Positions 1 to 64,000 of a stretch of 64,000 nucleotides of DNA are shown here, piece by piece; within the stretch, counting starts at the first letter, position 1; each line of letters starts with the position of its first letter. Origin of the DNA: Geothrix oryzisoli (GTDB lineage: Bacteria > Acidobacteriota > Holophagae > Holophagales > Holophagaceae); NCBI RefSeq assembly GCF_022808865.1, contig NZ_JAKZLB010000001.1, positions 1 through 64,000 on the forward strand, written 5' to 3'. The position numbers and the translations under genes are program-made. The notes under the pieces are model-generated. The model was not told the origin of the DNA. It saw nothing but the letters and a program-made list of their open reading frames with translations, and searched no databases.

Positions 1-286
1 GGGGAGGCGGGGGAGGTGGGGGCGGCGCGACCTCAGCCTGCTCGGCGAGATCGATGGCCATGGTCTTCAGGACCTTCTGGCCGGCCTCCGTGTGCTTCGC
101 CAGCTGGAAGGCCACGAGCGCGAACAGCGCATACATGGCAATCGTCGTGGGGATGGTCACCTTGGGGTTGCCCCGCCTGATGGCATCATTCCCGGCGGCG
201 AGGGAGGACTTGTATACCGCGTCCTCCAGCGTCTCCTGGGGAGGTGCCGGCTTTGCAGGGGTTGACTTCTTGGGATCTTTGCTCAT
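1..286 (-). CDS. TonB-like energy transducer, N-terminal part (runs off the window)
   Basis: Reading leftward from an ATG at 286 there is an open frame of 95 codons with no stop before the window edge. The first ~45 residues are Lys/Pro-rich and polar, beginning MSKDPKKSTPAKPAP. One hydrophobic segment follows (IPTTIAMYALFALVAFQLA, about residues 49-67), then a short polar stretch, then a run of seven or more prolines after EQAEVA at the edge. A cytoplasmic N-tail, a single inner-membrane anchor and a proline-rich periplasmic spacer is the layout of TonB-family proteins, which pass proton-motive energy to outer-membrane receptors. A GGGAG ribosome site lies about six bases upstream of the ATG. 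The C-terminal TonB domain is outside the window, so another proline-rich anchored periplasmic protein remains possible. Confidence 0.6.
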   Translation of the reverse strand, partial: MSKDPKKSTPAKPAPPQETLEDAVYKSSLAAGNDAIRRGNPKVTIPTTIAMYALFALVAFQLAKHTEAGQKVLKTMAIDLAEQAEVAPPPPPPPP

Positions 287-548
287 GCGACTCCCGTGAA
301 AGATCCAGGGGAAAAAACAGCGAGCCGAACCGACGGGAACATCGATCCGGCTACGGAGATGGAGATAAAGAACTGGGGCAAGCCCAACGGCTAAGATGGC
401 AAAGGGCGGGCGGATGGTCAAGCTGGAATAACGGGCGCAAGCCCCCATGAACAGGGCATTCGGCGTTTTTTTGCTGGGTTTCGCAACACCCATCTGCGTT
501 TCAAAAGGGTGGCATTGTTAATTTTTGTTAAGAAAGTCGGAACTCCCC
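287..548. other. Divergent intergenic region between TonB-like gene and tgt
   Basis: 262 bases without a convincing gene. The half next to tgt is A/T-rich around 513-535 (ggcattgttaatttttgtta), as expected for a promoter in a GC-rich genome, but no confident -35/-10 pair can be named. A seven-T run lies near 471-477. Confidence 0.4.
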
Positions 549-1697
549 ATGCCGAAGATCACAAGTCCATATTTTTCATTCATCCACGAGTCTGGGGGGT
601 CCTCCGGGGCAGCCCGGGCCGGGAGATTCCACACCTCGCATGGTGAAGTCGAAACACCAGCATTCATGCCGGTTGGGACTCAGGGCACGGTGAAGGGGAT
701 CACCCCCGCCCAGCTCCGGGAGATCGGGCCCCAGGTGATTCTCGGGAACACATACCACTTGGGGCTCCGTCCGGGCGACGCCCTGGTGGCCCAGCATGGC
801 GGCCTGCACCGGTTCATGGGCTGGGATGGGCCTATCCTCACGGATTCAGGCGGGTTCCAGGTTTTCTCCCTCGCATCCCTTAGAAAGATGACCGAGGAGG
901 GGGTCACCTTCCAGAGCCACCTGGACGGCAGCCCCCAGTTCCTGTCGCCGGAGCGCAGCCTGGAGATCCAGCGGAACCTGGGCTCGGACATCTGCATGGC
1001 CCTGGATGAGTGCCCGCCGGGGCGGATGGAGCGGTCCAAGCTGGAACTCAGCATGGCCCGCACCACCCGCTGGCTGGCCCGGAGCCGGGCCGTGCCCCTC
1101 CAGCCCCACCAGGGCCTCTTCGCCATCAACCAGGGGGGCACCCACCTGGACCTGCGCCGGCGCCACCTGGCGGAGGCCCTGGACCAGGACGCGAAGACGC
1201 CCTTCCAGGGCTTCGCCGTGGGCGGCCTCAGCGTGGGCGAGCCCAAGCCGGAGATGAACGCGGTGCTGGCGGAGTTCGTGCGGGAGCTGCCGGCGGACCG
1301 GCCCCGCTACCTCATGGGCGTGGGCACGCCGGAGGACCTGCTCTTCGGCATCGAGCAGGGGGTGGACCTCTTCGACTGCGTCCTGCCCAGCCGCGAAGCC
1401 AGGCACGGCCGGATCCTGACCAGCCGGGGCAAGCTGAACCTCAAGAATGCCCGGCACCGGGAGGCGGACCTGCCCCTGGACCCGGATTGCGCCTGCTACA
1501 CCTGCCGGACCTTCAGCCGGGCCTACCTGCACCATCTCTTCCGTTGCGGCGAGTTGCTGGGCTTCACGCTGAACACGATCCACAACCTGAGCTACACTGT
1601 GGGGCTCACCCGCGCTGCGCGGCAGGCCCTGCTGGAAAACCGCTTTCCGGCGTTCGCCCAGACCGCGCGCGCCCGATGGCAGACCGAGGAGCCCTAG
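549..1697 (+). CDS. tgt: Queuine/preQ1 tRNA-ribosyltransferase
   Basis: TGT swaps guanine-34 of GUN-anticodon tRNAs for preQ1 in queuosine synthesis. The 382-residue product has the family's usual length. Visible marks are the N-terminal GARAGRF-like entry (AARAGRFHTSHGEVETPAFMP), DSGGFQVFSL with the catalytic-pocket Asp, GVGTPEDLL, the FDCVLPSR segment that carries the nucleophilic Asp, and the zinc site CACYTC followed about 25 residues later by a His (NTIHNL). An in-frame TTG at 525 would add eight residues, but ATG 549 aligns with the usual family start and is preferred. yajC begins directly after the stop, and tgt-yajC-secDF is a common bacterial order, so the three are probably co-transcribed. 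Confidence 0.95.
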   Translation: MPKITSPYFSFIHESGGSSGAARAGRFHTSHGEVETPAFMPVGTQGTVKGITPAQLREIGPQVILGNTYHLGLRPGDALVAQHGGLHRFMGWDGPILTDSGGFQVFSLASLRKMTEEGVTFQSHLDGSPQFLSPERSLEIQRNLGSDICMALDECPPGRMERSKLELSMARTTRWLARSRAVPLQPHQGLFAINQGGTHLDLRRRHLAEALDQDAKTPFQGFAVGGLSVGEPKPEMNAVLAEFVRELPADRPRYLMGVGTPEDLLFGIEQGVDLFDCVLPSREARHGRILTSRGKLNLKNARHREADLPLDPDCACYTCRTFSRAYLHHLFRCGELLGFTLNTIHNLSYTVGLTRAARQALLENRFPAFAQTARARWQTEEP

Positions 1698-2009
1698 ATG
1701 ATGATGTACGCCCTTCTTCAGCAGCCCGCGACCGGTGGTCCGGCGTGGATCCAGTTCGTGTTCATCGGCGGCATGGCCCTGATGTTCTACTTCCTCCTCA
1801 TCCGGCCCCAGAGCAAGGCCCGCAAGGAGATGGAGGCCCGCCTGTCGAAGCTGAAGGCCGGCGACGAGGTCGTGCTGACCTCCGGCCTCTACGCCACCAT
1901 CGACCGCGTCGAGGACAAGCACATCTGGCTCAAGCTCGGCGGCTCGGTGGTCAAGGCCCGGCGGGCGGCTGTGGCGGCCCTGGCCAACGAACCCGAATCC
2001 CAGAACTGA
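1698..2009 (+). CDS. yajC: Sec translocase accessory subunit YajC
   Basis: A 103-residue protein with one N-terminal transmembrane segment (QFVFIGGMALMFYFLLIRPQ, about residues 19-38). The invariant LLIRPQ motif follows at the membrane exit, then a small cytoplasmic domain with the KAGDEVVLTSGLYATI signature. YajC associates with SecDF and SecYEG in the inner membrane. Its first codon follows the tgt stop with no gap; three ATGs in a row (1698, 1701, 1707 region) make the exact start uncertain by a few residues. secDF starts 56 bases downstream. Confidence 0.93.
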   Translation: MMMYALLQQPATGGPAWIQFVFIGGMALMFYFLLIRPQSKARKEMEARLSKLKAGDEVVLTSGLYATIDRVEDKHIWLKLGGSVVKARRAAVAALANEPESQN

Positions 2010-2065
2010 TCTTCCCGACCTGCCGGGCCGGCTCCAGCCGGCCCGCCTTTTGTTAGGAGCGCCCC

Positions 2066-4912
2066 GTGACCAAACGGAGCCTCTGGCGCCTCGCCATCGT
2101 CCTCGCCGTGCTGTTCGGCTGCGGCTACTTCTTCACGCCCCTGTCCAAGGTGAAACTGGGTCTCGACCTCCGGGGCGGCGTCCACTTCGAGCTGGAAGTC
2201 CAGGGCCAGGAGGCCCTCGCGGCCGACCTGCGCGACAGCAAGGACCGCCTCGCGGCCCGCCTCAAGGAGAAGGGCCTTCCGGGCGCCATGGTCAGCCTGG
2301 ACGGCGATGCCCTCCGGGTGGAGGGCGTGGGCGCCGACCAGAAGGCCACGGTGGAGAAGGTCGCCAAGGATTTCTTCTCCGGCTACACCTTCGCGGCTGA
2401 GGGGGATGTCTTCCGGCTCAGTCAGAAGGACTCCTACCAGAAGCAGCTCAAGGATGACGCCAACAAGCGGGCTCTGGAGGTCATCGAGAAGCGCATCCGC
2501 GATATCGACCCCGCGAACGTGCTGGAACCCGAGATCACCGCCAGCGGCGCCGAAGGCAACCGCATCGTGGTCGAGATCCCCGGCATCGAGGAGGGCGACC
2601 GCGAGCGCATCAAGAAGCTGCTGGCCACGCCGGGTCACCTGGAGCAGCGCCTGCTGGCCAAGGCGCCCCAGCTCTACTTCAACTCCAAGGAAGAGGCCCT
2701 GGCCGCCTACAAGGGACAGATCCCCTCTGAGTTCGAACTGCTGCCCGAGATCGAGAGCGAGCGCCAGGCCCGTCGGACGGGCCAGGCCGTGGTGAAGGCC
2801 AAGCCCGGTGAAGAGAAGATCAGCCGCTGGGTGCTGCTGGAAAGCCGCGTGGCCGTGGATGGTGCCGACATCATCGATTCGCACCGCGCCTCCAACTCGC
2901 AGACCGAGGCCAACGAGGTCAACTTCACCCTCAACAAGAAGGGCGATGATGACTTCGCCCGCCTGACCGGCATCGCCTCCGAGGAGAACCGCTTCATCGC
3001 CATCGTGCTCGACCGCAAGATCGTCACGGAGCTGAGCGCCAAGGAGAAGATCATCGGCGGCGCGGTCCGCATCAGCGGCAGCTTCAGCGCGCAGGAGGCC
3101 GATGACCTGGCCAGCCAGCTTCGCAGCGGCGCCCTGCGCGCCCCCATGAAGTTCCTCGAGGAGCGCGTTGTGGGTCCCGGCCTGGGGCGCGACTCCATCC
3201 ACGCCGGCGTGCGGGCGGCCGTCATCGGCTTCGCCGCCATCATCGGGTTCATGGTGATCTTCTACCACTGGTCCGGTGCGAACGCGATCGTGGCCCTCAC
3301 CGTGAACGTGATCGTGATGATGGGCCTCCTGGGCTCCTTCCGGGCCACGCTGACCCTGCCGGGCATCGCCGGGTTCGTGCTCACCCTGGGCATGGCCGTG
3401 GACGCCAACATCCTCATCTTCGAGCGCATCAAGGAGGAACTGGGCCTGGGCAAGAGTGTGCCCGGCGCCATCGACGCGGGCTTCGACCGGGTGTTCTGGA
3501 CCATCGTGGACAGCCACGTGACCCAGCTCTTCGCGGCCCTGCTGCTCTTCATCTTCGGCACGGGCCCCGTGAAGGGCTTCGCCGTGACCCTCACCGTGGG
3601 CGTCGTGGCCTCGCTGTTCACCAGCATCTACATCAGCCGCTACATCTACGACTGGGTGCTGGAGCACCATCCGGGCACCAAGACGCTCTCCGTGGGCACC
3701 CACACGTTCTTCAAGGGCTCGTCCTACGACTTCATGAAGTACAAGGGCACGGCCATCGCCATCAGCTGGGGCATCATCCTGATCTCGCTCCTCTATGTGC
3801 GGCCCTGGAATCTCACCCACAGCAACCGCATCCACCTGGGCATGCAGTTCGTGGGCGGCAACGACATGACGGTGCGGTTCCGCGGCGCCATGGAGCCCGA
3901 AACCATCCGGGCCGCCCTGGCCAGGAACGGCTACACGGACGCCTCCGTCGTGGCCTACGAGAATGCCGACAAGACGATCCGCGACTTCTCCGTGAAGGTG
4001 AAAGCCCGGAAGGATGCGGATCAGAAGGACAGCACCATCCAGGCCAACGCCCTTCGCGCCATCTTCAAGCAGATGGACCCCGAAGGCGCGAGCAACCCGC
4101 TCCCGGCCATCAACCTCGAAGGCTCCAAGACGCTGACGGACACGCTGGTGAAGGCCAATCCCGCCGGCATCGGTGGGGATGAAACGGCGCTGCAGGCCAC
4201 CTACACCCCCTTCGCGGAGAAGATCATTGCCGGCCGCGACCGGCTGCCCTCGGGCCTCTACCAGAATTTCGGAGAGCTCCCGCAGGACCTGCCGCAAGCG
4301 GTGAAGGACACGGTCCAGAAGAACTACCGCCTGGGTTCCGTGGGCATCCTCAAGGACGAGAGCTTCTCCCCCAGCATCTCCGGCGAGTGGACGCGTAAGA
4401 CCCTCACGGCCGTGGCCTGGGCGCTTGGCGCCATCCTGGTCTATGTGATGTTCCGGTTCACGGCGAGTTACGCCGTGGGCGGCATCGTGTCCCTGATCCA
4501 CGACATGCTCATGGCCTTGGCCCTCTTCGCGGCCTTCGGCTATGAGTTCAATGTGCCCGTGGTGGCCAGCTTCCTCACCCTCATGGGCTACTCCATGGCG
4601 GACACCATCGTGGTGTTCGATCGAATCCGGGAGAACAGCCACCGGCCGGAGTACCGCCGCGCCACAGTGACCAAGCTGGTGAATGACTCCATCAACCAGA
4701 CCCTCGGCCGGACGATCCTCACCTCCCTGTCCGTGCTGTTCGTGTCGGTCTGCCTCTGGCTCTTCGGCGGCCCGGCCCTCCATGACCTGGCCTTCCCGCT
4801 GGTCATCGGCGTCATCACTGGCACCTACTCGTCCATCTACATCGCCAGCCCCGTGGTGGTGTACTGGGACCAGTGGTTCGGCGGCAAGGACAAGCTCAAG
4901 CAGCACGCCTAA
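2066..4912 (+). CDS. secDF: Fused SecD-SecF protein-export membrane protein
   Basis: SecD and SecF use the proton gradient to help pull secreted proteins through SecYEG. Here both are one 948-residue polypeptide. The SecD half has an N-terminal anchor, the GLDLRGG motif, a large periplasmic region including VLEPEITASGAEGNRIVVEIPG, and a six-helix block with AVDANILIFERIKEEL near residue 450. The SecF half begins near residue 555 (FKGSSYDFMKYKG then a transmembrane helix). It has its own FVGGNDMTVRF segment and a second helix block containing MADTIVVFDRIREN. GTG 2066 is taken as start because it directly precedes the charged-then-hydrophobic anchor (TKRSLWRLAIVLAVLFG). Fused SecDF is known in several bacteria, so the fusion is uncommon but not novel. 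A strong terminator follows. Confidence 0.95.
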   Translation: MTKRSLWRLAIVLAVLFGCGYFFTPLSKVKLGLDLRGGVHFELEVQGQEALAADLRDSKDRLAARLKEKGLPGAMVSLDGDALRVEGVGADQKATVEKVAKDFFSGYTFAAEGDVFRLSQKDSYQKQLKDDANKRALEVIEKRIRDIDPANVLEPEITASGAEGNRIVVEIPGIEEGDRERIKKLLATPGHLEQRLLAKAPQLYFNSKEEALAAYKGQIPSEFELLPEIESERQARRTGQAVVKAKPGEEKISRWVLLESRVAVDGADIIDSHRASNSQTEANEVNFTLNKKGDDDFARLTGIASEENRFIAIVLDRKIVTELSAKEKIIGGAVRISGSFSAQEADDLASQLRSGALRAPMKFLEERVVGPGLGRDSIHAGVRAAVIGFAAIIGFMVIFYHWSGANAIVALTVNVIVMMGLLGSFRATLTLPGIAGFVLTLGMAVDANILIFERIKEELGLGKSVPGAIDAGFDRVFWTIVDSHVTQLFAALLLFIFGTGPVKGFAVTLTVGVVASLFTSIYISRYIYDWVLEHHPGTKTLSVGTHTFFKGSSYDFMKYKGTAIAISWGIILISLLYVRPWNLTHSNRIHLGMQFVGGNDMTVRFRGAMEPETIRAALARNGYTDASVVAYENADKTIRDFSVKVKARKDADQKDSTIQANALRAIFKQMDPEGASNPLPAINLEGSKTLTDTLVKANPAGIGGDETALQATYTPFAEKIIAGRDRLPSGLYQNFGELPQDLPQAVKDTVQKNYRLGSVGILKDESFSPSISGEWTRKTLTAVAWALGAILVYVMFRFTASYAVGGIVSLIHDMLMALALFAAFGYEFNVPVVASFLTLMGYSMADTIVVFDRIRENSHRPEYRRATVTKLVNDSINQTLGRTILTSLSVLFVSVCLWLFGGPALHDLAFPLVIGVITGTYSSIYIASPVVVYWDQWFGGKDKLKQHA

Positions 4913-4959
4913 TGTTCTCCGGGGGGTCCGCGCTGACGCGCACGCCCCCGGACCCCCGA

Positions 4960-4991
4960 GAAGAAGCCCGGCGAAGCCGGGCTTCTTCTTT
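4960..4991 (+). terminator. Rho-independent terminator after secDF
   Basis: A perfect 13-bp stem (gaagaagcccggc, 4960-4972; gccgggcttcttc, 4976-4988) with a GAA loop, followed by TTT. It lies 48 bases after the secDF stop and between convergent genes. Confidence 0.85.
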
Positions 4992-5021
4992 GCTCCAGCT
5001 GATAGCCGATAACCGAGAGCC

Positions 5022-6053
5022 CTACTTCAGGTGCTTCTCGAGAAACGCGTAGATCTCCCTGCGGGACTCCTGGGCCAGGGTGGTGTCGATGCGGTTGAAG
5101 CTGTGGCCGCCGGGGGCGTCCTGGTAGATCTTGTAGTCGAAGGTCTTCCCGGCGGCCTTGAGGGCGTTGATGAGCTGTTCGACCTCCACCACATTCACGT
5201 CTCGGTCATTGGTGTTGGTGTGGATGAGCAGGGGGGTGCGGAGTTTCTGGACGTTCCATACGGGGCTCCGGTGCCGGTATTCGTCCACGGCATCCTTGGG
5301 CTCCTTGCCGATGTGGAACTTGGCGGAGAACTCGGCGACGTAGTCCTGGCCCAGGTAGCCCAGGCGCGTGATGAGGTCGGACACGGGCACGCCGGCATAG
5401 GACACGGCGAACTTCTCCGGATGGTCGAAGACGGCCATGAGGGCGATGAGGCCGCCGTGGCTCCAGCCCACGATGGCGCAGCGCTTCGGATCCACGGGCA
5501 GATGCTCCACGGCCCAGTCCCGGCCCGCCACCACGTCGTCGATTTCCAGGCCGCCATAGTCGATGGCCTCGTAGAAGCCCTTGCCGTAGCCCGTGGAGCC
5601 CCGGTAGTCCGGCGCGATCACGATGTAGCCGCGCTCGATCATCTCCCGCACGATGTGCACGTGGTAGGTGCCGAAATCGCCGTGGACGCCGCCATGCGGC
5701 AGGACGATGAGGGGCAGCTTCCGTCCCTTCTCGGCCTTGCGGGGCACGAAGACATACTGCTGGATCTTCAGCGGGTGCCGCGCGTTCTTGATGCCGTAGG
5801 TCTCCTCGCCCTTCGGGTTCGGCGGGCCGGTGTAGGTCACCTTGTCCACCACTGCCACGTCCGAGAGGCGCTGGAACCAGAGCTGGTCATCCGCGGCCTT
5901 CCGCACCGCATCGAGTTCCCAGTTGAGGCTCTTGACGCCGCTCTCCACCCTCTGGAGGCGGTCGGCGCCGGGGTTGGCCTGGCCGTGAAGCGCAGGCGGC
6001 AACACGAGGAGAAGGACGGGAAGGCCGGCGGACGGCCTGATCGGAAAGCGCAT
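5022..6053 (-). CDS. Secreted S9-like alpha/beta hydrolase
   Basis: A 343-residue protein with a signal-peptide-like start (FPIRPSAGLPVLLLVLPPALHGQA). The remainder is an alpha/beta-hydrolase domain resembling prolyl-oligopeptidase (S9) catalytic domains without the beta-propeller. HGG (120-122) forms the oxyanion region, GWSHGG holds the nucleophile Ser198, a late Asp lies in TNDRDVN, and the final His is in PGGHSFN. RGSTGYGKGFYEA and RSPVWNVQKLRTPLLIHT are typical S9 segments. It is likely an exported peptidase or esterase; the substrate cannot be told. A GGGAG site precedes the ATG. It is convergent with secDF. Confidence 0.85.
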   Translation of the reverse strand: MRFPIRPSAGLPVLLLVLPPALHGQANPGADRLQRVESGVKSLNWELDAVRKAADDQLWFQRLSDVAVVDKVTYTGPPNPKGEETYGIKNARHPLKIQQYVFVPRKAEKGRKLPLIVLPHGGVHGDFGTYHVHIVREMIERGYIVIAPDYRGSTGYGKGFYEAIDYGGLEIDDVVAGRDWAVEHLPVDPKRCAIVGWSHGGLIALMAVFDHPEKFAVSYAGVPVSDLITRLGYLGQDYVAEFSAKFHIGKEPKDAVDEYRHRSPVWNVQKLRTPLLIHTNTNDRDVNVVEVEQLINALKAAGKTFDYKIYQDAPGGHSFNRIDTTLAQESRREIYAFLEKHLK

Positions 6054-6197
6054 GGACAGCTCCCATTTTCAGCCCAGCCTAGCGCGGGTGGCCTCGTCAC
6101 GCGAGGGTAGATCGCCATGGCGGAGTGTGGACAAACCCAGGGGTTCCCTTGACCATCGAGGGTGATTCTTGCCCATCCCGTCTTCCCCGGAGGAACC

Positions 6198-7922
6198 ATG
6201 ACCCAGGCCTTGAGAGGCTCCGCCGTCGCTGCATCCATCGTGGCCCTTGCCGCCGGGGTGCCGGCCCAGGCGCAGGGTCTGCCGACCCCCATCCTGGTCC
6301 GCGCCGACCCCCAGATGGTCTATCCAGGCAGCCCTGGCTGGCTGGATGCCAGCGGCCGCGTGGTCATCACGCTCTACGGGGAGAATCTCGCCCCCAACGA
6401 TGGCTACAGCCATCCTGCGGGCCCGGATGGGGGCTATCAGCACATCTTCATCCGGGGAGTCTCCCCCCACGGAGATCAGGCGACCCCCTGGGTTCCCGCC
6501 ACCGCCGCGAACGGCTGCCAGATGTATGGCGGCACCTCCACGAGCGGGCTCAGCCTCGGCATCGATCCGGCCCGCTACCTCAGCGAGCCCGGGAGCCACC
6601 TCCAGGTGAAGCTCTGGGTCTCGCTGACGGCCACCGGAGCCGCGGATCCCGTCGGCTCCGGCAGCATGAGCAGCTCCTGGTCGGCCATCAAGACCATCGA
6701 TGTGGCCCCTGCGGGCGCCACGAAGCCCACTCCCGCATCTTCGCCGTCGGCTCCGTCCGTCATCAGCCGCCTCGTGCCGGCGGACTTCACGCTGGGGGCG
6801 CCGGGCCAGGACTACCGCCTGCGCATCTACGGGACCTTCGCCAGCGGGGCCTGCCAGGTCATCTTCAATGGCGACGCCGCGGCTCCAGTGCCCGGTGAGG
6901 ACGCGGCCGTGGGATACGAGATGACGCCCAACTGGACCTCCACGGGAAGCGACAACGTCTTCCGCGTCACCATCCCCGCGAAGTACCGCCGCTCCACGCC
7001 GGGGCAGCTGTCGATCGTGGTGGTGGATCGCGCCGGCCGCGCCACCCAGCCGAAGGCGGTCACCTTCACCGCCATGACGGCGCATCCCGCCGGCCGACCC
7101 GCTGTGGGCCTTCCTGCGGCGGTCCGCACCCCGGCTTCCGCCGTTCCGCCCGTGGGCGTGCAGGCTGCGCCCCCGGAGCGATCCCCGGCGATCCAGGTGA
7201 AGCTGCTCCCCGTCCCGAAACTCCCGGAGGTGCCCCCCGACGTCGCCGGACGGAGCCAGCGGCTGGCGGCCCGCATTCCGGGCCCGGCCCGACTCCGCTA
7301 CGATCTGGTCCGGACCGAGGTGCTGCGCGCCATGCGCACGCCCGCCGCGGACCTCCGCACCGTCGCCCAGAACGCGGTCAGGGGCCAGTTCGCGGGGGCC
7401 GCGAGTCCCGATATCGAGGCGTTGGTGGCCATGGTCCTGATGGAAACCTCCCGTTCGGCGGAGCAGGACCTTCGGGATGCGCTGGCGGCCATGGAGCAGA
7501 TCAATCAAGCCAAACAGGCCCAGCGCGACCAGGCCCAGCGCCTGCAGGAACAGGAACGGCGGCTCCAGGCGCCGATGCGGCAGGCCACGCCTGGCGTGGC
7601 GGTGGCGCCCGGGCTGCTCCGGGTGGCGTCCAAGGTGCCGCGGAGCGTGACGAGGACTCCGGTCTTGAACCTGGAGCTGCCCAGGCTGGCTCCGGACCTG
7701 ATCCATCCGCCGGCGCCGCGCCAGGATCTGACGGCCGCCCAGGTCGAGGCGGAACTGGCCAGGACCAAGGGCAACCTGGACGACCTGTCCGAGATGAGCG
7801 AGATGCAGCAACTGCAGCTCCAGCAGGCCATGGACAAGCGGGCCAAGGTCATAGAGCTGATTTCGAACATCCTGCGGAAGTTCGCCACCACCGAGGATTC
7901 GCTGCTCCGGAACCTCAAGTAG
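6198..7922 (+). CDS. Exported protein of unknown function with C-terminal coiled coil
   Basis: ATG 6198 is chosen because GGAGG sits five bases upstream and a clean signal peptide follows (MTQALRGSAVAASIVALAAG, then VPAQAQ). The frame opens further upstream but without these signs. The ~574-residue product has a Gly/Ser/Thr-rich N-terminal half with two beta-rich modules: about residues 20-180, and a second after ISRLVPADFTLGAPG that looks like an IPT/Ig-type fold. A Pro/Ala-rich linker follows. A helical C-terminal third is rich in Gln, Glu, Met and Leu (EQINQAKQAQRDQAQRLQEQ; EMQQLQLQQAMDKRAKV) and predicts coiled coil. I do not recognise the family. Its stop lies one base from the stop of the convergent deformylase gene. 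Confidence 0.6.
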   Translation: MTQALRGSAVAASIVALAAGVPAQAQGLPTPILVRADPQMVYPGSPGWLDASGRVVITLYGENLAPNDGYSHPAGPDGGYQHIFIRGVSPHGDQATPWVPATAANGCQMYGGTSTSGLSLGIDPARYLSEPGSHLQVKLWVSLTATGAADPVGSGSMSSSWSAIKTIDVAPAGATKPTPASSPSAPSVISRLVPADFTLGAPGQDYRLRIYGTFASGACQVIFNGDAAAPVPGEDAAVGYEMTPNWTSTGSDNVFRVTIPAKYRRSTPGQLSIVVVDRAGRATQPKAVTFTAMTAHPAGRPAVGLPAAVRTPASAVPPVGVQAAPPERSPAIQVKLLPVPKLPEVPPDVAGRSQRLAARIPGPARLRYDLVRTEVLRAMRTPAADLRTVAQNAVRGQFAGAASPDIEALVAMVLMETSRSAEQDLRDALAAMEQINQAKQAQRDQAQRLQEQERRLQAPMRQATPGVAVAPGLLRVASKVPRSVTRTPVLNLELPRLAPDLIHPPAPRQDLTAAQVEAELARTKGNLDDLSEMSEMQQLQLQQAMDKRAKVIELISNILRKFATTEDSLLRNLK

Positions 7923-7923
7923 C

Positions 7924-8817
7924 CTAGTCGCCTTCCCAGCTCACCCAGCCCGCCCGGCCCGGGATCTCCCGGCGGGAGACGGCCTTGGCCGGCGGGTTGG
8001 CGGCCTTGAGCTCCGGCAGCCAATCGGCGTGGGTGCGGGCCAGGACGCCGCGCTCGCGCAGGCCGCCGAGGAAGGCGTCGAAGGTCTCGAAGAGGGCGCC
8101 ACCTTCGACCTCTGTGTGCAGGGCGTACACGTTCAGTGCGTCCTCGCGCACCAGGTCCCAGACCTCGCGGTTCACCTGGTCCGGCGTGCGGCCGTCCAGG
8201 CCCAGCAGCTCGTCCAGGGTGGGCAGGGTGGTGGGGATCTGGAGGGTGCTGAGCGCGCGCCCCTTCACGACGGGGTAGAAGGGCGCGAGGCCCCGGCAGT
8301 CGCCGGCATAGGCTAGGCCGTAGGCCTCCTGGAGCTCCAGCGTGGTGTCGTTGCAGCGCCAGGCGGGGCTCACGGCGCCCAGGGGCTTCTCGCCGAAGAC
8401 CGTGCCGAAGGCCTCGTGGGCATTCGCGTACCAGTCCGACAGCCACCGGCGCGACTTGCGGTCCAGCAGGTCGTGGTACTGCACATGGTCCCAGGCGTGG
8501 ATGCCCACCTCATGGCCGGCCGCCTTCGCGGCCTGCATCTCGGCGGCGGCCCGCTTCCAGATGATGGGCGCAGGGATGAGCACGCCGTACATCATGGTCT
8601 TGAAGCCGTAGAGCTTGGTGGCGTTGGTGCGCCGCATCTTGGCCAGGAAACCCTTGCGGAAGATGCGCCGGATGGCTTTGCCGCTGTTGTCGGGACCGAA
8701 GCTGAAGTAGAAGCTGGCCCGCATCTGGTGCTTGTCCAGCAGGCGCAGCAGGGTGGGGATGCCCGTGACCGAGCCTTCCAGGGTGTCGACGTCCACGCGG
8801 AGGGAAATGGCTTTCAT
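7924..8817 (-). CDS. ArnD-like polysaccharide deacetylase/deformylase
   Basis: A 297-residue NodB-fold protein. It matches the pattern of ArnD, which deformylates 4-deoxy-4-formamido-L-arabinose on undecaprenyl phosphate: LRVDVDTLEGS near the N-terminus (metal Asp), SFGPDNSGKAIRR, RRTNATKLYG, EVGIHAWDHVQYH with the His ligands, AGDCRGLAPF, QIPTTLPTLDE, and a closing GRAGWVSWEGD. ATG 8817 begins the conserved MKAISLRVDVDT, so an upstream extension to 8871 is not used. No arnA, arnB, arnC or arnT gene is nearby, so the true substrate may be another formylated or acetylated lipid-linked sugar. Membership of the ArnD subgroup is strong; the reaction is inferred. Confidence 0.85.
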   Translation of the reverse strand: MKAISLRVDVDTLEGSVTGIPTLLRLLDKHQMRASFYFSFGPDNSGKAIRRIFRKGFLAKMRRTNATKLYGFKTMMYGVLIPAPIIWKRAAAEMQAAKAAGHEVGIHAWDHVQYHDLLDRKSRRWLSDWYANAHEAFGTVFGEKPLGAVSPAWRCNDTTLELQEAYGLAYAGDCRGLAPFYPVVKGRALSTLQIPTTLPTLDELLGLDGRTPDQVNREVWDLVREDALNVYALHTEVEGGALFETFDAFLGGLRERGVLARTHADWLPELKAANPPAKAVSRREIPGRAGWVSWEGD

Positions 8818-9134
8818 GCTGATTCCTCGAAGCTTCCATTGCACCCGCGAATGGCCCCTCCCACAAGGCATGACTCCCGGAGACTGGGACCCGACCCAGA
8901 GGTGTCCGCTCTGGATTCGGACAGGAAACGGGTCCGGACCCGTCGCGATAGTTGGGTAATAACGAGACAGAGTCTCTTGTTCTTGTTTGCCGCGACCATC
9001 CCGGGAACGCCCGTCATTCCTGCCTCCGGACAGGCCGCACCTCCCTGCATGAAAAAGGGATTCTGCCTGGCGTTATCCGATCTATGATCATCGCGATCCA
9101 TTCCAGACAGTCCCATCACATAGGAGGTATCGCC
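8818..9134. promoter_or_regulatory. Upstream region of the aldehyde oxidoreductase cassette, with three dyads
   Basis: 317 bases between divergent genes, with no credible gene. It contains TGTCCG-N9-CGGACA (8903-8923), the 12-bp palindrome GGGTCCGGACCC (8930-8941) and GAGACAGAGTCTC (8964-8976). These dyads within about 75 bases could be operator sites for the aor cassette or the deformylase gene. No confident promoter hexamers were found. A perfect AGGAGG (9122-9127) precedes the ferredoxin ATG. Confidence 0.4.
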
Positions 9135-9611
9135 ATGCAGAAGTCCCTCCACATCGATCCCAACAAGTGCACGGGCTGCCTGCAATGCGAGATGGCCTGC
9201 GCCTGGGAGAACCATCGGAGCTTCACCATCGCCAAGTCGCGGATCAAGGTGTTCACGTTCCACCACGAAGGCCGCTTCGTGCCCTACACCTGCACGCAGT
9301 GCGACGAGGCCTGGTGCATGACGGCCTGCCCGGTGGACGCCATCCGCCTGGACCCGGTCACCGGCGCGAAGATCGTGCTGGAGCCCACCTGCGTGGGTTG
9401 CAAGGTCTGCACGATCGCCTGCCCCTTCGGCACCATCAACTACGTGGCCTCGTCGGGGAAGGTGCAGAAGTGCGACCTCTGCGGCGGCGAGCCGGCCTGT
9501 GCCAAGGCCTGCCCGACCGGCGCCATCACCTATGTGGACGCCGACTGGACGGGCCTCGGCAGGATGCGCCAGTGGGCCGGCAAGACCGACACCAACCCGG
9601 CGACAGTGTGA
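9135..9611 (+). CDS. 4Fe-4S ferredoxin-type subunit of aldehyde oxidoreductase (AorA-like)
   Basis: A 158-residue protein with four Cys clusters of the HycB/DmsB polyferredoxin kind: CTGCLQCEMAC, CTQCDEAWCMTACP, CVGCKVCTIACP and CDLCGGEPACAKACP. This is enough for four [4Fe-4S] clusters. It would carry electrons between the catalytic subunit and the FAD subunit. ATG 9135 has AGGAGG eight bases upstream; the open frame extends upstream to 8952 but that part looks non-coding. The next gene starts 12 bases downstream. In the characterised Aromatoleum AOR the equivalent small Fe-S subunit is AorA. Confidence 0.88.
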   Translation: MQKSLHIDPNKCTGCLQCEMACAWENHRSFTIAKSRIKVFTFHHEGRFVPYTCTQCDEAWCMTACPVDAIRLDPVTGAKIVLEPTCVGCKVCTIACPFGTINYVASSGKVQKCDLCGGEPACAKACPTGAITYVDADWTGLGRMRQWAGKTDTNPATV

Positions 9612-9623
9612 GGAGCGACTGCC

Positions 9624-11474
9624 ATGGCATGGACCAAGAACGTTCTCCGCGTGAACCTCGAGGCCGGCACCTGCACCACGGAGCCGCTGAACCTGCAGTG
9701 GGCCCAGGACTACCTGGGCCAGCGGGGCCTCGCCACCAAGTACCTCGTGTCTGAGATCGACCCGAAGATCGATCCCTTTTCCCCCAAGAACAAGCTCATC
9801 TTCGTGACGGGCCCGCTCACAGGCACCATGGCCGCCACGGGCGGCCGCTATTCGGTGGTCACCAAGGGACCGCTCACGGGCGCCATCGCCTGCTCGAACT
9901 CCGGCGGCTACTTCGGCGCCGAGATGAAGTTCGCGGGCTGGGACATGGTGATCTTCGAAGGGGCCTCGCCCAAACCGGTCTACCTCCTGATCAACGACGG
10001 CAAGGCCGAGCTGGTGGACGCCTCCCACCTCTGGGGCAAGACGGTCTGGGAGACCGAGGAAATCATCAAGACCCAGCACCAGGACCCCCAGATCCGCGTG
10101 GCCTCCATCGGCCGGGCGGGCGAGAACCGCGTACTCTACGCGGCCATCGTGAACGACCTGCACCGCGCCGCCGGCCGCTCCGGCGTGGGCGCCGTCATGG
10201 GGTCCAAGAACCTCAAGGCCGTGGCTGTGCGCGGCACCCGCACTGACGCCTACCACCTGGCTGACCCGGAGGCCTTCTTCGCCGCCACCGAGGCCGGCAA
10301 GAAGGTGCTGGCGGCCAACGGCGTGACCGGGCAGGGGCTCCCGACCTACGGCACCCAGGTGCTCATGAACGTCATCAACGAGCTGGGGGCGCTGCCCACG
10401 CGCAACCATCGGGACGTGCAGTTCGAAGGCGCCCATGACATCTCCGGCGAGGCCATGCACGAGAAGCGGCCCACGGACGGCAAGGCCAATCTCGTCACCA
10501 ACGGCGCCTGCTTCGGCTGCACCATCGCCTGCGGCCGCATCTCCCGCATGGATCCCGGCCACTTCAGCGTCAAGGACAAGCCCCAGTACCACGGCGCCTC
10601 CGGCGGTGTGGAGTACGAGGCCGCCTGGGCCCTGGGCGCCGCGAACGGCGTGAACGACCTGGAAGCCCTCACCTACGCCAACTTCCTCTGCAACGAGGAC
10701 GGCTTCGATCCCATCACCTTCGGGGCCACCGTGGGTGCGGCCATGGAGCTCTACGAGATGGGCGTCCTCACCGAGAAGGAGGTGGGATTCAAGCTGCCCT
10801 TCGGCTCCACGGAGGCCATGGTCAAGCTGGCGGAGCTGACGGCCAAGGGCGAGGGCTTCGGCAAGATCATGGGCCTGGGCTCCAAGCGGCTCTGCACGAA
10901 GTACGGGCACCCGGAACTGTCCATGACCGTCAAGAGCCAGGAGTTTCCGGCCTACGACGGGCGCGCCCTGCAGGGCATGGGTCTGGCCTACGCCACCAAC
11001 AACCGGGGCGCCTGCCACCTGCGCGGCTACATGGTGTCGCCCGAGGTCCTGGGCATCCCCGTGAAGATGGAGCCCCAGGCCACCGAAGGGAAGCCCGCCA
11101 TGCTGAAGGCCTTCCAGGATCTCACCGCCGTGGTGGATTCCGCCGGCATCTGCCTCTTCACCACCTTCGCCTGGGGCCTGTCGGACATCCAGCCGCAGAT
11201 CCAGGCCGCCTGCGAGGGCGACTGGTCCGAGGAACGGCTCCTGCTGGTCGGCGAGCGCATCTGGAACCTGGAGCGGGAGTTCAACCTCGCCGCCGGCTTC
11301 ACGGCCAAGGACGACAACCTCCCACCGCGCCTGATGAAGGAACCCGCCAAGACCGGCCCGCAGAAGGGCGCCGTGTCCAAGCTCGGCGTCATGCTGCCCG
11401 AGTACTACCAGTTGCGTGGCTGGACACCGGAAGGCGTTCCCACCACCGAGACGCGCAAGCGCCTCGGCGTGTGA
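9624..11474 (+). CDS. Tungsten-type aldehyde:ferredoxin oxidoreductase, catalytic subunit (AorB-like)
   Basis: 616 residues, the usual size for AOR-family enzymes, which oxidise aldehydes to acids (or reduce acids) at a bis-pterin tungsten centre with one [4Fe-4S] cluster. Visible family segments are GPLTGTMAATGGRYSVVTKG, GGYFGAEMKFAGWDMVIFEG, ASIGRAGENRV, GRSGVGAVMGSKNLKAVAVRG-like pterin-binding residues (about 180-200), the cluster motif CFGCTIAC near residue 295 with a later Cys in DSAGIC, EYEAAWALGAANGVND and NNRGACHLRGYM. AGGAG lies eight bases before ATG 9624. The stop codon overlaps the GTG that opens the next frame. Tungsten rather than molybdenum is inferred from the family. Confidence 0.93.
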   Translation: MAWTKNVLRVNLEAGTCTTEPLNLQWAQDYLGQRGLATKYLVSEIDPKIDPFSPKNKLIFVTGPLTGTMAATGGRYSVVTKGPLTGAIACSNSGGYFGAEMKFAGWDMVIFEGASPKPVYLLINDGKAELVDASHLWGKTVWETEEIIKTQHQDPQIRVASIGRAGENRVLYAAIVNDLHRAAGRSGVGAVMGSKNLKAVAVRGTRTDAYHLADPEAFFAATEAGKKVLAANGVTGQGLPTYGTQVLMNVINELGALPTRNHRDVQFEGAHDISGEAMHEKRPTDGKANLVTNGACFGCTIACGRISRMDPGHFSVKDKPQYHGASGGVEYEAAWALGAANGVNDLEALTYANFLCNEDGFDPITFGATVGAAMELYEMGVLTEKEVGFKLPFGSTEAMVKLAELTAKGEGFGKIMGLGSKRLCTKYGHPELSMTVKSQEFPAYDGRALQGMGLAYATNNRGACHLRGYMVSPEVLGIPVKMEPQATEGKPAMLKAFQDLTAVVDSAGICLFTTFAWGLSDIQPQIQAACEGDWSEERLLLVGERIWNLEREFNLAAGFTAKDDNLPPRLMKEPAKTGPQKGAVSKLGVMLPEYYQLRGWTPEGVPTTETRKRLGV

Positions 11475-11491
11475 ACGAGCGCAGGTCTCTC

Positions 11492-12736
11492 ATGAGACAC
11501 CTCATCATCGGAAGCGGGCCCGCCGGCGTCATCGCTGCGGAGACCCTGCGCAAGGTCGCCCCCGCCGCGGAGATCACCCTGCTCTGCGGCGAGGGCGAGC
11601 TGCCCTATGCCCGCATGGCCATCCCCTACCTGCTGAAGGGGGAGATCGAGGAGGCTGGCACCCACATCCGGAAGGATGCCGACCACTACGACCGCCTGCG
11701 CATCCAGCTGGTGCAGGCCCGGGCCCGGGCCATCGACACCGCCAACCGCACCGTGGACCTGGGCAACGGGCGCAGCCTGCCCTTCGACCGCCTGCTCATC
11801 GCCACCGGCTCGCACCCCAGCCTCGAGACGATCCCGGGCATGGACCTGCCCGGCGTCCACAGCTGCTGGACCCTCGAAGATGCCCGGACCCTCCTCGCCA
11901 AGGCCCGGCCCGGCACCCGCATCGTCCAGATGGGCGCGGGCTTCGTGGGCTGCATCATCATGGAGGGCCTGCTGTCCCGCGGCGTGGACCTCACCATCCT
12001 CGTCCGCAGCGGCTACATGGTGCGCCGCATGATGAACCCCACCGCCAGCGGCATGATCCGCAGATGGTGCGAGGCCAAGGGCGTAAAGATCCTCACCCAC
12101 ACCCAGCCCCTCGGCATCACGGCCGAGGGCGGCGCCCTCCGGGTGGCCCTACCGGAAGGGCGGACCTTGCCGGCGGACCTCTATCTCAGCGCGGTAGGCG
12201 TGGATCCCAACCTCGACTTCCTGGCGGGCAGCGGCATCGATGTGGACCGCGGTATCCTGGTGGATCCCACCATGCAGACCAGCGTCGCCGGCATCTACGC
12301 CGCCGGGGACGTCGCCGAGGCCACGGACTGCCTCACGGGCCGCCGGCAACTCAACGCCATCCAGCCCAATGCCGTGGAGCAGGGCCGCATCGCGGCGCTG
12401 AACATGGCGGGGCAGCCCGCCCAGTTCCGGGGAAGCTTCGTCTTCAACGTGCTCACCACGCTCGGCCTGGTCTCATCCTCCTTCGGGGAGTGGCAGGGCG
12501 TGCCCCAGGGGGAGTCCACCGAAGTCCTCGACGAGGCCCGCTACCGCTACCTGAACCTCCAGTTCGAGGGGGACCGCCTGGTGGGAGCGAACTGCGTGGG
12601 CTTCGCCGATCACGTGGGCGCCTTCCGGGGCCTCATCGAGGGCCGGGTGCGGCTGGGCAAATGGAAGCAGCGACTCCTGGAGGATCCCACCCGGATCATG
12701 GAAGCCTATCTCGCAGCGGCGCATCGCGTGGCATGA
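11492..12736 (+). CDS. FAD/NAD(P)-dependent oxidoreductase subunit (AorC-like)
   Basis: About 414 residues with two Rossmann folds: MRHLIIGSGPAGVIAAETL at the start (FAD) and VQMGAGFVGCIIMEGLL near residue 145 (NAD(P)H). LLIATGSHPSLETIPG and the second FAD motif GIYAAGDVAEATD (near 270) follow. The architecture is that of NADH:rubredoxin/nitrite-reductase-type flavoproteins. In the known AOR of Aromatoleum the third subunit is such a FAD protein and couples the enzyme to NAD+. A GTG at 11471 would overlap the preceding stop, but ATG 11492 begins exactly at the Rossmann motif and is preferred. The stop overlaps the next ATG (ATGA). Confidence 0.87.
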   Translation: MRHLIIGSGPAGVIAAETLRKVAPAAEITLLCGEGELPYARMAIPYLLKGEIEEAGTHIRKDADHYDRLRIQLVQARARAIDTANRTVDLGNGRSLPFDRLLIATGSHPSLETIPGMDLPGVHSCWTLEDARTLLAKARPGTRIVQMGAGFVGCIIMEGLLSRGVDLTILVRSGYMVRRMMNPTASGMIRRWCEAKGVKILTHTQPLGITAEGGALRVALPEGRTLPADLYLSAVGVDPNLDFLAGSGIDVDRGILVDPTMQTSVAGIYAAGDVAEATDCLTGRRQLNAIQPNAVEQGRIAALNMAGQPAQFRGSFVFNVLTTLGLVSSSFGEWQGVPQGESTEVLDEARYRYLNLQFEGDRLVGANCVGFADHVGAFRGLIEGRVRLGKWKQRLLEDPTRIMEAYLAAAHRVA

Positions 12737-12987
12737 AGATCACCTTCAAGCTGTTCGCCTCCCTCGAGGTCCACCTGCCACCCGAGGCCCGCTCCCGCCA
12801 CCGCATCGACCTGGAGGTGGCCCCGGGCGCCACCGTGGCCGATGTGATCCGCCACCAGGGTGTTCCCCCCGGCCAGTGCGCCATCGTCCTGGTGGACGGA
12901 GTCTGGGTGGCGGCGTCGGAATGGGGTTCCCGGGTGCTCTCCGAAGGCCAGGCCCTGGCCATCTGGCCTCCCGTGGCCGGCGGCTGA
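12733..12987 (+). CDS. MoaD/ThiS-like small protein with C-terminal Gly-Gly
   Basis: An 84-residue beta-grasp-type protein (MKITFKLFASLEVHLPPEA, later APGATVADVIRHQGVP and CAIVLVDGVW) ending PPVAGG. The C-terminal Gly-Gly is the site that is adenylated and thiocarboxylated in MoaD/ThiS sulfur carriers. It overlaps the flavoprotein stop by ATGA. MoaD-like genes recur in tungsten AOR operons, where they are thought to supply sulfur for the pterin dithiolene. Whether this copy serves the general molybdopterin pathway or only this enzyme cannot be told, since no other moa/moe gene is in the window. Confidence 0.8.
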   Translation: MKITFKLFASLEVHLPPEARSRHRIDLEVAPGATVADVIRHQGVPPGQCAIVLVDGVWVAASEWGSRVLSEGQALAIWPPVAGG

Positions 12988-13274
12988 TGGAGCACCGCCT
13001 GACGTTGGAGATGACCCTCTCCCGGGAGGAGTTCCTGCGCCTCCTGCCGGGGGCCGTAGGGTCCTTTGGGGGACCTGGCGAGGGGGATGGGTTCGAGGGG
13101 CGGGATGGCCCCCGGCGCTGGCGGATCCGGCTCGTCCCTCTGCCGGATCTTCATGTGGGTCGCGTGGTCCTGCCCCGGCACCGTGTCGAGATCCATCTCC
13201 AAGGCTACGCGGAGGGGGAGGCGGAGGCCTTCCTGACCCGCTTCCATCGTGGATTCCAGCGGGGCGGAGGCTAG
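12987..13274 (+). CDS. Small unknown protein ending in Gly-Gly-Gly, last gene of the aor cassette
   Basis: A 95-residue frame whose ATG shares one base with the TGA of the MoaD-like gene (TGATG). It has no signal peptide or membrane segment. Visible features are an N-terminal LTLEMTLSREEFLRLLPGAV, a basic middle (RRWRIRLVPLPDLHVGRVVL), and a C-terminal helix EAEAFLTRFHRGFQRGGG. I do not recognise the family. Tight coupling to the MoaD-like gene and the exposed triple-Gly tail make a role in cofactor delivery or AOR assembly plausible, but that is inference. In Aromatoleum a MoeB-like activating enzyme follows the MoaD gene; this protein is far too small to be one. Confidence 0.65.
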   Translation: MEHRLTLEMTLSREEFLRLLPGAVGSFGGPGEGDGFEGRDGPRRWRIRLVPLPDLHVGRVVLPRHRVEIHLQGYAEGEAEAFLTRFHRGFQRGGG

Positions 13275-13291
13275 AAAACCCGCAGGTCCCG

Positions 13292-13297
13292 TATAAT
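13292..13297 (+). promoter_or_regulatory. Candidate -10 box (TATAAT) for a near-leaderless transcript
   Basis: A perfect TATAAT ends six bases before the ATG of the peptide transporter (13304), so initiation about seven bases downstream would fall on the start codon. The hexamer 17 bases upstream is not a recognisable -35 box, and no Shine-Dalgarno sequence is visible. Chance occurrence is possible. Confidence 0.35.
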
Positions 13298-13303
13298 CCC
13301 CGG

Positions 13304-14776
13304 ATGCCGACCCAACGCCCTGCCGGAATCCTGCGCTCCTTCCCGCCCGTCTTCTGGCTGGCGAACGTCATGGAGCTCTTCGAGCGGGCGGCCTATTACG
13401 GCCTCAACTCGGTGCTCGCGGTCTACCTCACGAACGAAGTCGTGAAGGGCGGTCTGGGCTTCACGGAACAGTCCGTCGGCTTCCTCCAGAGCCTGATCTA
13501 CGCGTTCACCTATGTCATCCCCATCGCGGGCGGGGCCCTGGCGGACCGCTACGGCTACCGGCGCATGCTCCTCTTCGCCTTCTCGATCCTCACGGCGGGC
13601 TATTTCATCGCCGGGAATGTCACCTCCTACGGGGCCGTGTTCGCGGGGCTCCTCGTCATGGCCACCGGGGCGGGCCTCTTCAAGCCCATCATCTCCGGCA
13701 CCCTCGCCCGCACCACCACGGAGGAGAACTCCGGGTTCGGCTTCGGCATCTACTACTGGATGATCAACATCGGGGCCTTCCTGGCGCCCCTCGTCGTGAG
13801 CGTGCTGAAGGGCTTCTCCTGGCGCTACGTCTTCATCGCCTCGGCCCTCTATTGCGCGGCCATGCTGATTCCCACAGTCTTCCTCTTCAAGGATCCGCCG
13901 AAGCCCGAGAACACCAAGAGCCTGCGCGAGGTGGCCCATGGCGCCGCCCTGGTGCTGGGCGACGCCCGCTTCATGCTGATGATCGTGGTGTACTCCGGCT
14001 TCTGGATCCTCTACTTCCAGAACTTCGGCTCCGTGCTCTGGTACCTGCGCGACTTCGTGGATGCCACGCCCGTGAACCGGTTCTTCGCGTCCTTCGGCGT
14101 GCCGCTCAAGTTCGACGCCGAGCACGTCACCGTGGTCAACGGCGGGACCATCATCCTGCTGCAGGTCCTCGTGAGCCGCATTGTGAAGAAGATCCGGCCG
14201 CTGCCCACCATGGTGTCGGGCATCGTCATCGGCACCCTCGGGTTCCTGTGCCTGGCGGCCTCCACCAACGTCTGGGTGTTCATCCTGGGCATCTCGGTGT
14301 TCTCCATCGGCGAGATGACGGCCCACCCGAAGTACTACAGCTATGTGGGCCTGGTGGCTCCGGCGGACAAGAAGGCCGTCTACATGGGCTACGCCTTCCT
14401 CTACGGCGTCATCGGCAGCCTCATCGGCTCCAGCCTGGGAGGCATGCTCTACGGCTCCATGCTGAAACCCCTGGTGGGCCAGCCCGGCGGTCCCGCCGCC
14501 GCCCGCCTCTTCTGGCTGCTCTTCGTGAGCCTGAACATCCTGGCGGCCGTGGGGCTCATCCTCTACGACCGCTTCTTCGCCGCGGACACGCCGGCCACCA
14601 ACGAGAAGGCCCGGAAGATCATGCTGGGGATCTATGTCCTGCTGCTGGCCGCGGGAGTCCTGTTCGTCTGGTCGGCGGTCTCCGGGGCGGAGGTCTCCTA
14701 CAAGACCCTGGTCCAGGCGGTGATCATGCTGGCCCTGGGCGCGGGCGGGGCGATCGTCAGCCTCCGCAAGGGCTGA
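13304..14776 (+). CDS. POT/PTR-family proton-coupled oligopeptide transporter
   Basis: A 490-residue polytopic membrane protein of the major facilitator fold. The POT signature MELFERAAYYG (ExxERFxYYG type, proton/peptide coupling) is at residues about 20-30. GGALADRYGYRRML in the loop after helix 2 matches the MFS loop motif. Later helices include GLFKPIISGTLA and FGFGIYYWMINIGAFLAP, both typical of PTR2 proteins. It imports di- or tripeptides with protons. The start is ATG 13304, directly after a TATAAT. The gene lies 29 bases after the aor cassette, but the promoter-like box suggests its own transcript. A 72-bp palindromic repeat follows the stop. Confidence 0.9.
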   Translation: MPTQRPAGILRSFPPVFWLANVMELFERAAYYGLNSVLAVYLTNEVVKGGLGFTEQSVGFLQSLIYAFTYVIPIAGGALADRYGYRRMLLFAFSILTAGYFIAGNVTSYGAVFAGLLVMATGAGLFKPIISGTLARTTTEENSGFGFGIYYWMINIGAFLAPLVVSVLKGFSWRYVFIASALYCAAMLIPTVFLFKDPPKPENTKSLREVAHGAALVLGDARFMLMIVVYSGFWILYFQNFGSVLWYLRDFVDATPVNRFFASFGVPLKFDAEHVTVVNGGTIILLQVLVSRIVKKIRPLPTMVSGIVIGTLGFLCLAASTNVWVFILGISVFSIGEMTAHPKYYSYVGLVAPADKKAVYMGYAFLYGVIGSLIGSSLGGMLYGSMLKPLVGQPGGPAAARLFWLLFVSLNILAAVGLILYDRFFAADTPATNEKARKIMLGIYVLLLAAGVLFVWSAVSGAEVSYKTLVQAVIMLALGAGGAIVSLRKG

Positions 14777-14782
14777 TCCAGA

Positions 14783-14933
14783 GGCGGTCTCGTGGCATAG
14801 CCTCCTCGCCGGACCCTCGCTCCGTGGCCTGCCCCGCGGGCCACTCCGCGATCCGGCGGTCTCGTGGCATAGCCTCCTCGCCGGATCCTCGCTCCGTGGC
14901 CTGCCCCGCAGGCCACTCCGCGATCCGGCGGTC
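14783..14933. repeat. Two tandem copies of a 72-bp palindromic repeat
   Basis: 14783-14854 and 14855-14926 are direct repeats with a 72-base period and two mismatches (gaccctcg/gatcctcg; cgcgggcc/cgcaggcc). The first seven bases of a third copy follow (14927-14933). Each unit holds a dyad: gtggcctgc facing gcaggccac around CCC, with an outer ccggatc/gatccgg pair in the second copy. The long interrupted hairpins sit between the convergent transporter and PilZ genes and may act as terminators or belong to a REP-like family. A minus-strand frame through both copies is Arg/Gly-rich and not considered a gene. Confidence 0.9.
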
Positions 14934-14935
14934 GG

Positions 14936-15631
14936 CTACCCTTGCCGGAACCCCTCGGACCGGTCGGTCCGTCGCGCTTGGATGAAGCGGTGGATCGGCT
15001 CGAGGTCCATGCCGGGGGTGGGATTCAGGACCACGCCCAGGCGGGTGGGATAGTCCTGGCCCTCGAGATAGGCCAGGTGCCGTACTTCACCGGGGCAGTG
15101 GAGGATCGAGCCATCGGGCAGCACCGCATCGATGTCCACCGGAGCGTGGAGGTCCACCATCAGGACCTCCTCCAGGGCGAGGCCGACCCCGGTTTCCGTG
15201 AGGTTCACCAGCAGGGCGTCGAGAACCTGTCCGCCCAGGCCCACGCGGACTTTCAGGGGCGCCTGCTCCGGGGCGGCGACGCGCATGTCGCGGCGGCGGT
15301 GCAGCTGGGCGGGTTCATGGGGCCAGTCGAGGCATAGGAGGGTGTCTCCGGCTCCGTCCTGAAGATGCGGGAGGAGGATGGACTCCAGGGTCAGCACTTC
15401 CTCCCCCAGCAGCACGGTGAGGGTGACGGGTGTGCCTTCGGCAGGCATGGCGTCCCGGGCGTGGAGGCCGGATAGCTCGAGCGTCGAGCCGGGACGGAAG
15501 CTGTGGATGCGGAGATCACCCAGCAGCCTGGAACTGGCGCCCTGGAGCCGGAGGCTCACCACCGCCTTGGTGAGACGGGCCTGGATGAGGAACTGTTCCA
15601 GGACGGGGGCCGACAAGGAGGAATGTCCCAT
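14936..15631 (-). CDS. PilZ-domain (c-di-GMP-binding) protein
   Basis: A 231-residue soluble protein with a YcgR-like layout: an N-terminal beta-rich domain (about 1-105), then a PilZ domain opening with HRRRDMRV (the RxxxR c-di-GMP motif) and continuing with NLTETGVGLAL (D/NxSxxG-type motif). It probably senses cyclic di-GMP and passes the signal by protein contact; no output domain is attached. It ends three bases from the 72-bp repeat and is the last gene of a minus-strand run with the metallophosphoesterase upstream. Confidence 0.85.
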   Translation of the reverse strand: MGHSSLSAPVLEQFLIQARLTKAVVSLRLQGASSRLLGDLRIHSFRPGSTLELSGLHARDAMPAEGTPVTLTVLLGEEVLTLESILLPHLQDGAGDTLLCLDWPHEPAQLHRRRDMRVAAPEQAPLKVRVGLGGQVLDALLVNLTETGVGLALEEVLMVDLHAPVDIDAVLPDGSILHCPGEVRHLAYLEGQDYPTRLGVVLNPTPGMDLEPIHRFIQARRTDRSEGFRQG

Positions 15632-15644
15632 GGGGTGGTGCCTT

Positions 15645-16385
15645 TCAAATGCCTTGGCTCAGTCTGTCTGCCAGGTTCGAATGGAGCCCGGCAGCCAGGA
15701 TGGCCTTGGCGGCGCCATGCACATCGTAATCCAGGCGGTGGAGGCGCACTCGCCGCCGCTTGGGGTCGTATGTCATGAAGGAGACTCGGGGATCGCGGTC
15801 CCTGGGCTGGCCCACGGAACCCGGATTCGCCAGGTACCGGCAGTGGGGTTGCATCTGGAACCAGTCGCCGGGCTGGAGGCAGATCCAATTCAGCCGGCCC
15901 TGCGCCTCGTCCAATTCGAAGCAGCCCGGCAGGTGGGTGTGGCCGAAGAAGCAGAGGGGTCCCTCGAAGGCGTCGAAGGCCTGGCCGATCTCGCGCATGT
16001 GAAGCAGGTAGGCGTCTTCATCCACCGGCGACCCGTGGGCGATCTGGTAGTCCTCGCCCACCCACAGCGGTCCCACCGGCAGGTCGGCCAGGAAGCGCCA
16101 GTTGTCCTGGCGAAGCTTCTCCCGGGTCCAGTCCGCCGCCTGCCGGGCGGGCAGGCTGAAGGCGTCATAGGGTTCGAGCCCGGCGCAGACCTTGTCGTGG
16201 TTGCCCCGGACCATGAACCGGGGCCGCAGCTCCCGCACCTTGTCCAGCAGCTGGTTGGGGTGGGCCCCATAGCCGACCAGGTCGCCCAGGAGCACGAAGC
16301 GGTGGATGGCCCGCCGCCGCACGAACCGCAGCACCGCACGGAGCGCGTGCAGGTTCGAGTGCAGGTCGGAGAGGATCAAATCCAC
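15645..16385 (-). CDS. Calcineurin-like metallophosphoesterase
   Basis: 246 residues with every metal-binding block of the family in order: LILSDLHSNLHAL (DxH), LLGDLVGYGAHP (GDxxxxG), VRGNHDKV (GNHD), IAHGSPVDED (GH/AHG) and FFGHTHLPG (GHTH). It lacks a signal peptide, so it is cytoplasmic. Such proteins hydrolyse phosphodiesters or phosphoproteins; the substrate cannot be read from sequence. The PilZ gene starts 13 bases downstream. Confidence 0.88.
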   Translation of the reverse strand: MDLILSDLHSNLHALRAVLRFVRRRAIHRFVLLGDLVGYGAHPNQLLDKVRELRPRFMVRGNHDKVCAGLEPYDAFSLPARQAADWTREKLRQDNWRFLADLPVGPLWVGEDYQIAHGSPVDEDAYLLHMREIGQAFDAFEGPLCFFGHTHLPGCFELDEAQGRLNWICLQPGDWFQMQPHCRYLANPGSVGQPRDRDPRVSFMTYDPKRRRVRLHRLDYDVHGAAKAILAAGLHSNLADRLSQGI

Positions 16386-16413
16386 TGGGATATTCCTGGG
16401 GAGGAACTCCAGT

Positions 16414-17565
16414 CTACCAAGCCGCCACTAGGGCGGAGACAAGATCCTCCGGACCCCGGCCAAAGGGCAGCAGGGTGGGCGCAAGGGACCAGGCCGCGGC
16501 CCGGGCCGCGCACCGGGCCATGAAGGCGCTCCGGCCCTGGGCCAGGGGGCGGCGGGGATCGTGGCCCACCCGCCCCCAGGCCCGGACCGGAGGCTCGGCC
16601 AGCCAGAGAGGGGAAAATCCGGCGACGGCCACGAGGTCCCGGTTGGCCGGGGCCTCCCAGGCGCCGCCGCCCAGGGCCACCACGGCGGGGGTGGCCAGCA
16701 GGGGGGACAGGTGGCTGGTCTCCAGGGTTCGGAAGGCCGCTTCGCCCCGTTCGGCGAAGATCACACTCACGGGAACGCCCTGGTCCGCCTCGATGCGATC
16801 GTCCAGGTCGTGGAAGGGCAGGCCCAGCCGCTGGGCGAGGATCCGGCCGAGGGTGCTCTTGCCCGCGCCGCTGCCCCCCAGGAGCACGATGCCCTGGCCA
16901 GGGCGGAAGGGTGGCCGGACGCGCCACCGTTGCCGCTGGACCTCCCAGCCGAGGGTCGCGGGATCGGTGGACTGGTGGACTTCGCCCACCATCGCGAGGG
17001 CCTCCGCTCCGGCCTCGAAGCAGGGGGCGGCGTCCGCGAGGCCGAGGCCCCCGATGGCGACGGGGGCCAGATGCCTGGCCCGCAGCGCCGCACAGCCTGC
17101 CCGCAGTCCTTCCAGACCGATGGGCGCGGCGTGGTCGGACTTGGTGGCCGTGCCCCGGAAGGGGCCCACTCCCGCGTGATCACAGGCCGGATCCACGGCC
17201 TCCCATTCCGCGGGGGCGTGGGTGGAGGCGCCCACATGGCAGGCGCCCAGGCCCGGGAGCCCGATCGCTTCGGAAGCTGGCAGGTCCTCCTGGCCCAGGT
17301 GCAGGCCCCAGGGCGCCAGCCCCTCCCGGGCCGCGAGCATCGCCAGATCCGTCCGGTCATTCACGCAGATGAAGGGCCATCCGCCGTTCGCCGCCGCGTC
17401 GGCCAAGGCGGCCCGGAGTTCCGTCCACTGGGCCTTGGCATCCAGGGGCTTGCCCCGGAACTGCACCAGCGGGAAGCCCGCCTCACCCAGCCGGCGAACC
17501 TGCGCGGACAGGGCTTCCGGGCGCGTGGCGTCGGTGATCGGGTAGAGGGGCGGGAGGGGAAGCAT
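16414..17565 (-). CDS. Fusion of thiamine-phosphate synthase (ThiE) and shikimate kinase (AroK)
   Basis: A single 383-residue frame with two complete enzyme domains. Residues about 1-205 are ThiE: LVQFRGKPLDA (pyrophosphate Arg/Lys), CVNDRTDLA, GLHLGQEDLP, GASTH, GVGPFRGTATKSDHA and PVAIGGLGLADA. Residues about 220-383 are shikimate kinase: Walker A GGSGAGKSTLGRILAQRLG, DLDDRIE (shikimate/Mg Asp), EAAFRTLE, VVALGGGAWEAPANRD and a HDPRRPLAQ lid. ThiE joins HMP-PP and HET-P to thiamine phosphate; AroK phosphorylates shikimate. The pathways are unrelated, so the fusion is odd. There is no stop or frameshift between domains and active-site residues look intact on both sides. aroB lies 3.7 kb away on the other strand. 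Confidence 0.88.
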   Translation of the reverse strand: MLPLPPLYPITDATRPEALSAQVRRLGEAGFPLVQFRGKPLDAKAQWTELRAALADAAANGGWPFICVNDRTDLAMLAAREGLAPWGLHLGQEDLPASEAIGLPGLGACHVGASTHAPAEWEAVDPACDHAGVGPFRGTATKSDHAAPIGLEGLRAGCAALRARHLAPVAIGGLGLADAAPCFEAGAEALAMVGEVHQSTDPATLGWEVQRQRWRVRPPFRPGQGIVLLGGSGAGKSTLGRILAQRLGLPFHDLDDRIEADQGVPVSVIFAERGEAAFRTLETSHLSPLLATPAVVALGGGAWEAPANRDLVAVAGFSPLWLAEPPVRAWGRVGHDPRRPLAQGRSAFMARCAARAAAWSLAPTLLPFGRGPEDLVSALVAAW

Positions 17566-17611
17566 GGGACCTCAGTCTACAGAAAGCCCCTTCGACCCCG
17601 GACCCAACCCT

Positions 17612-19399
17612 TCAGGCTGCCTCGCCCTCCGCGAACTGCAGCCGCACCAGCTTGGCGTACACGCCGTCCTGGGCGATGAGGGCGTCATGGTTGCCGCGCT
17701 CCACGAGGGCACCCTGGTCCATGACCCAGATCTCGTCGGCATCACGGATGGTGGACAGCCGGTGGGCGATGGTGAAGGTGGTGAGGCGGTGGCTCACATG
17801 CTCGATGACGTTCTGGATCTTGGCTTCGGTCTCGGAGTCGATGTTGGCGGTGGCCTCGTCCAGCAGCAGCACGGCGGGCTCCAGGTAGAGCATCCGCGCG
17901 AAGGCCAGCAGCTGCCGCTCGCCGGCGCTGAGCTTCTGGCCGCGCTCGCCCACCTGAGTGTCCAGACCCTGGGGCAGGCGGCCCACCAGGTCCTTCAGCT
18001 GACTCTGCTCCAGCACCGAAGCCAGGCGCGCCTCGTCCATGGGCCGGTCCAGCACGATGTTGTCGCGCAGCGTGCCGGAGAAGACGAAGACATCCTGGAG
18101 CACCAGGCCGAAGAGGTCCCGCAGGCTGCGGATCTTCAGGTCACGCACGTCCACGCCGTCCACGGTGATGCGGCCTTCATGCACGTCGTAGAACCGCATG
18201 AGCAGGTTGATGAGGGTGCTCTTGCCGGCGCCCGTGTGGCCCACCACGGCCACGCGCCGGCCCTTGGGGATGACGCCGCTCAGGCCGCGCACCACCTTCC
18301 GCCCGCCCTCTTCGTAGGCGAAGGTGACGTTCTCCAGGCGGACTTCCCGGGCGAAGGTCGCAGGCTTGGCGCCCGGCGCCTCGGGGATCTCCTCCTGGTT
18401 GTCCAGCAGGCGGAAGATGCGCTCGCTGGAGGCCAGTGCGGTCTGCATCACGTTGTAGCGCTCGGCCAGTTCCCGGATGGGCCGGAAGAAGCGCCCCGAC
18501 TGCTGGATGAAGGCCAGCAGCAGGCCCCAGGTGATGGCCCCCGCCTGGAGCTTGAACCCCGCATAGAAGATGAGCGCGGCCAGGGTGGCGGAGGTGATGA
18601 ACTCCACCACGGGGAAGAACACGGCGTAGGCGAAGATCGTGCGGAGAAAGGCCTGGAAGTAGTCCTCGTTGAGCCCCTTGAACTGCTGATCGCTGTGATG
18701 TTCCTGGGCGTTGACCTGGACCAGGCCCATGCCCGAGATCTGCTCCTGGAGGAAGGCGTTGATGCTGGCGTAGCGTCGCTGGGTCTCGCGGAAGGCCTCG
18801 CCGGCGCGGCGGCGGAAGATCTCGGTGGCGACCAGCAGGAAAGGCAGGATCCCCAGCGCCACCAGGGCCATGCCGGGGTGGGTCCAGAACATCCAGGCCA
18901 CGATGGCCAGCAGGGACAGGGCATCCCCCACGATGGCGACAAAGCCCGAGGCGAACATCTCGTTCAGGTTCTGGACATCGCTGGTGACGCGGGTCATGAG
19001 GCGGCCCACGGGGTTGCGGTGGAAGAACTCCGTGCTGCGCCCCATGAGGTGCGCGAAGAGCTGCACCCGCAGGTCGAGCATGGCCCTCTGGCCCACCCGG
19101 GCCAGCAGGAAGTAGCGGGCGAAGCTGACCAGGAAGCCCGCGATGAGCACCCCGAAGAAGCCCGCGATCATGGGGGCCGCGCCCCTCAGGCTGCCCTGGC
19201 TCATGAAGCGGTTGATGAGCCGCAGGGTCAGTTCCGAAGGCATCACCTCCAGGAAGGCGCCGAAGGCCATCAGAACCAGCAGGGCGAGCAGCGCCGCCCA
19301 CTGGGGGCGCAGGTACCCGGCCAGGCGCCACAGCAGCGTGTGGCGCATGGGCCGCTGGTCCATGCGGTCGGATTGGAAGAAGGCTCCCTGTTCGGACAT
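17612..19399 (-). CDS. ABC exporter half-transporter (MsbA/lipid-A-like type)
   Basis: A 595-residue fusion of a six-helix transmembrane domain (about 20-320) and an ATPase domain (about 345-595). The ATPase shows Walker A GHTGAGKST, Q-loop GLVLQDVF, signature LSAGERQLLAFAR (LSAGE rather than LSGGQ), Walker B AVLLLDEATANID and the H-loop TIAHRLSTI. The membrane part contains NPVGRLMTRVTSDVQNLNE, typical of type-IV (ABCB-like) exporters working as homo- or heterodimers. The substrate may be a lipid, drug or peptide; it is unknown. Start at ATG 19399; a longer frame to 19798 would run into the divergent peptidase gene and is rejected. Confidence 0.9.
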   Translation of the reverse strand: MSEQGAFFQSDRMDQRPMRHTLLWRLAGYLRPQWAALLALLVLMAFGAFLEVMPSELTLRLINRFMSQGSLRGAAPMIAGFFGVLIAGFLVSFARYFLLARVGQRAMLDLRVQLFAHLMGRSTEFFHRNPVGRLMTRVTSDVQNLNEMFASGFVAIVGDALSLLAIVAWMFWTHPGMALVALGILPFLLVATEIFRRRAGEAFRETQRRYASINAFLQEQISGMGLVQVNAQEHHSDQQFKGLNEDYFQAFLRTIFAYAVFFPVVEFITSATLAALIFYAGFKLQAGAITWGLLLAFIQQSGRFFRPIRELAERYNVMQTALASSERIFRLLDNQEEIPEAPGAKPATFAREVRLENVTFAYEEGGRKVVRGLSGVIPKGRRVAVVGHTGAGKSTLINLLMRFYDVHEGRITVDGVDVRDLKIRSLRDLFGLVLQDVFVFSGTLRDNIVLDRPMDEARLASVLEQSQLKDLVGRLPQGLDTQVGERGQKLSAGERQLLAFARMLYLEPAVLLLDEATANIDSETEAKIQNVIEHVSHRLTTFTIAHRLSTIRDADEIWVMDQGALVERGNHDALIAQDGVYAKLVRLQFAEGEAA

Positions 19400-19490
19400 G
19401 GGCCCATTCTCCCACAGGCGGCCGGATTCCTGCGGGATCCGGGACGGATCCCCGCGGCGCCGGTAAAGTAGAGGGATCGCCGGAGACGAC

Positions 19491-21242
19491 ATGGGCCCCT
19501 GGATCACCGCCTTCCTCGCCGCCACCCTCGTGGCGCAGGCGCCTCCTGCGGGGTCGACGGCCGAATCGCGGCTGCGCCGGGAGGTGGCGTTCCTGGCCTC
19601 ACCGGAACTCAAGGGCCGGGGCAATGGGTACCCGGAACTGGACCGGGCCGCCGCCCACCTGCTCCGGGAGTGGAAGGCCCTGGGCCTGAAGGCGCAGATC
19701 CAGCGCTTCCCCTTCATCGCCAAGGTGGTGCGGGAGGAGCAGGGCGCCCTCCTGAGCCAGGGCGAGACTGGGCGCACGCTGGCCTGGGGACGGGACATCG
19801 AGGCCTTCGGCTACAGCGGGGACGCGGACTTCCGCATGAAGCCCCTCGCCTTCCTCGGCTATGGCGTCCGGATCCCCGGGGGGTACGACGACCTCGCCGG
19901 GATCGAGGTGAGGGACCGCGTGGCGGTCATCGCCCGCACCCTGCCGGATACGGAGGTCTTCGCCCACCTGCCCCGGGGCGAGCGGAGCCTGCTGGCGCGC
20001 ATCAAGCGCCTGGAATCGGCCAAGGCGGCCGCGGTGCTGGTGCTGGAGGACGGCCCGGCCCGCCCGCTGCAGCGGGAGGAGGGGCCCGTGCAGCTGGCCA
20101 TTCCCGTGCTCAGCCTGGGCGCGGATGCCATCGGCACGGCTTGCGGAGACCTGCAGGCCCGCTTCAAGGCCATCCGGGAGACCGGCCGGCCCGCCAGCCA
20201 GGACTTCATCTATGCGCCCTGGACGACGCTCACGCTGAGGCTCAAGCTCCGTCGCGAAGAGGCCCAGGTGCCCAATGTGGTGGCCGAGATCCCGGGCCGC
20301 GACCCCAAACTCAGAAAGGAATACATCGTCCTCGGGGCGCACCTGGACCACCTGGGCCTGGGTGAGCGCCACAGCCTCGGCGGGGCGGAGGCCCGCGGGC
20401 AGGTGCATCCCGGGGCTGATGACAACGCCTCCGGTGCGGCCCTGGTGGTGGAACTCGCCCGGGAACTGCGGCGGCCCCGGCCCCGCCGGTCCATCCTGCT
20501 GCTGCACTTCGGGGGCGAAGAGGAGGGCCTGCTGGGTTCCAGCTACTGGATCCAGCACCCCACCCATCCGCTGGAGTCCGTGAAGTTCATGTTCAACTTC
20601 GACATGGTGGGCCGCCTGGATGCTGCGTCGCCCAGGCTGTTGATGGGCGGCCTGGGCGCCCCGAAGGCGGCCCTGGAGGCCGCGAAGCAGCTGGCGCCGG
20701 AGGGCTTCGCCATCAGCGCCGACGTGGGCGCGGCCGTGGGCGGTTCGGACCACATGAGCTTCTCCCAGGCGAAGATCCCCACGTTCTTCTTCTTCACGGG
20801 GATCCACGGCGATTACCACCGGCCCACGGACACCGCGGACCGCATCGATTTCGCCGGCCTGGCGAAGCTGGCCGGCTACGGCCGGACCCTGGTGCTGGAT
20901 CTGGCCAATGCGGATGCGCTGCCGGCCTTCGACCCCGACACCGCCAAGGTGCCGATGCGGGGCGATGGCGGACCCATGCGGATCGCCTTCGGCACCCTCC
21001 CCGACTACGCGGACAACCCCCGGGGCTTCCGCATCAACGGGGTGTCCAAGGGATCCACCGCCGAGGCCCTCGGGCTCCAGGGGGGCGACATCATCATCCG
21101 GTTCGGTGACCGGCCCGTGAGGTCCATCTACGATTTCATGGATGCCCTCGGCGCCCATAAGCCCGGGGACAAGACCATGGTCCAATGGATCCGGGGGGAT
21201 CACACCATGCAGGCCGAGGCCACGCTGAAAGGCCGCCCATGA
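19491..21242 (+). CDS. Exported M28 aminopeptidase with C-terminal PDZ domain
   Basis: 583 residues. A signal peptide (MGPWITAFLAATLVAQAPPAG) is followed by a domain with a protease-associated-like insert (about 110-240) and then the M28 zinc core. The ligands are all visible: His in GAHLDHLGLG, bridging Asp in HPGADDNASG, Glu pair in HFGGEEEGLLGS, Asp in NFDMVGR, and a final His in DYHRPTDTADR. The last ~90 residues form a PDZ domain (RGFRINGVSKGSTAEALGLQ, GGDIIIRFGD). It probably trims peptides in the periplasm or outside the cell. Its stop overlaps the aroB start (ATGA). Confidence 0.9.
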   Translation: MGPWITAFLAATLVAQAPPAGSTAESRLRREVAFLASPELKGRGNGYPELDRAAAHLLREWKALGLKAQIQRFPFIAKVVREEQGALLSQGETGRTLAWGRDIEAFGYSGDADFRMKPLAFLGYGVRIPGGYDDLAGIEVRDRVAVIARTLPDTEVFAHLPRGERSLLARIKRLESAKAAAVLVLEDGPARPLQREEGPVQLAIPVLSLGADAIGTACGDLQARFKAIRETGRPASQDFIYAPWTTLTLRLKLRREEAQVPNVVAEIPGRDPKLRKEYIVLGAHLDHLGLGERHSLGGAEARGQVHPGADDNASGAALVVELARELRRPRPRRSILLLHFGGEEEGLLGSSYWIQHPTHPLESVKFMFNFDMVGRLDAASPRLLMGGLGAPKAALEAAKQLAPEGFAISADVGAAVGGSDHMSFSQAKIPTFFFFTGIHGDYHRPTDTADRIDFAGLAKLAGYGRTLVLDLANADALPAFDPDTAKVPMRGDGGPMRIAFGTLPDYADNPRGFRINGVSKGSTAEALGLQGGDIIIRFGDRPVRSIYDFMDALGAHKPGDKTMVQWIRGDHTMQAEATLKGRP

Positions 21243-22303
21243 GGCTCGCCACGCCCACCGGATTCGCCACGGAGGTCTTCATTCAGGAGACCCCGGACCC
21301 GTCGCTGCTGCCCGAGGGCCCCTGGACCCTCGTGGGCGACGTCCGCCTGCGTGAGGCCTGGACGGGCGCCGGGCTGCCCGAGCCCAGCCACGCCCTCTGG
21401 GTGTCGGTCGCCGAGGACGAGAAGAAGCTGCGCACCATCCTCCCCTGGCTGGAGCACTGGGCCCGGGTGCCGCTGCACCGTGAGGCGACCGTGGTGGCCC
21501 TGGGTGGGGGGGTCCTGTCCGACATGGCGGGGTTGGCCTCGGCGCTCTACCTGCGCGGTGTGGCCTGGCAGGTGTGGCCCACCTCCCTGCTGGCCATGGC
21601 GGACGCGGCCCTGGGCGGCAAGACCGGAGTGGACCTCGCGGCCGGGAAGAACCTGGTGGGGGCCTTCCACGCCCCCCGCCGCCTCGTGGCCTGCACGTCG
21701 TTTCTGGCGAGCCTCCCCCCCCGCCACCTGGAGAACGGCCGCTGGGAGTTGGTCAAGACCGCCCTCATCCAGGGCGAGATGGCCTGGGCCGCGGAGATGC
21801 TCCAGGACGGTCCCGTGAAGATCCCCTGGGTGGAGCGGGCCCTGGCCTACAAGGCCGGCGTGGTGCATCGCGACCCGCGCGAGGCGGGCGAGCGGCGGCT
21901 GCTCAACCTCGGCCACACCCTGGGGCACGCCCTCGAGGCGGCCTCCGGCTACGGCCTGCTGCATGGCGAGGCCGTGGGGCTGGGGCTGCTGGGCTCCTGC
22001 CTGTTGGCCGAGGACCTGGGCCTGAAGCCCTTCCCGGCCGCGTTTCTCGAAGCCCTGGCGCACCGCTTGGCCCCGCTGCTGCCCCTGGTCGCTCCCTGGT
22101 CGGCCTGCCTGCCCCTGCTGCTCCGCGACAAGAAGGCCAAGCATGTCCCGGGGGCGGCCGGGGATGAGCCGGCCACCGAGATCCACTGCATCCTCCCGCG
22201 TTACGGGGAACCGGCGATCCAGCGCACACTGGCACCGCAGGTCTGGGAGTCCCCACTGGCCCGTCTCATCGACCTGCTTGACCGGGAGGCTTCCCGTGCC
22301 TGA
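21239..22303 (+). CDS. aroB: 3-dehydroquinate synthase
   Basis: Converts DAHP to 3-dehydroquinate in the shikimate pathway, using NAD+ and a divalent metal. The 354-residue product is of family length and shows ALGGGVLSDMAGLASALYLRG (NAD site), PTSLLAMADAALGGKTGVD, GKNLVGAFHAP, the metal-ligand Glu in GRWELVKTALI, and the metal His residues in NLGHTLGHALE and LLHGEAVGLG. ATG 21239 overlaps the peptidase TGA and precedes the conserved part; an upstream extension in the same frame overlaps the peptidase and is not used. The TPR gene starts inside its last codons. Confidence 0.9.
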   Translation: MRLATPTGFATEVFIQETPDPSLLPEGPWTLVGDVRLREAWTGAGLPEPSHALWVSVAEDEKKLRTILPWLEHWARVPLHREATVVALGGGVLSDMAGLASALYLRGVAWQVWPTSLLAMADAALGGKTGVDLAAGKNLVGAFHAPRRLVACTSFLASLPPRHLENGRWELVKTALIQGEMAWAAEMLQDGPVKIPWVERALAYKAGVVHRDPREAGERRLLNLGHTLGHALEAASGYGLLHGEAVGLGLLGSCLLAEDLGLKPFPAAFLEALAHRLAPLLPLVAPWSACLPLLLRDKKAKHVPGAAGDEPATEIHCILPRYGEPAIQRTLAPQVWESPLARLIDLLDREASRA

Positions 22304-24164
22304 CCTGCGGCTTCCTTTCCTCGCGGCCCTTCTGGCGGCGAGCCTGGCCTCGGCGCCCTCTGAGGACGTGCGGGCGATGATGCTGCAGGCCCGGGCCCTG
22401 CAAATCCGCGGAGGGGGCTCAGACCCCGCTGCGGCCGTGACCATCTACAAGCGTGTGGCCGCCCTCGTCCCGGAGAGCGCGGAAGTCCACCTGCGGCTGT
22501 CGGAGGCCCTGCAGGAGAACGAGGACGCCCAGGGCGCCCTGGCCCCGGCCCGGCGCGCCGTGGTCCTGGCCCCCCGCAACGCCGAGGCCCGGGCGCATCT
22601 CGGCCTGCTGCTCTACCAGCTGTCCCAGAAGGACGAGTCCTTGTCCGCGGATGCGGCCCGGGAGCTGCGGGCGGCGACGGCCCTGCTGCCCCAGGACCCC
22701 GAGCTGTGGGCGCGGCTGGGCGAAGTGTCCGAGCGGCTGAAGGACGGCGAGGGCGCCATGCGCGCCTGGCTGCACCTGGGCCGCCTCCGCCCCAGCTTCC
22801 AGGCGGCCTGGGAACGGGCGGCCATCCACGCCCGGGCCCTCCAGAACTATGAAGGCCGGCGGGAGGCGGTGCTGGCCCTCAACAACACCCGCACCCCCGA
22901 TGAACGCCACCTGCGCATGCTGGAGGACCTGGCCCGGGACCAGATCCAGGCGGGCTACCTGGCCCACGCCGAGGAGAGCTTCCTGCTGCTGGCCCGGCAC
23001 CTTCCCCGGGAGCCGGGTCTCTGGGAGAACGTGGCCCTGGTGCGGATCCAGACCTCCCGGTTCGAGGAGGCTCTTGACAGCCTGGGCAAGGCGGAAGCCC
23101 TCAAGCCGACGCCCCGGACGACCTTCAACTCGGCCCGGGCCCTCATGAACCTCGGCCGGTTCCAAGAGGCCGAGACCCGGCTGGCCGGGCTTCTCGCCGA
23201 CAAGATCCAGGAGGACTGGATCGCCGACGGCTCCCAGGCCCTGTACGCGGAGGCCCTGCTGCTCGAAGGGAAGGGCGGCGCCCTGCTGACCTTCCTGAAG
23301 GAGCATCCGGGCCGGCCCCAGGTTGCGGGCGAGCTGCAGGTGTTCACCTGCCAGGCCCTCATCAGCCGCAACGACTGGAAGAGCGCCCTGGTCGCCCTGA
23401 AGGACGGCATCACGCGGTTTCCCAAGGTGCCCTTCTTCCAGCAGGCCGCCCAGCTGCCCCCTGAGTATCTCGAGTACCGCTTCTTCGCCCGGAAGGAGAC
23501 CCGGGCCGCCCTGGAGCAGCTCCACCTGGAGGGCATGGCGGCGATCTGGTCCGAGTTCCGGCGCTGGGACAAGTGCCTGGAGGCCCTCGAGAGGGCCAGG
23601 ACCCTGGGGCCCGTCCGGAACGTGGACATCCTGATCATGCAGAGCAGCGCCTACGAGCAGGCGGGACGCACCGACGACTCGCTGCGGGTGCTCCGGGAGG
23701 CGCAGAAGGCGAATCCCGGGAATCCGATGGTGCAGAACAACCTGGGCTACCTGCTGCTGGAGCAGGGGCGGGATCTGGAAGAGGCCGCGACCCTCATCGA
23801 GGCCAGCGCCAAGGCCACCCCGGACAACGGCAATGTGCTGGACAGCCTGGGCTGGGCCCAGTTCAAGCTGGGGAAGCTCGCCGAGGCCGAAGCCACCCTC
23901 CGCAAGGCTGCGGAATTGAGCCCCTTCAGCCACGAGGTGCGGAAGCACCTCGGCGAGGTGCTGGTCAAGCGGGGCAAGCTGGCCGAGGCCGCCGAGCAGT
24001 GGGAACGAGCCCTGGCCTTCGTCTTCCCGGACCGTCCGGCGCTCGAAAAGCGGCTGGGGGAACTCCGCATCCGCCTGGCCCGGGAGCGGGCCCGCGCGGC
24101 GGAGGAGACCCAGACCGCCGCCCCGGACGCCCTCCCCGATGACGATGACGAGGAGCGGCCATGA
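22296..24164 (+). CDS. Exported tetratricopeptide-repeat protein
   Basis: About 622 residues. GTG 22296 is chosen because GGGAGG lies seven bases upstream and a signal peptide follows (PDLRLPFLAALLAASLASA). The rest is built of helix pairs with TPR spacing, for example ALAPARRAVVLAPRNAEARAH-like repeats near residue 75, and late ones NNLGYLLLEQGRDLEEAATL, LDSLGWAQFKLGKLAEAEAT and LGEVLVKRGKLAEAAEQWE. A charged tail (DALPDDDDEERP) closes it. It is likely a periplasmic or lipid-free scaffold. It overlaps aroB at its start and the following small gene at its stop (ATGA). Confidence 0.8.
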   Translation: MPDLRLPFLAALLAASLASAPSEDVRAMMLQARALQIRGGGSDPAAAVTIYKRVAALVPESAEVHLRLSEALQENEDAQGALAPARRAVVLAPRNAEARAHLGLLLYQLSQKDESLSADAARELRAATALLPQDPELWARLGEVSERLKDGEGAMRAWLHLGRLRPSFQAAWERAAIHARALQNYEGRREAVLALNNTRTPDERHLRMLEDLARDQIQAGYLAHAEESFLLLARHLPREPGLWENVALVRIQTSRFEEALDSLGKAEALKPTPRTTFNSARALMNLGRFQEAETRLAGLLADKIQEDWIADGSQALYAEALLLEGKGGALLTFLKEHPGRPQVAGELQVFTCQALISRNDWKSALVALKDGITRFPKVPFFQQAAQLPPEYLEYRFFARKETRAALEQLHLEGMAAIWSEFRRWDKCLEALERARTLGPVRNVDILIMQSSAYEQAGRTDDSLRVLREAQKANPGNPMVQNNLGYLLLEQGRDLEEAATLIEASAKATPDNGNVLDSLGWAQFKLGKLAEAEATLRKAAELSPFSHEVRKHLGEVLVKRGKLAEAAEQWERALAFVFPDRPALEKRLGELRIRLARERARAAEETQTAAPDALPDDDDEERP

Positions 24165-24625
24165 TGCCTCTGCAGACCCCTCCGGCCGCGGCGGCACCCG
24201 CTCCCGCGGTACCGGTGCGCGCCCAGTACGGTTGGGGTTATTCCGGCGCCGGCGGCGAGGGGACGGGCACCTTGAACCTGCTGATGGAGCCTGCCTCCGG
24301 CCATCTGGTGGCGGAGCTGCACGGGCTCGGGGAGCGCCTGCTGCTCCTGGAGGGGGACCGGGCCTCGGGCTACCGGCTCCAGGTGCCCCGCCAGAAGGTC
24401 GACCAGCGGGCCGCCACCCTGGCGGAGCTGCCGCTGCCCTTCCTGCCCCAGGTGGCCAGTGTCGAGGCCCTGCTGCGCCTGTTGCGCGACGGGGAGGGCC
24501 CCGGCGTCTCCATCCTGAAGAAGGACGCATTGGGACCCCTGAAGCTCCACTGGCAGGGCAGGGATCCCCAGGGCAAGGACGAACAGGTCTGGCTGAGCCG
24601 GAAGCGCTGGGACGGGCCGAAGTAG
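24161..24625 (+). CDS. Small protein of unknown function, coupled to the TPR gene
   Basis: 154 residues starting at ATGATG that overlaps the TPR stop. After an Ala/Pro-rich leader (TPPAAAAPAPAVPV) the chain is predicted to be beta-rich: QYGWGYSGAGGEGTGTLNLL, then LVAELHGLGERLLLLEGD, and a C-terminal KLHWQGRDPQGKDEQVWLSR. No clear signal peptide, membrane segment or known motif. The overlap suggests it works with the TPR protein, perhaps as an outer-membrane-related partner, but this is only context. Confidence 0.6.
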   Translation: MMPLQTPPAAAAPAPAVPVRAQYGWGYSGAGGEGTGTLNLLMEPASGHLVAELHGLGERLLLLEGDRASGYRLQVPRQKVDQRAATLAELPLPFLPQVASVEALLRLLRDGEGPGVSILKKDALGPLKLHWQGRDPQGKDEQVWLSRKRWDGPK

Positions 24626-24649
24626 AAGGGCCCGCGCGCAGGCTTGGCG

Positions 24650-25297
24650 CTAGGCCGGCCCAGGACCCCGCTGGCGGATGAACTTGGCGGGATTGCCCCC
24701 CACGATGGCGTACGGCGGGACATCCTTGGTCACGACGGCCCCGGCGGCCACGATGGCGCCCTTCCCGATGCGGCAGCCCGGCAGGATGATGACGTTGGTG
24801 CAGAGCCAGACGTCATCCTCAATCACGACACCTTCGCCGGGTTCATAGCCCTGGTCGATCATGGGCACGTCGAGCGCATCGAACCGGTGGTTCCGGGTGA
24901 GGATGATGACTCCCGGAGCCATCATGACCTGCTGGCCGATGTCCAGCGGGCCGCCGACCCGGCAGTCGACGCCAAGCCCGGACCGGTCCCCGATGCGGAT
25001 GCCTTTGCCGCTGCCGAAGTCCGCCCCGTGTTCGATGTTGACGGCGCGCCCCACGCCATCCAGCAGCCAGCGGCCCAGCCATCGCCGCAGAGGACCGGCT
25101 CCGAAGGCGTAGGCCCGGCTGGAGCCGGGCAGATGGCGGGCGAACCCGTAATAGAGGCTGAAGGCGAACAGGCGCTTCAGCGAGCTCAGGGCCGATTCGC
25201 CGGAGCGCCGGGCCAACCCCGCGTCGGAGGGCCCCTCGCACCCTCCCGCAGGTCCGGTCGAAGGCGGCTGGTCGGATTCGGAGGTCGGATGGTTCAT
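24650..25297 (-). CDS. Left-handed beta-helix (hexapeptide) acyltransferase
   Basis: 215 residues. The C-terminal two thirds carry hexapeptide repeats ([85 protein letters not shown]). These match the WcaF/maltose O-acetyltransferase group, which moves acetyl from CoA to a sugar hydroxyl; the His in ILTRNHRFD fits the catalytic His. It lies at the left edge of the exopolysaccharide locus and diverges from the export gene, so it likely decorates that polymer. The exact acceptor sugar is unknown. Confidence 0.85.
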
Positions 25298-25507
25298 GGA
25301 TGAGCCTCGCTGGGGTCGTTCGGATGGGTGGCGGTTCTACCCTTGGCCCATCATGTTATTTATTGTAAATTACATTGCCACTTCAAAAATGATGCCGATA
25401 TTGTGTTTATTGTATTCTCTTTGCAACCGGAGTCGCCCCTCAGCGCGGAGATGACGATGTGCCCTCTTGCAACCTTCTCGAATCAGCGTGCAGACCAGGA
25501 TCCCTCC
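25298..25507 (+). promoter_or_regulatory. A/T-rich promoter region of the exopolysaccharide operon
   Basis: Bases 25345-25430 are strikingly A/T-rich for this genome. A candidate promoter is TTGCCA (25375-25380), 18 bases, TATTGT (25399-25404), reading toward the export genes; this is a visual match only. The in-frame ATGs at 25451 and 25457 also lie here and are alternative starts of the next gene. Confidence 0.4.
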
Positions 25508-26659
25508 GTGCCGATCCTCAGGGTCCGTCTGGTTCCCCGCCTCAGGGCGGTCTTGCCGGGATTGGGCGTGGCTCTTGCCTCCCTGCTGACGCTCGTCGCC
25601 TGCGCCTCACCCGGGATGAAGCTGAATGTCAAACCCAGCACCAAGGTCACCACGACCCAGATGGATGGGATCCGCGTGACGCTGCATCCCCTGGATGACC
25701 AGGCGCTGAAGGCCCAGAGTGCCCGCGCCACCGAGTCCGTGTCCCTCGCCGAAATCACCCGTGGGGAGTTGCCGCCGTACCGGGTGGGTCCCCAGGACAT
25801 TCTGCTGGTGACGGTCTGGGACCATCCCGAGATCACCCTGCCGCTGGGCCAGTTCCGCTCGGATGCGGCGACGGGGATGGTGGTGGATGAGGAGGGATTC
25901 CTCTATTTCCCCTATGTGGGCCGGGTCGCGGTCAAGGGGCTGACGACCTCCCAGGTGCGCGAGGCGCTGACGGCCCAACTCGCCAAGGTGCTGCAGAAGC
26001 CCCAGGTCGACGTGAAGGTGCTCGCCTACCGGTCCCAGAAGGTCTACATCGGAGGCGAGGTCAAGACGCCCGGGATGTACCCGATCACTGATGTCCCCTG
26101 CACCCTGGCCGAAGCGGTGAACCGGGCGGGGGGGTTCCTCGCGACGGCGGATGACAGCCGGCTGGTCCTCACCCGCGGGAACCGCTCGTGGCGCCTGGAC
26201 TTCCAGGCCTTGATGGCGCCCGGCGACCGGGGCGGGCAGCTCCTCCTGAAGGACGGGGATTTCCTGCATGTCCCCAGCAGCAACGAAGATCCCGTCTACA
26301 TGCTCGGGGAACTGGTCAAGCCGGGCATCATGCCGATGATCCACGGGAAGCTCTCCCTGGCCCAGGCCATCGCAGAGGCCGGCGGCATCCAGGGGATCAG
26401 CGCCGATGCGCGGTCTATCTACGTCATCCGCCAGGCCGGGGCCGCGGACTCGGTGGATGTGTTCCACCTGGATGCGCGTAATCCGGCAGCCATGGTCCTG
26501 GCCGACAACTTCCGCCTCAATCCGCGGGACATCGTCTACGTGGATGCCGGCACTCTGACCCGTTTCAGCAGGGTCATGGGAATGCTGGTGCCCACGGTGT
26601 CGGCAGCCGCCTCGACGGCCCTGTCCGCGGCTGAAATCCGGTATCTCAAAGTCCGCTGA
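25508..26659 (+). CDS. Wza-type outer-membrane polysaccharide export lipoprotein
   Basis: About 383 residues. A signal sequence (RAVLPGLGVALASLLTL) ends in the lipobox LVAC, giving a lipid-anchored mature protein. A polysaccharide-export domain follows (YRVGPQDILLVTVWDHPE; DEEGFLYFPYVGRV; GLTTSQVREALTAQLAKVLQ). Then come SLBB domains (VYIGGEVKTPGMYPI; VYMLGELVKPGIMPM) and a C-terminal helix (LVPTVSAAASTALSAA) that could form the membrane-spanning alpha barrel. GTG 25508 has AGGA seven bases upstream and gives a normal-length signal peptide; ATG 25457 (GGAG upstream) would give a 17-residue longer leader. First gene of the export set, ahead of Wzb and Wzc. Confidence 0.9.
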   Translation: MPILRVRLVPRLRAVLPGLGVALASLLTLVACASPGMKLNVKPSTKVTTTQMDGIRVTLHPLDDQALKAQSARATESVSLAEITRGELPPYRVGPQDILLVTVWDHPEITLPLGQFRSDAATGMVVDEEGFLYFPYVGRVAVKGLTTSQVREALTAQLAKVLQKPQVDVKVLAYRSQKVYIGGEVKTPGMYPITDVPCTLAEAVNRAGGFLATADDSRLVLTRGNRSWRLDFQALMAPGDRGGQLLLKDGDFLHVPSSNEDPVYMLGELVKPGIMPMIHGKLSLAQAIAEAGGIQGISADARSIYVIRQAGAADSVDVFHLDARNPAAMVLADNFRLNPRDIVYVDAGTLTRFSRVMGMLVPTVSAAASTALSAAEIRYLKVR

Positions 26660-26703
26660 CATCTGATGGCGAACCTCTCCACGAACTCCATGGATCTTGT
26701 CTG

Positions 26704-27165
26704 TTGAAACCGGGGCGATCGCTGAATTTCATCCTCATCCTTTGCGAGGGGAACCATTGCCGAAGTCCCATGGCCGAAGGCCTCATGAGGGCCGAGTTGG
26801 GGGCCGCCATCCGCGTGGAGTCGGCAGGCCTGGCGGCGGAGGATGGCTATGCCCCGCATCCGGAGGCCATCCGGCTCCTGGCGGAGCGGGGCATCAACAT
26901 CACCACCCATCGGAGCCGGCAGGTGACGCCCGCCATGGCCCTTGCGGCGGATCTCATCCTGGTGATGGATCACGAGCAGAAGGCCTGGTGCGAATCGCTG
27001 GTTCCGGGCACCCGGGGCAGGGTCTTCCTGCTCGGCTGCTGGCTGCCCCCGGAGCGTCAGGACATCGCAGATCCCATCCGGGAGCCCCCTGAAGCCTTCT
27101 CCCTCGCATTCGAAAAAATCCTCCAATCCGTACTGACCTGGCGAGACCATCTGCCCACCATCTGA
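26704..27165 (+). CDS. Low-molecular-weight protein tyrosine phosphatase (Wzb-like)
   Basis: 153 residues with the P-loop CEGNHCRS (Cys14, Arg20; CX5R) near the N-terminus and the general-acid Asp in the late DP motif (ADPIREP). It fits Wzb/Etp enzymes, which dephosphorylate the C-terminal tyrosines of the Wzc kinase. There is no ATG before the active site; TTG 26704 is the only sensible start, an uncommon codon. The Wzc gene begins eight bases after the stop, which supports the assigned partner. Confidence 0.88.
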   Translation: MKPGRSLNFILILCEGNHCRSPMAEGLMRAELGAAIRVESAGLAAEDGYAPHPEAIRLLAERGINITTHRSRQVTPAMALAADLILVMDHEQKAWCESLVPGTRGRVFLLGCWLPPERQDIADPIREPPEAFSLAFEKILQSVLTWRDHLPTI

Positions 27166-27173
27166 AGGACGAC

Positions 27174-29363
27174 ATGAGCACCAATCCAGGACCGAAGCCG
27201 TCCCACCGCCGGAATGTGAGAACGGCCCATGAAGCGGAGGAGATCCATTTCTGGGAGTGGCTCGACGACCTGTGGGAAGGGCGGTATCTCATCCTCGCCG
27301 GCATGTTCCTGTTCCTGGTGGTGGGTGGCTGCCTGCGCTGGCGCTCGGTGCCTGTGTACCAGGCGGAGGGACTGCTGCAGATCTCTGCGAAAAAGCCGCT
27401 CCCGTCCGATCCGGCCTTCGCCAAGATGGAGCGGTTCTTTTCCGATCCGGGCACGGCCCTGGCCGAAGTCGAGATCCTGAAGAGCGATCTGGTCCTGGGC
27501 CGGGCCGTGCGCAGCCTGGGGCTGGATCTGGTCGCCGAGCCCGTCGATCTGACTCACTTCGGCCGGGGACACAACCAGGGCGGCACGCGGGCTCCTGAGC
27601 TGAAGCTGGAGGTCCTCCAGGTCCCGGAGCGCCTGATGTCGAAGGCCTTCCGGATCACGGTGCTCTCCGACGGGACCTTCCAGTGGCTTTCCCCCGCCGG
27701 CAAGCCCCTGGGCACCGGGAAACCTGGCGAGACGGTGTCTGCGGTCCTGGACGGGGACCCCCTCGCCCTGAAGGTCCAGGCCCTCGCCACCAAGCCTGGC
27801 CGTGAGTTCCTGGTGTACCGCAAGCCACTGGCTGTGTGCATCCGTGACTTGCGCCAGGGCCTGGAGGTGGCCGAGCGGGGCAAGGAAACCGATGTGATCG
27901 GGCTCGTCTACAAGGACACCAGCCCCGATCGCTGCGAAGACGTGCTCAACGCGATCATGGCCCAGTATGTCCAGTACCGACTCGAGAAGAAGGCGGGTGA
28001 CGCCAACCAGACGCGCGCCCTTCTGGAACAGAAGATTGGGCCGCTCAAGGCCCAGCTGGACGAGTCTGAGCAGCGGCTCAACCAGTTCCGCAGCCGGTTC
28101 GGGGCCGTGGATCTCTCCCGGGAGGCGGAATCCCTGCTGACGCAGGGCACGAACCTGGGCACCCAGATCTCGAACCTCGAACAGAAGAAGCAGGAGGCCC
28201 TCCGCACCTACCAGGAGAACTCGGATGTGGTGAGGACCCTCAACCAGCAGATCGACCAGCTGAAGGCGGAGTCCGCGCGGGTATCCGGACGGATGCGGGC
28301 CCTGCCGGGCACCCAGCAGGAGGTCGTGCGCCTCTCCCGGGCGGTCCAGGTCAACACAGAGCTCTACACGGCGCTCCTGAACAACATCCAGCAGCTCCAG
28401 ATCAGCAGCGCGGGTGAGGTGGGCAGCGTGGGGGTCGTGGACCCGGCCACGACGACCGGAGAGCCCATCGGGCCGAAGGCGCCCGTCATGCTCGCGTTCT
28501 ACGCGGCCCTCGGGGCCCTGGTCGGCATCGGAGCGACGGTCATCCGTCAACTCCTCCACCGGGGCATCAAGGACCACCGCCTGATCGAGTCCAAGCTGGG
28601 GCTCCCCGTCCTGGTCACCATCCCCCACAGCCGCGACCAGGAGAAGCACTCCACGGCCGTCGACCTGGGGCTGGAAGGCTCCCACCTGCTCGCCGCCCAC
28701 CAACCGGACGACCTCGCCATCGAGAGCCTCCGGAGCCTCAGGACCTCGCTGCTCTTCAGCCTGAAGGACGCGAAGAGCCGCACGATCATGCTCACCGGAT
28801 CCAGGCCCTCGGTCGGCAAATCGTTCCTCAGCGCCAACCTCGCGATCATGCTGGCCCAGATGGAGGCCCGGGTGCTCCTGGTGGACGCCGATCTGCGCAA
28901 GGGCATCCTGCACCGGTACTTCGGTCCCAAGGGGCGGCTGACCGGTTTGTCCGACGTGCTCTCCGGCCGGTGCGACTGGTCTTCGGCCGCCAGTCCGACG
29001 GAATTCCCGGGGCTGGACCTGGTCAGCACCGGCGTCCTTCCGGCGGACGCCTCGCAGTTGCTTCTCTCGCCGCGCTTCGGTGCCTTCGTGGCGGAGGTTT
29101 CCGCCGCCTATGACTATGTGATCTTCGACGCTCCGCCGCTGCTGCCGGTGACCGATGGGACGATCATCGGCGCCTTCGTGGGCACCGTCATCCTGGTCGC
29201 CAAGTTCGGCGAGGATTCCATCGACGACCTGCGCGCCTGCCAGCAGCGGGCCGAGGGCCACGGCATCCGGATCGATGGCTGCATCTTCAACGACATCCTG
29301 CCGACGGGGTTGGGATACGGCTATCAGGGCTACCGGTATGCCTATCACTACAAGTACAAGTAG
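27174..29363 (+). CDS. Wzc-type polysaccharide co-polymerase and tyrosine autokinase
   Basis: 729 residues. An N-terminal Wzz domain has one helix near 40-60 (YLILAGMFLFLVVGG), a long periplasmic coiled-coil region (about 200-420, for example NQTRALLEQKIGPLKAQLDE) and a second helix near 440 (VMLAFYAALGALVGIG). The cytoplasmic BY-kinase domain shows Walker A SRPSVGKSF, Walker A' LLVDADLRKG and Walker B YVIFDAPPLLP. The C-terminus GYGYQGYRYAYHYKYK carries seven tyrosines for autophosphorylation. It controls chain length and export together with the Wza and Wzb homologues just upstream. The start is ATG 27174. Confidence 0.93.
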   Translation: MSTNPGPKPSHRRNVRTAHEAEEIHFWEWLDDLWEGRYLILAGMFLFLVVGGCLRWRSVPVYQAEGLLQISAKKPLPSDPAFAKMERFFSDPGTALAEVEILKSDLVLGRAVRSLGLDLVAEPVDLTHFGRGHNQGGTRAPELKLEVLQVPERLMSKAFRITVLSDGTFQWLSPAGKPLGTGKPGETVSAVLDGDPLALKVQALATKPGREFLVYRKPLAVCIRDLRQGLEVAERGKETDVIGLVYKDTSPDRCEDVLNAIMAQYVQYRLEKKAGDANQTRALLEQKIGPLKAQLDESEQRLNQFRSRFGAVDLSREAESLLTQGTNLGTQISNLEQKKQEALRTYQENSDVVRTLNQQIDQLKAESARVSGRMRALPGTQQEVVRLSRAVQVNTELYTALLNNIQQLQISSAGEVGSVGVVDPATTTGEPIGPKAPVMLAFYAALGALVGIGATVIRQLLHRGIKDHRLIESKLGLPVLVTIPHSRDQEKHSTAVDLGLEGSHLLAAHQPDDLAIESLRSLRTSLLFSLKDAKSRTIMLTGSRPSVGKSFLSANLAIMLAQMEARVLLVDADLRKGILHRYFGPKGRLTGLSDVLSGRCDWSSAASPTEFPGLDLVSTGVLPADASQLLLSPRFGAFVAEVSAAYDYVIFDAPPLLPVTDGTIIGAFVGTVILVAKFGEDSIDDLRACQQRAEGHGIRIDGCIFNDILPTGLGYGYQGYRYAYHYKYK

Positions 29364-29370
29364 GCCCGCC

Positions 29371-30801
29371 ATGGACGCTGCCACCGGGCGAAAGGGGTTC
29401 ATGCGCAGCCTCGCCTCCCTCGCGGGGGGGGCGGCGGTCGGGCAGGCCATCGCCGTGCTGGCCACTCCCATCCTCACCAGGCAGTACAGCCCCGTCGAAC
29501 TCGGCGCCTTCAGCGTGTTCTCCACCACCGCCCTGCTGCTCAACGCCACCAATTCCCTGCGCTATGAGATGGCCATTCCCGTGGCCGAAGACGAAGAGGC
29601 GGCGGGCCACATGGTCTGGCTCTGCTTCGTCCTGGTCGGGGCCTTCAGCCTGCTCCTGGGAGTCGCGGTGTGGGTCTGGGGCGGGGCCTTCTGCCGCCTG
29701 GTCAAAGTCCCTATCCTCGCCCCCTACTTCTGGCTGCTGCCCTTCACCACCGCCGCCGCGGGGGTCTATGAGGCGCTCAACTTCTTCGCCATCCGCCGGA
29801 AGGATTTCGCCTCCCTCGCCCAGTCCCGGGTTGTGCAGGGCATGACCCAGGCCTCGATCCAGGTCGGGCTGGGCTTCACGGCCGTGGGCACCATCGGCCT
29901 GGTGTCGGGCGACCTGGTGGGGCGGGTGGCGAGCTCGCTCCGGCTCGCCTGGAGCGGATCGTTCACCGCCATTCTCAGGCGGTTCTCCCTGGCCGGGATC
30001 CGGCGGGTCGCCGTCGCCTTCGTCCGTTTCCCGCTCTTCATGGCCGGCGCCTCCATCCTCAACCTGGCCGCCATCCAGGTCCCCTTCCTGCTCATCCCCG
30101 TCTTCTTCGGGGCGGAAGCGGCGGGGTACTACTTCCTGGCCTACCGCACGCTCTTCCTCCCGGCCAGCTTCGTCGGGAGTGCCATCTCGCAGGTGTTCCT
30201 GGGCGAGGCGGCGGAACGCGCCAGGGAGGGCGAGCCCTTGGCGCACATCACCACCCGCATCTTCCTCATCCTTTCGGCGGCCTTCCTGCCCCTCTACACC
30301 GTGGCCCTGGCGGGAGCGGGCCTCTTGTTCCCCGCGATCTTCGGCGGGCGCTGGGTCGAGGCTGGCCGGTATGCCCAGGTGCTCGCCCCCATGACGCTGG
30401 TCTGGTCTCTGGCGAGGCCCATCTGCGGGATGCTCCTGGTGCGGGACCGCCTCAAGGAGAGCCTTGCCTTCACCGTGTTCGAGCTCCTCGGGATCGTCGC
30501 GGCGATCTACTTCGGCCAGCGTTCCGGCTCCATGTACACGACGGCCATCTACATCTCCCTGTCAGGACTCGTGGTCTCGATCACCTCCGTGGGCCGGTTC
30601 CTCCATGCGGCGGGCGTCGAATTCGGACCTGTCGCGACCCGGTTCGGAATCCTCCTGGCCCTGAACCTTCCCCTGGGATTCCTGGTGTGGGGAGCGGCGC
30701 ACCGGGCGAGCCTCCTGGGGACCTTGGCCGCGGCCGTGGTGGGGCTGGGCGTGGTGGGGATGCTCTCCTTCAAGTTCCTGCGCCGGGAGAAGCTGCTTTG
30801 A
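29371..30801 (+). CDS. Wzx-type polysaccharide flippase (MOP superfamily)
   Basis: 476 residues, almost all membrane helices (about 12-14), starting with GFMRSLASLAGGAAVGQAIAV and the typical early motif LTRQYSPVELGAFSVF. Such proteins move undecaprenyl-linked repeat units to the periplasmic face. It begins seven bases after wzc, and its TGA overlaps the TTG start of the next glycosyltransferase. Family assignment is good; the transported unit is unknown. Confidence 0.88.
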   Translation: MDAATGRKGFMRSLASLAGGAAVGQAIAVLATPILTRQYSPVELGAFSVFSTTALLLNATNSLRYEMAIPVAEDEEAAGHMVWLCFVLVGAFSLLLGVAVWVWGGAFCRLVKVPILAPYFWLLPFTTAAAGVYEALNFFAIRRKDFASLAQSRVVQGMTQASIQVGLGFTAVGTIGLVSGDLVGRVASSLRLAWSGSFTAILRRFSLAGIRRVAVAFVRFPLFMAGASILNLAAIQVPFLLIPVFFGAEAAGYYFLAYRTLFLPASFVGSAISQVFLGEAAERAREGEPLAHITTRIFLILSAAFLPLYTVALAGAGLLFPAIFGGRWVEAGRYAQVLAPMTLVWSLARPICGMLLVRDRLKESLAFTVFELLGIVAAIYFGQRSGSMYTTAIYISLSGLVVSITSVGRFLHAAGVEFGPVATRFGILLALNLPLGFLVWGAAHRASLLGTLAAAVVGLGVVGMLSFKFLRREKLL

Positions 30802-31784
30802 TCCGGGTCGTGATGCTGGGCCAGCCTTTCTGGTCCCTCCGGTTCGCCGACATCCTGCGGGAGGGGAGCGGAGGCGAGGTCGAGGCCCGCTTCCTTCCCC
30901 CCGGGGATCTGGCCCGGCCCGGAGGTCTGCGGGTGGCGATGGCGGCGGACATCCTCCTCCGGATGGGGTACCGGCCAGGGGCGCGCACCTGGCGCGGGCG
31001 GCTCTTCGATGGTCTGTGGGCTTTCCTGAGGACCCTGAACCCCCGGGCCAAGGCCGTCCACTACTGGATCGGAACCGACGTGCTGCATACCCTCCAGGAC
31101 CATCGCAGCGGCCGCCTCCGCCAGGGCCCGCTGCGTCGCGCCCAGGAAGACCTGCACTGGGCCGACGCCCCGTGGCTGGTGGAGGAGTTGGCCGAAGTCG
31201 GCCTGAAGGCGAGGTACATCGCCCTGCCGGTGCCCCTCCGCGAGGTCCAGCCACCCGCACGCCTCCCCGCCCCGTTCACCGTGCTCACCTACATCCCCGA
31301 CACCCGCCCCGAGTTCTACGATGGGCCCACCATCCTCCGGGCGGCCCAGGCGCTTCCCGGCATCCGGTTCGAAGTCATCGGTGGCGAGGGCGCCTGGGTG
31401 CGAAGCCCGCTCCCCAACCTGACCTTCTTCGGCTGGCAGAAGGATGTGAGGCCCTTCCTGGCCCGCGCCTCGGTCGTGGTGCGCCTGGTGCGCCATGACG
31501 GCATGGGGGGGACCGTTCTGGAGGCCCTGCAGGCGGGCCGCCACGTCATCTACTCCCAGTCCATCCCCTGTGTGACCGTGGTCCCTTATCAGGATCCAGA
31601 AGCTCTGGAAAGTGCCCTCCGGGGGTTGCACGAGAGGTTCGAGGCGGGCGACCTGGCGCCCAACCTCGCCGGTCACCGGTATGTGCAGGAGATGTTCGAT
31701 CTGCAACAGCGTTGCGATGCCTACCTGTCGGACCTTCGCCGGCACCTGGCTCCACCCGCACTCATGGAGGATCCGAAGCCATGA
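30798..31784 (+). CDS. Glycosyltransferase, family-4-like
   Basis: 328 residues. Recognisable are an N-terminal half with VHYWIGTDVLHTL and a C-terminal GT-B half: FTVLTYIPDTRPEFY, IRFEVIGGEGAW, LTFFGWQKDVRPFLARA and RHDGMGGTVLEALQAGRHVIYS. The last has the GT4-type E-x7-E-like donor-sugar segment in shortened form. TTG 30798 is preferred as start because GGGAG is eight bases upstream and the codon overlaps the flippase stop; GTG 30810 or ATG 30813 are alternatives. Sugar donor and acceptor are unknown. Confidence 0.78.
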   Translation: MIRVVMLGQPFWSLRFADILREGSGGEVEARFLPPGDLARPGGLRVAMAADILLRMGYRPGARTWRGRLFDGLWAFLRTLNPRAKAVHYWIGTDVLHTLQDHRSGRLRQGPLRRAQEDLHWADAPWLVEELAEVGLKARYIALPVPLREVQPPARLPAPFTVLTYIPDTRPEFYDGPTILRAAQALPGIRFEVIGGEGAWVRSPLPNLTFFGWQKDVRPFLARASVVVRLVRHDGMGGTVLEALQAGRHVIYSQSIPCVTVVPYQDPEALESALRGLHERFEAGDLAPNLAGHRYVQEMFDLQQRCDAYLSDLRRHLAPPALMEDPKP

Positions 31785-32890
31785 TCCGACGCGTAGCCTA
31801 CCTCTGCATGCAGGCCACCCGCGAGGGCCAGGCCTCTTACGCCCACGTGAACGAGATCATCAACGGGCTCCGCCGGCATGGCGTCGAGGTGGACCTCTAT
31901 GAACCCTACTGGAGAGAGGGGGACCGGCCGCCCGGCCTGCTGGGGAAGGCCTGGGGCTACCTGACGGTCCAGTGCCGGCTCATCTTCTGCCTGCGGCGCT
32001 ATGACCTGCTCTACATCCGCAGCCATTTCATGGCCGGGTTGGCCATCTGGGGGGCCAGGGCCCTGGGCGTGCCCCAGGTCCATGAGGTGAACGGCCCGCT
32101 TGAAGATTTATACGTCATGTATCCATGGACCCGGCGGCTGGATGCGCTTCTGAGCGCCCTCACGCGGTCCCAACGCCGGATGGCCGCCGCCATCATCGCG
32201 GTGACGCCCCAGATGGCGGCCTGGTGCGCCAAGGGCAGCGGGAACCCCAATGTCCACGTGGTGCCCAACGGGGCCAACCTGGATCTCTTCCATCCTGGCG
32301 CCCGCCACCCGGAGGCCCCCTCGGGCTCCTATGCCATCTTCTTCGGATCCTTCTCGCCCTGGCAGGGGATCGACACGATGCTGGAGGCCGTGAAGTCCCC
32401 GGAGTGGCCCGCGGGCACGCGCCTGGTCCTGGCGGGGGATGGCGCCGAGCAGGCGAAGGTGGAAGCCGCTGCAGCCGCGGATGACCGGGTGGTGTACCTG
32501 GGCGTGAAGGCCTATCGGGACCTTCCCGGTTTCGTGGCCCCAGCGGCCGTGGGGCTTTGCGTCAAGGACGATGGCGGCAATCACGCCAACACGGGCTGGT
32601 CTCCGCTGAAGCTCTACGAAATGATGGCGGTGGGCATCCCTGTGGTGGTCACCGATCTTCCGGGCCAGTTCGAGGTCGTGGAGCGCGCCCAGGCGGGCCT
32701 GGTCATCAAGCCCGGGGATGCCACGGCCCTCGCCAGGGCCGTGGCCCGCCTGGTGAATGAACCCGGCGAACGCCTTGCCATGGGCCGGCGGGGCCACGAG
32801 CATGTGTCCCGGGAACATTCCTGGGACCGCCGCAGCCTGGACACCCTGGACATCCTGCAGAGCGTCATGAAGGGAGCCGCGAAGGCATGA
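31781..32890 (+). CDS. Glycosyltransferase family 4
   Basis: 369 residues with a GT-B fold. The N-terminal half binds acceptor (VAYLCMQATREGQASYAHVN; HEVNGP). The C-terminal half has VVPNGANLDLFHP, FFGSFSPWQGIDTMLEA, LVLAGDGAEQAKVE and PLKLYEMMAVGIPVVVTDLP (the E-x7-E-type donor region). ATG 31781 overlaps the previous stop (ATGA) and the stop overlaps the Wzy start. It probably adds one sugar of the repeat unit on the cytoplasmic face; which one is unknown. Confidence 0.88.
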   Translation: MIRRVAYLCMQATREGQASYAHVNEIINGLRRHGVEVDLYEPYWREGDRPPGLLGKAWGYLTVQCRLIFCLRRYDLLYIRSHFMAGLAIWGARALGVPQVHEVNGPLEDLYVMYPWTRRLDALLSALTRSQRRMAAAIIAVTPQMAAWCAKGSGNPNVHVVPNGANLDLFHPGARHPEAPSGSYAIFFGSFSPWQGIDTMLEAVKSPEWPAGTRLVLAGDGAEQAKVEAAAAADDRVVYLGVKAYRDLPGFVAPAAVGLCVKDDGGNHANTGWSPLKLYEMMAVGIPVVVTDLPGQFEVVERAQAGLVIKPGDATALARAVARLVNEPGERLAMGRRGHEHVSREHSWDRRSLDTLDILQSVMKGAAKA

Positions 32891-34257
32891 TCCGTCTCCA
32901 TGTCGTCATGATCCTGGCCCTGGCGCAGGCGATCTTCTCGGAGCGCCTGCTGGTCTCGCTGAACACCGGCGGGCAGGGGGTCATTCCGATCATGAACCTC
33001 TGCGAGCCCTGGGTTTCGCTCTTCCTGGTGGTCATCCCCTTCCGGGCCGAGGTGAAGAGGGCCCTCTGGACCCGGACCTTCGTCACCTATTGGCTGCCCT
33101 TCCTGGGCCTGACCTTCCTCCTCCCCATCCTGGGCGTGATTCTCGTCGCCTTTCCGATCAGGACCCTCTTCGCATCCTGGAACGGCCTCGTCCCCTTCAC
33201 CTTCCTGGCCCTCGGGTGCGCGGGTGCGGGCGTGGCCCGCCTTCCGGAGGCGGCCAAGGCCCTGAGGGGGTATTTCCTGTTCGCGGTGCTGGCCCAGCTG
33301 GTCATGTCCCTCATCCAGACCCTGGGCCAACTCCGCTATCTGCCGGGCTTCCTCTCCTTCATCGACAACTGGGACTTCCGCTTCAAGGTGTTGTACCAGC
33401 CGGACAACATCATCCAGGGCCGCGCCACCGGGTTCTATCTCAATCCCAATTCGCTGGGCATCTGGGCCCTCCTGGCCCTGTGGACCAGCTTCTTCCTCCT
33501 GAAGGGCCGGCAGCGGGCCATCGGGGTTGCCGCATCCTTCGCCACCGTTCTCCTCTCCCAATCCAGGGGAACCCTTGCGGCGCTCCTGGCCAGCGCCGCG
33601 GTCTACGGCCTCCTCTGGATGTTCCTGTGGGCGAACCGGGAGCAGCGGCTGAAGGCCACCCTGCTGGTGGTGGTGTGCGCCCTGCCGATCGTGGCCCTCG
33701 CCATTCCCGGCACAGCCGAGTCCCTGCTGAAGCCCCTGAAGGGGGTCACCCTGGTGGAACGCGCCATCGACCGGTACGCCTCGGGGGCCAAAGTGCTTTC
33801 CCAGGGGGCCGCCGCCGATGCCAATTTCCAGGGCCGGACCGAGTACTGGGATGCGGCCTACGCGTATCTGGCCCAACATCCCTTCGGATCCCTGGGGTCC
33901 CCGCAAATGGTGATCAATCTGCCGCCCGACAACCAGTTCATCGCGGTCCTGGAGCAGGGGAGCTTCTATTTCCTCCTGGCCCTGCTGCTGGCGTTTTTCC
34001 GGGGGATCGGGCTCATCCGCGGGGCCGGGGCGCACGAGCGGCTCCTGGCGGTGGTCAGCATCGCGCTGGTGATCAATGGCGTGAGTGCGGTGCCCTTCGC
34101 CTATTCGGCTTCGTACCTGTACTGGCTGCTGGTGGGCGTCTACCTGGCCGGACGCGCCCAGGATCCTGACGAGGCGCCTGCCAGCAGGGCCATTCCGGGC
34201 GGCTGGAGGGTGCTGCGGGCCGGCACACTGGCCCGGTCCGAACCGAGGGAGGGATGA
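32887..34257 (+). CDS. Wzy/O-antigen-ligase-like polymerase
   Basis: 456 residues with roughly ten hydrophobic helices and one large loop. Motifs of the O-antigen ligase/polymerase family are GFYLNPNSLGIWALLAL and LLSQSRGTLAALLA, followed by a long periplasmic-type loop (about 285-345: TEYWDAAYAYLAQHPFGSLG). In a Wzx/Wzy-type locus it is best read as the polymerase joining repeat units in the periplasm; a ligase role cannot be excluded. Start ATG 32887 and stop both overlap neighbouring genes by four bases. Confidence 0.83.
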   Translation: MIRLHVVMILALAQAIFSERLLVSLNTGGQGVIPIMNLCEPWVSLFLVVIPFRAEVKRALWTRTFVTYWLPFLGLTFLLPILGVILVAFPIRTLFASWNGLVPFTFLALGCAGAGVARLPEAAKALRGYFLFAVLAQLVMSLIQTLGQLRYLPGFLSFIDNWDFRFKVLYQPDNIIQGRATGFYLNPNSLGIWALLALWTSFFLLKGRQRAIGVAASFATVLLSQSRGTLAALLASAAVYGLLWMFLWANREQRLKATLLVVVCALPIVALAIPGTAESLLKPLKGVTLVERAIDRYASGAKVLSQGAAADANFQGRTEYWDAAYAYLAQHPFGSLGSPQMVINLPPDNQFIAVLEQGSFYFLLALLLAFFRGIGLIRGAGAHERLLAVVSIALVINGVSAVPFAYSASYLYWLLVGVYLAGRAQDPDEAPASRAIPGGWRVLRAGTLARSEPREG

Positions 34258-35456
34258 ACATGGGCCACGGGGTGCAGCGCCCGGAGGACGCGCGGGATCT
34301 GTCCGGCCCGGTTCCGGCCAAGCGGATCTGTTATGTGACGACGCTGCACCTGACCCTGAGCCACTTCGTCCGGCCGCAGGCTGAATACCTGGTGAGCCAG
34401 GGCTGGGATGTCACCTGCGTCTGCGCAGACAGTCCCTCCCCGGAAGAGGGGACGGCAGCTGGCGCCCGGTACATCTGGATGCCGTTCAAGCGGGGCATCG
34501 ACCCTCTGGGGATTCCGAGAGCCATCGTGTCCTTGTATCGCCTGTTCAGGCGGGAACATTTCGACATCGTCCAGTACTCCACGCCGAATGCGGCCTTCTA
34601 CGCGAGCACTGCCGCATGGCTGGCGCGCGTCCCTGTGCGCCTCTACGCACAGTGGGGGATCCGGTACGTCGGGTTCGAGGGCCTGGCCCGCCGGCTCTTC
34701 AAAGGGCTCGAGCGGTGGTGCTGCAGCCGTTCGACGCTCATCGAGCCAGACAGCTTCAGCAACCTCGAATTCGCGATCAGGGAGGGGCTGTACCCGCGGG
34801 GGAAAGGCCGGGTGATCTGGAACGGCAGCGCGAGCGGGGTGGATCTGGCCCGGTTCGATGTCGCCCAGAAGGACGCCTGGAGGACCGCCTATCGAAAGCG
34901 GTTGAAGCTGGATCCCCACCACCTCGTGGTCGGTTTCGTGGGTTCCATCCGCCGGGACAAGGGCAGCAACGAACTCATCGCCGCCTGCCGGAGGTTTTTC
35001 GGCGGCATGCCTGATGCGCGGCTGCTGCTGGTCGGAGACAAGCTCTTCTACGAGACGATCGACCAGGACCTGCGCGACTGGGCCGAGCAGTCACCCCAGG
35101 TGATCCATGTGCCGGCGAATCAGGAGATACCCGAATACATGTCCTGCATGGATGTGTTCGCCCTGCCCAGCTACCGGGAAGGCTTCGGTTCGGTGGTCGT
35201 CGAGGCCGAGGCCATGGGGGTTCCGGTCGTCGTCAGCAATGTGCCCGGACCCATCGATGCCATGGTGCCGGATGCGACGGGCCTGATCGTTCCGGTGAGG
35301 GACGAGACCGCGCTGGCCGAGGCCCTGCAGGCACTCCTGACGGAGGCAGAGCGGCGCGCGGAGTATGGCCGGAACGCGGCCGCCTTCGTGAGGGACCACT
35401 TCGAGCGGAAGGCGTACTTCAAGCATGTGCTTGCCGACAAGGAGGGGCTGCTCTGA
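34254..35456 (+). CDS. Glycosyltransferase family 4
   Basis: 400 residues. The N-terminal domain contains ICYVTTLHLTLSHFVRPQAEYL and VQYSTPNAAFYAS. The C-terminal donor domain contains VIWNGSASGVDLARF, VGFVGSIRRDKGSNELI, LLLVGDKLFYE, and the clear E-x7-E motif in PSYREGFGSVVVEAEAMGVP. The first ~22 residues are a weakly conserved leader. Its TGA is overlapped by a CTG that seems to start the next gene, after a strong AAGGAGG within this gene's 3' end. Confidence 0.88.
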   Translation: MNMGHGVQRPEDARDLSGPVPAKRICYVTTLHLTLSHFVRPQAEYLVSQGWDVTCVCADSPSPEEGTAAGARYIWMPFKRGIDPLGIPRAIVSLYRLFRREHFDIVQYSTPNAAFYASTAAWLARVPVRLYAQWGIRYVGFEGLARRLFKGLERWCCSRSTLIEPDSFSNLEFAIREGLYPRGKGRVIWNGSASGVDLARFDVAQKDAWRTAYRKRLKLDPHHLVVGFVGSIRRDKGSNELIAACRRFFGGMPDARLLLVGDKLFYETIDQDLRDWAEQSPQVIHVPANQEIPEYMSCMDVFALPSYREGFGSVVVEAEAMGVPVVVSNVPGPIDAMVPDATGLIVPVRDETALAEALQALLTEAERRAEYGRNAAAFVRDHFERKAYFKHVLADKEGLL

Positions 35457-36328
35457 AGCGGGTTCTGATCACAGGCGAAGGCAGCTATGTCGGGCGCTCC
35501 TTCATGCGCCATGTGGGCGGGGCCTGCAGGGTGGACGAAGTGTCGGTTCGCGACGAGGCCTGGCGCACCCATGATTTCAGCCCCTACGATGCCGTGCTCC
35601 ACGTGGCCGCCATCGTGCACCAGCCCCGCATCCAGGATCGGGACCTGTACTTCCAGGTGAATCGGGATCTTCCCCGGGAGATCTGCCGCAAGGCCGTACA
35701 GGAAGGGGTCCGCCAGTTCGTGTTCATGAGCACGATGGCTGTCTACGGCCGGTCGCCTTCCTACGAGGGCGCGGGCGAGATCACGCCGGCGACGGAATGC
35801 CGCCCCGGCACGCCCTATGGCGAAAGCAAGCATGCGGCTGAAGGCGACCTTCTGGAACTGCGGGCTCGCCACCCCTTCCGGCTGGGCATCGTGAGAGCCC
35901 CGATGGTCTACGGTGCCGAATGCCCGGGCAACTACTTCCGCCGGCTGATGTGGATGGGGCGCCGCCTGCCGGTGTTTCCGTCCCTGCGGGACAACCGGTT
36001 GTCCATGATCGGCATCCGGAATCTGTGCGAGCTGCTCCGATTGATCATCCAGCAGGAGGCCGAGGGCGTTCATTGCCCCGATGACCTGGACGCGTACGGC
36101 ACACAGGATCGTCTGGGCGCAATCGCCAGAGCCTTCGACCGGGATATCCGCATGGCGAGGATCCCAGCCCCCTTCTCAGGCTGGCTGGCCCTGGAGCGTC
36201 TGGGCTCCCTCTACGGAGACCTCTATTACGGCGGAGGCTTCGATCACTTCAACGGCAGGTACGTCGTCGATTCCTTCCAGACCACCGTCGCCGCCTTGGC
36301 CACGGGCCTCCGGCTCCAGGCTCGGTGA
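35453..36328 (+). CDS. NAD-dependent epimerase/dehydratase (extended SDR), apparent CTG start
   Basis: 291 residues if translation starts at CTG 35453. This start is favoured because AAGGAGG (35439-35445) lies seven bases upstream, it overlaps the preceding stop as CTGA in the style of its neighbours, and it alone supplies the dinucleotide-binding strand KRVLITGEGSYVGRSF. No ATG, GTG or TTG exists in the right place; ATG 35504 would cut the Rossmann fold. The catalytic Tyr/Lys pair is in PYGESKHA and the Ser in FMSTMAVYG. Sequence style is like 4-reductases/epimerases that act on UDP-4-keto-6-deoxy-HexNAc in polysaccharide loci, but the substrate is inferred. Confidence 0.82.
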   Translation: MKRVLITGEGSYVGRSFMRHVGGACRVDEVSVRDEAWRTHDFSPYDAVLHVAAIVHQPRIQDRDLYFQVNRDLPREICRKAVQEGVRQFVFMSTMAVYGRSPSYEGAGEITPATECRPGTPYGESKHAAEGDLLELRARHPFRLGIVRAPMVYGAECPGNYFRRLMWMGRRLPVFPSLRDNRLSMIGIRNLCELLRLIIQQEAEGVHCPDDLDAYGTQDRLGAIARAFDRDIRMARIPAPFSGWLALERLGSLYGDLYYGGGFDHFNGRYVVDSFQTTVAALATGLRLQAR

Positions 36329-36341
36329 ACCGGCTGGGCCC

Positions 36342-37988
36342 CTAGGGATTCGGGGAACTGGTGACCGAGGTGCAGTTGGTGATCGCAAGCAGGGTGTTGG
36401 CCGTGAGCGGCTGCGTGTTGCCGGTCACGGTCAGTCCATCGACGGCCTTGAATGTGAGCACCGGGCCGGAGGCGGCCTGTGTGGCCTTGTTGTTGGTGAA
36501 GGTGATGTTGTACATCCGCTTGTATTGGTTGTTGTTGACGATGGTCAGCAGGGAGGCGTTGGCGGTGCCGGTCAGGGTGTTCCCCGTGATGGTGATGTTG
36601 CCGATCTGGTTGAAGGCCGTTCCACTGCCGCAGGCGAAGAACCCGGCTCCGACCCCCAGGTCGGGTCCCCAGGATCCAGCGGTGTTGTTCCGGAAAATGA
36701 TGTTCGTCGCCGATTCCGTGCTGAGGTTCGGCTCGATGTCGAAGACGAAATAGCCGACATCGTCGAACTGGTTGTTCTCGATCAGGATGCTGTCGCCGGA
36801 GATCACGGAGACGCCCTGCCTCCCGGCGTCCCGGACATGGATGTTGTGGATGCGGACGTTGGCGCTGTCGCCGATCTTGACGCCGTCTCCTCCGATGCCA
36901 TGAGCCAGGATGTCGAAGACTTCCACGCCGTTGCTGTTGTCGATCTCGACGGCGTGAGCCATCTCCCTGCCGGCGTTCCACACGCCCGGGGTCGGGTTGC
37001 TGGCTTCGAATTCAAAGCCTTTGATGATGATGTTCCGGTTGGTTCCGCTCCAGTACCCACCGTAGTTCCGACCGAGCAGGAAGAGGCTCTGCAGCTGGCC
37101 GAACCCGGCGGAGGGATTCAACTTGAGCTTCGACCCGTAGCCATCGAAGGTCAGGTAGGACCGATCCTTGAACTGGATACCCTGGCTCAACAGGTAGACG
37201 CTGCCCGTTGGGAATTTGACCACGGAGGGATTCGAGGCCGTCCCGTCCGGAACCGAGGTGAGCCAGGTGTTCAGGGCGGCGGTCACATCCGTGGCTCCGG
37301 TCCCGTCGATGGTGGATGGCACGAGGTAGGTCTGGGCGCTCAGGGTCGTGGATACCACCTGCACCTGCGCCTGCGAGGTGCTGCTGCCCACCAGGTTGGT
37401 GGCCTTGCAGGAGAGGGTGAGCGTCCCTGCCGTTCCGGCGGTGAACGTGGCGGTGGTCGCATCGGCTCCAGCGGTGATCGTTCCATTGACGATGGTCCAG
37501 GCGTAGGTGGAGCCGCTCTCCGGAGCCGCCACGCTGGCCTGCTGGCCCGTGGCGCCAGCGCCCATGCTGGTGGGGGCAACGATCTGCGGGGCGTTGGGAG
37601 GCGTTCCCTCGACCAGGACCTGGAGCGAGGCACTGCGAGTCAGACCTGCCTGGGTGGCTTGGCAGGTGAGTGAGAGGGTGCCGGCCTGATCCGCGGAGAA
37701 CACCACCGAGGTGCCCACGTTGGATCCCTGGATGGTTCCGCCAAGGACACTCCAGGTGTACTGGACGTTCACCTGGGGCGAGGCGATGCGGGCTGTGAGC
37801 CCAGTGCTTCCCAGGGCCACGGCCGAGGGGGCGATGATGACGGGCGAAGCCGGGGAGGCGGACGGGGACGAGCTGGTGGTGGTCGTGGCCGAGGAGCTGC
37901 CGCTGCCGCCGCTGCAGGCGATCAGGGAGAAGATCGTCCCCACCACGATCGTTCCCAGCAATCGGAACTGGATGCTCCCTACGTGCAT
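36342..37988 (-). CDS. Lipoprotein with Ig-like repeats and right-handed beta-helix
   Basis: 548 residues. The signal peptide ends in lipobox LIAC, so the protein is lipid-anchored. A Ser/Thr-rich linker follows, then two PKD/Ig-like modules with matching strands (VQYTWSVLGGTIQGSNVGTS and STYAWTIVNGTITAGADATT). The last ~320 residues look like a pectate-lyase-type parallel beta-helix: repeated short strands such as NRNIIIKGFEFEAS, SNGVEVFDILAHGIGGDGV, SANVRIHNIHVRDAGRQGV, GDSILIENNQFDDVG and ITITGNTLTG. Such domains bind or cleave polysaccharide. It lies inside the polysaccharide locus on the opposite strand, so it may trim or hold that polymer. Catalytic residues cannot be identified. Confidence 0.75.
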   Translation of the reverse strand: MHVGSIQFRLLGTIVVGTIFSLIACSGGSGSSSATTTTSSSPSASPASPVIIAPSAVALGSTGLTARIASPQVNVQYTWSVLGGTIQGSNVGTSVVFSADQAGTLSLTCQATQAGLTRSASLQVLVEGTPPNAPQIVAPTSMGAGATGQQASVAAPESGSTYAWTIVNGTITAGADATTATFTAGTAGTLTLSCKATNLVGSSTSQAQVQVVSTTLSAQTYLVPSTIDGTGATDVTAALNTWLTSVPDGTASNPSVVKFPTGSVYLLSQGIQFKDRSYLTFDGYGSKLKLNPSAGFGQLQSLFLLGRNYGGYWSGTNRNIIIKGFEFEASNPTPGVWNAGREMAHAVEIDNSNGVEVFDILAHGIGGDGVKIGDSANVRIHNIHVRDAGRQGVSVISGDSILIENNQFDDVGYFVFDIEPNLSTESATNIIFRNNTAGSWGPDLGVGAGFFACGSGTAFNQIGNITITGNTLTGTANASLLTIVNNNQYKRMYNITFTNNKATQAASGPVLTFKAVDGLTVTGNTQPLTANTLLAITNCTSVTSSPNP

Positions 37989-38010
37989 GGGGCCCCCGAG
38001 ACGGTCTTGA

Positions 38011-38643
38011 TCAGGCTTTGCGTTTGTCTTTGCGGAATCGGAATATCAGCAGGTCGATCGATGGCTGGACGATGAAGAGCCAGGCTCCAGCGTAGACAAA
38101 GGAAAGGGACACCTTCAGCCAGTTGGGGACCGTGGTGATGCTGTCTCTCAGCGCCCAGACTGGGAGAGCGGCCACAGGGATGGACACGAGGAGCGTGGTC
38201 AGGCAGATGGATCGGAACCTCTGCGGGCTGACGTGCAGCAGGCGTTCGGCCGCCGCATGGTCCTTCTGCTGGCTCACCCTGAAATAGTCCCGGTAGTGGC
38301 GGAGGATGGAGCCGCCGGCGGTCGGGCCACTCTGCTTGGCCACGGCCTCGAAGGTCCTGTGGTCGAGCTGCCTGGCGAACCGGATCGCCGCTCCCTGGGG
38401 GCCCTTCCGGACCACAGTCCCCTCGACCAGGATGTCCCTCCCGTCCCCTTCACCGGAGGGATGGAAGGCCAATCTGCATGGGCTGCCCACGGCCAGGGGC
38501 GGGGTGGGACTGAGCAGAAGCCCCCCCAGGCTGACGTTGACGGCCACGGCGCATTGCTGGGCCTCTCTGTCGGCCGTCGCCACCTCGACCGGGCTGGCGA
38601 TGTGGATCCGCTTGGAGGCGCGCAAGTCATCCAGCCTTTCCAT
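38011..38643 (-). CDS. Membrane-anchored PilZ-domain protein
   Basis: 210 residues. The PilZ domain is N-terminal: RASKRIHIASPVEV with the RxxxR c-di-GMP motif (ERLDDLRASKR precedes it) and NVSLGGLLLSP for the second motif. The C-terminal third has two hydrophobic helices (SICLTTLLVSIPVAALPVWAL and LSFVYAGAWLFIVQPSIDLL) and a basic tail. ATG 38643 has AGGAGG about ten bases upstream; the frame's long extension to 38940 overlaps the divergent gene and is not used. Its place in the locus suggests c-di-GMP control of polymer synthesis or export, as for other PilZ-regulated exopolysaccharides; this is inference. Confidence 0.8.
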   Translation of the reverse strand: MERLDDLRASKRIHIASPVEVATADREAQQCAVAVNVSLGGLLLSPTPPLAVGSPCRLAFHPSGEGDGRDILVEGTVVRKGPQGAAIRFARQLDHRTFEAVAKQSGPTAGGSILRHYRDYFRVSQQKDHAAAERLLHVSPQRFRSICLTTLLVSIPVAALPVWALRDSITTVPNWLKVSLSFVYAGAWLFIVQPSIDLLIFRFRKDKRKA

Positions 38644-38926
38644 GGTGGAATCTCCTCCTGCTGAAGCTAGGCCTTGGGGGGGGCCCCGCCAGGAAAGTCC
38701 TTCCGGGTGGGGCGGCTCACCTCCTCCGGAGGGCGCCGGTTTCAAATGGTGAACTTCCTTGCATGATCTGCATATGTCTTTTTGAGTCATGGTGGTCATG
38801 CAGAAAAAAGCGATTGACGCTAAAATGGATGTGCTGTTTTTTATGATGGGATTTTCCCCGCCCTCAAGTGCCTCCGCACTTCCCAGGGCCCTTGCTGGAG
38901 TGGCCGACCCCGTGAGCCGAGCACCC
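38644..38926. promoter_or_regulatory. Divergent A/T-rich promoter region (PilZ gene / aminotransferase gene)
   Basis: 283 bases without a believable gene, A/T-rich between about 38741 and 38870. TAAAAT (about 38819) is a possible -10 box for the rightward gene but lacks a good -35. A sigma-54-like TGG/TTGCA pair at 38747-38763 has the wrong spacing. Confidence 0.35.
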
Positions 38927-40114
38927 ATGACTGAACCCATCCGCTGCGCGCCTTTTTCGCCTTGGCCCTACTACAGTCCCGATGAGGTGCAGGCCGTGGC
39001 CCGGGTTCTGGAGAGCGGGAAAGTCAACTACTGGACGGGCCAGGAGGCCCGTGAATTCGAGAAGGAATATGCCGAGGCCGCCGGCTGCGAGAAGGGGATC
39101 GCCCTGTGCAACGGCACCTCCGCACTTGAGCTGGCCATCTACGCGCTGGACATCCCTCCCGGCTCCGAGATCATCACCAGCCCGCGGACCTTCATTGCCA
39201 GCGCGAGCTGCGCGGTCATGCGGGGCTGCATCCCCGTGCTGGCGGATGTGGATCCCGTGAGCCAGAACATCACCGCGGCCACCATCGAGAAAGTGATCAC
39301 CAGGAAGACCAGGGCGATCATTCCGGTCCACCTGGGAGGCTGGCCGTGCGACATGGATCCCATCATGGACCTGGCAGAGTCCCACGGCCTCCGGGTGATC
39401 GAGGACTGCGCCCAGGCCAGCGGTGCGACCTACAAGGGCCGCCCCGTGGGGGGGCTCGGACATATCGGGGCGTTCTCCTTCTGCCAGGACAAGATCATCA
39501 CCACGGGCGGAGAGGGCGGCATGGTCACCACCTGCGATCCCGAATGGTGGAGCCGGGCCTGGAGCTTCAAGGATCACGGCAAGAGCTGGGAGGCCGTCTA
39601 CGATCGGCAGCATGCCCCGGGATTCCGCTGGATCCACGACTCCTTCGGAACGAACTGGCGCATGACGGAAGTCCAGGCCGCGATCGGCCGCATCCAGCTG
39701 AGGAAACTCCCGGAATGGACCCGCATCCGTCGCGAGAACCTCCATCGCCTGAACGAAGCCCTGGGCGCCCACGCCTGCATCCGGACCACTCCGGTCCCGG
39801 AGGGCATCGGCCACGCTGCGTACAAGGCCTATGTGTTCGTCCGTCCTGATCATCTGAGGGAGGGCTGGAGCCGGGATCGGATCATGGCGGAGATCAATGC
39901 CCGCAACATCCCGTGCTTCAGCGGGAGCTGCAGCGAGATCTACCTCGAGAAGGCCTTCACCGAACAGGGGCTCGGCCCCGCGGAGCGGCTCCCGGTGGCA
40001 CGGGAACTCGGAGAAACGAGCCTGATGTTCCAGATTCACCCGACCCTCACCCGGCAGAACCTGGATGAGGCCATCGCCGTGTGCGACCAGGTACTCGGGG
40101 AAGCCTCCCGATGA
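38927..40114 (+). CDS. DegT/DnrJ/EryC1-type sugar aminotransferase
   Basis: 395 residues, fold-type-I PLP enzyme that aminates keto-sugars. Visible motifs: LCNGTSALELAIYAL, SPRTFIASASCAVMRG, IIPVHLGGWPCDMD, VIEDCAQASGATYKGR (PLP-stacking Asp), and the Schiff-base Lys in SFCQDKIITTGGEGG. With the CapD-type dehydratase on the other strand it would make a 4-amino-4,6-dideoxy sugar (PglE/PerA-like activity), which the following phosphoglycosyl transferase could use. ATG 38927 begins the conserved part; the frame is open upstream to 38789 but that stretch is A/T-rich and unlike protein. The next gene follows after seven bases. Confidence 0.88.
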   Translation: MTEPIRCAPFSPWPYYSPDEVQAVARVLESGKVNYWTGQEAREFEKEYAEAAGCEKGIALCNGTSALELAIYALDIPPGSEIITSPRTFIASASCAVMRGCIPVLADVDPVSQNITAATIEKVITRKTRAIIPVHLGGWPCDMDPIMDLAESHGLRVIEDCAQASGATYKGRPVGGLGHIGAFSFCQDKIITTGGEGGMVTTCDPEWWSRAWSFKDHGKSWEAVYDRQHAPGFRWIHDSFGTNWRMTEVQAAIGRIQLRKLPEWTRIRRENLHRLNEALGAHACIRTTPVPEGIGHAAYKAYVFVRPDHLREGWSRDRIMAEINARNIPCFSGSCSEIYLEKAFTEQGLGPAERLPVARELGETSLMFQIHPTLTRQNLDEAIAVCDQVLGEASR

Positions 40115-40121
40115 TTCCGTG

Positions 40122-40790
40122 ATGACCCCCTCCCGCCCCGCCTACTGTTTCGCCAAGCGCACCCTGGACCTGCTGGGTGCCCTGGTGCTGCTGCCCTTCC
40201 TGACCCCCATCCTCCTGATCCTGTGGATCCTTGTTCGCCTGAAGATGGGCTCGCCCGCCGTGTTCAGGCAGGAACGGGCGGGACTCGACGCACGACCCTT
40301 CTGGATCGCAAAGTTCCGAAGCATGGTCGACGCCAACGATTCCGAAGGGAACCCGCTGCCGGACCCGGCCCGCATCACGCCCTTCGGCCGGATGCTGCGG
40401 CGCACGAGCCTGGATGAGCTCCCCCAGATCTGGAATGTGCTGAAGGGCGAGATGAGCTTCGTGGGGCCCAGGCCCCTGTTCATGGAATACGTGCCGCACT
40501 ACTCGCCCGAGCAGCGCCGCCGCCTCGATGTCAAACCCGGGATCACCGGGTTGGCCCAGATCGCCGGCCGCAACATCCTGGGCTGGGAGGAGCGCCTGCG
40601 TCTCGACGTGGAATACGTCGACCGGGCCTCGGTCGCTCTGGATCTGTCCATCCTCCTGCGGACCGTGAAGAAGGTGCTCAAGTCGGAAGGAGTCCCGCCC
40701 ACGGGGCTGGACCCGAATCAGAAATTCCGCGGAACCGCCCCCGCCAAGCCGCAGGACGACCCCTCGCCAGGATCGCCGGACGGGCCGTGA
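40122..40790 (+). CDS. PglC-type initiating phosphoglycosyl transferase
   Basis: 222 residues. A single N-terminal hydrophobic re-entrant segment (LDLLGALVLLPFLTPILLIL) is followed by the catalytic core: SPAVFRQERAGLDARPFWIAKFRSM-region with the conserved RxG and KFRSM, LRRTSLDELPQIWNVLKG with the catalytic Asp-Glu pair, MSFVGPRPL, and VKPGITGLAQIAGRN. This is the small monotopic PGT form that moves a phospho-sugar from UDP-sugar to undecaprenyl phosphate, the first step of repeat-unit assembly. GTG 40119 is an alternative start. It is convergent with the dehydratase gene. Confidence 0.92.
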   Translation: MTPSRPAYCFAKRTLDLLGALVLLPFLTPILLILWILVRLKMGSPAVFRQERAGLDARPFWIAKFRSMVDANDSEGNPLPDPARITPFGRMLRRTSLDELPQIWNVLKGEMSFVGPRPLFMEYVPHYSPEQRRRLDVKPGITGLAQIAGRNILGWEERLRLDVEYVDRASVALDLSILLRTVKKVLKSEGVPPTGLDPNQKFRGTAPAKPQDDPSPGSPDGP

Positions 40791-40821
40791 TCGCGGGCCG
40801 AGCGGCTGCCGGGAACCCCGC

Positions 40822-42894
40822 CTAGGCCTCGAGCTGGGTGAGGGGGAGGGGGGATTTCAGGAGCGGGATCGCCGGAGGGTGCACTTCGGCGGAAGCCGTC
40901 TCCTGGCCGGAGGGAAGGGGCTCCTTGAGGTGCTTGCCCAGGCCGGATGGGGAGGGGCGATAGGAGGGCACCAGCTCCATGAATCGCTGGACGATGGTCC
41001 GTTGACGCAGGCCGTCGGGCAGGTCGATGGCCCTGCGCATGGCCTCCAGTCCATGCTCCAGGGAGTCCCGGTCGACCTTGGCCATGACGGCTTCGAACAC
41101 CTTGGCGTGGACGTCCGATCGGCTCTGCTCCTGGTTGGTGAAGAGCTCTTCGTAGAGCTTCTCCCCCGGCCTTACGCCCGTGAATTCGATGTCGATGTCC
41201 AGGCCCGGCTTGAGCCCCGAGAGGCGGGCCATGTCCGTGGCCAGGTCGACGATCCGGACGGGCTCGCCCATGTCGAGCACGAAGATCTTCCCCGTATGCC
41301 CGTGCATGCCGGCCTGGAGCACCAGCTGGCTGGCCTCGGGAATGGTCATGAAGTAGCGGGTCATGTCGGGATGGGTGACCGTGATCGGCCCGCCGTTGCG
41401 GATCTGATCTCGGAACAGGGGGATCACGCTCCCCCGGCTTCCGAGCACGTTCCCGAACCGGACGCTCACGAACCGGCACTCTGCCCGCTCCTCCTGGGCG
41501 GCGCGGAGGACGAGGAACTCCGCGAGGCGCTTGGTGACCCCCAGCACGCTGGTCGGATTCACGGCCTTGTCGGTGGACACGTTCACGAAGTTCTTGGTGC
41601 CGACAGCAGTGGCGGCATTCAGGACATTCAAGGTCCCGAAGACGTTGTTCTCGATGCCCTCTTCCGGATGCTTTTCAAGGTAGGGGACATGCTTATGGGC
41701 GGCCGCATGGAATACGGACCTGGGATGCCAGGTGCCGAAGGCCTGATGGAGCCTCGTGGGATTCCTGATGTCGCAGAGTTCCACTTCGATCCGCTGGGCG
41801 GGGAACAGGCGGCGGAGCTCTCGCTCGATCTCCCAGAGGCTGTTCTCGCCTCGGCCGAGCAGGACCAGGGTGGACGGGTGGAAGTTGGCGACCTGCCTCG
41901 CCAGTTCGCTGCCGATGGAGCCCCCGGCACCCGTGATGAGCACCACCGATCCCTCGAGCTCCTGGCGGATGGCCCCCAGGCTCAGGGTGACGGGCTCGCG
42001 GCGGAGCAGGTCCTCGATGGCGATGTTGCGGATCTCCGGCTTCCAGGCCTGTCCGACCAGGAGGCTCTCCATGCTCGGCAGCGTCTTCACGCGGACGCCC
42101 TCCGCGTGGAGGGTGTTGGCCAGCTCGCGGATGCGGGCCCCGGGTGCGCTCGGAATGGCCAGGATCACCTGGGTGGCGCGGGTCTCCTTGATGATGATCG
42201 GCAGAAGCTTCGAGTGGCCGAGCACCGGGAATCCCTGGATCCGGATGCCCTGCTTCTCGAGGGCATCATCCACGAATCCGACGACATGGCACCGCAGGTC
42301 GGGATTGGTCCGGAGCTCCTGGCAGAGCTGTGACCCGGCCATGCCGGCCCCCACGATGAGGGTCCGCTGCGCCAGGTCCGTGGCCAGGGACTGGCCGGGG
42401 CGGGGCACCTTCCGGCGGCAGACCGTAGGCCGGGGCCGATGGGTGCGGGCAAACTGGCGATGGAAGTAGGCGACCACAGCCGCCCGCAACAGGATCCAGA
42501 GCAGCACCGTCACGGAACTGGCGGTCAGGGTGATGCTGGGGGGTTCGATCTTCCAGGGCACGAAGCCTTCGAGCCCGAAATAGCCCACCACGACGACGAC
42601 CATGACCAGAAGGCTGATCAGGAACGAACGCACCTCCTCGAACCCGGTCAGGCGATAGAGTCGGCGGGTGTGCTGGAAGGCGAGGTTCACCGCCATCGCG
42701 AAGGCGATCCACTGCAGGATCGAGACGGGCTGGGGGAACAGGAGGTTGTCCAGGCTGTAGGCCACCACCCAGGCAAGTGCCGCGAAACCTGCGTCCAGCA
42801 GGACCTTCACGGCCTGGCGGACGTTGGGGAGCCGCAAGGCCTGTCTGATCCTTGCGGTGGCGCGGGTCTGGATCGGCTCATGATCGTGGTGCAT
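40822..42894 (-). CDS. CapD/WbpM/PglF-type UDP-GlcNAc 4,6-dehydratase, membrane form
   Basis: 690 residues. Four N-terminal membrane helices (about 30-150) are followed by a Rossmann domain with VGAGMAGSQL and then the catalytic extended-SDR domain: VVLITGAGGSIGSELARQV, HAAAHKHVPYLEKHPEE and NVSTDKAVNPTSVLGVTKR. The large membrane dehydratases normally have Met in the position of the usual SDR Tyr (NVMGATKR type); here it reads SVLGVTKR, so that residue appears to be Leu. The Thr/Ser, Asp-Lys and final Lys are present. It should make UDP-4-keto-6-deoxy-HexNAc for the aminotransferase. ATG 42894 is used; the frame extends to 42966 without clear coding sense. Confidence 0.9.
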   Translation of the reverse strand: MHHDHEPIQTRATARIRQALRLPNVRQAVKVLLDAGFAALAWVVAYSLDNLLFPQPVSILQWIAFAMAVNLAFQHTRRLYRLTGFEEVRSFLISLLVMVVVVVGYFGLEGFVPWKIEPPSITLTASSVTVLLWILLRAAVVAYFHRQFARTHRPRPTVCRRKVPRPGQSLATDLAQRTLIVGAGMAGSQLCQELRTNPDLRCHVVGFVDDALEKQGIRIQGFPVLGHSKLLPIIIKETRATQVILAIPSAPGARIRELANTLHAEGVRVKTLPSMESLLVGQAWKPEIRNIAIEDLLRREPVTLSLGAIRQELEGSVVLITGAGGSIGSELARQVANFHPSTLVLLGRGENSLWEIERELRRLFPAQRIEVELCDIRNPTRLHQAFGTWHPRSVFHAAAHKHVPYLEKHPEEGIENNVFGTLNVLNAATAVGTKNFVNVSTDKAVNPTSVLGVTKRLAEFLVLRAAQEERAECRFVSVRFGNVLGSRGSVIPLFRDQIRNGGPITVTHPDMTRYFMTIPEASQLVLQAGMHGHTGKIFVLDMGEPVRIVDLATDMARLSGLKPGLDIDIEFTGVRPGEKLYEELFTNQEQSRSDVHAKVFEAVMAKVDRDSLEHGLEAMRRAIDLPDGLRQRTIVQRFMELVPSYRPSPSGLGKHLKEPLPSGQETASAEVHPPAIPLLKSPLPLTQLEA

Positions 42895-43221
42895 GGAAGC
42901 CCCGGGGACTGGAAGGCGGTTCTGGAGGTGCGGGATCTTGCGGCCGAAGGGCGTGGATGGGGGCATTCCGAGAACGAGTCTTACTTCCAGGTCTGGGGTG
43001 CGGCATCCATCGGCGGTTCAAACATAGCAGGGGTCTTGCCAACAAGGACTCCAGGAATGAGTTGCATGGGTATCTATGTGAAAAAAATGATGCGTCAATT
43101 GGTGCTTGAATTCATTAAACCAACGAATCCCTGGGATCACAAGGTGAGTCAAAGTCTTGGTTTGTCAAGTATTGATGACAGGAGTGATGGGGGCGATCCG
43201 CCCCGGCCGCCACGAATCCCC
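42895..43221 (-). promoter_or_regulatory. A/T-rich upstream region of the dehydratase gene
   Basis: 327 bases with no credible gene. Bases 43021-43190 are A/T-rich. On the minus strand TTGACG (43098-43093), 16 bases including T7, then TAGATA (43076-43071) is a possible promoter that would leave a ~170-base leader before the dehydratase ATG. A perfect TTGACA (43168-43163, minus) has no good -10 partner. Confidence 0.4.
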
Positions 43222-44346
43222 TCAGCGAGGACGAAGGCTCAAGGCCTCCCTGGGCGCTTCCTGGGCCGCTTCCACGCCACCCGGCGGGGGCTCCGGCGAG
43301 CGGGCGGCGCGATAGGCCGGGAAGAACCCGGAAGCGGGCAGGAGTCCGCCGTTCAGCCGGGACCACTCTGCGGTCAGCGAAGCATAGCGATCCGAGTCAT
43401 GGATGCGCTTGTAGGTCCGGAAGGGGACCCGGAGGGGCGAGAACCCGGCCTTGAACCGGAAGATGCCATCGCCCTCCCGATGGAACCCCCCCAGGATCAT
43501 GCGTTTCTTCCCCGCCAGGGCGGTCTGCCTGATGCTTTCGTAGTGGTAGGCGTTGACCGGGCGCACGCTGGAATGATCCATGTCCATCGCGGACAGGTAC
43601 CAATAGACATCGGTCGCATCCTGGAAATAGAGCCCGCCGGCCACGACCTCGCCCTGATGCTCCGCAAGGAGGAAGAACGCGTTCCTGGGCAGGGTTTCGA
43701 AGACCTCGAGGAGATACTCCGGGGGCAGGAAGTAGTGCTCCTGAGCGGAACGCCGTTCCATGGTCCGGCGGTGGAGGTGGTGGAAGGCCAGGACATCCCC
43801 GCGGGTCTCGGCGCGCCGGACGATCACCCCCGCCCGTCGGGCCTGCCTGACCTGGCGCCGGCAGTTCGGAGTGGCCAGCCGCCAGAGATCCTCTTCTTTC
43901 ATGGACAAATCGACATACACGATCTCGCGGTTCACCTCGACCAGCGAGGGATCGAGCAGTCCGACGCCCTCGTTCCAGGGGTGCAGGTGGCCGAACTCAG
44001 CGATGATGCCCTGGGATTGGCAATAGGCCCCGAAGTCCCCGAGGAGGCGCTCCTGGGGAGGAAGCCCGGTGGCTCCGGGAGGCGACAGCGTGAGAAACGG
44101 GCCCGTGTATTCCGGGGTGCTGATGTCCCATTCCGACACCGCTCCGGGGCCGGGGACCGGGCGCAGGAAGAAGGGGTAGGCGACCCGGAAACCCTCCTCT
44201 TCCGACACGAAGAGCCGGGCCGACAAGCCCAGCTGGCGTTCCTGGATCCGGAGGAAATCCAAGCTGCCCATGATGCTGGTGTCCGTGGGGAGGGCGGCCC
44301 GCCAAGCCTCGGCGTCCTTCGTGGTCAAGACGCGGCAGGGGGTCAT
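43222..44346 (-). CDS. FemAB/BioF2-like GNAT acyltransferase
   Basis: 374 residues with the twin-GNAT layout of the Acetyltransf_6 (BioF2-like)/FemAB group. An N-terminal half carries TDTSIMGSLDFLRIQERQLG and AYPFFLRPVPGPG. A middle basic motif NCRRQVRQARRAGV precedes the second GNAT core: FFLLAEHQGEVVAGGLYF, VYWYLSAMD, NAYHYESIRQTALAGKKRMILGG. In polysaccharide loci such proteins acylate or add amino acids to sugars or lipid intermediates; the donor here is unknown. The Pro/Ala-rich last ~40 residues are probably disordered. No clear ribosome site precedes ATG 44346. Confidence 0.75.
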   Translation of the reverse strand: MTPCRVLTTKDAEAWRAALPTDTSIMGSLDFLRIQERQLGLSARLFVSEEEGFRVAYPFFLRPVPGPGAVSEWDISTPEYTGPFLTLSPPGATGLPPQERLLGDFGAYCQSQGIIAEFGHLHPWNEGVGLLDPSLVEVNREIVYVDLSMKEEDLWRLATPNCRRQVRQARRAGVIVRRAETRGDVLAFHHLHRRTMERRSAQEHYFLPPEYLLEVFETLPRNAFFLLAEHQGEVVAGGLYFQDATDVYWYLSAMDMDHSSVRPVNAYHYESIRQTALAGKKRMILGGFHREGDGIFRFKAGFSPLRVPFRTYKRIHDSDRYASLTAEWSRLNGGLLPASGFFPAYRAARSPEPPPGGVEAAQEAPREALSLRPR

Positions 44347-44507
44347 GGGCGGATGCCGGTGGGGCAGGATGTGCAGCGGTGGGGTGTGAACCCACGCCTC
44401 CGCCAGCCGGGCCGGCTGGGAGACGCGTGTGACCCCCCAGATCTTCCTGGTCCGGATGGCTGGAGGTGATCCCCGCTTTTTAACACGCTGGGCTCTGGAT
44501 TCATTGG

Positions 44508-44536
44508 CTCCATTTTGGCCTCAGCCCAAAGTGGAG
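44508..44536 (-). terminator. Hairpin after the nuclease gene, possible terminator
   Basis: Arms ctccattttgg (44508-44518) and ccaaagtggag (44526-44536) pair at 10 of 11 positions around a seven-base loop. The hairpin starts 11 bases after the minus-strand nuclease stop. No U-run follows, so it may equally be an operator for the gene at 43222-44346. Confidence 0.4.
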
Positions 44537-44547
44537 TCAACGGTCAA

Positions 44548-45387
44548 CTAGTGAATTACCGGCAGGGGTGTTGGGCCTTCGGGCCGGCCCGCAGCCACCC
44601 AGGCGGTGATCACCGCATCCCCCAGGTGTTTGCCAGCCTGCTGCAGCTGGCCCTGGACAGTGGGTCCCTGCTTGGCCCAGAAGATCATCCAGTAGGCCTG
44701 GGAGCGGGCGGCTCTCCCGTGTCCGTCCACGGGCGTGGTGCGGTCCGCGGCGCGGTCATCCTCCAGCAGCTGGGGGACCAGGGCGTGGGAGCTGCGGAGC
44801 CAGTCCCAGGGGCGCTCGAGGATGCGCGGATCGGCGGCTGCCGGGAGCGCCCGCATCTCCTCCCGCAGCACGAACCGCTCCACCAGCCCGGTCTCCCAGC
44901 GGCTGTGGACGCCCCGCTGGTTGGTGGCCTGGCCGTCATGGTTCTCAGTGGTGTGGAGGGGCACGTGGGCGTCCGCCACATAGTGGCTTAGGATCGAGGT
45001 CGCCAGGGCCACCCGGGCGGCATCCCGGGCCCGGAAGGCGTCCACCAGGTCCCGCCACCGGTCCTGGATGATCCAGGGCACCACGCCCCGGCGGTAGAAA
45101 TCGCCACCCAGGCGGGCCTGGGCCTGTTCCAGCGTCCGGGGAAGCTGATCGGGGCCACCGTAGGGTTCCATGTCGAGGAAGTGCCGAGGCCCCTCCTTGC
45201 GGTCCTGGCGCCAGTGGTCGGGATCCGAGGCGTGGTCCTCCACCTCGGCCTCGTGCCCCGCGTACCAGGCCTGCACTTCGGGGGGGAGGCCCTTCAGCGC
45301 GAGAGTGCAGACGATGCGGTGCCCCTTGTCACCCCAGGCAGAGAGGGGAAGGGCCGCCAGGAGCAGCAGGAGGACGGGTGCCTTCAT
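44548..45387 (-). CDS. Secreted S1/P1-type zinc nuclease
   Basis: 279 residues. The signal peptide (APVLLLLLAALPLSA) is cleaved before WGDKGHRIV, where Trp1 is the zinc-ligand N-terminus of the S1/P1 family. Other ligands are in HASDPDHWR, RHFLDMEPYGG, ILSHYVADAHVPLHT and the NHDGQATNQRGVHSRWE block. These trinuclear-zinc enzymes cut single-stranded DNA/RNA and remove 3' phosphates outside the cytoplasm, which would let the cell use external nucleic acid. It follows lepB by four bases on the same strand. Confidence 0.88.
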   Translation of the reverse strand: MKAPVLLLLLAALPLSAWGDKGHRIVCTLALKGLPPEVQAWYAGHEAEVEDHASDPDHWRQDRKEGPRHFLDMEPYGGPDQLPRTLEQAQARLGGDFYRRGVVPWIIQDRWRDLVDAFRARDAARVALATSILSHYVADAHVPLHTTENHDGQATNQRGVHSRWETGLVERFVLREEMRALPAAADPRILERPWDWLRSSHALVPQLLEDDRAADRTTPVDGHGRAARSQAYWMIFWAKQGPTVQGQLQQAGKHLGDAVITAWVAAGRPEGPTPLPVIH

Positions 45388-45391
45388 GGGG

Positions 45392-46267
45392 CTACTCGGG
45401 AATGGTGCCGGTCCGCTCCCAGCGGGTGCGGGTGAAGAAGTGGCGGGCGGCGTCGATGAAGTCGGCGGCCACGTCCGTGGGGCCCTCGGGCACCCGGCCG
45501 TTGTCGTTGTCCGTATCGCCCTCGCGGAAGCTCCACCACACGATGAAGGGCCGGCCCCGCAGGTGGTCCATGGGCAGGAAGCCCCAGTAGCGGCTGTCCA
45601 TGCTGTTGTCGCGGTTGTCGCCCATGGCGAAGAGGTGGCCCGGCGGCACAGTCACGGGGCCCAGGTTGTCCTTGAACCCCTCCTGGATGAGGCTGTTCAT
45701 GGACTGCATCTGGTTGCGGTCATGCAGGGCCAGCACCTCCGAGTCCGCATGGCGCCAGAGGCCGATGGGATGCTCCGCTTCGCCGGCATACCGGGTCAGG
45801 GGCCAGGGACCGGGCGTGGGGCCCTCTGGATTCCGGCCGAACTGGAACTCGAAGGGGCCGGTGACCAGCTTGCCATTCACGTAGAGCCGCTTGTTCCGCA
45901 TCTCCACCGTGTCGCCCGCCACGGCCACGCAGCGCTTCACATAGTCCTGGTCGCGGTCGATGGGGTAGCGGAACACGATGATGTCGCCGCGCTTCACGCC
46001 GCGCATGGGGAACAGCGTCTCCTCCCAGTGCCACTGCGGCTGGGCGAAGATGAACTTGTTGGCCAGCAGGTGGTCCCCGATCATCAGCGTGTTGCGCATG
46101 GAGGCGGAGGGGATCTTGAACTGCTGGCCCACGAAGGTCTTGAAGAACAGGATCAGGATCATCGCGAAACAGATGACTTCCAGGTTGTCCCGCACGGCCC
46201 CCTTGGCGGCGCCGGGGGGCAGCTCGATCTCGGTCTCGGGGGTCTTGTCAGGGGCGTCAGCGGCCAT
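45392..46267 (-). CDS. lepB: Signal peptidase I
   Basis: 291 residues. One N-terminal membrane helix (EVICFAMILILFFKTFV) is followed by box B IPSASMRNTL with catalytic Ser56, box D YVKRCVAVAGD with the general-base Lys, and box E GDNRDNSMDSRYWG. The insert between boxes D and E is long (about 75 residues), and a ~45-residue tail follows the last conserved block (REGDTDNDNGRVPEG). It removes signal peptides from proteins delivered by Sec, including several encoded in this window. The lipoprotein gene upstream ends 21 bases before it. Confidence 0.94.
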   Translation of the reverse strand: MAADAPDKTPETEIELPPGAAKGAVRDNLEVICFAMILILFFKTFVGQQFKIPSASMRNTLMIGDHLLANKFIFAQPQWHWEETLFPMRGVKRGDIIVFRYPIDRDQDYVKRCVAVAGDTVEMRNKRLYVNGKLVTGPFEFQFGRNPEGPTPGPWPLTRYAGEAEHPIGLWRHADSEVLALHDRNQMQSMNSLIQEGFKDNLGPVTVPPGHLFAMGDNRDNSMDSRYWGFLPMDHLRGRPFIVWWSFREGDTDNDNGRVPEGPTDVAADFIDAARHFFTRTRWERTGTIPE

Positions 46268-46288
46268 GTCGGCTCCGGGAATGGTCGA

Positions 46289-46891
46289 TCAGGGGCGCGG
46301 GGCGGCAGGCAGGTCCACGAAGCCGCGGGCCACCAGCCGGTTCACGGTGATCCAGGCACCGTCGCGTTCCTCCTGGGCCTCCACCTCGCCCAGGTTCGGC
46401 AGGTAGAGGGTCCGGCGGTGCGGGCCCTGGAGTGGTCTGGCCTCCACCCACACACCCACGGGATCGGAGGTGGCCGGGAGGAGCGCGGCGCCCTCCCAGG
46501 TGGCACGGCCCACGACTCGGAACTGGGCGCCCCGGGCCTCCCAGGCCGTGACGGCGGGGAACCCCGCCGGCAGGGTCTGGGCAACCACGCGCCCATCGTC
46601 ACCCAGGAGGGCGATGCCGCCATCCTGGTGCCGGACCAGCAGGCTCATCTGGCCCCTGAGGCTGGTGAGGTCCAGCTGCACGAGCCGGGGGGCTCCGGGC
46701 GCCATGGACGACCGGGCGACCCGCACCTGCAACCGGTCGGCGGAGCGCTGGGGCTGCGGCTGGGAGGGATCCTCGAAGGCCAGGGTGAGGCCCTCTTCCC
46801 AGGGGCCATAGACGGGGGCCGCCGCCCGGGGCTGGCAGGCCAGGGACAGCAGCAGGATCGCCGGCGCCACCAGGGGCAGGGCTCGGCGCAT
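46289..46891 (-). CDS. Lipoprotein of unknown function
   Basis: 200 residues. The signal peptide PLVAPAILLLSLAC ends in lipobox LSLAC followed by Gln. The mature part is predicted to be beta-rich (LQVRVARSSMAPGAPRLVQL, GQMSLLVRHQDGGIALLGD, AQFRVVGRATWEGAALL) with a C-terminal ITVNRLVARGFVDLPA. No known domain is recognised. Its ATG shares one base with the tex stop codon, so it is co-translated with tex and probably co-transcribed with lepB. Confidence 0.65.
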   Translation of the reverse strand: MRRALPLVAPAILLLSLACQPRAAAPVYGPWEEGLTLAFEDPSQPQPQRSADRLQVRVARSSMAPGAPRLVQLDLTSLRGQMSLLVRHQDGGIALLGDDGRVVAQTLPAGFPAVTAWEARGAQFRVVGRATWEGAALLPATSDPVGVWVEARPLQGPHRRTLYLPNLGEVEAQEERDGAWITVNRLVARGFVDLPAAPRP

Positions 46892-49398
46892 CAGCGGAGT
46901 CCCTTGTTGAACTTGGCCATCAGGTCGGTCAGCGAGGTCCCCGTGGCGGGAACCGCCGGCTCCCGCTTGGGCTGGGGTGGGCGCGCCTCACGCTCGGGAC
47001 GGGGCGGGCGTGCTTCCTGAGGCCGTGGAGGACGGGCCCCCTCAGGGCGGGGCGGTCGCGGACCTTCGGGGCGGGGCGGACGGGTACTCTCGGGCCGCGG
47101 GGGACGCGGGCCCTGGGGGCGGCCACCGGCCTGGGGGCCCGAAGGCGCTCCGGCTTGCGGCCGGGGCGGACGGGGGCCTCCCTGCGGCCGGCCCTGGGGA
47201 CGGCGGTGGTGGGGCGGCTGAGGCCGGTCGGCGCCTTCGGGGGCGGCCAGCAGGGCCTTGATGGACAGGGCGATGCGCTTGGCCTCAAGGTCCACGGCCA
47301 GCACCTTCACCTTCACCGCCTGGCCCACGGTGAGGGCGTCCGCGGGATTCTTCACGTAGCGGTGGGCGATCTCGGAGAGGTGCACCAGGCCATCCTGGTG
47401 GACGCCCACATCCACGAAGGCGCCGAAGTCGGTGACGTTCGTGACGATGCCCTGGAGCTCCATGCCCACTTCCAGGTCGCTGGGCTTGTTGACGCCCTCG
47501 CGGAACTGCACGGCCTCGAACTGGTGGCGGGGGTCGCGGCCGGGCTTCTTCAACTCGGCCAGGATGTCCTTCACGGTCTCCACACCGGCCTTCTCATCCA
47601 CGAAGAGCTTGGGATCCAGCCCGTCCAGCACCGCATCGTTACCGATGAGCTCGGACACGGTCTTGCCCGTCAGCTGGCAGATGCGCTGCACCACCGGATA
47701 GCTCTCGGGGTGCACGGCGGAGGCGTCCAGGGGGTCCTCGCCACCGGGAATGCGGAGGAAGCCCGCGGCCTGCTGGAAGGCCTTGGCCCCGAAGCGGCCG
47801 ACTTCCAGGAGCTGCTCCCGGCGCTTGAAGGCGCCGTGCTCGAAGCGGTGGGCCACGATGTTCTTGGCCAACCCCTCGCCGATGCCCGCCACGTAGGCCA
47901 GCAGCTTGTACGAGGCGCTGTTCAGGTCGACACCCACCCGGTTCACGCAGCTCTCGACGACATCGTCCAGGCCCTTCTTGAGGGCGGTCTGGTTCACATC
48001 GTGCTGGTACTGGCCCACGCCGATGCTCTTGGGATCCACCTTCACCAGCTCGGCCAGGGGGTCCTGGAAGCGCCGGGCGATGCTCACCGCGCCGCGCACG
48101 GTGACGTCATGCTCGGGGAACTCCTCCCGGGCGATGTCGCTGGCGGAATAGACCGAGGCGCCGGCCTCGCTCACGCTCACGCAGATGAGGCCCGTGCGGT
48201 TGGTCTCCTTCAGCCATTCGCGGATGAAGGCCTCCACCTCGCGGCCCCCAGTGCCGTTGCCGATGGCGACGGCCTCGACGGGGTTCTCCGTGCAGAGCTT
48301 CTCGAGGATGGCGCGGCTGCCGTCCAGATCGCGCTTGGGCTCCAGAGGATAGATGACGTCGTTCTGCACCAGCTGGCCCAGGCGGTTGATGACCACCAGC
48401 TTGCAGCCGGTGCGGATGCCGGGATCCACGCCCAGGGTGCAGCGCTGGCCCGCGGGGGGCGCCAGCAGCAGGTGATCCAGGTTCGTCTGGAACACCTTGA
48501 TGGCTTCGCCGTCGGCCTTCTTCTTGGCTTCATAGCGGACTTCGGATTCGATGGTGGGCGCCAGCAGCCGGTCGAAGGCATCGCCAGCGACTTCGTTCAG
48601 GAAGCGGCGGTAGCCGCTGCCCGGATTCACCGGCACCTTGGAGACAAGCTGGCTCACCAGGTTCTCGCGCTCCACGAGCAGCTTCACCGTGAGGATCTCC
48701 TCCTTCTCGCCCCGGCGCAGGGCCAGCAGGCGGTGGCTGGGGATCTTGCGGATGGCCTCGGAGAAGTCGAAGTAGGGCTTGAAGCGCAGCGCGGCCTGAT
48801 CGGCCTTGCGCTCTTCGCGGATCTCGGACTTCAGCACGCCGTGCTCGTGGAACTCCAGGCGCAGCCAGGCTCGGATGTCCGCGTCCTCCGTCAGCCGCTC
48901 GGCCAGGATGTGACCCGCGCCTTCCATGCATTCGGAGGGCGAACGGAGACCATCCTCGTCCTTGATGAAGGGCTCGGCGATGAGGAAGGGGTCCGCGCCG
49001 CTCTCATCGGCCAGCAGGGAATCCAGCAGGGGTTCCAGGCCGCGCTCCCTCGCCACCGTGGCCTTGGTGCGCTTCTTGGGCTTGTAGGGCAGGTACAGGT
49101 CTTCCAGTTCCGCCTTCACCCAGGTGGCCTCGATCTTGGCCTTCAGTTCGGGGGTGAGCTTGCCCTGCTCGTCGATGGACTTCAGCACGGTCTTCCGGCG
49201 GTCCAGCAGGTCCTTGTAGTAGGCGTGCCGATCCTCGACGGCGCGGATGGCGACCTCGTCGAGCGATCCCGTCGCCTCCTTGCGGTACCGGGCGATGAAG
49301 GGCACGGTATTGCCCTCCTCCAGCAGAGCCACGATGGCGGCCACGCCCGCGCGGGGGAGCTTGAGCTCCTTGGCCATGAGGTCGAGCACTTGATCCAC
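46891..49398 (-). CDS. tex: Tex-family transcription accessory protein with a long Pro/Arg tail
   Basis: 835 residues. The Tex core runs from the N-terminus (KLPRAGVAAIVALLEEGNTV, PFIARYRKEATGSLDE, DLYLPYKPKKRTKA) through the YqgF-like domain (LGVDPGIRTGCKLVVI) and HhH region (SVGQYQHDVNQ-like segment, NLVAYVAGIGEGLA-type motif) to an S1 RNA-binding domain (GMELQGIVTNVTDFGAFVDV) ending near residue 722. The last 113 residues (46894-47232) are unusual: repeats of RPPRPE(G/S) and RPQG(G/R), then an ordered-looking SLTDLMAKFNKGLR end. Tex binds nucleic acid and affects transcription; the basic tail could extend RNA binding. Confidence 0.93.
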   Translation of the reverse strand: MDQVLDLMAKELKLPRAGVAAIVALLEEGNTVPFIARYRKEATGSLDEVAIRAVEDRHAYYKDLLDRRKTVLKSIDEQGKLTPELKAKIEATWVKAELEDLYLPYKPKKRTKATVARERGLEPLLDSLLADESGADPFLIAEPFIKDEDGLRSPSECMEGAGHILAERLTEDADIRAWLRLEFHEHGVLKSEIREERKADQAALRFKPYFDFSEAIRKIPSHRLLALRRGEKEEILTVKLLVERENLVSQLVSKVPVNPGSGYRRFLNEVAGDAFDRLLAPTIESEVRYEAKKKADGEAIKVFQTNLDHLLLAPPAGQRCTLGVDPGIRTGCKLVVINRLGQLVQNDVIYPLEPKRDLDGSRAILEKLCTENPVEAVAIGNGTGGREVEAFIREWLKETNRTGLICVSVSEAGASVYSASDIAREEFPEHDVTVRGAVSIARRFQDPLAELVKVDPKSIGVGQYQHDVNQTALKKGLDDVVESCVNRVGVDLNSASYKLLAYVAGIGEGLAKNIVAHRFEHGAFKRREQLLEVGRFGAKAFQQAAGFLRIPGGEDPLDASAVHPESYPVVQRICQLTGKTVSELIGNDAVLDGLDPKLFVDEKAGVETVKDILAELKKPGRDPRHQFEAVQFREGVNKPSDLEVGMELQGIVTNVTDFGAFVDVGVHQDGLVHLSEIAHRYVKNPADALTVGQAVKVKVLAVDLEAKRIALSIKALLAAPEGADRPQPPHHRRPQGRPQGGPRPPRPQAGAPSGPQAGGRPQGPRPPRPESTRPPRPEGPRPPRPEGARPPRPQEARPPRPEREARPPQPKREPAVPATGTSLTDLMAKFNKGLR

Positions 49399-49485
49399 AC
49401 CTGCTCCTTGCGACCCCGAAATCGGGGGAAATGCGATGATACCAAGGGGGCGCGGATCTGGCCTCCTGCAGGCGTCAGATCTGTG

Positions 49486-50496
49486 TCAGAGCGATGTTTT
49501 TCTGCGCTGGCCCGCGGGGGCGCATTCCAGGTTGCGCAAGGCCTTCTTCCAGTGCAGGGCCTCCAATCCGGTGCCGATGACCACGGCCGCGCAGGCCGGA
49601 GGGGTGCCATCGGCGGACAGGGGCAATGGCGAGATCTCCAGACGGCCATCCGCCAGCTGGAAGGCCCAGCGATCGCTGCCGTCGTTCCGGGCGGCCCAGC
49701 CCGCGAAGGCGCACACGCCTTTGGCCCGGAGCAGCTCACCGGCCGCCGGCGGCGCCAGGAGCAGGGCCTCCAGGGCGGCGGGGTCCACGGGGTGGTCCCA
49801 GTGCAGGGTGAGCGAGCGGGCTTCCGCGAAGCTCAGGCCCTCGGCCGCCTCCCAGCCTTCGGGCAGAGGGCGCAGGTCGCCGCGCCAGGGATCCGGGCTG
49901 CCTTCGGGGGCCATGCCATGCCGGGTCGGCACCAGGGGGATCTGCCGGAAGGCGGCGCGCAATTCGCTTTCCCAGGCCACGGCGGCGGAGGGATCGAGAT
50001 CCGCCTTGCTCAGGTGGATGAGGCTGGCCAGCGCTGCCTGGCGATGGAGCAGGGGCCTGGTCTTCAGGTGATCCACCGGGGCCAGGCTGGAGATCACCGT
50101 GAGCAGGCCCGCGAGCCGCAGGCGACCCGCCAGCGCGGCCTCCTGTTCGAGGTCGAGGAGATCCGTGGGATCGGCCAGGCCCGTGGTCTCCAGGACCACG
50201 CGTTCGGGCCGCCGGTCTTCGGGCTGGTCGCACCAGGCCTGCAGGGTGGCCACCACATCGTTGCGCAGGCTGCAGCAGACGCAGCCGTTGACGAGATTCT
50301 CCACGCCGGCGAGTTCCGGCCGCTCGGCATCGACCAGGGTGCCATCCACGCTGATGGCGCCGAACTCGTTGATGAGGACCGCCACCCGGCGGCCCGCCGC
50401 CACCTCGGCCTTCAACAGCCGGTTCACGACGGTGGTCTTCCCGGCGCCCAGGGGGCCGGTGACGATGAGGACTTCGAGCAGGGCGGATCCGGTCAT
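49486..50496 (-). CDS. CobW/COG0523-family G3E GTPase
   Basis: 336 residues. The GTPase domain shows Walker A TGPLGAGKTTVVNRL (about 13-27), switch region NEFGAISVDG, the metal motif GCVCC in NGCVCCSLRND, ETTGLADP, and a late SKADL for guanine. The C-terminal ~100 residues are the CobW_C-like part but look short. These proteins act as metal (Zn, Co) chaperones. No metal transporter or cobalamin gene is adjacent, so the metal is unknown. It is divergent from waaA with 59 bases between. Confidence 0.88.
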   Translation of the reverse strand: MTGSALLEVLIVTGPLGAGKTTVVNRLLKAEVAAGRRVAVLINEFGAISVDGTLVDAERPELAGVENLVNGCVCCSLRNDVVATLQAWCDQPEDRRPERVVLETTGLADPTDLLDLEQEAALAGRLRLAGLLTVISSLAPVDHLKTRPLLHRQAALASLIHLSKADLDPSAAVAWESELRAAFRQIPLVPTRHGMAPEGSPDPWRGDLRPLPEGWEAAEGLSFAEARSLTLHWDHPVDPAALEALLLAPPAAGELLRAKGVCAFAGWAARNDGSDRWAFQLADGRLEISPLPLSADGTPPACAAVVIGTGLEALHWKKALRNLECAPAGQRRKTSL

Positions 50497-50555
50497 CCCT
50501 CCATGATGCCGGTCACGGGTTTTGTCAGCCGCTCTAAATGTGAGAGCGTGGAAGC

Positions 50556-51833
50556 GTGGATCTCCTCGACTTCAGCTACCTGGCGGCGGCCTCCCTGGCA
50601 GGGGCTCTGGCCCGGAGTTGCGTCCGGGGCCTGCCCGAGGCCTGGCGGCTCCGCCTGGAGGCCGAGGCGCCGGACCTGCCTGAGAGAGGCTGGATCTGGC
50701 TGCATGCGGTGAGCGTGGGCGAGCTGCTGCTGGCGGATGGCCTGGTGGGGCGGCTTCGGGAGGCGGGACATCGCGTCCACATCAGCACCGGCACCCCGGC
50801 GGGCATGGCCTTGATGGCCCGGCGGCTGCCGGGCTGGGACGATGGCACGGGCCGGGTCAGCGGAGGGGCCTTCCCCCTGGATGATCCCGCGGGTCTGGAA
50901 CCCTTCCTGCGCCGTGCGCCGGCCGCTTTCCTCGCCCTGGAGACGGAACTCTGGCCCGGCCTGCTCCGGGCCCTCGAAGCCCGCGGCATCCCCCGCATCG
51001 TGGTGAACGGCCGGCTCACGGAGCGGTCTTCCCAGCGGGGGGGTCCCTGGCTGCGGCGCGCGGCCTCGCGGCTCAGCCTGGTGGCGGCCCGCGACGAGGC
51101 CAGCGCGGAGGCGTTCCGTCGCCTGGGAGCCAGGGAAGTCCACCTGGGCGGCAACCTCAAGGCCGACCTCCCCCCGCCGCGCCCCCTGCCTGCAGGCTGG
51201 GCGGCCCTGCGGGAGGCCTGGGCGGCGCACCGGGTGGTGGTGGCCGGGAACACGGTGGACGGCGAGGAGAGCCTGGTGATCGAGGCCTGGCAGCGGGCGC
51301 GGGAGCGGGTTCCCGGCCTGCGCCTCATTCTCGCCCCTCGTCAGCCCCGCCGCTTCAATGAGGTGGCCGATCTGCTGGCAGGGCGCAGCCTCGCCTTCCG
51401 CCGGGCCTCCCTGGACTGGCCTGGGACCACGGTCTGGTCGCAAGTGGAGGTGCTGCTCCTGGATACGCTGGGGGACCTTGCGGCCGCCTACGGCGAGGGG
51501 ACGCTGGCCCTGGTGGCCGGGGGCTGGGCTGCGGAAGGCGGGCACAACCCGCTGGAGCCGGTCCGCGCGGGCGTGCCGGCCTTCGTGGGTCCCGGCTTCG
51601 CCAATTTCGAGGATCTGGTGCCCCCCCTGCGGGACGCGGGCCTGCTGCGGGTGGTCGACGCCTCGGACCTGGCCCAAGTCACGGCGGAGGCCCTGGCCTC
51701 CCTGCCGCTGCGCCCACAGGGCCCGCTCCCGGTGCCCGAGTCCCTCCAGGGCACCCTCGCCCGCACGCTCGGCCTGTTGGCGCCGTACCTTGAAGCACCC
51801 GCGGGCGTTCCGGCCGCCGGGGCGCGCTTCTAG
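50556..51833 (+). CDS. waaA: 3-deoxy-D-manno-octulosonic acid (KDO) transferase
   Basis: Adds KDO to lipid IVA at the inner membrane, a core step of lipopolysaccharide. 425 residues, normal for the family. Motifs in order: WLHAVSVGELLLADGLV, HISTGTPAGMALM, ALETELWPGLL (catalytic Glu region), VAGNTVDGEESLV, LILAPRQPRRF, LLLDTLGDLAAAYG and GGHNPLEPVRAGVP. GTG 50556 is the only start that keeps the N-terminal membrane-contact helix (DLLDFSYLAAASLAGALA). Its presence shows the organism makes KDO-containing lipid A. Confidence 0.93.
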   Translation: MDLLDFSYLAAASLAGALARSCVRGLPEAWRLRLEAEAPDLPERGWIWLHAVSVGELLLADGLVGRLREAGHRVHISTGTPAGMALMARRLPGWDDGTGRVSGGAFPLDDPAGLEPFLRRAPAAFLALETELWPGLLRALEARGIPRIVVNGRLTERSSQRGGPWLRRAASRLSLVAARDEASAEAFRRLGAREVHLGGNLKADLPPPRPLPAGWAALREAWAAHRVVVAGNTVDGEESLVIEAWQRARERVPGLRLILAPRQPRRFNEVADLLAGRSLAFRRASLDWPGTTVWSQVEVLLLDTLGDLAAAYGEGTLALVAGGWAAEGGHNPLEPVRAGVPAFVGPGFANFEDLVPPLRDAGLLRVVDASDLAQVTAEALASLPLRPQGPLPVPESLQGTLARTLGLLAPYLEAPAGVPAAGARF

Positions 51834-51856
51834 TATCCTGACGGGACGGAGCCTCC

Positions 51857-52768
51857 ATGATCCGCCGCGGAACGCACATCCTCCTGATCGATGACGATTC
51901 CGCCGTACTCGAGATGGTCCAGTCGGCCCTGGCCCACTACGGGATGGAGGTCCATGCCTATCCCGATGCGGCGCAGGCCATGGAGCTCCTCCAGAACCCC
52001 AACGCCCCGGCGTTCGATCTGGTCCTCAGCGACATCAACATGGAGGGCATGGACGGGTTCGATGTCATCCACAAGGTGAAGGCGACCCACCCCCACCTGC
52101 CGGTGGCGCTCATGACGGGCCAGGCTTCGATGGACTACGCCATCCAGGCCATGCGCCTGGGGGCGTCCAACCTGTTCATGAAGCCCATCGCCCTGCGGGA
52201 TCTGGTGCAGAGCGTGTTCCACCTGGTGGACCTGCACCGGGACCTCCGCAAGGCCGACGATGGCCTGCGGGGCCTGGTGAACGAGCGGCGGCACTTCCTG
52301 TTCCGGTCCGACGAACTGGACATCCCGAGCCTGATGCACCACCTCACGGACCGGCTCGTGCCCATGGGGTTCGCCTCCGCCAGCAACATCGACGTCATCG
52401 CGATGGCCATCCACGAGGCCCTGGTGAACGCCCTGGAGCACGGGAACCTCGACCTCGACTCGCGCCTCAAGGGGGACCTCTTCGCTGAAGAGGATCCCTA
52501 CGCCGCGCTCCGCGAGAAGCGCATGGCGGATCCCAACTATGCCGGGCGGCTGGTCGAAGTGCGGCTGGCCATGGACACCGAGCGGTTCGAGGTGGAGATC
52601 AGCGATGAAGGCCGGGGTTTCGACGCCAGCCAGCTGGCTCCCCCGCAGCCGGACTCTGAGATGGCTCCCCACTGCGGTCGGGGCCTGCCCCTCATCCTCC
52701 TCGTGATGGACGAGGTCCACTTCAACGAGAAGGGGAACCAGGTGCGGTTGGTGCTCCGAAGGAAATAG
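51857..52768 (+). CDS. Receiver domain fused to RsbW-like histidine-kinase-type ATPase
   Basis: 303 residues. The N-terminal receiver domain (about 5-125) has ILLIDDDS, phosphoacceptor Asp59 in LVLSDINMEGMDG, the Thr/Lys positions in ALMTGQA and LFMKPI. A linker leads to an HATPase_c domain (about 165-300): N-box HEALVNALEHGN, G1-like DEGRGFD and G2-like CGRGLPLI. There is no HisKA domain or phosphorylatable His, so it resembles anti-sigma-factor kinases (RsbW/SpoIIAB) controlled by a receiver. No anti-anti-sigma partner is adjacent. It ends at a bidirectional terminator. Confidence 0.85.
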   Translation: MIRRGTHILLIDDDSAVLEMVQSALAHYGMEVHAYPDAAQAMELLQNPNAPAFDLVLSDINMEGMDGFDVIHKVKATHPHLPVALMTGQASMDYAIQAMRLGASNLFMKPIALRDLVQSVFHLVDLHRDLRKADDGLRGLVNERRHFLFRSDELDIPSLMHHLTDRLVPMGFASASNIDVIAMAIHEALVNALEHGNLDLDSRLKGDLFAEEDPYAALREKRMADPNYAGRLVEVRLAMDTERFEVEISDEGRGFDASQLAPPQPDSEMAPHCGRGLPLILLVMDEVHFNEKGNQVRLVLRRK

Positions 52769-52848
52769 CTATCAGCTATCAGCCTTAAGCCAAAGAAAGC
52801 GCCGGGTCGCCCCGGCGCTTTTACTGAGAGCTGACAGCTGATAGCTAA
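52767..52848. repeat. Inverted repeat pair flanking a terminator
   Basis: tagctatcagctatcagc (52767-52784) and its near-complement gctgacagctgatagcta (52831-52848) match at 17 of 18 positions and frame the terminator hairpin. The 11-mer cagctgatagc of the right arm recurs at 4996-5006, again beside a terminator between convergent genes. Confidence 0.75.
52796..52821. terminator. Bidirectional rho-independent terminator
   Basis: An 11-bp stem (aaagcgccggg, 52796-52806; cccggcgcttt, 52811-52821) around loop TCGC, with T-runs on either strand. It lies between the convergent receiver-ATPase and thioredoxin genes. Confidence 0.88.
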
Positions 52849-53169
52849 TCAGAACGCGCTCTCCACGAACGCCTTCAGCTGGGGCTTGGGCTGGCCACCG
52901 ATGAGCTTGTTCACGGGTTTGCCGTCCTTGAACACGATCAGGGTGGGGATGCTCATGATGCCGAACTGGCCGGCCACCTGCGGGTTCTCGTCCACGTTCA
53001 TCTTCACGAACTTGGCCTGGCCCTTCATCTCGGCGGCCAGCTCGTCCAGGACGGGGGCGATCATCTTGCAGGGGCCGCACCAGGGGGCCCAGAAATCCAC
53101 GAGGGTGACACCCTGGGCGACGGCCTGGGGGAACTCGGCGTCGGTGATGTGCGCAACGAGGTCGGACAT
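52849..53169 (-). CDS. trxA: Thioredoxin
   Basis: 106 residues with the full thioredoxin fold sequence: LVDFWAPWCGPCKMIAPVLDE (active-site Cys31 and Cys34), VKMNVDENPQVAGQFGIMSI, cis-Pro in SIPTLIVFKDG, and a closing LIGGQPKPQLKAFVESA. It reduces disulfides in the cytoplasm. ATG 53169 has AAGGAG upstream and matches the usual start. It is the last gene after ribBA and the cyclic-nucleotide-binding protein. Confidence 0.95.
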   Translation of the reverse strand: MSDLVAHITDAEFPQAVAQGVTLVDFWAPWCGPCKMIAPVLDELAAEMKGQAKFVKMNVDENPQVAGQFGIMSIPTLIVFKDGKPVNKLIGGQPKPQLKAFVESAF

Positions 53170-53186
53170 GAAAACTCCTTTCAGGT

Positions 53187-53681
53187 TCAGGGTACGGGCA
53201 GAGGGCCACCAGGATTGGCACCCCCCCACTGGGCAATGGTGAAGATGCTCATGTAGCGGTCGTTGGTCTCCCGCAGGCGCTGGGCCAGCACTTCACAGAG
53301 AGCGTAGAGGATCTTGAGGGCGACCTTGTGCTGCACCTCGATGAGGGAGCGCAGGTCCTGCAGGGGGATGAAGAACAGCTCGCCGGGCTCGTTGGCGATG
53401 GCGTCCGCCGCCCGGGCGGCGAGGTCGATGAGCGCCATTTCCCCGAAAAAGGCGGGCGGTTCCAGCACGGCCAGGGCCTCCTCGCCGGTGGAACCCTGCT
53501 TGGAGATGCGCACCGAGCCCTTCAGGACGATGAAGAGGCCGTCGCCGGCATCCCCCTCCCGGAAGATCACGTCGCCGGCCTTGACCTGGCGGACCTGGCC
53601 GATCATCAGGATCTGCGCACGCTCCGCCTCGTCCAGATTCCGGAACAAGGGCGAGCGGGTCAGGAAGAGGGTATCGATCAC
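53187..53681 (-). CDS. Cyclic-nucleotide-binding-domain protein without DNA-binding domain
   Basis: 164 residues. The beta-roll of the CRP/PKA type is clear: SPLFRNLDEAERAQILMIG, VIFREGDAGDGLFIVLKGSV, and a phosphate-binding-cassette-like FFGEMALIDLAARAADAIA (GEMALID in place of GE-L). A long helix follows (LKILYALCEVLAQRLRETND) and the chain then ends, so the HTH of CRP regulators is missing. GTG 53681 overlaps the ribBA stop (GTGA). It may regulate a partner protein by ligand binding; ligand and partner are unknown. Confidence 0.85.
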   Translation of the reverse strand: MIDTLFLTRSPLFRNLDEAERAQILMIGQVRQVKAGDVIFREGDAGDGLFIVLKGSVRISKQGSTGEEALAVLEPPAFFGEMALIDLAARAADAIANEPGELFFIPLQDLRSLIEVQHKVALKILYALCEVLAQRLRETNDRYMSIFTIAQWGGANPGGPLPVP

Positions 53682-54793
53682 TGCCGATCCGTATGGGGCT
53701 GGTCCGGGGATGGTTCCAGGGGCACGTGCGAGCAGATGTCGAGGCCGAAACCGCGCAGCCCAATGTACTTGGTTTCGTGCCGGCTCAGGAGGCGCATTTT
53801 GCCAACCCCAAGCTGGCGCAGGATCTGGGCACCCACGCCGAAATCCCGGTCGTTCATGGCCTGGAGCTGGGCGTGGCCCTCGTCGGCGATGCCCGGGGTG
53901 TGCGCGTGCCGGCGCAGGTAGACCAGGACGCCCCGGCCCTCCTTCGAGATGGCGGCCATGGCCTTCTGGAAGAGGCCGGTCTCGAACCCATGCAGGTCGT
54001 CGGGCAGGGTCTCGACGTGGACCCGCACCAGGGGCGGCTCACCGCCCAGGTCGCCCAGCACGAAGGCCAGGTGGCTGCCCCCATCCAGCAGGCTCTGGAA
54101 GCGGTGGACCTTCAGGGCCCCCCATTGGCTGGGCATGGCCCGGACTTCGAGGGGTGAGACCAGGGGCTCCTGGCGGAGACGGTAGGCCACCAGGTCCGCC
54201 ACGGTCACGAGCGGGAGCCCATGCTGGCGGCAGAAGGGGACCAGGTCCGGCACGCGGGCCATGGTGCCGTCATCCTTCATGATCTCGCAGATGACGCCGC
54301 TGGGGTGGAGGCCCGCCAGCCGCGCCAGGTCCACGCTGGCCTCGGTCTGGCCCGTGCGGGTGAGCACGCCGCCGGGCCGGGCCCGCAGGGGGAAGACATG
54401 GCCGGGCTTCACGAAGTGCTGGGGCTTGGCATCCGGGGCGATGAGGGCCTGGATGGTGCGGGCCCGGTCCTGGGCGCTGATGCCCGTGGTGGTGCCCTCG
54501 CGGGCCTCCACGGAGATGCAGAAGGCCGTCTCGAAGGGGCTGGTGTTGTCCCGGACCATGAGGGGGATCTGGAGCCGGTCCAGCACCGAGCCCTCCAGGG
54601 CGGCGCAGATCAGCCCCCGCCCGTAGGTGGCCATGAAGGCGATGGTCTCGGGTGTCACGTGCTCGGCGGCCAGGGTCAGATCACCCTCATTCTCCCGGTC
54701 CTCGTCATCGACCACCACCACCATGCGGCCCTGCCGGATGGTGTCGATGGCCTCCTCGATGGAGGCGAAAGGGGAGTCGGGGCGGGTGCTCAT
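53678..54793 (-). CDS. ribB: RibBA: DHBP synthase fused to a degenerate GTP cyclohydrolase II domain
   Basis: 371 residues. The RibB half (1-205) is intact: VVVVDDEDRENEGDLTLAAE, TGISAQDRARTI, KPGHVFPLRARPGGVL, TEASVDLARLAG and HPSGVICEIM. It makes 3,4-dihydroxy-2-butanone 4-phosphate for riboflavin. The C-terminal half keeps the RibA outline (EPPLVRVHVETLPDD, DFGVGAQILRQLGVGKMRLL, KYIGLRGFGLDI). It lacks the three zinc cysteines expected after RVHxE and the RQEGRGIGL active-site stretch (reads YLRRHAHTPGI), so GTP cyclohydrolase activity is unlikely. ATG 54793 is used; the open frame to 55024 overlaps the divergent gene. Confidence 0.9.
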   Translation of the reverse strand: MSTRPDSPFASIEEAIDTIRQGRMVVVVDDEDRENEGDLTLAAEHVTPETIAFMATYGRGLICAALEGSVLDRLQIPLMVRDNTSPFETAFCISVEAREGTTTGISAQDRARTIQALIAPDAKPQHFVKPGHVFPLRARPGGVLTRTGQTEASVDLARLAGLHPSGVICEIMKDDGTMARVPDLVPFCRQHGLPLVTVADLVAYRLRQEPLVSPLEVRAMPSQWGALKVHRFQSLLDGGSHLAFVLGDLGGEPPLVRVHVETLPDDLHGFETGLFQKAMAAISKEGRGVLVYLRRHAHTPGIADEGHAQLQAMNDRDFGVGAQILRQLGVGKMRLLSRHETKYIGLRGFGLDICSHVPLEPSPDQPHTDRQ

Positions 54794-54899
54794 AGACACC
54801 CCAGCATCGCGCAGGAGGACCCGGGGGGGAAGGGCGCACTCCGTGGTAAGGTTGAACATCTTCTGTAGGCCTTTATTTTCCCGACGAGAGGAACAACCC

Positions 54900-55901
54900 A
54901 TGTCCCAGGGTGTGATCCAAGGCTCCATGCGCGAGGCGCCGCTGCCCGATATCATCCAGCTCGTGAGCCAGGGCGGGAAGTCGGGGTGCTTCCATGTGCA
55001 GCAGGAGGCTTCGCGCGCCCGCATCTACCTGAAGGACGGGCGGATCATCCATGCGGTCACGCAGGCCGGCGAAGGCTTCGAGGCCCTCATGGAAGTGGCC
55101 CTCTGGCTCGATGGCACCTACCGGTTCGAAGAACTGGTGCCCGATGTGCCGTCCACCATCACCAAGCCCAATGCCTCCATCCTCATGGAGTTGGGACGCC
55201 GCATGGACGAGTGGCGGGTCATCAGCCAGAAGATCCCCTCCGTGGACCTCTATCCCGCCTCCACGCTGCTCCCCGGGGAGACGCCGCACGGCGTGAACGC
55301 CCGGGAGGCGCGGGCCCTGGCGCTGTCCACGGGTTACTACAGCGTCGCCGAGGTCGCCGAGGCGATGCAGAAGCCGGTGCTCACCATCGCCAAGGACCTC
55401 TACGGCCTGGTCATGGCCGGTCACGTGGTGCTCAAGGGCATCCGGTCGGGCAAGCCGCCCAAGATCGAGGCGCCTGCGGTGCCCGAACCTGCGCCGGCTC
55501 CGCCGGTCCAGATGGGAAGCCCTGTCGCCGTGCCGCCGCCGAGTCCCGCGGGCTTCCCCGAAAGCATCGAGCCCCTGCCCGAGCCGGCCGGCAGCGTGAC
55601 TGCCGCGGCCCCTGCGCCCGCCAAGCCCGCCCCGATGGACGATCCCCAGCGCATGGTCAAGCTCATGAACTTCACCCAGCGGATCGCCCAGGCCGCGAAG
55701 ATGGTGTTGCCCGAGGCCCAGCACGAGATGGTGAACCGGCTCCAGGCCAAGGCCACCCAGCAGATCATTTCCGGCGATGGTCCCGAGGCGGTGAAGAACC
55801 TCGCTCTGGCCATCAGCCGCGGCGCGGTGGATGCAGGGTGCGACGCCGATATGGTGCGCACGCTGAACACCCACCTCAAGGCGCTCTTCGCGACCAAGTA
55901 G
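54900..55901 (+). CDS. DUF4388 (PATAN-type) domain protein
   Basis: 333 residues. The N-terminal ~95 residues match the DUF4388/PATAN pattern (GSMREAPLPDIIQLVSQGGKS, ARIYLKDGRIIHAVT, GEGFEALMEVALWLDGTYRF). A winged-helix-like segment follows (REARALALSTGYYSVAEVAE, AKDLYGLVMAGHVVL). A Pro/Ala-rich linker (about 190-255) leads to a helical C-terminus. Such proteins occur as adaptors in motility and surface-behaviour signalling in delta-proteobacteria and relatives. ATG 54900 has GAGAGGAAC upstream. No signalling partner is adjacent. Confidence 0.75.
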   Translation: MSQGVIQGSMREAPLPDIIQLVSQGGKSGCFHVQQEASRARIYLKDGRIIHAVTQAGEGFEALMEVALWLDGTYRFEELVPDVPSTITKPNASILMELGRRMDEWRVISQKIPSVDLYPASTLLPGETPHGVNAREARALALSTGYYSVAEVAEAMQKPVLTIAKDLYGLVMAGHVVLKGIRSGKPPKIEAPAVPEPAPAPPVQMGSPVAVPPPSPAGFPESIEPLPEPAGSVTAAAPAPAKPAPMDDPQRMVKLMNFTQRIAQAAKMVLPEAQHEMVNRLQAKATQQIISGDGPEAVKNLALAISRGAVDAGCDADMVRTLNTHLKALFATK

Positions 55902-55911
55902 GCCGCCTTCC

Positions 55912-56019
55912 ATGATCCGATCTCTTCCCGCACGGGTGTCCGGCACCGGGAACATCGCGCGCGCCCTGGGCATCTCATCTCACGGCGCCCTAAGCCACCC
56001 CGCAGGCGGTCTCCCATGA
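55912..56019 (+). CDS. Possible 35-codon upstream ORF coupled to the lipoprotein gene
   Basis: ATG 55912 opens a 35-residue frame whose TGA overlaps the ATG of the next gene (ATGA). It begins MIRSLPARVS, close to MIRRLLAGLA of that gene, so it could be a relic of duplication or a chance frame. It has no strong ribosome site or recognisable motif. Weakly supported. Confidence 0.2.
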   Translation: MIRSLPARVSGTGNIARALGISSHGALSHPAGGLP

Positions 56020-57101
56020 TCCGACGTCTTCTCGCAGGCCTTGCGGCCACCCTCCTGCTGATGGCCATGGGCTGCAAGGAACCCGATGGCAGTTCGGGAG
56101 GCACGGCCGGGGTCGCCCTCTACGCCTACGACAGCACCACCAGCTCGGTGCTCGTCTGGAGCGACCTGAGCGCCCTGTACGACAACACCGGCACCACCGT
56201 GGCCCCCAGCAAGACCATCACCTCCTCGGTCTTCAGCAGCAAGATCGGCAGCCTGGCCTGGGGCGGGCTCTGCTTCGACCGGCAGAACGGCTACCTCTAC
56301 CTGGTTTCGGACACCGGCACCATCGTGCGGGTGAGCAACATCCGGACCCAGAGCGGAGACGTCGCCAGTTCCGACGTGGTCTCCTTCAGCCTGTCCAGCA
56401 CGGGCCGCCTCTCCAGCTCCACCTTTGGGCAGGCGAGCCTGGATCCCCAGACCGATACCCTCTACATCACCGAGAACGGCAGCAGCGGCACCCAGATCTG
56501 GGTGGTTGCCAACGCCAGCACCCAGCCCCAGAGCGCCACGATCACGCTGCAGGCGCTCCTGGCCAGCGGGGACAGCGGCGGGACGGGGGTCGCCTCCGCT
56601 TCGGGCTCCGTCTACGCCTTCATGCTCTCCGGCGACACGGTGGGAACCGTGACGACCTACACCGGACCCCGCCTCCGGAAGGGGACCTCCTCGGGATTCA
56701 CCAGCGCCAACACGATCATCGGCCCCTCGACGCTCCTCGGCCAGTACGGCTCCCTCGCCCTCGATTCGGGCAACGGCTACCTCTTCGTGGCCCGCCACAA
56801 CACCGACGCCGGGGCCTCGACGGCCCCGATCCTGGTCTTCACCACCGGGATGTTCGGCCAGGCCTACGACCAGGCCCCGACCGCGACCCTGGGGAGCGCC
56901 GCAGACCAGCCCAACCTCCGGGTCATCGCCCACGCCGGCACCAAGGACTGGCTGGTGGGCCTGCGGGGGACCGGGGCCACGGCCTTCGGCACCATCGACC
57001 TCTGGAAATCGCCCATGGGCGGCACCGCGGCGAAGACCATCACCGCCTCGCCCGCCACCTCCCTCTTCAAGGGTGTGGCGGTGGACGGGAACGCCTCGTG
57101 A
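56016..57101 (+). CDS. Lipoprotein of unknown function, beta-propeller-like
   Basis: 361 residues. Signal peptide RRLLAGLAATLLLMAMGC has lipobox AMGC. The mature protein is rich in Ser, Thr and Gly with recurrent strand pairs (GYLYLVSDTGTIVRVS, DTLYITENGSSGTQIWVV, NGYLFVARHNTDAG, DWLVGLRGTGATAFG), suggesting a propeller or similar beta fold on the cell surface or periplasm. I do not recognise the family. Its stop overlaps the ftsX start (GTGA), so the two are co-translated. Confidence 0.65.
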   Translation: MIRRLLAGLAATLLLMAMGCKEPDGSSGGTAGVALYAYDSTTSSVLVWSDLSALYDNTGTTVAPSKTITSSVFSSKIGSLAWGGLCFDRQNGYLYLVSDTGTIVRVSNIRTQSGDVASSDVVSFSLSSTGRLSSSTFGQASLDPQTDTLYITENGSSGTQIWVVANASTQPQSATITLQALLASGDSGGTGVASASGSVYAFMLSGDTVGTVTTYTGPRLRKGTSSGFTSANTIIGPSTLLGQYGSLALDSGNGYLFVARHNTDAGASTAPILVFTTGMFGQAYDQAPTATLGSAADQPNLRVIAHAGTKDWLVGLRGTGATAFGTIDLWKSPMGGTAAKTITASPATSLFKGVAVDGNAS

Positions 57102-58027
57102 CCGCGCTCCGCCTGCTCGGCCTGCTGCTCCAGGATGTGCTGCGGGATCTCTTCCGGCACCGGGGCCAGTACCTGCTGGCGGTCCTCACCCTGGCTTCCG
57201 GCCTGCTTCTGGCGGGCGGCGGGCTGCTGCTGGTGGAAAGCCTCGACCGCTTCGTGGGGCGCATGGAGGACATGGCCAAGGTGGTGGTCTACGCCGCCGA
57301 CGGGAAGACGCTGGACGAGGCGGAGGCCCGACTCCGGCGCGATCCGCGCTTCCGGGAGGTGCGCCGGGTGCCGGCGGCGGAGAACCGCCAGCGGTTCCAG
57401 TCCGCGACCCGGGAGGCCGGGCTGCTGCTGGAAAGCGCCGGCCAGGATGCCCTGCCCGAGAGCCTCGAACTGAGCCTGCGCAAGGACCTGGCTGAGACCA
57501 GCAAGGCCGTGGAGGTGGGCGCGAGCCTGCGGGGCCTTCCGGGCGTGGGCGACGTGCTGGCCGACCAGGAGCGGCTGGAGCAGATCCAGCACATGGCCCG
57601 CATGCTGCGCTCGGCGCTGGCCAGCTTGGGTGTCGTGCTGCTGGTGGCGGCGGGCTTCGCCACGGGCAACGTCATCCGCATGAGCATCCTGGCCCGCGAG
57701 GAGGAGATCGCCATCATGCGCCTTGTGGGAGCCTCCGAAAGCTTCATCCGCACCCCGCTCGTGCTGGAGGGTGCGGCCCTCGGACTGGGGGGCAGCCTGC
57801 TGGCCCTGCTGGGCCTCTTCGGCCTGTGGCTGCCCGTCTCCCGGGGCATGGGCGGCCTGTCGCCCCTGCTGGTGGACCTGGCGCGGCTGGGCTTCTTCTC
57901 GGCGGGCAGCATGGCGCTGCTGGCCTTCGTGGGAGCCGTCACGGGCGCTCTGGGCGCTCTGTGGGCGTTCTGGACCACCCGCCGCGCCCAGCGCGCCGAG
58001 GCCGCGCTGCTGGAGAGTGCGGGCTAG
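57098..58027 (+). CDS. ftsX: FtsX-like cell-division permease
   Basis: 309 residues with four membrane helices: one near 25-45 (YLLAVLTLASGLLLAGGGLLL), then a periplasmic domain of about 120 residues, then three near 170-190, 220-240 and 260-285. REEEIAIMRLVGAS after helix 2 is the FtsX signature. FtsX normally pairs with the ATPase FtsE to control cell-wall hydrolases at the septum. No ftsE is next to it; upstream is a lipoprotein gene overlapping by GTGA. GTG 57098 is the start. Confidence 0.85.
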   Translation: MTALRLLGLLLQDVLRDLFRHRGQYLLAVLTLASGLLLAGGGLLLVESLDRFVGRMEDMAKVVVYAADGKTLDEAEARLRRDPRFREVRRVPAAENRQRFQSATREAGLLLESAGQDALPESLELSLRKDLAETSKAVEVGASLRGLPGVGDVLADQERLEQIQHMARMLRSALASLGVVLLVAAGFATGNVIRMSILAREEEIAIMRLVGASESFIRTPLVLEGAALGLGGSLLALLGLFGLWLPVSRGMGGLSPLLVDLARLGFFSAGSMALLAFVGAVTGALGALWAFWTTRRAQRAEAALLESAG

Positions 58028-58033
58028 GCGGTC

Positions 58034-58630
58034 CTAGCTCTTCCACCGCCGCGGGTCTTCCTCGCGCAGCCCCAGCTGGTCCAGCACGCGGGTGGCGAAG
58101 GTGTCGAAGAGGTCGTCGAGCGACTTCGGGCCGCTGTAGAAGCCGGGCATGATGGGCATGACCACGGCGCCCGCATCGTGGACGCGCAGCATGTTCTCCA
58201 GGTGGACGCGGTTCAGGGGCGTCTCGCGCAGGCAGAGCACGAGGGGGCGGCGCTCCTTGAGGCACACGTCGGCGGCACGACTCACCAGGGATTCGCTCAC
58301 ACCCGAGGCGATGCGGCCCAGGGCGCCCGCGCTGCACGGCACGATGGCCATGCCGTCGTGCCGGAAGGAACCGGACGAGATGTCGGCACCCAGATCACGC
58401 TCGTCGCGCAGACCCACCTTGGGCAGGGCGGCCAGGTCCTTCGGCGTGAGGCCCGTCTCGTCCAGCAGGCAGCGCTTCCCCGTGGGGGACAGCAGCAGTG
58501 CGATCTGTTCGACCGCGGGACTGGCGGAGAGGCGCCGCAGCGCCGCCACGCCAAAGCCCGAGCCCGAGGCGCCGGTGATGGCGAGCGTGAAGCGGAGGCC
58601 GCGGGCGGTCGTCATTCGGGTGTCCCTCAT
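58034..58630 (-). CDS. ubiX: UbiX-type flavin prenyltransferase
   Basis: 198 residues. Matches the UbiX/Pad1 flavoprotein: FTLAITGASGSGFGVAALRRL at the start, SSGSFRHDGMAIVPCSAGALG, LVSRAADVCLKERRPLVLCLRE, LHLENM-like RVHLENMLRVHDAGAVVMP. It prenylates FMN to make the cofactor of UbiD decarboxylases. No ubiD is in the window. ATG 58630 overlaps the previous stop (ATGA); ATG 58615, five codons later, has AGGG in front and is equally possible. Confidence 0.9.
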   Translation of the reverse strand: MRDTRMTTARGLRFTLAITGASGSGFGVAALRRLSASPAVEQIALLLSPTGKRCLLDETGLTPKDLAALPKVGLRDERDLGADISSGSFRHDGMAIVPCSAGALGRIASGVSESLVSRAADVCLKERRPLVLCLRETPLNRVHLENMLRVHDAGAVVMPIMPGFYSGPKSLDDLFDTFATRVLDQLGLREEDPRRWKS

Positions 58631-61245
58631 TCCGGCGCGGGGCGGTAGGCCCCGAAGAAAATGGCGTTGAACAGCAGGCGCCGGGTGAAGGGCTCCTGGC
58701 CGCGGAAGACGGGATCGCCCGCCACCAGGATCACGGCGCCCTGGCCGAGCTTCTCGCGGAAGGCGTAGGCGGTCTGGTGGAGCTTCGCCTCCATCGCCCT
58801 GGGGACCAGGCCGGAGACTTTCAGGTCCTCCTTGCCGTAGTGGAGGGGGTTCTCGCCGCCGGGGCTCAGCTCGAGGATGGGATCGCTGGTGGCCATGACC
58901 GCAGCCCCGCCTTCGGCGTGGAGACCCCAGGCCAGGGGATGGCTGCCATCCACCTGGACCCTCAGGAAGGCCCCGGGGATGCTCTCCTCCAGGGTGCGCT
59001 CCTCCCGCTTGTCCCAGGGTTTCACCAGCTCGGCGGGATCGGCCTTGGTGGCTTCGCGCTTGGGGTCCTTCTCCTTGAGCCGGGCCTCCTCGGCGGCCCT
59101 GGCCAGCAGGTGGTAGCCCGTGGGGGTGAGGCCGGCCCGGGAGGCGTAGGCCGCGCCACCCTGGAAGGCGAGCAGGCTGCCGCCCTCCGTGATCCAGGCC
59201 TTCAGCTTGGCCGCGCCACCCTCGCCGAGGGTCTGCTGCCAGGCCTTGCCCTGGGCGCCATCGTCCACCACGACCACGTGGGTGAAGCGGGCCAGCGGAG
59301 TGGCGCCGAGCCGGTCAGCCCGCAGCTGCACGAACGGGAGGCCCGCCTCGGTCAGGGTGTGGGCCAGGGCGCCGAAGGCCATGGGGTTGGCGGGGCGGTC
59401 CATGAGCACGGCGATGCGGGGCGTGCGGAGGATCAGGGCGCGGTTGGAACCCAGATCCGGTCCGGCATCCATCTGGGCGGTGTCCACGGCCACCACGGGG
59501 TGGTGGTTCTCCAGCGCGAGGCTCTGGAGACGCCCGGCGAGAGCTTCCGGATTCGTGCGCCGGGCCAGGACAAGGGTGCCCGGCGGGAGGCGCCGGCCCT
59601 TGAACAGAGCGGCTTCCGCCAGGGCCGTGGCCTTGAAGCCCTCCTGGTGCAAGGTCGCCAGGGTGCGTTCGACACCTTCGTGCCCGCCGGGGATCAGATA
59701 CCCCCAGGCGGCTGTGGGGATCGCCCCTTCCTGAGCCACGGCGAGAGGGGCCGTGGCGATCCGGGGTCGCGTCTTCGCCCACCAGGCCGGGACGTGGAAG
59801 GCCAGGGGCAGGCTCCAGGCGGTGATGTCATACGTGGGCTTGGGGCCCATGTGGGCCTCGCCCTCGAGCAGAGCCTGGGCGAGGCCGCCGCGGGGCTGGT
59901 CGAGGGGCACCAGGTAGCTGCCGGCGGGCAGGCCGGGGGCCTTGGCCAGGCCGACCGGCTCCAGGCCGGTGGTGCCCAGGTCGGCCGTGGTGCGGAGCAC
60001 CTCGATGCCGTTGCGCCCCAGCAGGTCCACCAGGGCCCGGGCGCGGCCGGGATCCTCGCCTTCCGCCAACAGGAAGGCCCCGGCGCGGTCGCCCTGGGCC
60101 AGGCGCTCGCGGCGGATCCTCTGGAAGTCCCAGAGCAGGGCCTGGCGCTCCGCCGCGGCCGTGGCCACGGTGGCCAGGCTCGCCGCCACATGGCGCTGGA
60201 TGCGGGCCTCGAGGGTGAGGATCTCGCCGTCCTGGCGCTTGTAGGCGGGGCCGCCCTGGCCGGCCACTTCGAAGGTCATGCCCACGGCCCCCTGGAAGGT
60301 GGGCCAGGAATCGCCGTAGCCGGGGTAGAAGAGGTCGAACACGTCGCGGCTGAAGTAGGCCCAGCCGCGGGCGTCGAAGGCCCGGGCCAGGCCCTTGCCG
60401 AACGCCACCTGCCAGCGGCCGGAGAGGACCGGCGGCAGGGCCTCGTGGATCGGCTGCATGGTCGGCGGGAAATAGTAGGTGGCCTCGGGCCACATCTCGT
60501 GGTGGTCCGCCAGCACCTGGGGGTTCCAGCGCAGGAAGGCGGCGGCCTTGGCGCGGGATTCGCCCTGGGTCTGCCAGGCCCAGTCGCGGTTCAGGTCGAA
60601 GAGCCGGTGGTTGAAGCGGCCGCCGGGCCACCGGCCGGTGTTCTGCGCATCCATCGGATCGCTGGTGTGGAAGGGCGTCGCGGCCTCCGCCACCGCCTGG
60701 AGATGCCGGGCCAGGCCATCGGGGTTCTGCGTGAGATCCATGAGGAGGACCACGCGGTCCAGCTGCTTCAGCACCTCCGGACCGCGGGCGGCGGCGAAAT
60801 GGTAGGCCACGGCCAGCGCCGCCTCGGCGCCGGACGCCTCCGATCCATGGACCGAGTAGCCCAGCCAGACGAAGGTGGGCTGGGTCTCTGCGATCCGGCG
60901 CGCTTCGTCCTCCCCGCAGGTCCGGGGATCCGCGAGTTTCGCGTTGCTGGCCTGGAACTCGTCCAGCCGCCGCAGGTTCTCCGGCGAGCTGATGACGAGG
61001 AAGGGCTGCTCGCGGCCTTCTTCCGTGACATTCAGGGTGAGGAGTTTCACCCGGTCCGGTGCGGCGGCGGCCAGGGCGCGGACATAGGCCATCAGCGCAG
61101 GGTGGGGAGTGTAGCGGGTCCCGAGGTCCGGCTGGGGAACCTCCGGGCGGGCGTTGCTCGCCGGCAGCAGACCCGGTGGAAGCCCCGCCAGCAGAGGGGC
61201 GATGGCGACCAGGACGGGCAGCAGGCGGGGCGGCGCGAAGGCCAT
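58627..61245 (-). CDS. Secreted M14-family zinc carboxypeptidase with long C-terminal extension
   Basis: 872 residues. The signal peptide is RLLPVLVAIAPLLAGLP. The M14 domain (about 40-370) has the metal HxxE in GYSVHGSEASG, DLTQNPDG, LFDLNRDWAWQ, the third ligand in DHHEMWPEAT and the catalytic Glu in MTFEVAGQGG. The remaining ~500 residues include a glutamine-amidotransferase-like alpha/beta region (GSLLAFQGGAAYAS; GALAHTLTEAGLPFVQLRAD; THVVVVDDGAQG), as seen in other large M14 peptidases of this group. It probably cleaves peptides or peptidoglycan in the periplasm. It lies between murC and ubiX on one strand with tight spacing. Confidence 0.88.
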   Translation of the reverse strand: MAFAPPRLLPVLVAIAPLLAGLPPGLLPASNARPEVPQPDLGTRYTPHPALMAYVRALAAAAPDRVKLLTLNVTEEGREQPFLVISSPENLRRLDEFQASNAKLADPRTCGEDEARRIAETQPTFVWLGYSVHGSEASGAEAALAVAYHFAAARGPEVLKQLDRVVLLMDLTQNPDGLARHLQAVAEAATPFHTSDPMDAQNTGRWPGGRFNHRLFDLNRDWAWQTQGESRAKAAAFLRWNPQVLADHHEMWPEATYYFPPTMQPIHEALPPVLSGRWQVAFGKGLARAFDARGWAYFSRDVFDLFYPGYGDSWPTFQGAVGMTFEVAGQGGPAYKRQDGEILTLEARIQRHVAASLATVATAAAERQALLWDFQRIRRERLAQGDRAGAFLLAEGEDPGRARALVDLLGRNGIEVLRTTADLGTTGLEPVGLAKAPGLPAGSYLVPLDQPRGGLAQALLEGEAHMGPKPTYDITAWSLPLAFHVPAWWAKTRPRIATAPLAVAQEGAIPTAAWGYLIPGGHEGVERTLATLHQEGFKATALAEAALFKGRRLPPGTLVLARRTNPEALAGRLQSLALENHHPVVAVDTAQMDAGPDLGSNRALILRTPRIAVLMDRPANPMAFGALAHTLTEAGLPFVQLRADRLGATPLARFTHVVVVDDGAQGKAWQQTLGEGGAAKLKAWITEGGSLLAFQGGAAYASRAGLTPTGYHLLARAAEEARLKEKDPKREATKADPAELVKPWDKREERTLEESIPGAFLRVQVDGSHPLAWGLHAEGGAAVMATSDPILELSPGGENPLHYGKEDLKVSGLVPRAMEAKLHQTAYAFREKLGQGAVILVAGDPVFRGQEPFTRRLLFNAIFFGAYRPAPE

Positions 61246-61247
61246 GG

Positions 61248-62615
61248 TCAGTCCAGGCCCAGGAAGGCCGGCCCCGCCTGGGTGATGGAGCCCGCGCCGA
61301 AGGTGATGAGCAGATCCCCACTGCGGGTGAGGCGCTTGAGGACCTCGGGCAGATCCTCGATGCGCCCGGCCAGGTGGACGTCCTTCTGGCCGTGGGACCG
61401 CAGGGCCTCGGCCACGGCGGCACTGTCCACGCCCTGGATGGGCGGTTCGCCCGCGGGGTAGATATCCGTGACCACCACGGAATCCGCCTCGAAGAACGCC
61501 GTGCCGAACTCGTCGAGCAGGGCCTTGGTGCGGCTGTAGCGGTGCGGCTGGAAGGCCGCCACGATGCGGCGGTCCGGGAAGCCCGCGCGGGCCGCGGCGA
61601 GGGTGGCGGCGATCTCCGTGGGGTGGTGCCCGTAGTCGTCGACCACCAGCACGCCGTTCTTCTCGCCCTTGGGCTGGAAGCGCCGGTCGGCGCCCGTGAA
61701 CTCGGCCAGGCTGGTGCGGATGACCTCGCGCTCCACCTCGAGCTCGAGGGCGATGCCGATGGCGGCGAGGGCGTTCAGCACCATGTGGTGGCCGGGCACG
61801 CCCAGGCTGAAGGCGCCCAGATCCTCACCGTAGGCGCGGACCTTGAAGTGGGTGTGGAAGCCCTCCTGGCGGATCTCCTGGGCCCGGATGTCCACCTGGG
61901 GGTGGGTGCCGTAGGTGCGCACTTGGCGCTTCAGGCGCGGGCGCACGGCCGCGGCGTGGGGATCGTCCATGCAGAGGAAGACAGAGCCGTAGAAGGGCAC
62001 CTTGTTGGCGAACGCCACGAAGGCATCCTGGATCTCGTCCAGATCCTTGTAGTGGTCCAGGTGCTCCCGGTCGATGTTGGTGATGGTGGCCAGGGTGGGG
62101 TTCAGCATGAGGAAGCTGCCGTCGCTCTCGTCGGCCTCGGCCACCAGGACGGGGCCCTTGCCCAGCTTGGCATTGCTGCCGAGGATGCCCAGCTTGCCGC
62201 CGATGACGATGGTGGGGTCCAGGCCGCCGTGGCTGAGCACCTGGGCCACCATGCTGGTGGTGGTGGTCTTCCCGTGGGAGCCCGCCACGGCCACGCCGTA
62301 TTTCATGCGCATCAGCTCCGCCAGCATCTCGCCCCGGGGGATCACCGGCACCTTGGCGGCGTGGGCGGCCACGACCTCGGGGTTGTCGCCCTTCACGGCC
62401 GAACTGATGACCACCACCTGGGCGCCTTCGATGGCCCGGCCGTCGTGGCCCAGGTGCACGGTGATGCCCAGGCTGCGGAGGCGCTGGGTCACGGCGCTTT
62501 CCTTGAGATCGGAGCCGGAGACCTTGTGACCCAGGTTGGCGAGCACCTCGGCGATGCCCGACATCCCGATGCCGCCGATGCCCACGAAATGGATGTGCTG
62601 GATCTTGCCGAACAC
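61248..62615 (-). CDS. murC: UDP-N-acetylmuramate--L-alanine ligase
   Basis: 455 residues. Adds L-Ala to UDP-MurNAc with ATP in peptidoglycan synthesis. Motifs: FVGIGGIGMSGIAEVL at the start, VAGSHGKTTTTSMVAQ (P-loop), EADESDGSFL, TNIDREHLDHY, GVDDYGHHPTEI-like VVDDYGHHPTEIAATL and AFQPHRYSRT. GTG 62615 begins just before the conserved region with GGGGGAC upstream; the frame opens far beyond it to 62945 but that part overlaps the divergent gene. Only two bases separate it from the M14 gene. Confidence 0.95.
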   Translation of the reverse strand: MFGKIQHIHFVGIGGIGMSGIAEVLANLGHKVSGSDLKESAVTQRLRSLGITVHLGHDGRAIEGAQVVVISSAVKGDNPEVVAAHAAKVPVIPRGEMLAELMRMKYGVAVAGSHGKTTTTSMVAQVLSHGGLDPTIVIGGKLGILGSNAKLGKGPVLVAEADESDGSFLMLNPTLATITNIDREHLDHYKDLDEIQDAFVAFANKVPFYGSVFLCMDDPHAAAVRPRLKRQVRTYGTHPQVDIRAQEIRQEGFHTHFKVRAYGEDLGAFSLGVPGHHMVLNALAAIGIALELEVEREVIRTSLAEFTGADRRFQPKGEKNGVLVVDDYGHHPTEIAATLAAARAGFPDRRIVAAFQPHRYSRTKALLDEFGTAFFEADSVVVTDIYPAGEPPIQGVDSAAVAEALRSHGQKDVHLAGRIEDLPEVLKRLTRSGDLLITFGAGSITQAGPAFLGLD

Positions 62616-62712
62616 CTTGAGTCCCCCATCTTTAGGAATTGCCAGAATACTCCAGCCGCTGGCATGGCTCTGGCTTGATAATGGCGTTCCACTGGAACCC
62701 CGGGGGTGTGCG

Positions 62713-63585
62713 ATGAGATCCCGAAGCCCGCAATGCCACGTCGCGACCGTCTTTTCGGCCCTGCTGCTGGCTGGGGCCGTCTGTAGCGCTGCGCCACAAC
62801 AGGAGCGGAGCCGTCGCGAATCGCCACAGCCCATGCGCGCCCCCGTCGACCGGCCGGCGCCGGACGCGTCCCGCCCCGTCCCGTCCGGACCCGTGTCGAG
62901 GCCGGACATGATCGACCGGTCGTCGAACCGTCCGGGGCCCCGCACCCGTCAGGTGGACCCCCGTCCGACGGCCCTGGCGCCCCCGATCAACCGCGTGAGC
63001 CTGTACCCGGGCACTCGCGTGGTGGTGCCGCCCGCCTGGAACCGCTGCACCGTCTATCCCACGGGGCTCTACTGGCGTCAGCGGGACCTCATGGCCGAGA
63101 TCCAGTGGCTTTCGCGCCGGGGATTCATCCCGGTGACGCCGCTGGGCGACTCCGTGGACGCCCTGACCGACTATGTCCAGATGCCTGCCGGCTGGCGCGC
63201 CTACGGCGTCTCGGTTCCCGTGGGAGGCACGGTCCAGATCGAAGTCCAGCACGCCAAACTGGGCTGGTTCCGGCTCATGCTGGTGGACAAGTGGGGCCAT
63301 CCCGGGCCCGGCATGTTGCAGGCTGCCATAGCGCCCCAGCCGATCCTTGTGACCTACAAGAACCCCAACAAGGAGGCCACCGCCGTCTACGTCATCGTGG
63401 ACGACCCGGCCTGGTGGTCCGATGCGAAGAACCCCTACACCCTGGTCATCCGCCGGGACTGGGATCCGGCCAAGGTGGACCTGAGCCAGGTGAAGATGGT
63501 GGCCGGCCTGTGGGGGGCCAGCCCCAGCGTCAGCGCCGAATTCCGGGGACCCAGCCTGACCGGGCCGGCGGTGTTTCCTCACTAG
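62713..63585 (+). CDS. Secreted protein of unknown function with Pro/Arg-rich linker
   Basis: 290 residues. A hydrophobic leader (CHVATVFSALLLAGAVCSAA) is a signal peptide. About 65 residues of Pro/Arg/Ser-rich linker follow (RRESPQPMRAPVDRPAPDAS). The C-terminal ~170 residues look folded and beta-rich (YGVSVPVGGTVQIEVQHAKL, WFRLMLVDKWGHPGPGMLQA, AVYVIVDDPAWWSDAKNPY, LVIRRDW). I do not recognise the family. Its last four codons and stop are repeated in the adjacent 19-bp duplication. It is divergent from murC. Confidence 0.65.
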   Translation: MRSRSPQCHVATVFSALLLAGAVCSAAPQQERSRRESPQPMRAPVDRPAPDASRPVPSGPVSRPDMIDRSSNRPGPRTRQVDPRPTALAPPINRVSLYPGTRVVVPPAWNRCTVYPTGLYWRQRDLMAEIQWLSRRGFIPVTPLGDSVDALTDYVQMPAGWRAYGVSVPVGGTVQIEVQHAKLGWFRLMLVDKWGHPGPGMLQAAIAPQPILVTYKNPNKEATAVYVIVDDPAWWSDAKNPYTLVIRRDWDPAKVDLSQVKMVAGLWGASPSVSAEFRGPSLTGPAVFPH

Positions 63586-63605
63586 AGCGGTGTTTCCTCA
63601 CTAGA
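63568..63605 (+). repeat. Perfect 19-bp tandem duplication across a stop codon
   Basis: gcggtgtttcctcactaga occurs at 63568-63586 and 63587-63605 without mismatch. The first copy includes the last codons and TAG of the upstream gene. The second is non-coding and looks like a recent slippage product. Confidence 0.92.
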
Positions 63606-63616
63606 TAGGGCCTCCA

Positions 63617-63652
63617 GCGAAGGAACGGCCCCGGGCGGGGCCGTTCCTTCGC
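63617..63652. terminator. 16-bp hairpin between convergent genes
   Basis: gcgaaggaacggcccc (63617-63632) and ggggccgttccttcgc (63637-63652) pair perfectly around loop GGGC. It has no T-run, so termination may be weak or factor-dependent, but its place between two convergent genes supports a terminator. Confidence 0.65.
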
Positions 63653-63662
63653 ATGGCTGCGC

Positions 63663-64000
63663 CTACTGCCAGGGACACGCCCCGGTCACCTGCATCCGGA
63701 AGGCCCGCGCATCGATGGTGAGGTCGGCGCGATCGCGCTCGGCCACGGGCTCCCCGTCGAGGTGCCAGGGCAGGGGGCGCTCCAGGCGCAGGGTGGCGCG
63801 GCGCAGGCGTCCTTCGTGGCGGAGGGGGGTATGGCCGCCCTCCCGGAACAAGGTGGGCGCTTCCGCCAGCAGGTCGAACCACGAGGGCCGGGCCAGGGTG
63901 GCCCACTGGAGGCAGCCGTCCGTGGGGTCCGCGCCCGGAGCGATCCAAAGGCCGCTGCCGTAGGTGGGCAGGTTGGCGAAGCAGAGGCTCCAGGCATGCT
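63663..64000 (-). CDS. C-terminal part of a YegS/diacylglycerol-kinase-like lipid kinase (runs off the window)
   Basis: Reading leftward from the window edge, a frame of 112 codons ends at TAG 63665-63663. It has no start inside the window. The translation contains CFANLPTYGSGLWIAPGAD, TDGCLQWATL, a G-H-T pair (REGGHTPLRHEG), LRRATLRLERPLPWHLDGEP and a last strand FRMQVTGACPW. Order and spacing fit the C-terminal lobe of the diacylglycerol kinase/YegS/LCB5 family (N-x-x-x-Y-G-G-G, P-A-D-G-x-L-D, D-G-E-P). The catalytic GDGT motif would be outside the window. The DGEP motif is the main support. Confidence 0.6.
   Translation of the reverse strand, partial: HAWSLCFANLPTYGSGLWIAPGADPTDGCLQWATLARPSWFDLLAEAPTLFREGGHTPLRHEGRLRRATLRLERPLPWHLDGEPVAERDRADLTIDARAFRMQVTGACPWQ

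Follow-up and report, generated by a model that had tools for sequence, protein, structure and literature searches.

Here we report that Geothrix oryzisoli (Acidobacteriota; Holophagaceae) encodes a thiamine phosphate synthase (ThiE) domain and a shikimate kinase domain in a single reading frame, and we consider it probable that this two-domain protein is bifunctional, with halves that act independently, and that it derives from the joining of two neighbouring genes, thiE and aroK. The N-terminal half would join HMP-PP to thiazole phosphate, giving thiamine phosphate, and the ATP-dependent phosphorylation of shikimate would fall to the C-terminal half. The two probably work independently of each other, with no chemical connection between their reactions. 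The pair of domains is unusual; the route by which it came about looks ordinary, and the halves look independent of one another.

The fused gene and its domains

The window analysed is a stretch of 64,000 nucleotides (contig NZ_JAKZLB010000001.1, positions 1 to 64,000), in which the fused gene, its parts and its neighbours are arranged as follows.

16414..17565, minus strand: ThiE-shikimate kinase fusion, whole gene, 383 aa (ATG-to-stop open reading frame; Pfam; solved-structure matches)
16981..17547, minus strand: ThiE (TMP-TENI) half (PF02581 match, 101.5 bits in the genome profile search)
16894..16965, minus strand: linker, residues 201-224 (W207 and Q210 unchanged in all 67 family members)
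16525..16869, minus strand: shikimate kinase (SKI) half, Pfam-matched part (PF01202 match, 102 bits)
on to 16417, minus strand: C-terminal part of the kinase half (alignment to M. tuberculosis shikimate kinase, to fusion residue 359)
15645..16385, minus strand: metallophosphoesterase (MPE), 28 bases downstream of the fusion
14936..15631, minus strand: PilZ-domain protein, the next same-strand gene after the MPE
17612..19798, minus strand: ABC transporter (membrane and ATPase parts), upstream of the fusion; its true start probably lies within this open reading frame

At the protein level, the TMP-TENI domain (Pfam PF02581) spans residues 7-195 with 99.3 bits against a cut-off of 27, and the SKI domain (PF01202) spans residues 233-347 with 99.8 bits against a cut-off of 22.1. 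Among solved structures, residues 23-206 match the thiamin phosphate synthase of B. subtilis (E 9.1e-18), and residues 224-344 match shikimate kinases (best E 3.2e-15). With both Pfam domains over their cut-offs and active-site residues kept, the statement of the initial annotation that two enzymes share one frame, with the motifs of both visible, is borne out. The NCBIfam equivalog cut-offs are missed by the Geothrix fusion, both for thiE (TIGR00693; 95.3 versus 145.1 bits) and for shikimate kinase (best model 88.2 versus 186 bits); two distant fusions that were tested (L175, 154.5 bits; L176, 172.7 bits) meet that of TIGR00693. A structure model of the fusion, built from nine sequences and of middling quality (pLDDT 75.6, residues 117-147 under 50), returned thiamin phosphate synthases and shikimate kinases as Foldseek matches. 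The best structure match was THI6, through long alignments with an rmsd of 17 to 21, which in our reading would reflect its ThiE part only.

A frameshift or sequencing error at the junction, named at the outset as a possible refutation, was looked for and is absent: the reading frame is open throughout from ThiE to kinase and full-length fusions could be assembled from 67 of the 77 genomes of the family. The protein is therefore a genuine two-domain protein and not a sequencing error.

Distribution of the fusion

Matches to the fusion protein occur in 75 of the 77 family genomes and in all 11 genera, confirming the earlier suggestion that the fusion may mark a lineage. Eight of these matches are partial, most of them at a contig end, and no match was found in G027 (77% complete) or G059 (91%). 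An SKI match occurs in 75 family genomes and in every one of them falls inside the hit to the fusion protein (partial in eight; compared by eye), and G069 (8% contamination) is the sole family genome with a further SKI match outside it. A fusion with 86% identity is present in Geothrix fermentans (contig NZ_AUAU01000009.1), and likewise in G007 of the same genus (G007:C6). Within the same class, separate kinases in frames of 169-213 aa were found in f2 (7 genomes), and the kinase lies in frames of 424-445 aa in f3 (9 genomes). The f3 frames are an AroE-shikimate kinase fusion with the kinase C-terminal (by Pfam for L044, 637-1974; by eye for L046 and L053), and f2 also holds a ThiD-ThiE frame (L089, 349-2061), another type of ThiE fusion within the class.

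The search for the ThiE plus SKI architecture proposed in the initial annotation covered Acidobacteriota (family, class and a phylum sample), plus a contig scan that recovers close relatives only, and revealed a fusion that is family-wide and also present in other lineages. The phylum sample of 396 genomes yielded at least three further full-span fusions (G265, G340 and G193), and the class of G340 (148 genomes, without G193) at least six (G340, G533, G532, G531, G265 and G539). Among plasmid records, none of the 209 matching ones reaches 80% cover of the fusion. No description of a ThiE-shikimate kinase fusion was recognised in the literature searches made, nor is one reported in those parts of PMC2776528 and PMC11237513 that were available to us.

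Gene order in relatives and the origin of the join

The class of G340 shows the gene row accC-thiE-aroK-MPE. Among 17 unfused loci from this class, picked from hits and not at random, accC, thiE and aroK stand in a row in 15, with thiE directly before aroK in nine and an intervening gene in six; in G475, G457, G312, G486 and G433 this gene is sodium:neurotransmitter symporter-like (Pfam-confirmed in G457), and the sixth such locus, G305, falls outside the symporter count. The remaining two (G534 and G543) have accC-aroK without thiE, as does G382, which lies outside the 17. An MPE follows aroK in 16 of the 17, the exception being G215. Six of the nine direct thiE-aroK junctions consist of a 4-base overlap (ATGA or GTGA), the others being a 16-base overlap in G501 and gaps in G488 and G215. 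Outside the family, fused forms with the same neighbours are found in G340's class and in one further lineage: of the seven such loci, all have an MPE downstream and six have accC upstream, and the seventh (G531) is truncated by the end of its contig. Elsewhere in the phylum, accC directly precedes thiE in 11 of 25 thiE loci and an MPE directly follows aroK in 7 of 22 aroK loci (best hits in each case). In one locus (L259 of G172; 3678-4253 and 4419-4907) the thiE gene adjoins a shikimate kinase match on the opposite strand, the two facing each other.

Taken together, these arrangements suggest that the fusion most likely arose through the adjacency of thiE and aroK seen in relatives. Where the two genes adjoin in this acidobacterial row, often with a 4-base stop/start overlap, a small indel or the loss of a stop could have fused them; we infer, rather than observe, both this route and which lineage fused when. 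With thiE and aroK side by side in relatives, the fusion can be explained without any connection between the two pathways. The initial annotation knew of no general rule linking the two domains; the adjacency of their genes in relatives is a pattern that could not be seen from the window alone. Once formed, the fusion would persist because the kinase half is the sole shikimate kinase and because most family species have no good ThiE other than the fused half.

The window's family commonly shows an ABC transporter, the fusion, an MPE and PilZ in that order; MPE and PilZ lie downstream in 21 of the 30 loci read there, and the ABC transporter is nearby in 24 (matches above 60 bits). accC is not a neighbour of the fusion there, and no unfused stage was seen in the family. 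The MPE of the window (15645-16385) shares 45-48% identity with the MPEs beside the fusions of G193, G265 and G340, and no MPE was found beside the fusion in the g2, g3 and g11 loci (9 loci, of which L143 ends at a contig end). The association with the MPE is old, since it is present in other lineages, and not universal, given its absence from g2, g3 and g11. Several lineages have an MPE downstream of aroK or of the fusion, and its tie to aroK occurs without thiE as well.

To examine the number of fusion events, trees were built from 80 ThiE and 95 kinase rows, with 20 of the 67 family fusions used and both identical rows and rows of less than 120 aa dropped. The family fusions form one group in the kinase tree (support 100) and in the ThiE tree (99); the f67/f78 fusions form a separate group elsewhere in the former (94), and G193 and G539 lie near f67/f78 in the latter. 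None of the groupings was rejected in seven one-clade tests (p 0.149 to 0.821); one ancient fusion followed by splits is therefore possible. Because the linkers of G193, G265 and G340 are unlike that of the family in the alignment, the evidence leans towards separate joins.

Active sites, selection and other pathway genes

Both halves of the Geothrix fusion are probably active, and we infer catalysis by both from the residues that they retain. All 11 positions checked in the ThiE half (R, K, ND, D, S, T/S, T/S, K, GG) and all 12 checked in the kinase half (Walker A, DxD, FRxxE, GxG, LID Arg, later Arg) are kept; these positions were chosen from ThiE and shikimate kinase structures as ones that we take to be important. 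Across the family, the full ThiE set is kept in 62 of 67 fusions, the exceptions being G051, G072 and, with one change (139P), G001-G003, and the full kinase set in 66 of 67, the exception being G064 (E at 253). Of the distant fusions aligned, G340 keeps all positions, whereas the ThiE half is changed at one position in G193 (142R) and at two in G265 (69D and 141V); none of the three has a kinase-site change. Furthermore, both halves are under purifying selection, with a median dN/dS of 0.17 for the ThiE half and 0.32 for the kinase half (171 pairs from 19 Geothrix genomes). The three genomes with the T139 to P change are strongly reduced (0.9-1.2 Mb), and they keep the fusion, ThiC and ThiG.

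The Geothrix genome under study (3.23 Mb, 98% complete) was searched with profiles for separate copies of either enzyme, as had been proposed initially. The Pfam SKI profile matches once in the whole genome, inside the fusion, and finds no separate aroK. Two TMP-TENI matches were obtained, the fusion and a 185-aa TenI-like protein, which scores 28.1 against 145.1 bits on the thiE equivalog and by eye lacks the ND and GQxD motifs. This small protein is unlikely to be the real ThiE of Geothrix, given its missing key motifs and low equivalog score, and the fused half is, on its sequence, the only plausible candidate for that role. Because there is no separate aroK and the other ThiE-like gene is TenI-like, the refutation foreseen earlier, that separate functional copies make one half dispensable, did not occur. 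Profile searches also found ThiC, ThiG and chorismate synthase in this genome, along with a weak ThiD-like match (65 bits). Many genomes of the family also carry a TenI-like paralogue without ThiE motifs (L003, 1444-2001, about 40 bits), which may be a thiazole tautomerase.

Decay of the ThiE half and a possible role of the linker

A few fusions combine a decayed ThiE half with an intact kinase half. In G072 (89% complete) the ThiE half has lost five checked residues and the kinase half none; this genome is without a match to ThiC or ThiG, its only TMP-TENI match is the fusion, and it carries a near-cut-off TPP riboswitch-like element in a stretch with thiamin pyrophosphokinase and a solute-binding protein. 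In G051, which has two other TMP-TENI genes, one of them beside ThiG, the fused ThiE half has lost seven checked residues and scores 22.4 bits against the Pfam cut-off of 27; its ThiE branch measures 1.3 versus 0.021 in the sister G050, and the corresponding kinase branches 0.24 and 0.13. Similarly, the ThiE half of G539, from another class, has a branch of 2.11 and motifs lost (by eye), with 69.6 Pfam bits still over part of it, and its kinase half scores 123.9 bits. Decay does not follow cleanly from the loss of thiamine genes. Neither ThiC nor ThiG was seen in three family genomes, and of these only G072 has a decayed ThiE half; in G010 (64% complete) and G074 (69%) neither gene was seen yet all checked ThiE residues are kept, and given this low completeness ThiC and ThiG may merely be missing from the assemblies. 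G061 (96% complete) has ThiG and no ThiC, and its partly read ThiE half still scores. A canonical ThiE stands beside an intact fused ThiE in seven genomes (G050, G060, G063, G065, G066, G069 and G070), in G065 adjoining a hydroxyethylthiazole kinase gene. Since the kinase half stayed in G072, G051 and G539, this one-sided decay argues against coupled activities, the cases being few (two in 67 family fusions, plus G539).

That decayed ThiE halves persist undeleted, and that the linker stays invariant, is not what a purely accidental join predicts. An alternative, rather unlikely overall, is that the ThiE barrel serves the kinase structurally, in folding, oligomer formation or docking, such that the fusion is kept after ThiE activity is lost. 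Within the linker, where the model predicts a helix at residues 202-216, all 67 family fusions carry W207 and Q210 (WxxQ), with R213 in 64 and W214 in 63, and W207 and Q210 are retained in G051 and G072 despite their decayed ThiE sites; moreover, the ThiE half is still present in all three decayed cases. Because WxxQ is invariant even where ThiE has decayed, a structural role for the linker is possible, in which the kinase would be supported by the barrel of ThiE or just by the final helix of that barrel. Against such a role, the motif is absent from G193, G265 and G340, the relatives of G539 (G534 and G543) keep accC-aroK-MPE without any ThiE, and the decay of ThiE may just be recent. A version restricted to Holophagaceae, which we regard as doubtful, would make the ThiE barrel the structural partner of the kinase through a WxxQxxRW helix, so that it becomes a pseudoenzyme, still needed by the kinase, where thiamine synthesis has been lost or replaced.

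Other readings of the fusion

It is improbable that the ThiE half of Geothrix is a changed or dead domain rather than a thiamine phosphate synthase. Such a change could account for its low thiE equivalog score, for a Pfam score of about 100 bits where canonical ThiE in the family reaches about 200, and for VGEV, common in the family, at the place where the B. subtilis enzyme has serine; yet the complete set of 11 checked positions, the dN/dS of 0.17 and the presence of ThiC and ThiG with no other good ThiE speak for a working enzyme.

We regard it as very improbable that shared regulation or channelling ties thiamine synthesis to aromatic synthesis through the fusion. ThiE and shikimate kinase belong to different pathways, and to our knowledge their reactions share no substrate or product; a fusion of the Rosetta-stone type, which signals a functional link, would have both halves in one pathway, which is not the case for ThiE and shikimate kinase. 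The retention of the fusion across the family, even in genomes of 0.9-1.2 Mb, would fit such a link, but the ThiE half can decay alone with the kinase half intact, and the row in relatives also carries accC, a phosphoesterase and in some a symporter. In addition, no TPP riboswitch was found in the window, in the thiC and thiG stretches, or genome-wide in Geothrix, and control of the fused gene by TPP is rejected accordingly; in the class, 8 of 93 genomes have one (the genome-wide search and that of the class both used stricter filters, by which weak matches are lost), and 74 of the 77 family genomes showed no TPP riboswitch-like element. The regulatory link raised in the initial annotation is thus unsupported, given the adjacency in relatives, the one-sided decay of ThiE and the lack of a TPP riboswitch in the Geothrix genome. 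A scan of promoters and terminators gave nothing above chance. Other elements were noted in passing: the thiG and thiC stretches of Geothrix carry lysine and SAM riboswitches (L158, 4710-4889; L159, 5527-5627), and TPP riboswitch-like elements just below the cut-off occur in L281 (G072) and L282 (G071), both near a thiamin pyrophosphokinase (Pfam-confirmed in L281, by eye in L282). Finally, an assembly or frameshift artefact, in favour of which nothing was found, is rejected as having practically no chance in view of the 67 full-length copies.

Significance and comparison with known systems

Independent halves joined from neighbouring genes remain our preferred explanation. The separate, overlapping, fused and half-decayed states are all visible in living relatives, such that a fusion between unrelated pathways can be traced. 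It also offers a caution, in that not every enzyme fusion signifies a functional link, adjacency being the best explanation of the one in Geothrix, and it constitutes a natural test of the fate of a fused enzyme half once the need for it has gone.

Compared with B. subtilis ThiE (PF02581; 2TPS/1G4T), the Geothrix half has the same fold, 28% identity (by model comparison) and the same pyrophosphate and substrate residues, but it is fused to a kinase, carries VGEV where that enzyme has its serine loop, and falls below the NCBIfam equivalog cut-off. With M. tuberculosis AroK/AroL (PF01202; 1L4U/2IYQ) the kinase half has in common the Walker A, DxD, FRxxE and GGG motifs, the LID arginine and the later arginine, and the kinase structures 1l4u, 2iyq and 1u8a give target-normalised TM-scores of 0.82-0.85 to the fusion model; unlike these enzymes, it follows ThiE and has a diverged C-terminal part, the Pfam match ending at profile position 116 of 159. 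ThiE is likewise joined to a kinase in yeast-type THI6 (with hydroxyethylthiazole kinase) and in bacterial ThiD-ThiE; these proteins join steps of one pathway, whereas the partner in the Geothrix fusion comes from another. Shikimate kinase, in turn, is likewise one part of a larger protein in AROM, AroK-AroB and AroE-AroK, the last of which is reported from Methanomicrobiales and two bacterial assemblies in the part of PMC11237513 available to us. The partners in all three belong to the shikimate pathway, unlike ThiE.
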